Virus record (IMG/VR): IMGVR_UViG_3300043467_000176 | Span: 1-30,946 of that record | Source of the DNA: a virus | Direction: 5' to 3' (one strand) | DNA: 30,946 nucleotides | Part shown: positions 1 to 30,946 of the stretch, in pieces | Position numbering within the stretch: the first letter of the stretch is position 1 | Layout of the letters: each line of letters opens with the position of its first letter | The notes under the pieces: generated by a model | The model's input: only the letters and a program-made list of their open reading frames with translations | Database searches by the model: none | Told to the model about the DNA's origin: nothing | Made by a program: the position numbers and the translations under genes

Positions 1-127
1 TTGATTGTGCATCAACAAATGTATTCATTGCTGTTTTGATGCCTTCGTGTTGAACTGTTTGTTCTACGAATTTCTTTTTAAAGTCTGAAACGCCGTCAAT
101 AAAGGCGTAAGTTGCTGTGTTAAACAT
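1..127 (-). CDS. Phage protein, N-terminal part, possibly phasin-like (runs off the window)
   Basis: The reading frame is open from an ATG at 127 to the left edge and gives 42 residues starting MFNTATYAFIDG. A strong Shine-Dalgarno (AGGAGA) lies 5 bases upstream, so the start is secure. The stretch DFKKKFVEQTVQ followed by a helical segment resembles the start of phasin proteins, which coat polyhydroxyalkanoate granules, but 42 residues are too few for a firm family call. It is preceded by a late-type promoter motif and a hairpin (161-192), so it is probably expressed late. It could equally be an unrelated helical virion protein. Confidence 0.6.
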   Translation of the reverse strand, partial: MFNTATYAFIDGVSDFKKKFVEQTVQHEGIKTAMNTFVDAQS

Positions 128-160
128 AATTTTCTCCTGTGTGTGTTTAAAGTGGGTTTT

Positions 161-192
161 TATGAAGAACCCGTAACTTCATATATATTTAT
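161..192 (-). promoter_or_regulatory. Late-type promoter motif followed by a 5' hairpin
   Basis: On the minus strand ATAAATATA (192-184), close to the T4 late consensus TATAAATA, is directly followed by an inverted repeat with TATGAAG arms (183-177 and 167-161) and a 9-base loop. The transcript would begin at or in this hairpin and run into the gene starting at 127. The same order, motif then hairpin, recurs upstream of folE. Promoter function is inferred. Confidence 0.45.
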
Positions 193-494
193 GCCGTCTG
201 ATAGATTTCTCTATATTTTGACATAGCCAATTCTCTGGCTAGAAATAATCTTAACTTGACATAATCAGTCAATTCCTCATCGTTATTTAAAGAGGTTTCA
301 ATCTTTAATATAATACGACGGGAATTAACTAATATATCCTCATCACTAACTAGAACCTGATTAGGATCAAGTCCCCAGGTCCTAATTGCTATGAGTCTGT
401 ATGGATTACTTCTTAGAAGCTTCGGCTTTTTTATCGTCGGCTTTTGCAGGACTAGCAGGCTTGGTTTCACTTTTGGTATCTGCCTTGGGAGCAT
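189..494 (-). CDS. Hypothetical phage protein, start uncertain
   Basis: This is an open frame of 101 residues if the ATG at 494 is used. That start lies 89 bases inside the preceding signal-peptide gene, which is unusual because neighbours overlap by only a few bases. The region past the neighbour's stop (residues about 30-101, from YRLIAIRTWGLDPNQ onward) has a normal composition with acidic and helical segments (DEDILVNSRR, RLFLARELAMSKYREIY) and looks like a real domain. The first 30 residues are rich in Pro and Lys and mirror the low-complexity neighbour in another frame. There is no in-frame ATG, GTG or TTG near 400, so a non-AUG start or a frameshift from the upstream gene are possible. 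No function recognised. Confidence 0.5.
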   Translation of the reverse strand: MLPRQIPKVKPSLLVLQKPTIKKPKLLRSNPYRLIAIRTWGLDPNQVLVSDEDILVNSRRIILKIETSLNNDEELTDYVKLRLFLARELAMSKYREIYQTA

Positions 495-654
495 CCTTTT
501 TCTTAGCCAATTTCATTTCTTCTTTTGGCGCCTCTGCTTTAGCAGGTGCAGTAGCAGCCGGAGCAGGGGTCGCTGGCTTAGCGGCAGGAGTTGCGGTTTG
601 GGCAAATGCTGTTAATGACAATGCTGATAGGATTACGATTGCTAATGTTTTCAT
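406..654 (-). CDS. Small exported Ala/Pro/Lys-rich protein
   Basis: An 82-residue protein. Residues 1-18 form a classical Sec signal peptide: basic MK, a hydrophobic core (LAIVILSALSLTAF) and an AFA|Q signal peptidase I site. The mature part is a low-complexity chain of Ala, Pro, Lys and Glu (repeated PAAK, APK and KAE units) with no predicted fold. AAGGAAAC upstream of the ATG is a good ribosome binding site. The predicted location is the host periplasm. The signal peptide closely resembles that of the thermonuclease at 30115-30552, which ends VAFA|Q. Its role is unknown; such chains can be linkers or wall-interacting tethers. Confidence 0.7.
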   Translation of the reverse strand: MKTLAIVILSALSLTAFAQTATPAAKPATPAPAATAPAKAEAPKEEMKLAKKKDAPKADTKSETKPASPAKADDKKAEASKK

Positions 655-730
655 TTTAAGTTTCCTTTAAGTTAATGAAGTAGATTTTACAGTCTACATA
701 TATATAACGCGGTAGCCAACTGTTTCGTTG

Positions 731-740
731 ACATAAATAC
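731..740 (+). promoter_or_regulatory. Possible late promoter (ACATAAATAC), 3 bases before the start codon
   Basis: CATAAATAC resembles the T4 late -10 element with its common C extension. The ATG of the plus-strand gene follows three bases later, so a transcript from this element would have almost no leader. A TTGACA overlaps it at 729-734 but has no good -10 partner ahead of the gene. Confidence 0.35.
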
Positions 741-743
741 ATT

Positions 744-1226
744 ATGTTATATATATCTTATCAGGGAATTTACGACGGGCAAAACTATGAATATGCCAAT
801 ACGCCTGACCAAATAGGTAAATCCTTTAACAATGGATTTGCTTGTATGGTAGATGTTTGGAGAATAAATAATACACTTTGTGTTGGACCAGAAGCTGCTC
901 CTATTCCGGTAACTGACAAATATCTACAGGGTAATCGTTTTTGGATTAAATGTGGTAATCAGGACACATATGATTGGTTTACTACACAATCAATAAAACT
1001 ATATCCTAACTACTTTTATCAGCCCAACAGCATGGTCAATGCATTAACTAGTAGCGATAAGTTATGGACACCCGGGACAGTCCCGGTTAACAATACTAGT
1101 ATTATTGTTCTACCTGAAATAAAAGACAGAGCATTGTTTAGTACTGTACAATTAAGATGCTACGGTGTATGTAGCACCTATTTAACCTTCATTAAACGTA
1201 TGCGTAATGAGGGTGAGTGGTATTAA
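744..1226 (+). CDS. Degenerate glycerophosphodiester phosphodiesterase/PI-PLC-like protein
   Basis: A 160-residue protein whose layout matches a short family of GDPD/PI-PLC-like proteins seen in bacteria and phages. That family typically shows ISHRGN near the start, then EN.P..I, a .E.DVW strand, GHD.P, an LW.HAKN strand and an LWT.PG..VMPE end. Here the counterparts are ISYQG (4-8), NTPDQI (19-24), MVDVW (35-39), GPEAAP (48-53), FWIKCGN (66-72), LWTPG (107-111) and IVLPE (121-125). The catalytic His-Arg is replaced by Tyr-Gln, the Glu before DVW by Val and the GHD by GPE, so it is probably inactive and may bind rather than cut. The N-terminus fits the family exactly, which supports the ATG at 744. 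Its stop overlaps the convergent small gene by three bases. Confidence 0.6.
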   Translation: MLYISYQGIYDGQNYEYANTPDQIGKSFNNGFACMVDVWRINNTLCVGPEAAPIPVTDKYLQGNRFWIKCGNQDTYDWFTTQSIKLYPNYFYQPNSMVNALTSSDKLWTPGTVPVNNTSIIVLPEIKDRALFSTVQLRCYGVCSTYLTFIKRMRNEGEWY

Positions 1227-1390
1227 CCACCCCTACCTGTTCTACGTACAACACTTGCACCACCATTACCCTTAGTAGGTTTAGGACCTTGTGATTTTGG
1301 TGCTTTACCTAATCCAGGATGCTTATTATCTTTCTTAGCGGCATTAGCTAAATTAATAAATGGATTCTTACTTTTCTTTTCTTCTGTCAT
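1223..1390 (-). CDS. Small basic phage protein (55 residues)
   Basis: The frame begins MTEEKKSKNPFINLANAAKK and ends VVRRTGRGG. The ATG at 1390 has a good ribosome binding site (AAAGGTGAA) and overlaps the stop of the upstream gene as ATGA, the usual spacing in this genome. It is rich in Lys, Gly and Pro, and the C-terminal half is probably disordered. An RTGRGG tail suggests binding to nucleic acid or acidic protein, but this is inference. Its stop interlocks with that of the convergent gene at 744-1226. Confidence 0.7.
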   Translation of the reverse strand: MTEEKKSKNPFINLANAAKKDNKHPGLGKAPKSQGPKPTKGNGGASVVRRTGRGG

Positions 1391-1794
1391 CTTTTCACCT
1401 TTATGCTATCTAAATATTCATTAACGTTTCCATATAAACTTACCATCATAGCTATTTTGCTATCATAAAATCGTATATAAGGAAAGCTTTTCTTCCCATC
1501 TTTATTTACCCCCATATAATAGGGGCATTTGATTTTTTTATTAAGTTCTAATATATAAGCATGATATTGAGTTTCTGGCTGTAATTTTAACTCATATTGA
1601 TAAAATTCTATCTCTGCCATTCTAAATGCTAAATCCCCGGTGTCCGTTAAACGTAATCCATCTTGGCGACCAGTCATCCACCACTTGAACAACAGTTTAT
1701 CTATCGGTATAATTTTTTCTTGATTGAGAGAGTCAGGAAGTTGAGCCAATACAACTTCTGTAATAGTTTCTTTAAGGGTCTTACGTTTACTCAT
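1387..1794 (-). CDS. Conserved-looking T4-like phage hypothetical protein
   Basis: 135 residues starting MSKRKTLKETITEVV. I chose the ATG at 1794, which overlaps the upstream stop, over a TTG at 1806. The segments LLFKWWMTGRQDGLRLTDTG, IKCPYYMG and FYDSKIAMMVSLYGNVNEYL are of a type common in small proteins of T4-like phages of aquatic bacteria. No catalytic motif is visible. It is part of the tightly overlapped minus-strand run between about 2.8 and 1.2 kb. Function unknown. Confidence 0.75.
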   Translation of the reverse strand: MSKRKTLKETITEVVLAQLPDSLNQEKIIPIDKLLFKWWMTGRQDGLRLTDTGDLAFRMAEIEFYQYELKLQPETQYHAYILELNKKIKCPYYMGVNKDGKKSFPYIRFYDSKIAMMVSLYGNVNEYLDSIKVKR

Positions 1795-2080
1795 CTGGGT
1801 AGACAACTCTACCTGAATTCATAAACACCACAGTAAACTTATCGGTTTTAAATTGTACATTTAATTTGCGACATAGATTACGTGCATGTCCCGGATTACT
1901 AAAACTTGTCTTTTTGTACTTAGGTGTTGCTTCATTATCTAAGTAATGTTGGCTTTTTAGATTAATAGGTTGACCATCATAAAACACAGCCCATATGCCA
2001 GCGGCTTCTACAATTTGATCACATTTATATGTTACTTTGTCTACTAGTTCAAGTAGTACCTTGGGTTGTGTTCTACTCAT
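1787..2080 (-). CDS. Hypothetical phage protein
   Basis: 97 residues, starting at an ATG that overlaps the preceding stop as TAATG. It is a mixed alpha/beta protein with a basic middle (KYKKTSF, HARNLCRKLNVQFKTDKFTVV) and no signal peptide or membrane segment. It lies in the compact minus-strand run read from the promoter at 2759-2787. I recognise no family motif. Confidence 0.7.
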   Translation of the reverse strand: MSRTQPKVLLELVDKVTYKCDQIVEAAGIWAVFYDGQPINLKSQHYLDNEATPKYKKTSFSNPGHARNLCRKLNVQFKTDKFTVVFMNSGRVVYPDE

Positions 2081-2280
2081 TAAAATCTACCGCCGTTTAA
2101 TTCTACCTGTAATACAGGTTCTGCTACAACCTTATTTTGCAACAATTCATAGTTATCAATAATTAATTTACTTAATTCATCACGCAATATCCTAGCCTCA
2201 CTAATGGGAATGACCACATCTTTTCCCTGTCTACTCTCCATAACGGATACTTTGTCTATAAATCGTTTAATATGTAACAT
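2080..2280 (-). CDS. Small T4-like phage hypothetical protein
   Basis: 66 residues starting MLHIKRFIDKVSVMESRQGKD. The ATG at 2280 is preferred over a TTG one codon earlier because it forms a TGATG overlap with the upstream stop. It is mainly helical with a long amphipathic segment (SEARILRDELSKLIIDNYELL), of a kind frequent in early regions of T4-like phages. The ATAAATAC just ahead of the start is the coding sequence for the last residues of the upstream gene and is not counted as a promoter. Function unknown. Confidence 0.7.
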   Translation of the reverse strand: MLHIKRFIDKVSVMESRQGKDVVIPISEARILRDELSKLIIDNYELLQNKVVAEPVLQVELNGGRF

Positions 2281-2741
2281 CAAGTATTTATCGCTTTTTT
2301 AGCCTCATTTTCAGTTTTATATGGTCCTTGATATGGATAACGCTGAATAAAGATATATTTAGGGCAAAAAACTGTTTCTTTTTCATGTCCTTGTTGGATT
2401 ATAAACCAACCTGCCGCATGATAACATTTGCTTTTAGCTCCAGTTGTAAATAAATGTAGTTTACGTTTAATATCTAACATACTATTAAAGACTTTATCAG
2501 TGGTAGGATATACTTTAAAGGGTAAATCATGTTTAGTTTTATCTGCTTTTTGTACAGTTTCAAACTCAATATTTGTCTTACGTTTAATAGCTGTAGTATT
2601 TTTATAATGGCTCTTATTGCCATTCAATTTAACTTCAAATCCTGAACCGTCTGCTAGCACGTTACCAACTTTTTCTTTACCATCAGTAACAATCCAGAAT
2701 TGATTCTTTACTACGGGTTTTGCAATTAGTGTTTTAGTCAT
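2280..2741 (-). CDS. Hypothetical phage protein, first gene after a strong promoter
   Basis: 153 residues. GAGGAAT lies just upstream of the ATG, and a consensus sigma70 promoter (2759-2787) drives it, so it heads an early transcription unit. The N-terminal half looks beta-rich (QFWIVTDGKEKVGNVLADGSGFEVKLNG), followed by a Lys-rich part and a C-terminal YFIQRYPYQGPYKTENEA-like end (ending PYKTENEAKKAINT). It has three Cys but no metal motif. The function is not recognised. Confidence 0.72.
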   Translation of the reverse strand: MTKTLIAKPVVKNQFWIVTDGKEKVGNVLADGSGFEVKLNGNKSHYKNTTAIKRKTNIEFETVQKADKTKHDLPFKVYPTTDKVFNSMLDIKRKLHLFTTGAKSKCYHAAGWFIIQQGHEKETVFCPKYIFIQRYPYQGPYKTENEAKKAINT

Positions 2742-2758
2742 TTTTATTCCTCTGTGTA

Positions 2759-2787
2759 AGTATACTATGTTTAAATGTACATGTCAA
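2759..2787 (-). promoter_or_regulatory. Consensus sigma70 promoter TTGACA-N17-TATACT
   Basis: The -35 TTGACA is at 2787-2782 and the -10 TATACT at 2764-2759, with exactly 17 bases between. The transcript would start near 2752 and give a leader of about 11 bases carrying GAGGAA before the gene at 2741. The -35 box lies inside the end of the upstream coding region. Confidence 0.75.
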
Positions 2788-3055
2788 CCGTTTTACCAAG
2801 ATTATACAGATATTGGTACTCTTGGTATTCTCGGGTAAGTTTTAATGATTCGTAACGTTTTATTTCTTCAACATGATGTTGGAAATCTCTATCTTGTTCT
2901 AATCGTCTTGAGGATTGTGCTTTTAATATCTTTTCTTTTTCTAAATCTTGAGCCGTTGCAATATCTCGGACCTTTGATAATTCCATAGCATCTTTTAACA
3001 TATTATACCGTAAGGTATAATTAAGCAAAGGAGTGGGGGTAGATATCTTATTCAT
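2771..3055 (-). CDS. Hypothetical helical phage protein
   Basis: 94 residues, strongly helical and charged (EKEKILKAQSSRRLEQDRDFQHHVEEIKR type segments), probably coiled-coil from about residue 30 to 85. It starts with an ATGA overlap on the previous gene. No domain is recognised. Confidence 0.68.
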   Translation of the reverse strand: MNKISTPTPLLNYTLRYNMLKDAMELSKVRDIATAQDLEKEKILKAQSSRRLEQDRDFQHHVEEIKRYESLKLTREYQEYQYLYNLGKTVDMYI

Positions 3056-3267
3056 TCAAATCCAAAATGCTTCTTAATTGCTTTCTTTGCTTCTGCAATA
3101 CTACTTTCATGTTGTGATTGGTCAAATGTAGTATGTACATGCGGTTTCTCCGTACTATCTAATGCTAATATACATTCATCTATTAATATCTTTGCAAATG
3201 CACCTACCGCAAATTGATCGTCAGTAATACATTGTTCTGCTAATTTTGTTAGTTTTTCATTATCCAT
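3052..3267 (-). CDS. Small hypothetical phage protein
   Basis: 71 residues starting MDNEKLTKLAEQCITDDQF, with AAAGGATAAAC just upstream as ribosome binding site. It is helical and acidic, with a basic C-terminus (AKKAIKKHFGFE). It resembles small conserved proteins of T4-like phages but has no assigned role. It shares a transcript with its neighbours. Confidence 0.68.
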   Translation of the reverse strand: MDNEKLTKLAEQCITDDQFAVGAFAKILIDECILALDSTEKPHVHTTFDQSQHESSIAEAKKAIKKHFGFE

Positions 3268-3276
3268 GTTTATCCT

Positions 3277-3516
3277 TTATTTAAATAATTTCACATCCTT
3301 GTGTTTGACAATTATAACACGATGTATATTATCTTTATATTTAATAGGTAAATCCAAACACACACTAATTCTTGGTCCTTCAATCTCATTAATTAATGTG
3401 TCATTTCCCACAGTACCGACAAATGGAATCTTATTCCATTTACCAATAACACGGTCACCTATACTGTATTTACCCATGTATCGGTTTGCATTAAAATACT
3501 CAGCTAAACTTGCCAT
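3277..3516 (-). CDS. Small beta-rich phage protein (SH3-like barrel suspected)
   Basis: 79 residues. The segment YSIGDRVIGKWNKIPFVGTV followed by strands INEIEGPRISVCLDL and HRVIIVKHKDV reads as a small beta-barrel of the type kept in many T4-like phages. The IGDRV..KW opening is typical of SH3-like folds that bind nucleic acid or protein, but that is inference. It starts as TAATG on the previous stop. Confidence 0.7.
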   Translation of the reverse strand: MASLAEYFNANRYMGKYSIGDRVIGKWNKIPFVGTVGNDTLINEIEGPRISVCLDLPIKYKDNIHRVIIVKHKDVKLFK

Positions 3517-3713
3517 TATAACATAAATTGTTTTAGCAAATCATATGCTAAAGACAAGTCCTCTACCACTGGTTCTTCTAGGATTTTACGATATTCTGTA
3601 ATGATTTCCAAAGCATAAGCTTGATCCTCATCATTCAATGAGTTCCACCACTCAAACAATTCTTGTGGATTCTTGTTTAAGATATATTGAAGGTTTTTGT
3701 AATCTCTTGTCAT
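3516..3713 (-). CDS. Small hypothetical phage protein
   Basis: 65 residues, acidic and helical (PQELFEWWNSLNDEDQAYALEI). It overlaps the downstream gene as TAATG and follows the upstream gene by one base. No motif is recognised; it is kept as a gene because of the spacing and normal composition. Confidence 0.68.
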   Translation of the reverse strand: MTRDYKNLQYILNKNPQELFEWWNSLNDEDQAYALEIITEYRKILEEPVVEDLSLAYDLLKQFML

Positions 3714-3714
3714 T

Positions 3715-3942
3715 TTATTCTCCTAATTTTTCCCAAGTATAATCAACTTCTTTTATATATGCCACAGGCTTTAACCACCCATGACTGATACATTCTTGTA
3801 TTATTTTTTTGTAACTGTTCGGGCATTGTTGGCTAATCTCAAATCCAGCACGTGCAGCCATAAAGTTTCCATTGTAAATCATAAAGTCCGGATCGCCTGG
3901 ACGAATTGTTTTAATAGTTTTGTCCGGTTTAGTAAAGTTCAT
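3715..3942 (-). CDS. Small hypothetical phage protein
   Basis: 75 residues starting MNFTKPDKTIKTIRPGDPDF, with a central FMAARAGFEISQQCP helix and CISHGWLKPVAYIKEVDYTWE at the end. The ATG overlaps the RNase H stop as ATGA, so the two are translationally coupled. It is probably a conserved T4-like phage protein of unknown role. Confidence 0.7.
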   Translation of the reverse strand: MNFTKPDKTIKTIRPGDPDFMIYNGNFMAARAGFEISQQCPNSYKKIIQECISHGWLKPVAYIKEVDYTWEKLGE

Positions 3943-4937
3943 GCCAAATTACCCTTATAAGGATTGTTCAACCATTTAGCATATGTATCTGCTTGTTCAC
4001 TAATCTTAGTCAATTCATACTTACCACAGAATTTCATAAAATGAATGCCAACCTGAGGAGTAATCGTTGTACGTACACCCTCACGAATGTTTGTATCTAC
4101 TGATAGTTTAACTTGATCAGGTTGTCTAGTCAAATCAATCAATACCCGATTGCGTTCATAATCGTCACGTACACGATGTTCCACATCATTATGGTCTACC
4201 CATCTTTGTAACATCATGTTATTCCAATCAAAGCCCTGTTTGTTACGGTCAGCATAAGCTTCCATCAATCCTGCTTTCTTTTGTGTACCTTTACTACGTA
4301 CACCGGGATATGCACTAAACACATTGTCAGTACTATCACCACGCATACATTTCTCAAATAGAATATATTGTGGGTCACCTAACAGTTTTGGCTCACTAGT
4401 TTTCTTATCCTTGACAATTTTGCCTTTATCGTCAAAATAACCCTCAAGTGTAATTAATTGATTGCTAATGCCATTATACTGTTTTACATTTTCTGTAATC
4501 AGTTGAATGTAATCACTATCGCTACTGATAATGAAATGTTCATCATCAGGGTGCAAGTGAATAAATCTAGCAATCAAGTCATCAGCTTCTGCTTTAGGAT
4601 CACGCAATACTGATACGTTAGTTTTCTCACGCAAAAAAGTTGTGAATTTTTCATATGTTTCCCAGAACATTTCATTTTCTTCTTTTTCAGCTTGAGTCTG
4701 TGCTTGTGTATCCACAACACGATTTTTCTTATATGGCTCGTAATAGTCTTTGCGCCAGCTTCTGCCTTCGAGACAGAACACAACGTGGTCAATGCCAAAT
4801 TTGCGAACTATTTGATTGCATGATGCAAGTGTAAGATGTAGTGCCATCCCGATTTTTTCCCATGTATCTGAGTTTCGGGAAGCAACGTGCCGGGCACGAA
4901 AGAATGTGTTAGCTGTGTCAATTAGTGCGTATTTCAT
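3939..4937 (-). CDS. rnh: T4-type 5'-3' exonuclease / RNase H
   Basis: A 332-residue FEN-1/RNase H family nuclease that removes RNA primers and flaps from the lagging strand. Visible acid metal ligands are LIDTANTFF (D7), EADD (117-120), SSDSDYIQL (138-146) and GDSTDN (200-205). The basic arch segment SWRKDYYEPYKKNR (60-73) contacts the 5' end. The length matches T4 Rnh (305 residues) with a modest C-terminal tail. A strong promoter lies six bases before the ATG, giving a leaderless or near-leaderless transcript, and no Shine-Dalgarno is seen. It fits with the polymerase, clamp and DsbA genes elsewhere in the window. Confidence 0.93.
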   Translation of the reverse strand: MKYALIDTANTFFRARHVASRNSDTWEKIGMALHLTLASCNQIVRKFGIDHVVFCLEGRSWRKDYYEPYKKNRVVDTQAQTQAEKEENEMFWETYEKFTTFLREKTNVSVLRDPKAEADDLIARFIHLHPDDEHFIISSDSDYIQLITENVKQYNGISNQLITLEGYFDDKGKIVKDKKTSEPKLLGDPQYILFEKCMRGDSTDNVFSAYPGVRSKGTQKKAGLMEAYADRNKQGFDWNNMMLQRWVDHNDVEHRVRDDYERNRVLIDLTRQPDQVKLSVDTNIREGVRTTITPQVGIHFMKFCGKYELTKISEQADTYAKWLNNPYKGNLA

Positions 4938-4943
4938 ATGTTT

Positions 4944-4972
4944 ATTATATACTACTATTTAGATTATTTCAA
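4944..4972 (-). promoter_or_regulatory. Sigma70 promoter TTGAAA-N17-TATAAT, six bases from the RNase H start
   Basis: TTGAAA is at 4972-4967 and TATAAT at 4949-4944, with a 17-base spacer. The ATG at 4937 follows TATAAT by six bases, so the expected transcription start is the A of the start codon. The -35 box is formed by the last codons and stop of the upstream gene. Confidence 0.72.
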
Positions 4973-5755
4973 TTGTATTTGGGCAGTTGTTAATCGAGCA
5001 AAAACATCATTGCCGAATGTCCATCCGTCGGGCATACTTGTTTGCATGTCCAGTTCATTGTCAAGCAATTCAGCTTCCTCATTAGTAATCAATACAATAG
5101 CCAAATTGTTTTTAATCATTTGTGCTACTTCAGTTACACTACGTTTTTCCATAGTCATTGTAACCGCTTGATTATAAATTAAAATACAAGGAACGATATG
5201 TTCACGATAAGTATTTTCTTTAGTGCGTTTAATACTTTGACCGATGGTAATTAAGTGGTCAATACTATCGCCCTCAAGTAATGCTCTAGTATTTTCTAAA
5301 CCAAACCCATCTTCATTATCAATAAAATACTTGAAACGTTTGGCAATCTTTTCAAAGATATTACGTTCGGATACTTCACGTGGAATCGGTTTGATAGCTT
5401 GACCACGTACCTTACGTACAATAGTTTCAATAGCTTCAATGGTACCGACAATGACCCAAAAGTTTTCAAGTATATCACCATCAAAAGGGATATTAATAAA
5501 GTCCTTTGCATCTTTGCGTGATTCGGAACGTTTACCTGTTTTCTCAGTAAATCCTTGACCTAGGATTTGTTTACGCATTTCGGCAACATCTTCTGGAAGT
5601 GCAAGCCAGCCCACAGTATAGTGGTTCTTTTTAATTTCACACTTTACACCGTTGTTGGTATATAGTACGCAGTTGTTTTGTTCCTCGTAAACACGTTCGG
5701 TATACCCACGTTCCTCACATGAGTTTTTGAACAGTTTGAATGATATAGCTGCCAT
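4964..5755 (-). CDS. Hypothetical phage protein behind a perfect consensus promoter
   Basis: 263 residues with no recognised motif. It is mixed alpha/beta. The N-terminal part (1-70) reads like a small domain with strands NCVLYTNNGVKCEIKKNHYTVGWL. The middle (85-120) has INIPFDGDILENFWVIVGTIEAIE, and residues 150-200 contain FGLENTRALLEGDSIDHLITIGQSIKRT. It is the first gene after TTGACA-N17-TATAAT (5786-5814) and sits directly upstream of RNase H, so it is likely an early, abundant protein, perhaps a host-takeover or replication accessory factor. No function can be claimed. Confidence 0.75.
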   Translation of the reverse strand: MAAISFKLFKNSCEERGYTERVYEEQNNCVLYTNNGVKCEIKKNHYTVGWLALPEDVAEMRKQILGQGFTEKTGKRSESRKDAKDFINIPFDGDILENFWVIVGTIEAIETIVRKVRGQAIKPIPREVSERNIFEKIAKRFKYFIDNEDGFGLENTRALLEGDSIDHLITIGQSIKRTKENTYREHIVPCILIYNQAVTMTMEKRSVTEVAQMIKNNLAIVLITNEEAELLDNELDMQTSMPDGWTFGNDVFARLTTAQIQLK

Positions 5756-5785
5756 AATATAGTCCGTTATGCGATTTAATAGTTA

Positions 5786-5814
5786 ATTATAGCACCTTTT
5801 CCATTTATTGTCAA
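5786..5814 (-). promoter_or_regulatory. Perfect consensus sigma70 promoter TTGACA-N17-TATAAT
   Basis: Both hexamers are exact: -35 at 5814-5809, -10 at 5791-5786, spacer 17. The leader of about 24 bases runs to the ATG at 5755. It is the strongest host-type promoter in the window and marks the genes downstream as early. Confidence 0.85.
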
Positions 5815-5836
5815 CTATGAGAATGTTGTATTTTTA

Positions 5837-6418
5837 CTACATTCCAAACAAATTATACACAGATTTAGGTATATATCCACCTCTATAGTGCTTGGTATTA
5901 GTAGGGTCTTGTACATTGAGATAAGGTAATCTACCAAACGTAGCTTTGTATTGCTTTGCTAATTCACCCTCGGCCCAGGTAGTAGCCTTCAATTCATCAC
6001 TTTCATGGACATTTGAAAAAACCATTCTTGTAGAAACATCCCAAACTGCAATAGTTACATCATTCTTGTTGAATGATGCTGGCAAAAGTCCTTGTGGAAT
6101 TAAATAATTTTCAATGCCTCCCCAAAAATCAGCACCATGTGAACTACGGACATGTAGTTCTTCCCATCCAGGTACCCAACTTAATTGTCGAGTAATACGC
6201 TCACCAACTTGATATTGTCTCTTATTACCAAGACTAGGTGAACTCATTCCAACCTTTGAAAAGTCATATGACAATGGACCTGGCTTAAAACACATACCGT
6301 AAACATATGATTTCACAATGCCATTGTGTCTCATAATTGCATAGATATCTCTACAATTTTTTAATTTTGAGCAATCTATCACAAAATCTGGATTAAACAA
6401 ATCAATATTTTTTAACAT
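5837..6418 (-). CDS. Possible GIY-YIG-like nuclease or related fold
   Basis: 193 residues. IYAIMRHNGIVKSYVYGM (near 26-43), then KVGMSSP (55-61), GERITRQL (72-79) and much later AEGELAKQYKATFGRLPYLN (near 149-168) follow the order of GIY-YIG elements: the two strands, a KVG strand, an Arg on a helix and a Glu before LN. The match is loose and spread over more residues than usual, so this is a candidate only. It lies directly downstream of uvdE and a 141-residue gene in one transcript. It could act in repair or be an unrelated phage protein. Confidence 0.55.
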   Translation of the reverse strand: MLKNIDLFNPDFVIDCSKLKNCRDIYAIMRHNGIVKSYVYGMCFKPGPLSYDFSKVGMSSPSLGNKRQYQVGERITRQLSWVPGWEELHVRSSHGADFWGGIENYLIPQGLLPASFNKNDVTIAVWDVSTRMVFSNVHESDELKATTWAEGELAKQYKATFGRLPYLNVQDPTNTKHYRGGYIPKSVYNLFGM

Positions 6419-6844
6419 TTAACTTACCTCTGTTCTACCGTTACCTAAATCTTTTGTACGAATAACTCTTGCATCACGGCTTTCTGTACGGTTCTCCGGA
6501 TCAGCTACCTGCTGTTCATACATCTCTAATGCTACATTCCGACATACTGTCTGAAACCATCTATCAACTATGATTACATCTGTATCATCTTCACGTTGTC
6601 TATAACCTGCTTTGATAAGATTCAATACAAACTTGTCATTGAAATCTAAATCAAATGCACCATCATTGATATTCTCAGGATTGATTTCTACCTTAGTAAT
6701 AGCAATGTATGGTTCACCTGCCGCCGTTGCTTTTTCTTTTTCAGTAAGTTCAGTCTTAGCTTTAACTTGTTTAGGCTTAGGCTCTTTCTTAACAACAGGG
6801 GCATCCTCTTGTTTCTTAAATAAGTTCTTTAATTTTTCAAACAT
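6419..6844 (-). CDS. T4-like phage hypothetical protein with basic N-terminal tail
   Basis: 141 residues. Residues 1-40 are Lys/Pro rich and probably disordered. The remainder is compact (EKATAAGEPYIAITKVEINPE, GAFDLDFNDKFVLNLIKAGYR, DRWFQTVCRNVALEMYEQQ). The opening MFEKLKNLFKK is amphipathic. It overlaps the end of uvdE by 16 bases, and the next gene begins right after its stop. The pattern is familiar from T4-like phages of aquatic bacteria, but no function is known to me. Confidence 0.72.
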   Translation of the reverse strand: MFEKLKNLFKKQEDAPVVKKEPKPKQVKAKTELTEKEKATAAGEPYIAITKVEINPENINDGAFDLDFNDKFVLNLIKAGYRQREDDTDVIIVDRWFQTVCRNVALEMYEQQVADPENRTESRDARVIRTKDLGNGRTEVS

Positions 6845-7896
6845 TTGTATCTTTCGTATAGTTTAAAGCTGGCAAGATTCTTTGCCTTTGATTCACACAT
6901 CATATCAAAGTTATCAATAAATGTCAATGCCCAATCGTTCACAGCATCGTTCCAATAGTAGTCGGAATGTGCCCGAAGCTTCTGTTTACTATGTCCTGCT
7001 TCAATCAACGCACCATGAGAGGGTAATTGTGATCCGGGATGTCCGACAAGTATATCTTCACGGCTGACGGAGTAATGTAAAGTAGGCCTAACACCGCGCC
7101 AACTATCAATAACCATCTTAACCCGGTCATCATTTGCGGAAATATATTCTCCTTCACGTATCCAATTATGGTGTATGTCCATGACTGTAGGTACGAGATC
7201 AGATAATGATAAGCAGTCTGTAAGTCCATGTGTGTATTCCTCATTTTCTAGTGTTAGTGTGTTTCTTGCTTCGGGGCTGAGTCTTCCGTAAACATCTCTG
7301 ATTCCTTGTGGGCCTCTACGCCCAGATATGTGTATATTAATCTTAAAATCCTGGAAATTTCTACCGAACCCCATCCATCTGGCCATATCTGCATGATATT
7401 CAAACTCCTCTATACTCTTATTTACTACCTCATCACGGTCGCTTGCTAAAACTACAAATTGATCGGGATGAAATGAAAGACGTACATCATTTGCTCTAGC
7501 TGTCTCACCGATGGGTGCAAACCATCGTTGTAAACTATTTTGTACATCAGTACTTTGCCAAAATTCTTTGTATCCATCCATAGTATAAAAACTAAGCATA
7601 TCACTAGTAAGACGAACCATACGCAATTCGGGTTCTAATGTAGCAACACGCTTAACCAATGCGTGAGTATTCATAATATTGCGTTTAGCAACATCCATAA
7701 TCTTTTCTTCCACTACACTACGGTTATTACGTTTTGCCCATGCTTGAGTTGTACCGCCTGTGTTAAGGCCTTCAGCAGAGACAATCTCGCCTTTACTGTT
7801 GATTTCTGCCCATTTACAAGCAAAGCCGATGCGTTTGATAGATTGATTTGTCAAAGTAATAGTCCAAAGTGATAAATAATAGATGTAGTGTAACAT
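6829..7896 (-). CDS. uvdE: UV-damage endonuclease (UvdE/UvsE family)
   Basis: A 355-residue AP-endonuclease-fold enzyme that nicks DNA 5' of UV photoproducts and other distortions. It shows RIGFACKWAEIN near residue 22, VRLTSDMLSF, LSFHPDQFVVLAS, INIHISGRRG, LTLENEE, MDIHHNWIREGEY, PTLHYSVSRE and LRAHSDYYW, which supply the metal-binding His, Glu and Asp residues of the family. Family members usually begin a few residues before RIGFAC, so the first 20 residues from the ATG at 7896 may not be translated. A TTG 14 codons in (near 7854) is an alternative, and a TTGACT-N17-TACACT pair overlaps the ATG. It would protect phage DNA in sunlit water and would be the head gene of its operon. Confidence 0.88.
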   Translation of the reverse strand: MLHYIYYLSLWTITLTNQSIKRIGFACKWAEINSKGEIVSAEGLNTGGTTQAWAKRNNRSVVEEKIMDVAKRNIMNTHALVKRVATLEPELRMVRLTSDMLSFYTMDGYKEFWQSTDVQNSLQRWFAPIGETARANDVRLSFHPDQFVVLASDRDEVVNKSIEEFEYHADMARWMGFGRNFQDFKINIHISGRRGPQGIRDVYGRLSPEARNTLTLENEEYTHGLTDCLSLSDLVPTVMDIHHNWIREGEYISANDDRVKMVIDSWRGVRPTLHYSVSREDILVGHPGSQLPSHGALIEAGHSKQKLRAHSDYYWNDAVNDWALTFIDNFDMMCESKAKNLASFKLYERYKCLKN

Positions 7897-7904
7897 ATTT
7901 ACAC
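7871..7904 (+). promoter_or_regulatory. Possible late promoter plus hairpin for the plus-strand pair
   Basis: GATAAATAA at 7871-7879 resembles the late motif. Nine bases further is an inverted repeat, GTGTAA (7888-7893) and TTACAC (7899-7904), with a five-base loop. This precedes the genes starting at 7934 and 8827, which look late because of their leaders. The hairpin overlaps the divergent uvdE start, so transcription could interfere with it. Confidence 0.35.
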
Positions 7905-7933
7905 AATAAAGTCAACTATTTACGGATAACAAA

Positions 7934-8830
7934 ATGAGATTTACCGAAATTATATCAGAGAGTTCAGGAACCAGACTAAAAGACATAGCAAAAATTGCTA
8001 CTAATATGCCAGACGCTGACTTTTGGTTAGTGCGTAAGGGTAGTGATAAGACTGTGGGTAAGCCTCTCAAAGAATTTGATCCATCAAGGATTGGCATTAA
8101 AGTTGTAAAAACTGATGTTATTGACCCAAACTATCTTTATTACGCAATGATGAATTTACACAATCAGGGACACTTTGCCCGTATAGCAAATGGAACAACT
8201 AATTTAGTTAATATTACTGTAAATGATATTGCTAATATTCCACTAGGTCAACAGGGTATGAATGAAGCAAAAGATCCATGGAAAGAATATGAATTTATAT
8301 ACGATGGTCAAAAAATAGGACATATATATAGTAGGACAGGTCAACCTCCCTTTACAACTAGAAGAAAAGATGGTAATTTTATAAAACAAATGAATCATAA
8401 GAGTCTTAAGGATGCTCAGATGTTTTTAATCAACACACATTTAGGTAGGTCAACCTATGATAATATGAGCCATTATGGTACAACACCTCAGCAAGGTATC
8501 GATGAAGACTGGAACAAAGTCAATAAGAAAGACAAAACGTCCGGCATGAGCCGTAAAGCAGTGAAAGCATATCGTAGGGAAAATCCAGGCAGCAAATTGC
8601 AAACAGCAGTTACTACCAAACCTAGTAAATTAAAGCCTGGATCAAAAGCTGCCAAACGCCGCAAGAGTTTTTGTGCTCGTATGAGTGGTAACAAAGGTCC
8701 TATGAAAAAGCCTAATGGTAAACCTACCCCTAAAGCATTAGCACTACGTAGATGGAATTGCGAGAGTGTAGAGCAAATGGAAGAATTAGTAATGCTAGCT
8801 GAACAATATATTAGGAATCTTAAGAAATGA
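7934..8830 (+). CDS. HsdS-like N-terminal domain joined to a DUF6321-type C-terminus, with capsid-targeting-like leader
   Basis: 298 residues. Residues 1-10 (MRFTEIISES) resemble the T4 capsid targeting leader and contain I-S-E|S, the form cut by T4 gp21. Residues 15-104 (DIAKIATNMPDADFWLVRKG, then NYLYYAMMNLH, GTTNLVNITVNDIANIPL) resemble part of a type I restriction specificity subunit. Residues 197-277 (KTSGMSRKAVKAYRRENPGS, AAKRRKSFCARMSGNKGPM, PNGKPTPKALALRRWNC) match the basic Cys-containing phage domain I know as DUF6321. The C-terminal domain is strongly positive and likely binds DNA. The gene overlaps the next as ATGA. A packaged DNA-binding, anti-restriction or injected protein is the inference. 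Confidence 0.7.
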   Translation: MRFTEIISESSGTRLKDIAKIATNMPDADFWLVRKGSDKTVGKPLKEFDPSRIGIKVVKTDVIDPNYLYYAMMNLHNQGHFARIANGTTNLVNITVNDIANIPLGQQGMNEAKDPWKEYEFIYDGQKIGHIYSRTGQPPFTTRRKDGNFIKQMNHKSLKDAQMFLINTHLGRSTYDNMSHYGTTPQQGIDEDWNKVNKKDKTSGMSRKAVKAYRRENPGSKLQTAVTTKPSKLKPGSKAAKRRKSFCARMSGNKGPMKKPNGKPTPKALALRRWNCESVEQMEELVMLAEQYIRNLKK

Positions 8831-10200
8831 ATTTTGTAGAACTATTTGAGGGTGCAACACCCAAATTACCGGGTGCTGTAGGTGGCATCAAAGTTATGAG
8901 CATGGATCAGTTTCTGGCTCAATCTGATGATTTGCCCGATGAACAATTAGATGAATTGTCTCCTCAAACATTAGCAAGCTATGTTAGAAAATCTAATACA
9001 GATGCTAGAGATAGACTTAAACAAGATCCTAAAAATCAATTTAAAAAGGCTGAAAAAAGAGCCGCTGGTATAGGTCAAGCTATCGGCAAGATTCGTGCTA
9101 CAATGGAACCTGCTACTAAACAACAACCTGTAGCAGAAGCAACAAAACTACCAGCACAAACACGTGAACTAAAAGGCCAAGAACTAGATGATTACTTAGA
9201 TAGAATTCGTAATCGTGAAAAGGGTAAAACAGACAAATATAAACTTCCTTACATCCATCGCTCAAGTGTAGTCAAATACTACAATGAAGAAGGTAAACGC
9301 TACGATACAGACCAAATCAAAACAGCATTAGGTGTTCGCCCAAAGAAACTTCTTAAACAAAATGAGAAGATGAAACATTCTAATGGTGAACTAGAACAAT
9401 TCTATAACATTGGTTTTGCCGCACTAGTCGGTATAGCATTAGATGAAGGTACAAACGAACTCATAGTAGTTAATACATGTCCGGGTGCTGGATCATGTAA
9501 AGTAGATTGTTTCGCTATGAAGGGTGGTAAGGTTCAGTTTGAAGGTCCTTGGTTAAGTGACGGAAGAATTCTTACTTTCTTATTGAATGATCCAGATGGA
9601 TTCTTTAATCAACTAAGTGCAGAAATCACAAAAGAAGAAAAGCTAGCACAAAAGGGTGGTTACAATCTAACTATTCGTTGGCATGATGCTGGTGATTTCT
9701 TTAGTCCAGAATATATGGATTTGGCATTCAAATTAGCGGCATCACATCCTGATGTTAAGTTCTATGCTTATACAAAAATAGCGGATGCAGCCTTAGGTCA
9801 AAAGCCAAGTAACTTTATTGTTAATTGGAGTGAGGGTGCAAGTACTAGTCAAGAGAAACAAGTTAAACAACAAGATCCACAACTAGATGTAACTAAGAAT
9901 AGTCGTATTGTTCCAAGTAAGTTATTCTATGACTTATTGAAGAAGGATAAGGATGGTAAGTTAGATAAGACCGCTGATGGTGCTTGGCAACCAAAAGACG
10001 CAGCCGCATTAGAAGAATTAAAAGACAGATTGGCAAATCAATATAATTTAAAACGTGATAGTATCATTGATTATAATGAGATGATGGCTACTCCACAAAA
10101 GAATAACATTAAGAAATGGAATGTTATCATTGCACCAGGTGAGGGTGATATCAGTGCTAATAGACAAGATGTATTGTCTACATTATTATTGAAACACTAA
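8827..10200 (+). CDS. GP88-like protein with Cys cluster and capsid-targeting-like leader
   Basis: 457 residues. The start MNFVELFEGA carries L-F-E|G, a gp21-type cleavage site. Residues 10-120 are low in structure and basic. From about 190 the sequence has the marks of the phage Gene-product-88 family: VNTCPGAGSCKVDCFAMKGG (216-235; C218, C224, C228 as CX5CX3C), a TIRWHDAGDFFSPEYMDLAF strand-helix and HPDVKFYAYTK. The three Cys could hold an Fe-S cluster, and the general layout recalls radical-SAM-type barrels, but the family's reaction is unknown to me. The stop interlocks with that of the convergent epimerase gene by three bases. Likely late and virion-associated. Confidence 0.7.
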   Translation: MNFVELFEGATPKLPGAVGGIKVMSMDQFLAQSDDLPDEQLDELSPQTLASYVRKSNTDARDRLKQDPKNQFKKAEKRAAGIGQAIGKIRATMEPATKQQPVAEATKLPAQTRELKGQELDDYLDRIRNREKGKTDKYKLPYIHRSSVVKYYNEEGKRYDTDQIKTALGVRPKKLLKQNEKMKHSNGELEQFYNIGFAALVGIALDEGTNELIVVNTCPGAGSCKVDCFAMKGGKVQFEGPWLSDGRILTFLLNDPDGFFNQLSAEITKEEKLAQKGGYNLTIRWHDAGDFFSPEYMDLAFKLAASHPDVKFYAYTKIADAALGQKPSNFIVNWSEGASTSQEKQVKQQDPQLDVTKNSRIVPSKLFYDLLKKDKDGKLDKTADGAWQPKDAAALEELKDRLANQYNLKRDSIIDYNEMMATPQKNNIKKWNVIIAPGEGDISANRQDVLSTLLLKH

Positions 10201-11030
10201 ACCTTCAATAAATCTTCCATAGTGTATAGATTACGCATATAGGGTGATACATTAGCTAGTACAGAACTAGGTAAATCACCCTTTCTCCTTGGGCCGTATT
10301 TTACATCAAAACTACACTCATTGACTTTTTGAAATAAATCAACAATCTCCTGTACAGTATATCCTACACCATGTCCTAAGCATTCAAAGCTATTGCTAGG
10401 CTTTTCAATTGCTTGCATCAATGCATCACATATCTCATTAACATGTACATAATCACGTATACATGTACCATCAATAACGGACACATCATAATCATTACCG
10501 TAAATAGTAAACTCACCCGACTCTTTAGCTTTAATTAAATTGTACATTAACCCATCGGGGTTAGTGGGAGCCACGACGGTGCTTCCAATAACATTATAAA
10601 ATCTAAAGATTGTATATGGTGTTTGACGATGGGTTGTACAATATTCTCTGACCACATCTTCTGCGGCACGTTTGCTGATACCATAAGCACTAGCACAATC
10701 TTGTGCGGCACCTGTACTAGCAAAGATAAAGTTCTTTGTCTTTATCTTGTTAACTACATTCATTGTACCATTCAAGTTAGTGATATAGTATTTGATAGGC
10801 ATCTGCTCGCTTTCACCTACACGAACTAATGCCGCTAAATGGATTACACAATCATATTCAATATCACCCGGAATAGCAAATTGTCTATTGATATCGCAAC
10901 GATAAAACTCATTCAATGGCGCTTGTGGTTCATCAATATCTAAGCCATGAACTTCATATTCATTCTCAAGCATTTTGCATAGATGACTGCCAATGTATCC
11001 TGAGCATCCTGTAATTAAAATCTTTTTCAT
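10197..11030 (-). CDS. NAD-dependent UDP-glucose 4-epimerase-like (GalE family)
   Basis: A 277-residue extended short-chain dehydrogenase. ITGCSGYIGSH (6-16) is the NAD-binding glycine loop, HLAALV the conserved second strand, FASTGAA the Ser/Thr site and YGISK the catalytic Tyr-Lys. DGTCIRDYVHVNEI and RRKGDLPSSVLANV match the sugar-nucleotide half of GalE. It is about 60 residues shorter than E. coli GalE, so the substrate may differ. It follows the glycosyltransferase by an ATGA overlap, suggesting it makes that enzyme's sugar donor. It is the last gene of the QueD-QueE operon. Confidence 0.88.
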   Translation of the reverse strand: MKKILITGCSGYIGSHLCKMLENEYEVHGLDIDEPQAPLNEFYRCDINRQFAIPGDIEYDCVIHLAALVRVGESEQMPIKYYITNLNGTMNVVNKIKTKNFIFASTGAAQDCASAYGISKRAAEDVVREYCTTHRQTPYTIFRFYNVIGSTVVAPTNPDGLMYNLIKAKESGEFTIYGNDYDVSVIDGTCIRDYVHVNEICDALMQAIEKPSNSFECLGHGVGYTVQEIVDLFQKVNECSFDVKYGPRRKGDLPSSVLANVSPYMRNLYTMEDLLKV

Positions 11031-12364
11031 AAACCCTCAAATAATGATAGACCTTCTGCTTCTTCTATTGGTTCAAAGTTTGGATCTTTTGTTAAGTATG
11101 TATCGTCATCTGTATAGATAACCCTAAATTTATGTTTATTGGTTAAAACACTACGTACATCATCAATACAAATAATACTACGGTTCAAATCACTGATAAA
11201 ATCAACGTGTTTAATTGTAGTCTCATTGCATATTTTTGCTGTATTACTGTTAGATTTTCTAGGTTCAAAATCATTAAAACAGTTGTTCCATTTATGAAAG
11301 ACAGTAGCTTCTTGTTCTTGTGCATGTTGCAATGCTCCCAAGTTATACCATCTTTCTGCTTTTTCAAAAATATCGTACAATTCTTTTGCTTTACTTGCCA
11401 TGTCTTTTTTAGTACAAGTATAAAAGAAATCTTTGTTAAAGTTATTAGTCCAACGTTGATGTTCTAACACTAATGTAGGCATTTGAATATGTTGTTCATA
11501 GAATGCCATACCATAACTCTCAACAATACTAGGATTGAATGCAATTCTAGCACTTGTCATAAAGTTAACTTTCTCTTGACCAATGATACCTACACGAATT
11601 TCGTAAGGTACACCTATCTTCTGTAGTCTATCTTCAAACTTCTTTGCACCATTTGCACTAGTCATTACTTTTGCTGGAAGGTTTGTTTGTTCAATCAAGT
11701 CTAAGAACAACTCAGGATTCTTACCTTCTTCCCATCGTCCAACAAACAATATACCTTCACGTGTCTTATGATGTTCTTCCAGTAATCCACGTTCTGTAAT
11801 AGGAATAGGCAAGTGATATGAAGATTCATCTAAATGTACTTGATTGAATTTACTCTGTGTACCCACATCAATATTCGTTAAGCTTAATTGGTGACGCATT
11901 GCTACATTAGTGTTAGACAAGAAGGGATTCTTGGTGTCTGTGAATATCTGACTTTCTAAATGAGTATATGCAATGATTTGAATCACATCTTCAAGTCCCA
12001 TAGTACTAGCTACCTGCACAGTTTCATATGTGTTGCATATCAGTACATCATACAAATTATGTTCCAGTGCTTCTACAATTGCTGTACGGAAATTAGCCAT
12101 TCGTTCATAACAGAATGTATCCCCATACATAAAGATATTGCTGTGGTCAGTATATTTTAGTGATTCTAATGGGGCAATAACATTTGCTTTGATAGATTTA
12201 ACAAACTCAGTATCTTGTGGTTCTTTATCGGTAATGATATCAACTTTAATATTATGTTGGTCCATTAGTTCACAGAAGCTTTTTGTAAATTGCCCTATCC
12301 CACCATGTGGTATTAATGTTTGATAGCTTACTAAGAAGCCAATTCGTTTATCGTATGTTCTCAT
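11027..12364 (-). CDS. GT-B glycosyltransferase (family 4-like)
   Basis: 445 residues. The N-terminal domain starts RIGFLVSYQTLIPHGGIGQF, with the Gly loop for the sugar-nucleotide phosphate. The C-terminal domain contains GILFVGRWEEGKNPELFLDL, a typical GT4 linker strand, and IAFNPSIVESYGMAFYEQ, matching the donor-binding E..G......E pattern. About 70 extra residues at the C-terminus (from about 365) are of unknown use. It is coupled by ATGA overlaps to the 57-residue gene before and the epimerase after. The acceptor could be modified phage DNA, a virion protein or host lipopolysaccharide; the sequence does not decide. Confidence 0.82.
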   Translation of the reverse strand: MRTYDKRIGFLVSYQTLIPHGGIGQFTKSFCELMDQHNIKVDIITDKEPQDTEFVKSIKANVIAPLESLKYTDHSNIFMYGDTFCYERMANFRTAIVEALEHNLYDVLICNTYETVQVASTMGLEDVIQIIAYTHLESQIFTDTKNPFLSNTNVAMRHQLSLTNIDVGTQSKFNQVHLDESSYHLPIPITERGLLEEHHKTREGILFVGRWEEGKNPELFLDLIEQTNLPAKVMTSANGAKKFEDRLQKIGVPYEIRVGIIGQEKVNFMTSARIAFNPSIVESYGMAFYEQHIQMPTLVLEHQRWTNNFNKDFFYTCTKKDMASKAKELYDIFEKAERWYNLGALQHAQEQEATVFHKWNNCFNDFEPRKSNSNTAKICNETTIKHVDFISDLNRSIICIDDVRSVLTNKHKFRVIYTDDDTYLTKDPNFEPIEEAEGLSLFEGL

Positions 12365-12534
12365 TTATCTTTTACAGTAGGTACATCTTGCCATTCAGTC
12401 CACTCACGCTTTTTAGTAAAACTGCCGTTAAGGGTAGTTGTACTATAATCAGTTACTTCACTTTGTGTTCTATATTGTAACACTTTTTCTGGTCCGTCAT
12501 AACCGTTTCGGACAAGATATCTTAATTCATACAT
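12361..12534 (-). CDS. Small phage protein (57 residues)
   Basis: The frame reads MYELRYLVRNGYDGPEKVLQ and ends EWTEWQDVPTVKDK. It has AAAGGTAAAT just before the ATG and an ATGA overlap with the glycosyltransferase. The DYSTTTL, EWTEWQDVP pattern is of a kind repeated in small T4-like phage proteins. It is probably a short beta protein, function unknown. Confidence 0.68.
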   Translation of the reverse strand: MYELRYLVRNGYDGPEKVLQYRTQSEVTDYSTTTLNGSFTKKREWTEWQDVPTVKDK

Positions 12535-12538
12535 ATAT

Positions 12539-12772
12539 TTACCTTTTTAATAACCACATAATGTGGGCATTCTTAGAATGCCATTTGTGTTCAAATATGG
12601 ACTCACCTGGCCCTGACCACATTGCTGTAACCCTATAACCATATGTTAACCAAATCAACTTACCGGTTAACACACATCTTTTAGGCAACCATGCAAACTT
12701 AAGAGTTGATCCTAGACCTCTCATTAATGCATTGTTGTAAAATACATCATCATCTATTGGATAATCTAACAT
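12539..12772 (-). CDS. Small hypothetical phage protein
   Basis: 77 residues, Trp-rich (six Trp), starting MLDYPIDDDVFYNNALMRGL and ending AHIMWLLKR. It lies 12 bases after queE and four bases before the next gene. A weakly hydrophobic stretch (KLIWLTYGYRVTAMW) is too short and polar for a confident membrane segment. No family is recognised, and the ribosome binding site is poor. Confidence 0.6.
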   Translation of the reverse strand: MLDYPIDDDVFYNNALMRGLGSTLKFAWLPKRCVLTGKLIWLTYGYRVTAMWSGPGESIFEHKWHSKNAHIMWLLKR

Positions 12773-12784
12773 GTAGAGACTATT

Positions 12785-13633
12785 TTATGTGCCCCACTCG
12801 TTTTTAAACAGTGGGACTTGAAGTCTATCACTATAACGATAACCACGATTCATTGCTTCAATAGCAACATTCTTAGCATTCAAACTATAGATACTTTCTA
12901 CACCACCACATGGCATAAAGTATACAGGGCCTCTAAATCCACCATTACGAAACTCTTGTACTGCCTTATCAGCTTCTAATGCATCTTCTTTAGTAGCGAT
13001 AACAAACTTTAAATATACAAAGCCAATACTTTCATATTGACGAATAATACTAGGACAAATTGCTTCTTCCCACTTCTCACCACTGATACTTAGTTTAGGG
13101 CTAACACTAAATGTAAGTGCATTCTTTTCTCTGTTAATCTTCCATTGTTGTAGATAGATAGAGAGGTCTTGACTTAGTTCTTGTGTACCATTAGTTTCAA
13201 ATGTAATCTCTTTCAATGACCTCATCTTCTCGTTTGAAAGCAGTTCTGGATACGCTCTTTGCCATCCAAGAAGAGGTTCACCGCCAGTGATGACAAGGTG
13301 CTCATCCATCCAGCGATTGTGAGGAAGCATAGCCATAATGTCGTCAACAATATCATCGGTGGGGCGAACAGGACTAAGATGCTTAAACCTAGGATCCCAT
13401 GAAGCATAACTGTCACACCCTGTACTGACCAACGGTAGTTTTTTATAATCATCATAATAGTGAACCCTTGCGGCAATATCTTCTACTTCTTTACTTACTT
13501 CACCTTTAGGCATGCCAAAGCCTGCACATGTAAAGTTACAACCAAATGTTCTTAGGAACACGGAGGGAACTCCCATATATCGGCCTTCTCCTTGTATACT
13601 ATAGAATAGTTCTGAAATTTTTAGTTGTGCCAT
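12785..13633 (-). CDS. queE: 7-carboxy-7-deazaguanine synthase QueE (radical SAM)
   Basis: 282 residues. It converts 6-carboxy-tetrahydropterin to 7-carboxy-7-deazaguanine. FYSIQGEGRYMGVPSVFLRTFGC (10-32) is the QueE opening. The cluster ligands appear as C32, C36 and C73, a long-insert form of the radical SAM motif (CX3CX36C) ending GCDSYASW. LVITGGEPLLGWQ is the SAM-binding glycine motif and ITFETNGTQ the next conserved strand. The start overlaps the queD stop as TAATG, so the two are coupled. The variant cluster spacing is what I expect of phage QueE proteins. Confidence 0.92.
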   Translation of the reverse strand: MAQLKISELFYSIQGEGRYMGVPSVFLRTFGCNFTCAGFGMPKGEVSKEVEDIAARVHYYDDYKKLPLVSTGCDSYASWDPRFKHLSPVRPTDDIVDDIMAMLPHNRWMDEHLVITGGEPLLGWQRAYPELLSNEKMRSLKEITFETNGTQELSQDLSIYLQQWKINREKNALTFSVSPKLSISGEKWEEAICPSIIRQYESIGFVYLKFVIATKEDALEADKAVQEFRNGGFRGPVYFMPCGGVESIYSLNAKNVAIEAMNRGYRYSDRLQVPLFKNEWGT

Positions 13634-14115
13634 TATGCAAACTCTCCGTCTTCCCTGTGACCACCTCGTCCTGCCATGTTACTATCAGTCTCACGGACCT
13701 CTACTCTACAGCACCATACACGTTTTGCTTCTTCACTACCGCAGTTAGGTAAAAAGATTGTGTTAATGTATTCATATAAGAAGTCAGCAATACCCTCACA
13801 ACCAGTACGTTCTACTTCTGTAATCTTTGCTAGTTTTAAACGACCTAGTTCTAATAGATGTTCACGCATTGGGTCATCTTGTGCGACTAATAATGTATGG
13901 TCAAACCATTCTTCTAGTTTATCTTTAAGTGGTCGTAATCCACCGAAGTCAGTTACCCAGTTACGGGCATCTAATGTATCTGCTTCAAATTCAAAGTGAA
14001 AACTCATAGCATAGCCATGAATTAAGTTACAATGACTGTCAGCACGCCATTGACGATATGCGACAGGACCTATTTGTCTGTATGTTTTTGTTGAAAAGAA
14101 TTTTTTGTTTGCCAT
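13633..14115 (-). CDS. queD: 6-carboxy-tetrahydropterin synthase QueD
   Basis: 160 residues, T-fold. It makes 6-carboxy-tetrahydropterin from dihydroneopterin triphosphate. SHCNLIHGYAMSFHFEFEA (27-45) contains the catalytic Cys29 and zinc His33. Where E. coli has HGH this one has HGY, and H28 or H40 may be the missing ligand. FGGLRPLKDKLEEWFDHTLL follows, then GCEGIADFLYEYI in the PTAEN position and VRETDSN at the end. AGGAGA lies 7 bases upstream of the ATG, and an extended -10 promoter sits at 14134-14139, so queD heads the operon that includes queE and the sugar genes. Confidence 0.9.
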   Translation of the reverse strand: MANKKFFSTKTYRQIGPVAYRQWRADSHCNLIHGYAMSFHFEFEADTLDARNWVTDFGGLRPLKDKLEEWFDHTLLVAQDDPMREHLLELGRLKLAKITEVERTGCEGIADFLYEYINTIFLPNCGSEEAKRVWCCRVEVRETDSNMAGRGGHREDGEFA

Positions 14116-14133
14116 TGTGTTCTCCTATGTTAT

Positions 14134-14162
14134 ATTATAGCATAGGACGCAGAGTTTGTATA
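14134..14162 (-). promoter_or_regulatory. Sigma70 extended -10 promoter for queD
   Basis: TGC-TATAAT (-10 at 14139-14134) has the TG of an extended -10. The -35 (TATACA at 14162-14157, spacer 17) is weak. The leader of about 11 bases holds AGGAGA. Confidence 0.6.
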
Positions 14163-14191
14163 CCGGGATGAGCCCAAAGAGACCGGTTATC

Positions 14192-14665
14192 TTATTTATT
14201 AAGAGTGTTAATGATTTGGGCATCAGCTACCCGTTTACGTAAACTACTGCTACTGAAACTATGGTCACGACCATTGAACACAAGTTCAATGCCACGCTCA
14301 CCGCCCTCCCATCTTCCAGTAAACTCTTTATCTGCATACTCTACACCCAAAATGCGAACATCTAATGGTAGAATAAGTAATAGGTCAATAAGGTCCTGTT
14401 CAGTTTGATAGACAACAACTTCATCAACATAACGACAAGCCGCAAGTTGAATCTGTCGCTCTACAATACTTTGAATGGGTTTATTCTTAGTGTCAGGTCT
14501 ATCAATAGTAGGATCAGTTTGCAACCCACAAATCAAATAGTCACAATGATTCTTAGCTTCACTTAACATAGCAACATGCCCTGCATGTAGCAAGTCAAAT
14601 GTACTGAAAGTGATACCAATCTTTTTACCTTGTGCTTTTAGTTCTTTAATGTGATTGAAAATCAT
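14192..14665 (-). CDS. Cytidylyltransferase-like nucleotidyltransferase
   Basis: 157 residues from an ATG at 14665 that overlaps the upstream stop as ATGA; a GTG at 14683 is less likely. IGITFSTFDLLHAGHVAML carries the HxGH motif of the class I nucleotidyltransferase fold, and FSSSSLRKRV near the end is the S-S-x-x-R motif. It resembles RfaE/TagD-type enzymes that activate sugar- or alcohol-phosphates with ATP or CTP. The C-terminal half has the GGERGIELVFNGRDHSF loop. It is placed between folE and queD, so it may activate a group used with the modified base or by the neighbouring glycosyltransferase. Confidence 0.82.
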   Translation of the reverse strand: MIFNHIKELKAQGKKIGITFSTFDLLHAGHVAMLSEAKNHCDYLICGLQTDPTIDRPDTKNKPIQSIVERQIQLAACRYVDEVVVYQTEQDLIDLLLILPLDVRILGVEYADKEFTGRWEGGERGIELVFNGRDHSFSSSSLRKRVADAQIINTLNK

Positions 14666-14898
14666 TTTGAAAGAGTTCTCCACATCTTAGTTTGTTCGTG
14701 TTCTTTTAAGAATTCATCTTCACCGGCAAATGTAGGACTATCGGCTATAATCTCATCCAATAGCCATTTGATCCGATGTAAGTCTTTTTTGATTTCAAAT
14801 TGATTAAATCCGTCATTATAGTTACTATGTAGTTCTACACCACTCATATAGATTTGATGATGAACACTGTTATAGTCCATTTGTTTACGAAAGCCCAT
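14662..14898 (-). CDS. Small T4-like phage hypothetical protein
   Basis: 78 residues from the ATG at 14898, which forms TAATG with the folE stop; a TTG at 14907 is rejected. YNDGFNQFEIKKDLHRIKWLLDEIIADSPTF and HEQTKMW form a helical, acidic protein of a type common in T4-like phages. Coupled to folE and the nucleotidyltransferase. Unknown role. Confidence 0.72.
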   Translation of the reverse strand: MGFRKQMDYNSVHHQIYMSGVELHSNYNDGFNQFEIKKDLHRIKWLLDEIIADSPTFAGEDEFLKEHEQTKMWRTLSK

Positions 14899-15581
14899 TA
14901 TTTGCAACCTTTGTTAGCAATTTGTAAGAACTCTTGTCGTGCTGATGGATCAGTTTTGAAACCACCACCTAAACGACAAGTAACAGTGCTACTACCTGTA
15001 TCTTCTACGCCGCGTGATTTTACACAATAGTGTTGTGCGTCAATCATAACTGCAACATCTTCTGTATCAAGGATGAACTGTAAGGTGTGAAAAATTTGCT
15101 CTGTTAACCTCTCTTGAATTTGAGGTCTTTTGCTAAAATATTCTACAATACGGTTTATCTTACTAAGCCCTAACACCTTTTGTTTAGGGACATAAGCTAC
15201 TGTAGCCAATCCATCAATGACTACAAAATGATGTTCGCAGTTAGATTGAACATTAACATTACGCTCTACAACCATTTCGTTGTATTGCATCTTATTGTCA
15301 ACTGTTGTACATTTAGGGAATGCTTCATAATCGAGACCCCAAAATATTTCATTGACATACATCTTGGCAACACGTTTAGGTGTTTCAATAAGACTATCAT
15401 CAGATAAATCTAAACCAAGTGTTTTCATAATCTCGGCAAATAACGGCTCAATGACCGCAATCTTATCTTTACGATCCGGAACCAAAGACTTGATTGTAGG
15501 AGTCTCAACACCCATTCTAACTAAGTGTTCGTGTACTTGTAGACCCAGTACTGGATCTGTTTTTGTTTTATTATAACTCAT
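14898..15581 (-). CDS. folE: GTP cyclohydrolase I
   Basis: 227 residues, close to the 222 of E. coli FolE. It opens GTP to dihydroneopterin triphosphate, the first step towards 7-deazaguanine. Visible are [24 protein letters not shown] with zinc ligands C115 and H118 and partner H117, [20 protein letters not shown] (substrate pocket) and [11 protein letters not shown] with C186. I chose the ATG at 15581, preceded by GGAAGG, over a longer frame from 15638. A late-type motif and a 9-bp hairpin form its upstream region. Separate control from queD suggests that flux into the pathway is raised late. Confidence 0.94.
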
Positions 15582-15616
15582 AGATAACCTTCCTTTGTGA
15601 TGGTTTTGTTTTGATA

Positions 15617-15649
15617 TTGTGTTACCGTTGTGTAACACAAGTATTTATC
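15617..15649 (-). promoter_or_regulatory. Late-type promoter motif with a 9-bp 5' hairpin ahead of folE
   Basis: GATAAATAC (15649-15641) is directly followed by an inverted repeat with TTGTGTTAC arms at 15640-15632 and GTAACACAA at 15625-15617, loop of six bases. No T-run follows, so it is not a typical terminator. It would form the 5' end of the folE transcript or an operator. The motif overlaps the stop of the upstream gene. Confidence 0.5.
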
Positions 15650-15875
15650 ACTTTGTTTTAGCAACTGATTTTTTTGATTTAGCCTTAACTGCCGGCTTTG
15701 TATTGGCAAGTTCAACACTAGCGCAGGCTTCACGTACCTCATTAACTAATGCGTCCCAATCCCATTCTAATTCTGTTTTGCCATCAGGATAAGTAGTCAC
15801 CGTTAAGTGACTACCTTTTTGTACTGAGTCTGGCAATGAACTAACTTCTGCAAGTTGAATTTTCTTGCGAGCCAT
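15648..15875 (-). CDS. Small phage protein with basic histone-like tail
   Basis: 75 residues. The first 50 are compact and acidic (VTTYPDGKTELEWDWDALVNEV). The end, KPAVKAKSKKSVAKTK, is Lys/Ala rich like tails of nucleoid proteins. It lies two bases after the Hc1-like gene and is probably cotranscribed. Perhaps a DNA-associated partner of that protein; no family is recognised. Confidence 0.65.
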   Translation of the reverse strand: MARKKIQLAEVSSLPDSVQKGSHLTVTTYPDGKTELEWDWDALVNEVREACASVELANTKPAVKAKSKKSVAKTK

Positions 15876-15877
15876 GG

Positions 15878-16072
15878 TTAAGCCTTAGCTTTTGCTTCTG
15901 CACGTGCGGCTTTTTCTGCTGTAATTTCATTACGGCGTGCTTTAACCGCTTTAGCTAGTTCTGCTAATGCCTTACGAGCCCGTGTACCAGCGGCTGCATT
16001 ACCTTTGTTAAACTTATCATTCTCAGTATTATATGCTGCCAAGCTTGTTTCAATATCATTTTGTGCGCTCAT
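15878..16072 (-). CDS. Histone H1-like (Hc1-type) nucleoid protein
   Basis: 64 residues. The central FNKGNAAAGTRARKALAELA and KAVKARRNEITAEKA stretch lines up with chlamydial Hc1, which has a GNKAAAQRVRT core followed by a YRKESIKAEK helix. It is helical, rich in Ala, Lys and Arg, with a strongly positive second half. AAGGAAAT just upstream is the ribosome binding site. Such proteins compact DNA. In a phage it may bind phage or host DNA during takeover or packaging. It is coupled with a gene that also has a basic tail. Confidence 0.7.
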   Translation of the reverse strand: MSAQNDIETSLAAYNTENDKFNKGNAAAGTRARKALAELAKAVKARRNEITAEKAARAEAKAKA

Positions 16073-16087
16073 TTTATTTCCTTTATG

Positions 16088-17266
16088 TTATGAGTATTTT
16101 GTTTCTCTTGTGTATTTACGATAATCACTAGTCATGCGTAAATATTGTTCTCCATTGCCTTCCATAATATCACAGATACGGTCAATAGTCCCATCATTGT
16201 ATTTACTAATACGTCCTTGATAGTTATGTGGTGCCATCAATAAATTTTGTAATTTAGACATAGCATCATCAATACTCCAAGGAATATATAATCGTGTATT
16301 ATCATTAGCAAACGTTTCTGGGAATGAACGATATGCCGGATATAATACATTACAACCCAATGTATCTGCTTCACTAACTGTATTACTTACCCAGTCTTGC
16401 AAAGCACAGTTAAACAATACTCTAGTATCATTTAATAGTTGATAGTAATCATTCTTTTCCAAATCTTCATAGATAACTAGTTTACCTTCACTTTGAAGTT
16501 TACGTGTACGTTCCATATAACTTTCGTTATTGCTTTTCAGTTTACTACCACTGAACACGCAGAACTCTACCTTAGTATTAGACCTAGAATGAAATGTTTC
16601 AATCAAATCCATATAGAAGTCTGGTTGTTTTTCTTGATCCCATCTTGCACTAAATGCTACACGCATCTTACGTTGATTGAAGGGTTTTAATGGACCATCA
16701 ATACGACCACGCACTTCATCTTTACCAAATGCTAGACCGCTAATGTTATATAATGGTGCCTTCCATCCCGCAATCTTCATATGCATAATCATTTCTTCAT
16801 TTGTAGCTAGTACGCCATCAACGAATGAATCAACCATCTTTTCATAGTGACCCATGAATTCACTCATTCCCCATACATGTACGAAATCATCCGGATCGAT
16901 TGACTGAGCAAGACAACGGACAAATATACGAGGACGGAGATTAGCAGGAACTTGCTTAAGTATATACGGCAAACTCTCAATACCCGGTTGAAACATATCT
17001 TCAAAATAGACAATATCTTCATCACTACACTCACCCGCCTTCATCATTTTAACTAAATTCATAAGTTGTGACATACCAAAGTATGTACGACCATGTGCAT
17101 CTAATACTTGTCCCGTCACAATAGCTTGGTCATTACTTAATGTTTCGCCTGGAACGATAACATAGTTAATACCTCTACGTTTAAAGACACGTTCATTCCA
17201 TTCTTGTAGTTGTAGAGTATAACGTGCTTTGTAGGGTTCTAGCCCCATATAAAATAATTTACGCAT
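16088..17266 (-). CDS. GT-B glycosyltransferase
   Basis: 392 residues from the ATG at 17266, which overlaps the end of the upstream gene; a longer frame from 17308 is less likely. The opening is MRKLFYMGLEPYKARYTLQL. The C-terminal domain has MRVAFSARWDQEKQPDFYMD, then VLFNCALQDWVSNTVSEADTLGC, the E-rich donor-binding part of GT4-like enzymes. It has no signal or membrane segment. It follows the nucleotidyltransferase-cupin protein and may use the sugar that protein activates. Acceptor unknown. Confidence 0.8.
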   Translation of the reverse strand: MRKLFYMGLEPYKARYTLQLQEWNERVFKRRGINYVIVPGETLSNDQAIVTGQVLDAHGRTYFGMSQLMNLVKMMKAGECSDEDIVYFEDMFQPGIESLPYILKQVPANLRPRIFVRCLAQSIDPDDFVHVWGMSEFMGHYEKMVDSFVDGVLATNEEMIMHMKIAGWKAPLYNISGLAFGKDEVRGRIDGPLKPFNQRKMRVAFSARWDQEKQPDFYMDLIETFHSRSNTKVEFCVFSGSKLKSNNESYMERTRKLQSEGKLVIYEDLEKNDYYQLLNDTRVLFNCALQDWVSNTVSEADTLGCNVLYPAYRSFPETFANDNTRLYIPWSIDDAMSKLQNLLMAPHNYQGRISKYNDGTIDRICDIMEGNGEQYLRMTSDYRKYTRETKYS

Positions 17267-18020
17267 TTGTTTTTCTTTCAATATCTTCTTCAATACATTT
17301 TTCACCATATTGAATTTCTATAATACTACATGGTTCATCAAAAGGATTAGATAGTTGATGCCAGGAATCAGCTGGTATCTTAAACTCTTGATGTTTACTT
17401 AACTGCATGGGAGGTAATGCATACCCGCCATTCATTTGTCTATAAACAATGCAAGAACCGTCAGTTACTAACCAGTATTCACTTCGTTTAAAATGTCGTT
17501 GCATACTTAAACTTTTATCTGGCTCTACAGTTAATTCTTTAACTTTACAACCATCTACATCATGTAGTATACGATAATACCCCCACTCACGCAATGTTTT
17601 TGGATGTTTCCATTCATCTAGTATCCAACTACTACTGTTTAGTTTGTTTTCACCACCTACTCCAAAAACAAATTCAACATCATGAAAAACCATTTCGGGA
17701 ATGTTATCTTTAGTTCTATCTCCCCCATTAGCAAATATTATCTTTGCTTGTGGGTGCATCTCTTTGACTTTACGAATAGCATCAATAGCAGTATCGTCAC
17801 TATCATCAAATTCTATTACCTTATGTACTTGGTATAGATTCTCAATGATAGCTTTTCTTTCCTGTACAGGCATAAAAGGTTGTCCTTTTTTACGGGTCAA
17901 CCATGCGTCACTATTGATTCCTACTATTAGTAAAAATCCTAATGCCTTAGCAGCCTTGAAATATTCAATATGACCACTATGTAGCGGATCAAAACCACCA
18001 GTGACTAACACAACGTTCAT
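17259..18020 (-). CDS. Nucleotidyltransferase-cupin fusion
   Basis: 253 residues. The ATG at 18020 overlaps the upstream stop as ATGA, so a GTG at 18041 is rejected. Residues 1-135 are a cytidylyltransferase-like domain: LVTGGFDPLHSGHIEYFKAA with HSGH, GINSDAWLTRKKG and FANGGDRTKDN. Residues 145-245 form a cupin: EYWLVTDGSCIVY, then IPADSWHQLSNPF and CSIIEIQYGE, matching the barrel strands of mannose-6-phosphate isomerase type cupins. It probably activates a sugar- or polyol-phosphate. Coupled to the glycosyltransferase downstream. Confidence 0.8.
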   Translation of the reverse strand: MNVVLVTGGFDPLHSGHIEYFKAAKALGFLLIVGINSDAWLTRKKGQPFMPVQERKAIIENLYQVHKVIEFDDSDDTAIDAIRKVKEMHPQAKIIFANGGDRTKDNIPEMVFHDVEFVFGVGGENKLNSSSWILDEWKHPKTLREWGYYRILHDVDGCKVKELTVEPDKSLSMQRHFKRSEYWLVTDGSCIVYRQMNGGYALPPMQLSKHQEFKIPADSWHQLSNPFDEPCSIIEIQYGEKCIEEDIERKTNA

Positions 18021-18220
18021 GGACGTGCGTCTTCCTGCCACTGATCTTTAGCCCACTTGCCAGTTACTGCCTTAGTAAACTGACGATATGCAAAGCTACG
18101 CATATCGTATAGAGTTGATTCATCAAACTTGTATCCATAGTCCTGACAGAACATTAGATAGTTTTCTAGGTCCTCAAAGATTTGTTGAACACGTGGGTTA
18201 GATTGTTGTTGTTTTGCCAT
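18017..18220 (-). CDS. Small T4-like phage hypothetical protein
   Basis: 67 residues. FEDLENYLMFCQDYGYKFDE and LYDMRSFAYRQFTK form a helical protein of a type repeated in T4-like phages. AAAGGAAT precedes the ATG, and the end overlaps the next gene as ATGA. Function unknown. Confidence 0.72.
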   Translation of the reverse strand: MAKQQQSNPRVQQIFEDLENYLMFCQDYGYKFDESTLYDMRSFAYRQFTKAVTGKWAKDQWQEDARP

Positions 18221-18231
18221 TTTATATTCCT

Positions 18232-18687
18232 TTAAATAGCTAGTTGTTGATAAGGTTTGTTTGTGTTATAGACAATAGTAGCACCATTCTCATTATCTTC
18301 CGATACTTGAATAGCGATATTACGATCTGGATACCGAGTTGCAATAACATCATAGAGGTCATCACTAATCATTTCACAACTTTTGTAATTCAATTCTAGT
18401 ATGCCTTGAGAATATTGTTTCTCTAACCATCTTTTAAACTGAATAAACTCAATATCACGGTCGTTGTGAAATACTTCAATAGACACTTCAAAATGAAAGA
18501 TGTGTCTATGTGGAGATCCTAAAAAGCTAACATCATACTCATCACCTGTAGCAAGTGCTGGATCTGTTGCTGCCGCTGGGTATTTATGAATACCTTCTTT
18601 TTGAAAACGTACAAAGATTGTACGTAATGCATGTTGTTTAATACGTACACGTTTTTCGTGCATTGCATGTTCATGTTGTTCTATCAT
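18232..18687 (-). CDS. QueD-like T-fold protein, second copy
   Basis: 151 residues. SPHRHIFHFEVSIEVFHNDR (58-77) is an H-R-H strand like the HGH zinc strand of QueD. LNYKSCEMISDDLYDVIA sits where QueD has its PTAEN helix, and IAIQVSEDNENGATIVY matches the closing V.E....A.Y strand. The N-terminal FVRFQKEGIHKYPAA part is unlike canonical QueD. A conserved catalytic Cys in the QueD position is not seen, so the activity may differ. Position four genes from the clamp and two from dpdA suggests a role in handling the deazaguanine precursor. It is alternatively a general phage T-fold protein. Confidence 0.6.
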   Translation of the reverse strand: MIEQHEHAMHEKRVRIKQHALRTIFVRFQKEGIHKYPAAATDPALATGDEYDVSFLGSPHRHIFHFEVSIEVFHNDRDIEFIQFKRWLEKQYSQGILELNYKSCEMISDDLYDVIATRYPDRNIAIQVSEDNENGATIVYNTNKPYQQLAI

Positions 18688-18911
18688 TTATAATCCCTAT
18701 TAAGTGTTGCCCATGTTAACCACTGATGAAATGTATTATACACTACTTCAGCTTCTTTGTCATCTTGAGGTACCCGTTTACCACGTATATAAAACCCGTC
18801 TTTTGCTATACGTAACATCTCATCTGAACCACCGGTAAAGGTAATAACAGATTCCTGAGTATCACCGGTCATTGTTGACTTCAGTGTAAGTGATGGATTA
18901 ATTGTCATCAT
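18684..18911 (-). CDS. Small T4-like phage hypothetical protein
   Basis: 75 residues. EMLRIAKDGFYIRGKRVPQD followed by a helical end (EVVYNTFHQWLTWATL) is a layout common in small structural or replication-region proteins of T4-like phages. The ATG lies in the last codons of dpdA (14-base overlap), and the stop overlaps the next start. Function unknown. Confidence 0.72.
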   Translation of the reverse strand: MMTINPSLTLKSTMTGDTQESVITFTGGSDEMLRIAKDGFYIRGKRVPQDDKEAEVVYNTFHQWLTWATLNRDYK

Positions 18912-20472
18912 CTAAATCTACCTTTTCATGTAATACTTCATTCATAGCATCATCACTATCTTCTATTACTTCTTCAAACTCTATTTCATTCTGAACTTCA
19001 AATAGTTCTTCAAACTTACTCAATGCATTAACTGTTCGTTTACCACTAATACCCTGACTACCTGATTGAAACTGCATCCATAATCTACTGTTAGCATCAA
19101 TTAAATCAATTGCTTCCTGTTTAGTTTTCTTACTGAAAATTTCGTCAATAACATCTTTAAACAATACACGTTCAAATTGTTCATTCATCAACATCTTAGG
19201 TACAATACCTATATCATATTGACGGTTAGCCTCTTGTACGGCATTCATGTGCATCCATACATTATGACTTTGAAGCAATGTATAACTTAATGTATCCCAA
19301 CTGGTCTTAGTTTCTTTACCATGTTGTCCTAAGAACCCTTGACCACGATAACACAAGTCCTTAAGCACTAGTTTATCAGTTACTGGACTATCTGTAAAGA
19401 GTTTATGGATTCCTTCAGCTAATACAGCATCCCTATATTTACGGGTGTCATTAGCATAACTTTTCTTTTCAGCAGTCTTTTCCATACTGTATGACCATTT
19501 CTTGTTATGCTCAATATTAGTATTGAAATATGCTAAACCCTTAGCCGCACTATAGAATGGGCTTGCACAATCAAATGTAATTTTAAGTTTAGGGTTGTGA
19601 TACTTGCGAATAGCACGTTGAATATCAGTAAACAATACAGCATATTCTAAAATACTTGTACCCAAACAGTGAATTAAATCATGCTTACCTTCTACTAATA
19701 ACCCATCATGGATAATATCAATCATTCTTGTTAACATCAAGTGTACATCAATCTTATTCTGTCCACCGAAAGCCCAACCATTAAAGTGATTGTCTGGGTA
19801 TTGTTTTGGATCACAATACTTCTTCATTTCATCGTACCACTCATCTGACTGGGTATGTGTACGACCTTGTAATACATTTAAGAACTTACATTTGCCCGAA
19901 CGATTGTTGATAAAGTATTCATTGTTAATATGGGTAGCAGTAATTGCTTCTTGGATAGTACTGATACCATGAAGACTTACACCATTCTTATCCTTCATAT
20001 TAAAAGTAGTTATTGATTGTGAAGGAATATCAAGGACCATGCCATAGTCCATGTACGTGTCCATCCAGTTCAATACTGCTTTACGCTTAATCATAGCTTT
20101 AGGGCAATTAGGATCTTTCCAATCAGCTGGCCATTGACCTTTAAGAATTTGAAATCCACCAGAGTCACCTAACATAAATGTACCTTCTTCACGTTCTCTA
20201 ATGATTGATTCACTAGGATCGTCTTTAGTAGTATCTAAGTTAGCATGACCAGCACTGTACAAGCCCCATTTGTAATAATAGAGACCTTCTTTACTATTAA
20301 GAAAGTTTAGTTTCTCTACATCACCGTTGAATTGAGCAGGGATACGTGCAGGATCAAAGTACTCTTCACCTTTACGTTGTTTACCCAAGCCAGAGATATA
20401 AAAACTACTGACTGCGGGTAAGAACAATGCCCAATCTGGGTTTTGTTTTTGTGATAGATTATCTTGTTCCAT
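18898..20472 (-). CDS. dpdA: DpdA-like 7-deazaguanine DNA transglycosylase
   Basis: 524 residues of the tRNA-guanine transglycosylase superfamily. GDSGGFQ (102-108) is the base-pocket Asp motif, NVLQGRT (199-205) the xVQGG loop, GWAFGGQ (232-238) the YAIGG motif, and ITFDCASPF (298-306) carries the likely nucleophile Asp301. Residues 396-416 (YTLLQSHNVWMHMNAVQEAN) resemble the closing helix of TGT. Only one Cys (C374) and H403 remain of the TGT zinc site. The length and the pathway neighbours favour DNA, not tRNA, as substrate: it would exchange guanine for a 7-deazaguanine. It overlaps its neighbours and lies two genes from the sliding clamp. Confidence 0.85.
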   Translation of the reverse strand: MEQDNLSQKQNPDWALFLPAVSSFYISGLGKQRKGEEYFDPARIPAQFNGDVEKLNFLNSKEGLYYYKWGLYSAGHANLDTTKDDPSESIIREREEGTFMLGDSGGFQILKGQWPADWKDPNCPKAMIKRKAVLNWMDTYMDYGMVLDIPSQSITTFNMKDKNGVSLHGISTIQEAITATHINNEYFINNRSGKCKFLNVLQGRTHTQSDEWYDEMKKYCDPKQYPDNHFNGWAFGGQNKIDVHLMLTRMIDIIHDGLLVEGKHDLIHCLGTSILEYAVLFTDIQRAIRKYHNPKLKITFDCASPFYSAAKGLAYFNTNIEHNKKWSYSMEKTAEKKSYANDTRKYRDAVLAEGIHKLFTDSPVTDKLVLKDLCYRGQGFLGQHGKETKTSWDTLSYTLLQSHNVWMHMNAVQEANRQYDIGIVPKMLMNEQFERVLFKDVIDEIFSKKTKQEAIDLIDANSRLWMQFQSGSQGISGKRTVNALSKFEELFEVQNEIEFEEVIEDSDDAMNEVLHEKVDLDDDN

Positions 20473-20840
20473 TAAACTTTTACTTCTTCTTTTATCAATG
20501 TTTGAACTACTTTAATTTGTTCTTGTTTGTCTTTAATTTGCATAACGAGGTCTTTGATAGTTGAATTAGTTAGTACTAATTTTTCTATCTCAAGTTCCTC
20601 ATCACGCTTTTGTCGTGCCCACTGTAACAAACCAACTGCTTCATCACTTAAGTTTATAGTAGCGTGATGTGCCGAGAGAATAATCCAAGTACTACCATCA
20701 TATACTTCTGTGTTCTGACTGTTAGGGTTATATCGCATATTACCCACACCAGTACCATTAAAATTACCAATATAAGTAGAACCTGGATTACCACCTGATA
20801 CAGTTAAGAATGGACTACTAGAGTGAATGCTCTTAATCAT
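20472..20840 (-). CDS. Small phage protein with Gly/Asn-rich N-terminus and coiled coil
   Basis: 122 residues. The first 55 (PGSTYIGNFNGTGVGNMRYN, TEVYDGSTWI) look like a beta-rich fibre-type segment. Residues 70-118 form a likely coiled coil (ARQKRDEELEIEKLVL, IKDKQEQIKVVQTLIKEEV). It lies between the clamp and dpdA, with ATGA and TAATG overlaps. A minor virion component or trimeric adaptor is possible, but the context is replicative. Not recognised. Confidence 0.68.
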   Translation of the reverse strand: MIKSIHSSSPFLTVSGGNPGSTYIGNFNGTGVGNMRYNPNSQNTEVYDGSTWIILSAHHATINLSDEAVGLLQWARQKRDEELEIEKLVLTNSTIKDLVMQIKDKQEQIKVVQTLIKEEVKV

Positions 20841-21568
20841 TTTGCTTGTGCTGGGAGTAAATAACGATAAACTGCTAGACCACTGTCAACTACAATCTCT
20901 GTTGCACCTGCGTCACCGATACGAATAATTTTATCGCCGGGAAGATCCATGATGCTTAAGAACTCTTTAACAGGCCACATCCATGCTTTATTCAATGTAC
21001 CAGTAACACCGGGATGAAACACAAAGTTACCTGAATGTGTTGATGGGTCACCAAAGTAAACCATTAAGTTACCGTTTTCCGTTTTAGTAGTAAAATTCTT
21101 TTCTTCACTATTAGCACTTGCTTGACGCTTTAGTCGTTGAATGCCAGCAATAGTAGGTTCAAACTCAACACCCCACGTAGTGCCTTTGAACATTACGGTT
21201 TTAACTTTCTCATCAGCAATAGCTTTACTCATCAAACGATAATCGTTAACGAAATCACCTGCTTTTGTTTCAAAGTGAATGTACTCTGGCACACTTACAC
21301 CGTCTTTGTTTACACGTGTAACATTGATTTTACTATGTTCATCATAGTCATCAAAGCCTAGAATTGTTTTTAGTTTACCTAAGTTAGGCATACCAAACAC
21401 ACCAATAAACTCTGCGCTAGGATGTTTAAGCACACCACTAACAATAACACTCTTATCTTCTGCTACTGCGTTTACAGTTGTCTCTGTGTCAGTTCCACTG
21501 ACCTTAATCAAATCAATACAGCCTAAGCCATGTGTGTGTTGAATTAAATCTTGTAAATTATCTTTCAT
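20837..21568 (-). CDS. 45: DNA polymerase sliding clamp (T4 gp45-like)
   Basis: 243 residues, close to the 228 of T4 gp45. It forms a ring that tethers the polymerase. The repeating strands (SGVLKHPSAEFIGVFGMPNL, KTILGFDDYD, TTWGVEFEPTIAGIQRLKRQ) and the ending VVDSGLAVYRYLLPA fit the gp45 family. In T4 gp45 also links replication to late transcription, consistent with late-type motifs in this window. It has its own promoter (21610-21638) and AAGGAAAA as ribosome binding site, and heads a long operon. Confidence 0.85.
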   Translation of the reverse strand: MKDNLQDLIQHTHGLGCIDLIKVSGTDTETTVNAVAEDKSVIVSGVLKHPSAEFIGVFGMPNLGKLKTILGFDDYDEHSKINVTRVNKDGVSVPEYIHFETKAGDFVNDYRLMSKAIADEKVKTVMFKGTTWGVEFEPTIAGIQRLKRQASANSEEKNFTTKTENGNLMVYFGDPSTHSGNFVFHPGVTGTLNKAWMWPVKEFLSIMDLPGDKIIRIGDAGATEIVVDSGLAVYRYLLPAQAK

Positions 21569-21609
21569 GTTTTTCCTTTGTTTTAACTATTTAGGTAGTT
21601 GTAATACGT

Positions 21610-21638
21610 ATTATAATGGAATATATTACGAATTGCAA
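21610..21638 (-). promoter_or_regulatory. Sigma70 promoter TTGCAA-N17-TATAAT for the clamp operon
   Basis: -35 TTGCAA at 21638-21633, -10 TATAAT at 21615-21610, spacer 17, about 35 bases of leader to the ATG at 21568. The same -35 variant is used before tilS. Confidence 0.7.
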
Positions 21639-21645
21639 CACCAAT

Positions 21646-24363
21646 TTAACCGAAACTGAATAAGTCATCAAATGTACTGTTAGTATCTGTATTGCTACGA
21701 ATATCCCAATCTAATACACCCAATAAGTTATCAATCTTCTCATCTACTAACGTTTGTTCCATTGCCGAATCATCAAATGGCAATTCTGTAAACCATTTGG
21801 GTAGTCGTAATTCATCAACAGGATATGCTACACTTGTAAACCCTAATGGATTGGGTTTAAGTTTACATACTACAACCTTCATACCATCAATAATCTTTTG
21901 ACTATACTGGTCACCGTTTACTCTACGCAAATAGTTGTAGTTCAATGCCGCACGTACATGCCCCGGCATGTTAGCTCTGCCCGTACTACTCTTAGCTTCT
22001 AAGTCACCGTACATCGTAAGTTTGTTTACACCTTTAGGAGAACCTTTTGTCCAACTATCTTGTGCAGTTAATATCCGCTTGAAGTCTTTTACTGCTTCAA
22101 TAACTTCATCACGACCTTTACCTTGTTGAAGAACCATTTGTAGTACATTCATTAAAAACTCTTGTACATACTTAGGTGTATCAGCACGTTTCAAGTCAAG
22201 ACCCATAGCTTTGATATCGCCTAGTTGTCCGTCACTATCTTTGCGCTTACCCTCTTTATCAAAGATGTTAATAGCATAACGCTTCTTAACAATAAAGATC
22301 GCCCGATCACCGATTAGTTCACGACCAGCTTTAATGATAGCTCCGTTCTTTCTTGGAGCATGAAAGGCACGTTCCATGAATGCTGGGAAACTTTCATTTG
22401 CTTGTTCAGCGATACCATCATACAAACCAATACAAGTTTCTTTATTCCAATCTAATAGACCAGATTCAATCTGCGGCTTTAATGTTGGATAAGCAGTGAA
22501 GTAACAACTGTCAGTATCACCATACACAATAGCATTACCTTCATGTGAATAGATACCTTCAACTGTTTCATTGATAGTACTCATCATATGTTTAACGATT
22601 TGTCTTCCAGATAGTGTAACACTTTGACCGATACGTTTGTCATAGAATCTGCAATGTTCGTTTAACAATGCACCGTATGCTGAGTTAAGTAAAATCTTAC
22701 GAACAAGTTGTCGCTTGTCATAATAATCAAACATATCAGTACCATATGCTTCTTTAGCTTGTTTCTGGATAGCTTTACGTTCTGTATACCAACGAGTTAG
22801 TAGACCGGGTACGACACCTTCTTTTTCATAAGTAAAGATAGTACCGTTAGCACTTAACATCCAGGGCTTATGACTGTCAAAGACCATCTTCCAGATTTCT
22901 GCCGCTGACATTTCTACACTACGACCATCTTCAAAATCAACTGTAAGAATAGTACCACGTTCTTGGTTCATAATAGCAGTATATTCTAATGCACCAAACA
23001 GGTTCTCCCATAAGATAGATCCTGTAACTGCATCATCACCTTCTTTGTGACGTTTCTTTTCACTTGCTAATCGCACACCTTTGTCAAGCATGTATTTGTC
23101 AGTGATTGTTTGTCTGACTTGAGCAACGATGGTTTCACCTGCCATGTTGAGGGCACGAATAACCGAGGGATAGAGTGAGTTAATGTCAACTGCTCCGACA
23201 TATTCATGCATACCTCTTTTCGGCGTAGCAACAAAGGCACCTGCTGCCTGCTGGACATCTTCTTCATTTTCAACCTTTCGTTTTTTATCTGGAACCACTA
23301 AGCCACGTTCGTGTGCTTCATTAAAAATTGCCATCTCAATCATTGCTACTGAACCCATAACTGTTGGAAGCAGTACTGTGTTTTCGTGTGCAAGTTGATT
23401 AGCTAATTCTAAAAACTTAAGTTTGTTGTGAATCTTCACTAACAACATTGTATCTTGTCTGTTATATTCAATGAACTTTTTAAAGTCTTTGTTATACAAT
23501 TGGTCAAGAGTACCTTCATATTGTGTTTTGTTCTCCCCGACTTCCATCTCACCGATACTATCAAGTTTATAACTATGGCGTGATTCATAGTTATACTTTT
23601 TGTATAGTTGTAGATAGTCTAAGTGAATACGACCTACTAAGTCATAAGTTGTTTCACTCTTACCAAATCGTTCGTATTCTCTAGCTTTAGGTAGTTGACC
23701 CATCAAGCAGAACTTGCGTGTGTCATCTTTACTCATTACTCTAGTAACACGATTGACCATATAGGGTATATCATAGCCCTCTGAGTTCCAACCAGTTAAT
23801 ACATCTGCATCTTCAATGAGTTGGAAGAACACATCAAACATTTCTTTTTCGTTTGTGAATAGCATTGTATTCTCAAACTCATTAGTGATTTCTTGTGCTG
23901 TTTCACTAGACATATGTTTAGGAGCAATCACTAATGTAATACATTGATCTAGCCAATCTAAGTAACAACTGATAGCTGTAACAGGATTGAATGGATCACT
24001 TGTAGGACTGAATCCCTTTTCAGGATCAAAGTCCACCTCAATGTCAAAGAAACATGTATGAAGTTTAGGTGCATCAATGCCAAGATAGTTTTCACTTAGA
24101 CAACGGAAGACTACTGGCACATCACTCTCAAATAGTTTTTTATTTGAGTGTATGCGTCTTTCTTTTTCAAACTCTTGTCGTTTGCGAGTACTGAAACGAC
24201 TGACTGGATCGCCATAGATACTACGATGTTTACCTTTATTATCAGGATAATACAATACATAGTTAGTAGGGTATTCTTTATACAATCGTTTACCCTCAGG
24301 AGATCGTTCTACTACATAGATACGATCCTCATCCCTACTATGAATAGCATCCACATAACTCAA
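21646..24363 (-). CDS. 43: Family B replicative DNA polymerase (T4 gp43-like)
   Basis: 905 residues, against 898 for T4 gp43. Proofreading motifs: FFDIEVD (Exo I, D107/E109), NSEGYDIPY (Exo II, 193-201) and EYNRQD (Exo III, D304). Polymerase motifs: DINSLYPS (A, 393-400), KILLNSAYG (B, 556-563) and YGDTDS (C, 614-619). The last residues, TFDDLFSFG, form a clamp-binding tail like that of gp43. The start is a TTG at 24363 overlapping the dsbA stop, or a GTG three codons later (24354); no ATG fits. It is coupled to dsbA and shares its promoter. Confidence 0.96.
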   Translation of the reverse strand: MSYVDAIHSRDEDRIYVVERSPEGKRLYKEYPTNYVLYYPDNKGKHRSIYGDPVSRFSTRKRQEFEKERRIHSNKKLFESDVPVVFRCLSENYLGIDAPKLHTCFFDIEVDFDPEKGFSPTSDPFNPVTAISCYLDWLDQCITLVIAPKHMSSETAQEITNEFENTMLFTNEKEMFDVFFQLIEDADVLTGWNSEGYDIPYMVNRVTRVMSKDDTRKFCLMGQLPKAREYERFGKSETTYDLVGRIHLDYLQLYKKYNYESRHSYKLDSIGEMEVGENKTQYEGTLDQLYNKDFKKFIEYNRQDTMLLVKIHNKLKFLELANQLAHENTVLLPTVMGSVAMIEMAIFNEAHERGLVVPDKKRKVENEEDVQQAAGAFVATPKRGMHEYVGAVDINSLYPSVIRALNMAGETIVAQVRQTITDKYMLDKGVRLASEKKRHKEGDDAVTGSILWENLFGALEYTAIMNQERGTILTVDFEDGRSVEMSAAEIWKMVFDSHKPWMLSANGTIFTYEKEGVVPGLLTRWYTERKAIQKQAKEAYGTDMFDYYDKRQLVRKILLNSAYGALLNEHCRFYDKRIGQSVTLSGRQIVKHMMSTINETVEGIYSHEGNAIVYGDTDSCYFTAYPTLKPQIESGLLDWNKETCIGLYDGIAEQANESFPAFMERAFHAPRKNGAIIKAGRELIGDRAIFIVKKRYAINIFDKEGKRKDSDGQLGDIKAMGLDLKRADTPKYVQEFLMNVLQMVLQQGKGRDEVIEAVKDFKRILTAQDSWTKGSPKGVNKLTMYGDLEAKSSTGRANMPGHVRAALNYNYLRRVNGDQYSQKIIDGMKVVVCKLKPNPLGFTSVAYPVDELRLPKWFTELPFDDSAMEQTLVDEKIDNLLGVLDWDIRSNTDTNSTFDDLFSFG

Positions 24364-24626
24364 AGCGTTTTTCCCACAGTTTCTAGGATTGTGTTGAGTT
24401 CATCATGGTCTTTGTTAGTCTGACCGAGACTTGCTTTGTGTGCAATACGCACGGCTTTCTTCAATGTACTAGCTTTGATTTCCAGCTCCTCAGCAACCGC
24501 TTTAATAGTGTCGTTTAATCCACCATTCAATGTATCAATTTCATGTAGGACATGCATCCCTTCATTGATTAATTGTGTTAGTTTAATCTTTGCTTCACCA
24601 TTAAACGTTCTATTATAATCCGACAT
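24360..24626 (-). CDS. dsbA: DsbA-like double-stranded DNA binding protein
   Basis: 88 residues, against 89 for T4 DsbA, helical: IKLTQLINEGMHVLHEIDTL, LNDTIKAVAEELEIKAST and LKKAVRIAHKASLG. T4 DsbA binds DNA near late promoters. A strong ribosome binding site (AAGGAGAAAC) and a consensus promoter precede it. The stop overlaps the polymerase start, so the two are coupled. The family call rests on length, helix pattern and context. Confidence 0.68.
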   Translation of the reverse strand: MSDYNRTFNGEAKIKLTQLINEGMHVLHEIDTLNGGLNDTIKAVAEELEIKASTLKKAVRIAHKASLGQTNKDHDELNTILETVGKTL

Positions 24627-24649
24627 AGTTTCTCCTTAAATAATTAGTT

Positions 24650-24678
24650 AGTATACTTGGTTTGTGTAGAGAAGTCAA
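24650..24678 (-). promoter_or_regulatory. Sigma70 promoter TTGACT-N17-TATACT for dsbA and polymerase
   Basis: -35 TTGACT at 24678-24673, overlapping the tilS stop; -10 TATACT at 24655-24650; spacer 17. The leader of about 17 bases includes AAGGAGA. Confidence 0.75.
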
Positions 24679-25271
24679 GTATTTTGTTTACCTTCTACAA
24701 TCTTTTTTACCAATTTAGGTAATCCGGGATTTACATGTAATGCATGTGGCATTAGTTCATTGCGAATGTAGTTACGGGTATATCTGGAATTCTTATTGGA
24801 TTCGTCTTCAATCCAGGGTACATTATGACTTTCGCACCAATATATTAAATCTTGTTTTCTAGTAGTTAGAAATGGTCTAATAACATTGTTACGTGTTAGT
24901 GGGATAACTTTGGGTGTGCCATGTAAGCTTGACCAGATATATGTTTCAACACAATCATCTAAATGATGACAGGTGATTACTGGACCAAGTTCACTTAAAA
25001 AATCATAGCGTTCTCTACGCCAGTATTCTTCTTGGCTTTCTTTGCTATTTTTTTGACTACGTGGTGTTCCATATAGCATAGGAATATTATTATCACTACA
25101 ATATTTGGAAACAAACTTAGAGGCTTTTTCACCGTTTTGTGTTCTGTGATTAAAATGGGCGATAGTGATATCATGTTTGCGGCTTAGAAAATCAACTACT
25201 GCCATGCTATCTACACCACCGCTACATGCGATTATGATACTTTTGGGTAATGGAACTGTTAGCTTAATCAT
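24675..25271 (-). CDS. tilS: tRNA(Ile)-lysidine synthase, minimal catalytic domain
   Basis: 198 residues, only the N-terminal PP-loop domain of TilS (E. coli 432). SGGVDS (17-22) binds ATP. HFNHR, RRERYDFL and CHHLDDCVET follow in family order, and the sequence ends with the EDESNKNSRYTRNYIRNEL stretch specific for TilS. It makes lysidine at the CAU anticodon so that the tRNA reads AUA. The strong promoter ends six bases before the ATG, so the transcript is near leaderless, and I see no Shine-Dalgarno. QueC also has an SGG.DS loop but lacks these TilS motifs. The phage may carry an AUA-reading tRNA elsewhere. Confidence 0.88.
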   Translation of the reverse strand: MIKLTVPLPKSIIIACSGGVDSMAVVDFLSRKHDITIAHFNHRTQNGEKASKFVSKYCSDNNIPMLYGTPRSQKNSKESQEEYWRRERYDFLSELGPVITCHHLDDCVETYIWSSLHGTPKVIPLTRNNVIRPFLTTRKQDLIYWCESHNVPWIEDESNKNSRYTRNYIRNELMPHALHVNPGLPKLVKKIVEGKQNT

Positions 25272-25277
25272 TTATGC

Positions 25278-25306
25278 ATTATAGCATATAATGATTTGTA
25301 TTGCAA
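25278..25306 (-). promoter_or_regulatory. Sigma70 promoter TTGCAA-N17-TATAAT, six bases from the tilS start
   Basis: -35 TTGCAA at 25306-25301, -10 TATAAT at 25283-25278, with an extended TGC before it. The ATG at 25271 follows after six bases, as at the RNase H gene. Confidence 0.7.
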
Positions 25307-25313
25307 TGATTAT

Positions 25314-25332
25314 GGTTAATTATTGTTTAACC
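25314..25332. terminator. Small inverted repeat at the end of the repeat-protein gene
   Basis: GGTTAA (25314-25319) and TTAACC (25327-25332) flank a seven-base loop and include the stop codon. There is no clear T-run on either strand, so termination is only a possibility. Confidence 0.25.
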
Positions 25333-26253
25333 GTAGGCGGCCGCCGCAAGTGAATATCTTGCTGTACCAACACCAGTAGTATTTGTAGCAACCACACCTG
25401 TATTTGATACTAAATTAGTTACTGCTGTTGTTACTCCATATCCAAATATAGCTTTATCAGTGCCGTAAACAGCGGCAGCTAGATAAAACCTAGCAGTACC
25501 AACACCAGTCGTATCTGTTGCTACTACTCCTGTGTTTGATACTAGGTTGGTCATTGATACACTTGAATTGTCGGAAGCATATCCATATCCAAATATAGCC
25601 TTATCCGTACCATAACCTGCTGCCGCTAGCTCACTTCTAATAGTTCCAACACCAGTTGTATCAGTTGCTACTACACCTGTATTACTTACTAGATTGGTTA
25701 ACGAATAATAAGTGGGATAATTTTGCCCATATCCAAATATAGCTTTATCGGTTCCATAGCCTGCGGCCGCTAGTCCATTTCTAATAGTACCTACACCTGT
25801 CGTATCAGTAGCAACTACTCCGGTGTTTGATACTTTGTTAGTTATTGCTGTTCTGCCGCCAGAGGCGTAGCCATATCCAAATATAGCTTTATCAGTCCCG
25901 TAACCTGCGGCTGCAATTCCAGTTCTACCAGTACCAACACCTGCAGTATCATTAGCCACCACACCTGTATTACTTACTTTGTTAGTTATTGATAAATAAG
26001 TACCATTTCCTTCTCCATAACCAAATAAGGCTTTATCAGTACCATACCCAGCCGCCGCTAGGTTAGTTCTGGTAGTACCTACTCCAGCTGTATCAGTTGC
26101 TACAACGCCTGTATTACTTACTAGATTGGTTATTGCAGTCTCTCCTACTGCTGAAATGTACCCGTATCCAAATATAGCTTTATTACCGGCTGGTCCGGCA
26201 GTAAGAGTTAACCCTCCGCCAAATGTTACACCACCGTTTAATGTTACCGACAT
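25327..26253 (-). CDS. Six-blade repeat protein, probable tail adhesin (copy C)
   Basis: 308 residues. After a Gly-rich leader (MSVTLNGGVTFGGGLTLTAG) come six repeats of 41-49 residues: KAIFGYG, a variable loop of 4-12 residues, then (S/A)(I/L/M/V)TN(L/K)VSNTGVV, DT(T/A)GVGT.R and LAAAGYGTD. The scaffold is nearly constant, whereas the loop after FGYG differs in every unit, for example YISAVGETA, EGNGTYLS and YASDNSSVS. Six units suit a small beta-propeller with loops on one face. It is most likely a fibre tip or receptor-binding protein. It has a weak ribosome binding site and is the last of four tandem genes. Confidence 0.75.
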   Translation of the reverse strand: MSVTLNGGVTFGGGLTLTAGPAGNKAIFGYGYISAVGETAITNLVSNTGVVATDTAGVGTTRTNLAAAGYGTDKALFGYGEGNGTYLSITNKVSNTGVVANDTAGVGTGRTGIAAAGYGTDKAIFGYGYASGGRTAITNKVSNTGVVATDTTGVGTIRNGLAAAGYGTDKAIFGYGQNYPTYYSLTNLVSNTGVVATDTTGVGTIRSELAAAGYGTDKAIFGYGYASDNSSVSMTNLVSNTGVVATDTTGVGTARFYLAAAVYGTDKAIFGYGVTTAVTNLVSNTGVVATNTTGVGTARYSLAAAAYG

Positions 26254-26275
26254 TCTTTATTCTTTCTTTGTATAA

Positions 26276-27199
26276 TTAACCGTAACTTGCGGCCGCTAAT
26301 AATTGTCTAGCAGTACCGACACCTGTAGTATCTGTAGCAACTACACCGGTGTTTGATACTAAGTTGGTCATTGATACATTAATACTACCATTCTCACCGT
26401 ATCCAAATATAGCTGTACCTACCCCATATCCTGCGGCCGCAAGATAATATCTAGCAGTTCCAACACCTGTTGTATCAGTAGCAACTACACCTGTGTTTGA
26501 TACTAAGTTAGTTATTGCAGTTGGTCCAGATCCATAACCAAATATAGCTTTATCAGTACCATAACTAGCGGCTGCAAGACTATCTCTAGCAGTACCTACA
26601 CCTGTAACATTGTTGCCAACAACCCCCGTGTTTGATACTAGATTGGTTATTGATTGCAATCCGCTACCGTTACCATATCCAAAAATAGCTTTGTCAGTGC
26701 CATAACCTGCGGCTGCAAGATAACCTCTAGCAGTACCAACACCTGCAGTATCACCGGAAACCACACCCGTATTTGATACTAGATTGGTTATTGATATAAA
26801 AGAGACACCACCTGTATATCCATAACCAAATATAGCTTTATCAGTACCATATCCTGCGGCTCCTAAATCACTTCTAACAGTTCCAACTCCTGAAGTATCA
26901 GTAGCAACTACACCTGTATTTGATACTAGGTTAGTTATTGACGTTCTACTAGCTCCGAATCCATATCCAAATATAGCTTTATCTGTGCCATATCCTGCGG
27001 CCGCCAATCCAAATCTAGCAGTACCGACACCTGTAGTATCATTGGCAACAACACCTGTGTTTGATACTAAATTAGTAATTGACAAATTTGTCCCGTTATA
27101 ACCATATCCAAAGATAGCCTTACTACCACCTGGTGGAGGACTAAGAGTCCATCCTCCGCCTGATATTGTTACACCGCCACCACTAAATGTTACCGACAT
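26276..27199 (-). CDS. Six-blade repeat protein, probable tail adhesin (copy B)
   Basis: 307 residues, a paralog of copy C with the leader MSVTFSGGGVTISGGGWTLS and six blades. Loops after FGYG are YNGTNLS, FGASRTS, YTGGVSFIS, NGSGLQS, SGP and ENGSINVS. The fifth unit has the shortest loop. The blade ends are LAAA(G/S)YG. The leader matches the other members, so the N-terminus is probably an attachment element and the propeller the exposed head. The gene starts 4 bases after the stop of the 71-residue gene, with GAGAATAAAG before the ATG. Confidence 0.75.
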   Translation of the reverse strand: MSVTFSGGGVTISGGGWTLSPPPGGSKAIFGYGYNGTNLSITNLVSNTGVVANDTTGVGTARFGLAAAGYGTDKAIFGYGFGASRTSITNLVSNTGVVATDTSGVGTVRSDLGAAGYGTDKAIFGYGYTGGVSFISITNLVSNTGVVSGDTAGVGTARGYLAAAGYGTDKAIFGYGNGSGLQSITNLVSNTGVVGNNVTGVGTARDSLAAASYGTDKAIFGYGSGPTAITNLVSNTGVVATDTTGVGTARYYLAAAGYGVGTAIFGYGENGSINVSMTNLVSNTGVVATDTTGVGTARQLLAAASYG

Positions 27200-27202
27200 T
27201 CT

Positions 27203-27418
27203 TTATTCTCTTGGATAATCTGGAAATGGTACCCAATTAGTTGTAGCTTCATCCCATAAGTATGGATAACCATCACTTGGAATAGCAACTGGAGCAACAT
27301 ATGTAGTTGCTGCCTCATCCCATGTCCATGATGCTGGATGTTCTGCATTAAATGCATTTTCTCTTGCTTGTGCAATTTCCTCTGCTGTTGGAGCAGGCAT
27401 GTTTTCTAAGTCTATCAT
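27203..27418 (-). CDS. Small WDEA-repeat phage protein between the adhesin genes
   Basis: 71 residues from the ATG at 27418, preceded by AAAGGAAAAT; a longer frame from 27457 is less likely. A helical opening (MPAPTAEEIAQAREN) is followed by two units with WDEAATT (33-39) and WDEATTN (55-61), each with a nearby Pro/Tyr-rich segment. Short proteins with W.WDEA. repeats are found near fibre genes in other phages and may act as chaperone or tail accessory. A late-type motif lies upstream. Confidence 0.7.
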   Translation of the reverse strand: MIDLENMPAPTAEEIAQARENAFNAEHPASWTWDEAATTYVAPVAIPSDGYPYLWDEATTNWVPFPDYPRE

Positions 27419-27440
27419 TTTATTTTCCTTTATAATAAAT

Positions 27441-27449
27441 GTATTTATG
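27441..27449 (-). promoter_or_regulatory. Late-type promoter motif CATAAATAC before the adhesin pair
   Basis: CATAAATAC (27449-27441) is placed so that a transcript would start about six bases downstream and carry AAAGGAAAA ahead of the ATG at 27418. This is the best-placed late motif in the window. Confidence 0.5.
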
Positions 27450-27461
27450 TTAATCATAATG

Positions 27462-28409
27462 TTAAGATCCGTAACTTGCGGCCGCTAATTCCTCTCTAGC
27501 AGTTCCAACACCTGTAGTATCAGTAGCAACAACACCTGTGTTTGATACTAGGTTAGTCATTGACACTATGCCACTATTGGCAAATCCATATCCAAATATA
27601 GCTTTATCAGTGCTATAACCTGAGGCTGCTAATGTTCCTCTAATAGTTCCAACACCTGTAGTATTACTAGCAACAACACCTGTGTTTGATACTAGATTAG
27701 TAGTTGATACATTAGTACTTCCGTTATACCCGTATCCAAATATAGCTTTATCAGTGCCATAGGTTGCGGCTGCTAATGTTCCTCTAGCAGTTCCAACACC
27801 TGTTGTATCAGTAGCAACAACACCTGTATTTGATACAAGATTGGTAATTGAGTAAGGAGTGAAACCTGGAGAGTATGTAACCCCATATCCAAAAATAGCT
27901 TTATCTGTTCCATAGCCGGCGGCTGCTAAGTATAATCTAGCAGTACCAACACCTGTAGTATCATTGGCTACTACACCAGTGTTTGATACTAGATTGGTCA
28001 TTGAGTAAGGAGATCCCCCTGGGATAGAACCATATCCAAATATAGCTTTATCAGATCCGTATCCGGCAGCTGCTAATCCATTTCTAGCAGTACCTACACC
28101 TGCTGTATCAGTAGCAACAACACCTGTATTTGATACTAGATTGGTGATTGAACGTGCGCTTGGAGAGGCATATCCATATCCAAATATAGCTTTATCTGTG
28201 CCATATCCTGCGGCTGCCAATCCATATCTAGCAGTCCCTACCCCTGCGGTATCTGTGGCAACAACACCAGTAGTTGATACTAAATTAGTTATTGATGTTA
28301 CTGATCCATCATTTCCATAACCAAATATAGCCCTAATACCCGCCGGTGGTGCCTCAATAGTCCAACCACCACCATTTAATGTTATTCCACCTGTTATTGT
28401 TATTGACAT
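27462..28409 (-). CDS. Six-blade repeat protein, probable tail adhesin (copy A)
   Basis: 315 residues with leader MSITITGGITLNGGGWTIEA and six blades. Loops after FGYG are NDGSVTS, YASPSARS, SIPGGSPYS, VTYSPGFTPYS, YNGSTNVS and FANSGIVS; the fourth is the longest in the array. AAAGGTTAAAA precedes the ATG. The copy is as complete as its two paralogs, with no frameshift, so all three appear to be maintained by selection. Confidence 0.75.
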   Translation of the reverse strand: MSITITGGITLNGGGWTIEAPPAGIRAIFGYGNDGSVTSITNLVSTTGVVATDTAGVGTARYGLAAAGYGTDKAIFGYGYASPSARSITNLVSNTGVVATDTAGVGTARNGLAAAGYGSDKAIFGYGSIPGGSPYSMTNLVSNTGVVANDTTGVGTARLYLAAAGYGTDKAIFGYGVTYSPGFTPYSITNLVSNTGVVATDTTGVGTARGTLAAATYGTDKAIFGYGYNGSTNVSTTNLVSNTGVVASNTTGVGTIRGTLAASGYSTDKAIFGYGFANSGIVSMTNLVSNTGVVATDTTGVGTAREELAAASYGS

Positions 28410-28424
28410 TTTTTAACCTTTATA

Positions 28425-29429
28425 TTATTGTATACCGGATGAGGCAGCAAAAACCCTCCTACCGGAACTTAACGGGCCACGTGCAGTCGCAGTAACAGTA
28501 TCAGTAGCATATGTTATTCTGTCTACGGAAGAAAAAGGACCGGCAGGAGTTGAAAAATTATTTCCTCCACCAAACCAACCATATGTTGTTCCATCGGTTG
28601 ATGCTGCTTGACCTTGATTAGTTCTAGTTAACGGACCACGAACACTTGCTGTAGCGGTATCATTTGCATAATCAATACGATCTACCCTAGAATAATAAAT
28701 TCCCTCCCATGTCGGCGGGCCGACGAAAAATCCACCGGCAAACCAACCATAACTTGTACTACCAGTACCGGCCATTGATGATCTAGTTGAACTTAATGGA
28801 CCTCTAATAGTTGATGTTACTGTATCAGTGGCATATGTTATCCTAGTTACGATACTACGGTATCCGATAGTACTAGGGTTATCAAATCCTACTGCAATCC
28901 AGCCATATGTAGTGCTGTCAGTAGATGCTGCACCTTGATATGAACAACCGGATAATGATCCCCTTGTACTTGCAGTACCAGTATCAGTTGCGTATGTTAT
29001 TCTGGATACTGTAGAATAATCACTAGGTGATTGATCCTTACCACCTGCAAACCATCCATATGTATCTGTGCCGTTCGCAGTAATACTATAAGCACTATAA
29101 CTTAGTGGGCCGCGATTACTTGCTGTATCAGTATCTGTTGCATAGGTGATCCTTGATACTGAGCTAATAGCAACTGTAATGCGTGAACCAGCAAACCATC
29201 CATAATTTAAATTACCGGTACCGGCATTTTGATATCTGGTGCCGTTTAATGGTCCACGAACACTTGCAGTAGCGGTATCAGTTGCATATGTTATTCGTTG
29301 TACTGTTGAAGTAACACCAGAATCGTCAGACCCACCTGCAAACCATCCTGCTGTTGGAGTTGATGGTGGTGCGGCAGTTATTCCTACTCCACCACTAAAT
29401 GATATTCCACCTGTTATTGATATTGACAT
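28425..29429 (-). CDS. Kelch-like six-blade repeat protein, probable tail adhesin
   Basis: 334 residues. Leader MSISITGGISFSGGVGITAA, then six units of about 48-56 residues: YGWFAGG, a variable loop, S(S/T)V.RITYATDT and RGPLS..R...AGT. The repeat differs from that of the next three genes but the leader and architecture are the same. The YGW(F/I)(A/G)GG strand with RITYATDT recalls Kelch-like beta-propellers. The loops (for example DQSPSDYST and FVGPPTWEGIYY) are the likely receptor-contacting parts. It starts 12 bases after the metallopeptidase gene, with AGAGAATAAAA before the ATG. Confidence 0.75.
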   Translation of the reverse strand: MSISITGGISFSGGVGITAAPPSTPTAGWFAGGSDDSGVTSTVQRITYATDTATASVRGPLNGTRYQNAGTGNLNYGWFAGSRITVAISSVSRITYATDTDTASNRGPLSYSAYSITANGTDTYGWFAGGKDQSPSDYSTVSRITYATDTGTASTRGSLSGCSYQGAASTDSTTYGWIAVGFDNPSTIGYRSIVTRITYATDTVTSTIRGPLSSTRSSMAGTGSTSYGWFAGGFFVGPPTWEGIYYSRVDRIDYANDTATASVRGPLTRTNQGQAASTDGTTYGWFGGGNNFSTPAGPFSSVDRITYATDTVTATARGPLSSGRRVFAASSGIQ

Positions 29430-29441
29430 ATTTTATTCTCT

Positions 29442-30017
29442 TTATTGAAATATTTCTGGATGTGCTTTACCAAATATTTTAATATATTTGCCAGCCATTA
29501 CATCCGCTTCTGCTTCTATTGGACTACCTGGATAACTATCACCCGGCTTAATCATATTTAATTCACCCTGGCGTACATGAGTTAATTCATGGAACACAGT
29601 ACGTAATATATCTACTAGATTTCTATTAGCACAATAAACCCATACTTCACCCGTCTCTGGATTGTGTCTACCAGTATGATGACCTTCTTGTGCTTCATCA
29701 CTATCATAACTAAACTCTATCTTTGGAGTATTTTCTAAATTCAACTTCTTACTTGTCCAAGCAAGAAACTTCTGTACAATAGGATTGTTATTCAAATCTT
29801 CTTGTTCACTCTCATCTAGTTTATCTTTAATCCAACTGTCTGGAGTCTTATGATATTTTCTAACAAACAAATCATGCAATGCATCACCGGTTATACGATG
29901 TTTCTTTGCTATGTTTTTCATTAGCTTATCAATGGTATTATAGTCGTGTTTCTCTAAGCTAGGAAGTTTCTTAGCTAGTTCACTTGCGGCCGATTCGTAT
30001 AGTTCTATTGCTCTCAT
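29442..30017 (-). CDS. HExxH zinc metallopeptidase-like protein with capsid-targeting-like leader
   Basis: 191 residues from the ATG at 30017; an upstream GTG at 30035 is rejected because the ATG gives the leader MRAIELYES, which matches two other proteins here and holds L-Y-E|S. VFHELTHVRQGE (141-152) has the zinc motif HELTH, and PIEAEADVMAGKY supplies a downstream acidic ligand (E168 or E170), the arrangement of gluzincin-like or phage zincin peptidases. Residues 1-85 are helical and charged. It might act on a host or virion protein after injection, or on the peptidoglycan region. The substrate is unknown. Confidence 0.75.
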   Translation of the reverse strand: MRAIELYESAASELAKKLPSLEKHDYNTIDKLMKNIAKKHRITGDALHDLFVRKYHKTPDSWIKDKLDESEQEDLNNNPIVQKFLAWTSKKLNLENTPKIEFSYDSDEAQEGHHTGRHNPETGEVWVYCANRNLVDILRTVFHELTHVRQGELNMIKPGDSYPGSPIEAEADVMAGKYIKIFGKAHPEIFQ

Positions 30018-30021
30018 ATTA

Positions 30022-30030
30022 GTATTTATG
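30022..30030 (-). promoter_or_regulatory. Late-type motif CATAAATAC before the metallopeptidase
   Basis: CATAAATAC lies four bases before the ATG at 30017. A transcript from it would be near leaderless, and no Shine-Dalgarno is seen. It may instead mark the start region by chance. Confidence 0.35.
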
Positions 30031-30040
30031 CTCACTTATA

Positions 30041-30116
30041 AGGTCCAGTAGCGAATTGGATTGCTTAAGGCAGAAGCCGCCTACCCTCGTAACTAAGTTA
30101 CGGTCCTAAGGGTGTT
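30041..30116. other. Structured gap with 23S rRNA-like segments
   Basis: The gap between the metallopeptidase and the nuclease gene holds ACGGTCCTAAGG (30100-30111), identical to a universal core of 23S rRNA, preceded by GTAACTA (30089-30095), which also occurs just before that core in 23S. GTAGCGAA, which follows the core in 23S, appears earlier, at 30049-30056. CGTAAC and GTTACG (30088-30102) form a tight stem, and ACCCT/AGGGT can close it. No tRNA fold is found. It is an RNA element candidate or a mobile-element target remnant. Confidence 0.4.
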
Positions 30117-30552
30117 AGTTGCACCAAGAAGTTTTAGCTTCTCCGTAGTATTCTCTTGCAAATCCATTCTGTATTAACATCATTCTTAAACTTTGTCCAT
30201 CAAGTAATATATCACCCAATACACGTCCACCATACTTATCCCAATCAGCAATAGCTACTTGACGTTTCTGTGCTTTAGTGATAGCATTTTTTGTAAATGC
30301 AGTAGCAGCCTGCCCACGTTGGTCTTCACTTGGACACATTGCTCTATGACCCTTTTCAGGTGTATCAACTCCAAATACACGAATACTTAGTTCTTGTTTC
30401 AATGGAGGAGGTAAGAACGTTGCTTGAAATGCTACAGTATCTCCATCAATAACTCTAGTGATAGGGAAATCATATATGTTCATTGGCTTTTGCTTTTGTG
30501 CAAATGCAACACTAGTTAAGGCTAGTAATATTATTGTTATTAGTTTTTTCAT
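30115..30552 (-). CDS. Secreted thermonuclease (SNase family)
   Basis: 145 residues. Signal peptide 1-18 (LITIILLALTSVAFA|Q). Nuclease domain from 30: VIDGDTV (34-40), SIRVFGVDTPEKGH with R58, D63 and E66, and KYGGRVLGDILLDGQSLR with R110, the calcium-binding and catalytic set of staphylococcal nuclease. The end, LIQNGFAREYYG, is also typical. C73 and C144 could form a disulfide in the periplasm. It would degrade DNA outside the cytoplasm, perhaps host DNA at lysis or incoming competitor DNA. No ribosome binding site is evident; the start follows the upstream stop by seven bases. Confidence 0.9.
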   Translation of the reverse strand: MKKLITIILLALTSVAFAQKQKPMNIYDFPITRVIDGDTVAFQATFLPPPLKQELSIRVFGVDTPEKGHRAMCPSEDQRGQAATAFTKNAITKAQKRQVAIADWDKYGGRVLGDILLDGQSLRMMLIQNGFAREYYGEAKTSWCN

Positions 30553-30559
30553 AATTTAT

Positions 30560-30946
30560 TTAACTCATTATAGGTAATACTTCAATGTCTGTACCTTGGT
30601 CGTACCCATTGTCTCTTAGCCATTGAATGGCTACACGATTAGCGTCACGTTGAACATTGCCTATTCCACTGAAGCGATGTACTTCTTGACCATCTGCCAT
30701 TACTTTCCAAGCACCGGTGAATGTACCGGGTATTGCTCTTTGTTGTTGTATATCAGTTGTGCTACCTGGTGCGGATGCAGGTTGATCCATACGTGATAGA
30801 CCATATCCTCGTCTATCAATACCTTGTTGTAACAACCAAGCTTGAGCTTTTTCTCTTGCTTCTTCAACTGATGTAGCTTGGAATGTATAAACTATACTTT
30901 GGTCTGCTGTTCTGTATAGTTTGTAATCTTGTGTTTCACCACTAGT
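30560..30946 (-). CDS. Repeat-containing protein, C-terminal part (starts outside the window)
   Basis: The frame is open to the right edge, so at least 128 residues are present and the TTG at 30835 is not the start. Two similar units are visible: DYKLYRTADQSIVYTFQATS with EEAREKAQAWL, and GAWKVMADGQEVHRFSGIG with DANRVAIQWLRDNGY. Each is a beta-hairpin plus a helix that ends in W-L. A Pro/Ala/Ser linker (DQPASAPGSTTDIQQQ) separates them. The function is not recognised; the units could bind protein or nucleic acid. Confidence 0.65.
   Translation of the reverse strand, partial: TSGETQDYKLYRTADQSIVYTFQATSVEEAREKAQAWLLQQGIDRRGYGLSRMDQPASAPGSTTDIQQQRAIPGTFTGAWKVMADGQEVHRFSGIGNVQRDANRVAIQWLRDNGYDQGTDIEVLPIMS

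Follow-up and report, generated by a model that had tools for sequence, protein, structure and literature searches.

Three proteins encoded in a 30,946-base fragment of a giant T4-like phage (the whole stretch of DNA analysed here, hereafter the window) start with short leaders that, taking the evidence as a whole, are best explained as capsid-targeting propeptides like those of the T4 internal proteins, an explanation which we consider quite probable. Leader 1, MRFTEIISE|S, lies at positions 7934-7960 (plus strand) and opens a 298 AA DUF6321 protein (PF19846; 7934-8830); leader 2, MNFVELFE|G, lies at 8827-8850 (plus) and opens a 457 AA GP88-like protein (PF17338; 8827-10200); and leader 3, MRAIELYE|S, lies at 29994-30017 (minus) and opens a 191 AA metallopeptidase (29442-30017). 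The ORF of the last can be extended upstream to a GTG at 30035; since an equivalent Met starts every homologue, the Met at 30017 has been taken as the start. The predicted cut contexts are ISE|S, LFE|G and LYE|S. The leaders have 8 or 9 residues, against 10 in T4, where targeting positions 4 and 7 are hydrophobic (PMC9026906); aligned from the cut, MRFTEIISE satisfies this with F3 and I6, and the two 8-residue leaders have no hydrophobic residues at those positions.

By the DNA polymerase of the window, the nearest named phages are Sinorhizobium phage Phosso (469 kb) and Agrobacterium phage Atu_ph07 (490 kb), at 46-48% identity. Among the related contigs, G001 (116 kb) is nearly identical to the window, and G003 (349 kb) is collinear with it, its longest matches having 84-89% nucleotide identity, and carries, at 98606-99037, a gene for Peptidase S77, the gp21-type protease. 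In G002 (524,565 bases) the window region is present twice, as diverged copies at 16-37 kb and 484-513 kb in opposite orientation (~80% and 82% identity to the window), and the S77 gene once only; the doubled region is either a duplication or a chimeric assembly. The minus strand of the window also encodes QueE-like (12785-13633), QueD-like (13633-14115) and FolE-like (14898-15638) proteins, as read from their translations, which suggest a preQ0-type pathway, possibly used in DNA modification. Four repeat genes at 25327-29429, also minus, have units of ~45-50 residues (KAIFGYG...TNLVSNTGVVATDT and YGWFAGG...RITYATDT) and probably encode structural or fibre-like proteins.

A first-pass annotation, made from the sequence alone, had singled out these N-termini for a Glu at position 5 followed by [LI]xE before Ser or Gly, and all three ORFs and leaders were recovered in place. 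The pattern is seen three times in the 46 window genes against 0.05 expected (Poisson P ~2e-5, a post hoc figure, the pattern having been chosen after inspection); the expectation was derived from the window together with four related contigs, where the pattern follows 7 of 6501 internal methionines. The looser, generic [LI]xE[ASG] does not reach significance when only the window is considered (p=0.19), which would suit an origin by chance, or by a composition bias at the N-termini of AT-rich phage genes. Convincing support for the predicted leaders comes from the relatives rather than from the window by itself. None of the other window genes has such a start, while the relatives bear the leader on many more proteins, so the original list of three was an understatement.

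In homologues taken from IMG/VR the site is kept while the remainder of the leader drifts, over ~160 distinct homologous N-termini. Leader-bearing N-termini, mostly of 8 or 9 residues, number 47 for the metallopeptidase, 66 for GP88 and 48 for the DUF6321 family, as collected with a regular expression that itself requires the Glu; the third residue before the cut is Leu or Ile in 40/47, 64/66 and 47/48 of them, respectively. After the Glu comes mainly Ser in the metallopeptidases, Gly in GP88 and Ala, Ser, Asn or Asp in the DUF6321 family, where [ILV]xE|[ASNDG] is kept in all 48. In an alignment of 23 metallopeptidases for which the Glu was not required, only M1 and E8 are invariant within residues 1-9. 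Their leaders range from MRAIELYE to MLTEHIIIE|S, MRYNEFIFE, MRYKEFISE|S and MITEDFVPE|A, and the same SAAxELAKKLPSLEKHDYNTID follows. All 22 aligned GP88 proteins have M1, L6 and E8, and at least 90% of them have G9. Exceptions are few, MRANDFTTE|S being one, along with one homologue lacking the site.

Peptidase S77 (PF03420), the counterpart of gp21 for which the first-pass annotation had advised a search, is not encoded in the 31-kb window; it is found in 6/6 related contigs of more than 180 kb, with E-values of 1e-26 to 1e-29, so the lack of a gp21-like protease, which had been named in advance as an argument against trimming, probably does not apply. It is also present in Atu_ph07, Phosso, the cyanophages S-SRM01, P-SSM7, P-TIM68, MA01 and S-SCSM2R, PA5oct and S-CREM2. 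In ten S77-bearing genomes and contigs (a pool that includes G001, although the G001 fragment itself is without S77), the form M[RKN]..[EQKH][FLIVY]..E|[ASG] stands at 36/3671 gene starts versus 2/13001 internal methionines (p=8e-22); as gene calling was by simple ORF detection, some of the starts are wrong. Together with the conservation described above, this refutes the chance or composition-bias origin statistically, and we give it next to no probability; the same form is found at just 1/345 gene starts in five S77-less phages, a small sample.

Directly compared, leader counts in S77-positive and S77-negative genomes do not differ significantly (p=0.13-0.49, depending on the form of the pattern, with a small negative set). 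A sharper control is given by individual domains: DUF6321 proteins in the S77-less pelagiphages Eistla, HTVC028P and HTVC023P start without a leader, as do GP88 proteins in S77-less Streptomyces and Mycobacterium phages, while the DUF6321 protein of S77-bearing P-SSM7 begins MKTYSQFIEE|G, which closely resembles the leader of T4. A near-T4 leader, MKTFQEFQE|S, is also present in S77-bearing S-SRM01, whose peptidase and GP88 homologues are leaderless; packaging is thus not a fixed property of these two domains. The earlier proposal is supported in part: the leaders behave as gp21-type propeptides, with [LI]xE|[SGA] kept as the rest diverges, relatives have S77, and in S77-less phages these domains lack the leader.

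Late-promoter-like sequences were read 13 nt upstream of the metallopeptidase ATG (CATAAATA, 30023-30030, minus) and 63 nt upstream of the DUF6321 ATG (GATAAATA, 7871-7878, plus); both genes are thus preceded by [GC]ATAAATA. Enrichment of late promoters at leader genes compared with others was seen only in G002 and Atu_ph07 (p ~0.003-0.004) and is weak elsewhere. As a separate observation, [TCG]ATAAATA in the window clade stands exactly 12-13 nt upstream of the ATG in ~61 genes and at 24-36 nt in ~96, with almost none between; the former class is found in G002-G004 and, in the window, at 30017-30030, 732-744 and 2280-2292. Its ~61 genes have no Shine-Dalgarno match, partly by construction, and, given the T4 late start point, their transcripts would begin at the AUG, so leaderless late mRNAs are predicted. 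Atu_ph07, PA5oct and the cyanophages have nearly only the 24-36 nt class.

Several unrelated leader genes have an upstream stretch in common, and mobile promoter-plus-leader cassettes have been described for T4-type internal proteins. Both would fit the idea that recombination has spread a 5' cassette, made up of the promoter and the first codons, and that the common N-termini hitch-hike in it with no function in the protein. A conserved 60-nt stretch before leader 1 was considered as such a cassette and rejected: on the minus strand (7887-7915) it holds a sigma70-like promoter, TTGACT-17-TACACT, directed towards a divergent UvdE-like gene, which explains the conservation, and the stretch has therefore not been counted for leader mobility. 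The sequence AATAAAGTCAAC ahead of the DUF6321 and GP88 genes is this early promoter read on the opposite strand; a related element, TTGACTTTATT, then TATAAC, recurs in Atu_ph07. Upstream sequences, moreover, differ among the metallopeptidase leaders, leader sequences diverge almost fully while [LI]xE|[SGA] persists, and sites of the same kind reappear within the proteins, at module borders; a functionless cassette is accordingly very unlikely.

These internal sites extend the first-pass annotation, which was right about the leaders: of the three proteins, at least two carry further sites of the same type. Behind its leader the DUF6321 protein consists of module A (AA 10-111), module B (112-191) and a small, basic DUF6321 module (192-298; Pfam match at 199-274). 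One putative site, GQQGMNE111|A112 (8264-8269, plus), lies at the A/B junction, where homologues swap modules, and a second, PQQGIDE191|D192 (8504-8509, plus), precedes the DUF6321 module; the Asp behind the latter differs from the T4 optimum. In relatives module A ends NDIANIPLGQQG[MV]xE and is followed by AKDPWKEYEF, DWQKVNKKDK (DUF6321), AGSPAQQAAIA or SSSQQDAIN; since one module A precedes four different sequences, the exchange falls exactly behind the Glu. All 19 distinct matched DUF6321 starts (19/19) come immediately behind hydrophobic-x-E, in a leader or internally, and in one 116 AA protein the module directly follows the leader (MRATEFITE|DWNK). NPAQQAA modules begin two residues after such a site in 22/24 cases and GLWANIHAKR modules 2-4 residues after one. 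Per 1000 AA, the linker [QE]G[VMI]xE occurs 2.33 times in proteins with modules and 0.127 times in the remaining ORFs, an 18-fold difference in density.

In the GP88-like protein, alignment of relatives places a further site, PVAE104|A105 (9136-9141, plus), ahead of the conserved core (Pfam GP88 at 175-346); the stretch that leads up to it varies in length, E104 and A105 are invariant, and G003 and G004 have QGVAE|A at this place. The structure model of this protein is poor (pLDDT 53). As sites of leader type stand at module-swap points, S77 may cut such cargo into parts. Whether the protease would release the DUF6321 and GP88 modules separately, at GMNE|A, GIDE|D and VAE|A, we judge an even question. 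The same balance applies to the more general proposal that leader proteins could be cargo polyproteins, in which a capsid-targeting leader precedes small modules (DUF6321, NPAQQAA, GLWANIHAKR, module A, module B, the GP88 core) set apart by QG[VMI]xE|-type separators, cut by S77 inside the head and shuffled at these sites.

The metallopeptidase consists of its leader, an N-terminal module (AA 9 to ~68) and an HExxH peptidase domain. Its HELTH motif lies at 29577-29591 (minus); H143, E144 and H147, as well as E168, the likely third ligand, are invariant in the 23 homologues. No Pfam match was obtained. The best PDB matches of its model (pLDDT 83) in Foldseek were 6mdw, 5xbn and 4jiu, which between them represent abylysin, SPRTN and Wss1 (probability 0.9-0.99), and the HExxH motif and these folds are what it has in common with the SPRTN/Wss1/minigluzincin proteins; at E >0.1 and with no Pfam match, the resemblance is distant. 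The modelled fold is compatible with action on cytoplasmic or DNA-bound proteins. Calling the three leader proteins otherwise unrelated, as the first-pass annotation does, holds with one restriction: cyanophage PHROG 10346 contains both the N-terminal module of the metallopeptidase and DUF6321, so these two proteins draw on one module pool.

Virion data are available for several other phages. CsCl-purified virions of S-CREM2 were analysed by mass spectrometry (PMC10665884, Table 3), and the list includes, with 4 peptides, ORF137, the best phage match to the window DUF6321 protein; ORF137 has no canonical leader at residue 1, and AITE|S stands further inside. Five S-CREM2 proteins have a T4-like leader: a SAM hydrolase (MKDFDSFLEE), an APH-like kinase (KRFDAFLTE, GTG start), a cytidylyltransferase (MKNFSSFLTE|A), gp13 (MKDLHSFLTE) and gp136 (MQTFSMFFSE). 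All five are in the virion list, and no undetected ORF has that form. A broader form is found in 6/50 detected versus 3/172 other proteins (p=0.005), with no signal when [ASG] is required after the Glu; these statistics are post hoc, since the T4-like form was defined after inspection of those N-termini, and, according to the authors, cytosolic proteins may have co-purified (PMC10665884). Cas9-like gp12 of S-CREM2 (7704-10313, minus), detected in virions by others, carries the leader-like RFASFMAE|A behind its first 17 annotated residues. The cytidylyltransferase T4-GC190 is present in S-SM1 virions (PMC3037559), and its P-SSM7 member begins MKKFSAFLTE|A.

In Atu_ph07, genes 43-63 include paralogues beginning M[KR]W.QLTE|[SA] or similar; they lie within the cluster CDS 31-76, 29 products of which were found in virions (PMC6102473), a comparison made at the level of the gene cluster. 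The run of these paralogues (39484-50592), one of which has a Zeta-toxin-like kinase domain (PF06414), is candidate head cargo, as is a leader protein elsewhere in the genome (290373-290885) that weakly matches ART-PolyVal. In PA5oct the MS-detected proteins show weak enrichment of leaders (4/93 versus 2/394, p=0.014), and the list also holds cytosolic enzymes such as ribonucleotide reductase and thymidylate synthase. A 209 AA leader protein of the window relatives has a homologue in PA5oct that carries the label ESI-MS/MS and itself begins MKSFRDYYDASK, with no site. By comparison, then, the claim that the three proteins would be packaged and trimmed is well supported, including by the finding of homologous or leader-bearing proteins in other virions.

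This PA5oct homologue is a virion structural protein, which speaks for an alternative: the leaders would direct the proteins to the prohead, where these would serve in the core as structural or scaffold-like parts, destroyed or kept in the head rather than injected. In the same direction, gp22 and gp23 homologues also have such N-terminal sites (MLDAIKPLLE|S and MSKVLLE|G), and the DUF6321 module resembles the T4 internal peptides in its small size and basic character. The metallopeptidase and GP88, however, are enzyme-like, the S-CREM2 SAM hydrolase, kinase and cytidylyltransferase are enzymes, and the Atu_ph07 leader set has the Zeta-toxin-like kinase and the weak ADP-ribosyltransferase match; a role as core parts is thus rather unlikely, though it keeps more weight than the cassette.

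For the window phage we infer cleavage, packaging of the three proteins, injection and a function in the host. On the propeptide reading, the three proteins would be made late in infection, the leader would anchor them in the prohead core, and S77 would cut after [LI]xE, probably also at the internal sites of the DUF6321 and GP88 proteins, freeing a mature protein that stays in the head and enters the next cell along with the DNA. Late expression, docking in the core, trimming and retention in the head are together likely; entry into the host and activity inside it, for which the models are the T4 internal proteins and Alt (PMC9026906) and the enzymatic nature of many of the bodies, is somewhat less so, if still favoured.

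Such leaders would turn a mechanism known from one phage, that of the T4 internal proteins, into a sequence rule by which candidate head cargo can be recognised from N-termini alone, in uncultured giant phages as well as cyanophages. The rule would offer a mechanistic reason for the recurrence of SAM hydrolase, kinases and cytidylyltransferases in cyanophage virion proteomes. If the internal sites are cut, several proteins would be delivered per gene, and effector modules could be exchanged through recombination at protease sites. Taken together, the three leaders, the wider set in relatives and the leader-type sites between modules suggest a general system for packing proteins and delivering them into bacteria. 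In the literature searched, which covers few subscription papers, capsid targeting and cyanophages are linked only by a T4 review, and DUF6321 is not mentioned.

Among known systems, polyvalent proteins (PMC5512222) are multi-domain, thought to be injected, and share recurring metallopeptidase, ART and toxin-like domains with the leader proteins; zincins have been proposed to process them (PMC5512222). Each window protein has at most one recognisable domain, whereas several unrelated enzymatic domains per polypeptide define the polyvalent type; the window modules are also small, with prohead-protease-type sites between them, and the metallopeptidase has a leader and a gene of its own. Head maturation of the phiKZ/SPN3US type likewise involves a giant phage, ejected proteins and propeptides cut behind glutamate, but with the motif S/A-x-E (PMC9026906), as opposed to L/I/V/M-x-E with a Pfam-level S77 protease in the window clade. 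With the gp21-processed IPI, IPII, IPIII and Alt of T4 the window proteins have in common a short N-terminal propeptide, [LI]xE, unrelated bodies, late-promoter-like sequences and, in the relatives, the S77 protease. The 10-residue capsid-targeting sequence of T4, the [L/I]-x-E rule and their use on unrelated proteins are already known, and packaging of various proteins by this sequence in T4-like phages has been suggested (PMC9026906). For an uncultured giant-phage clade, leaders of less than T4 length, their occurrence on DUF6321, GP88-like and metallopeptidase bodies, and the additional leader-type sites at module junctions differ from T4 and are new, and the link to virion-detected cyanophage enzymes is also new.
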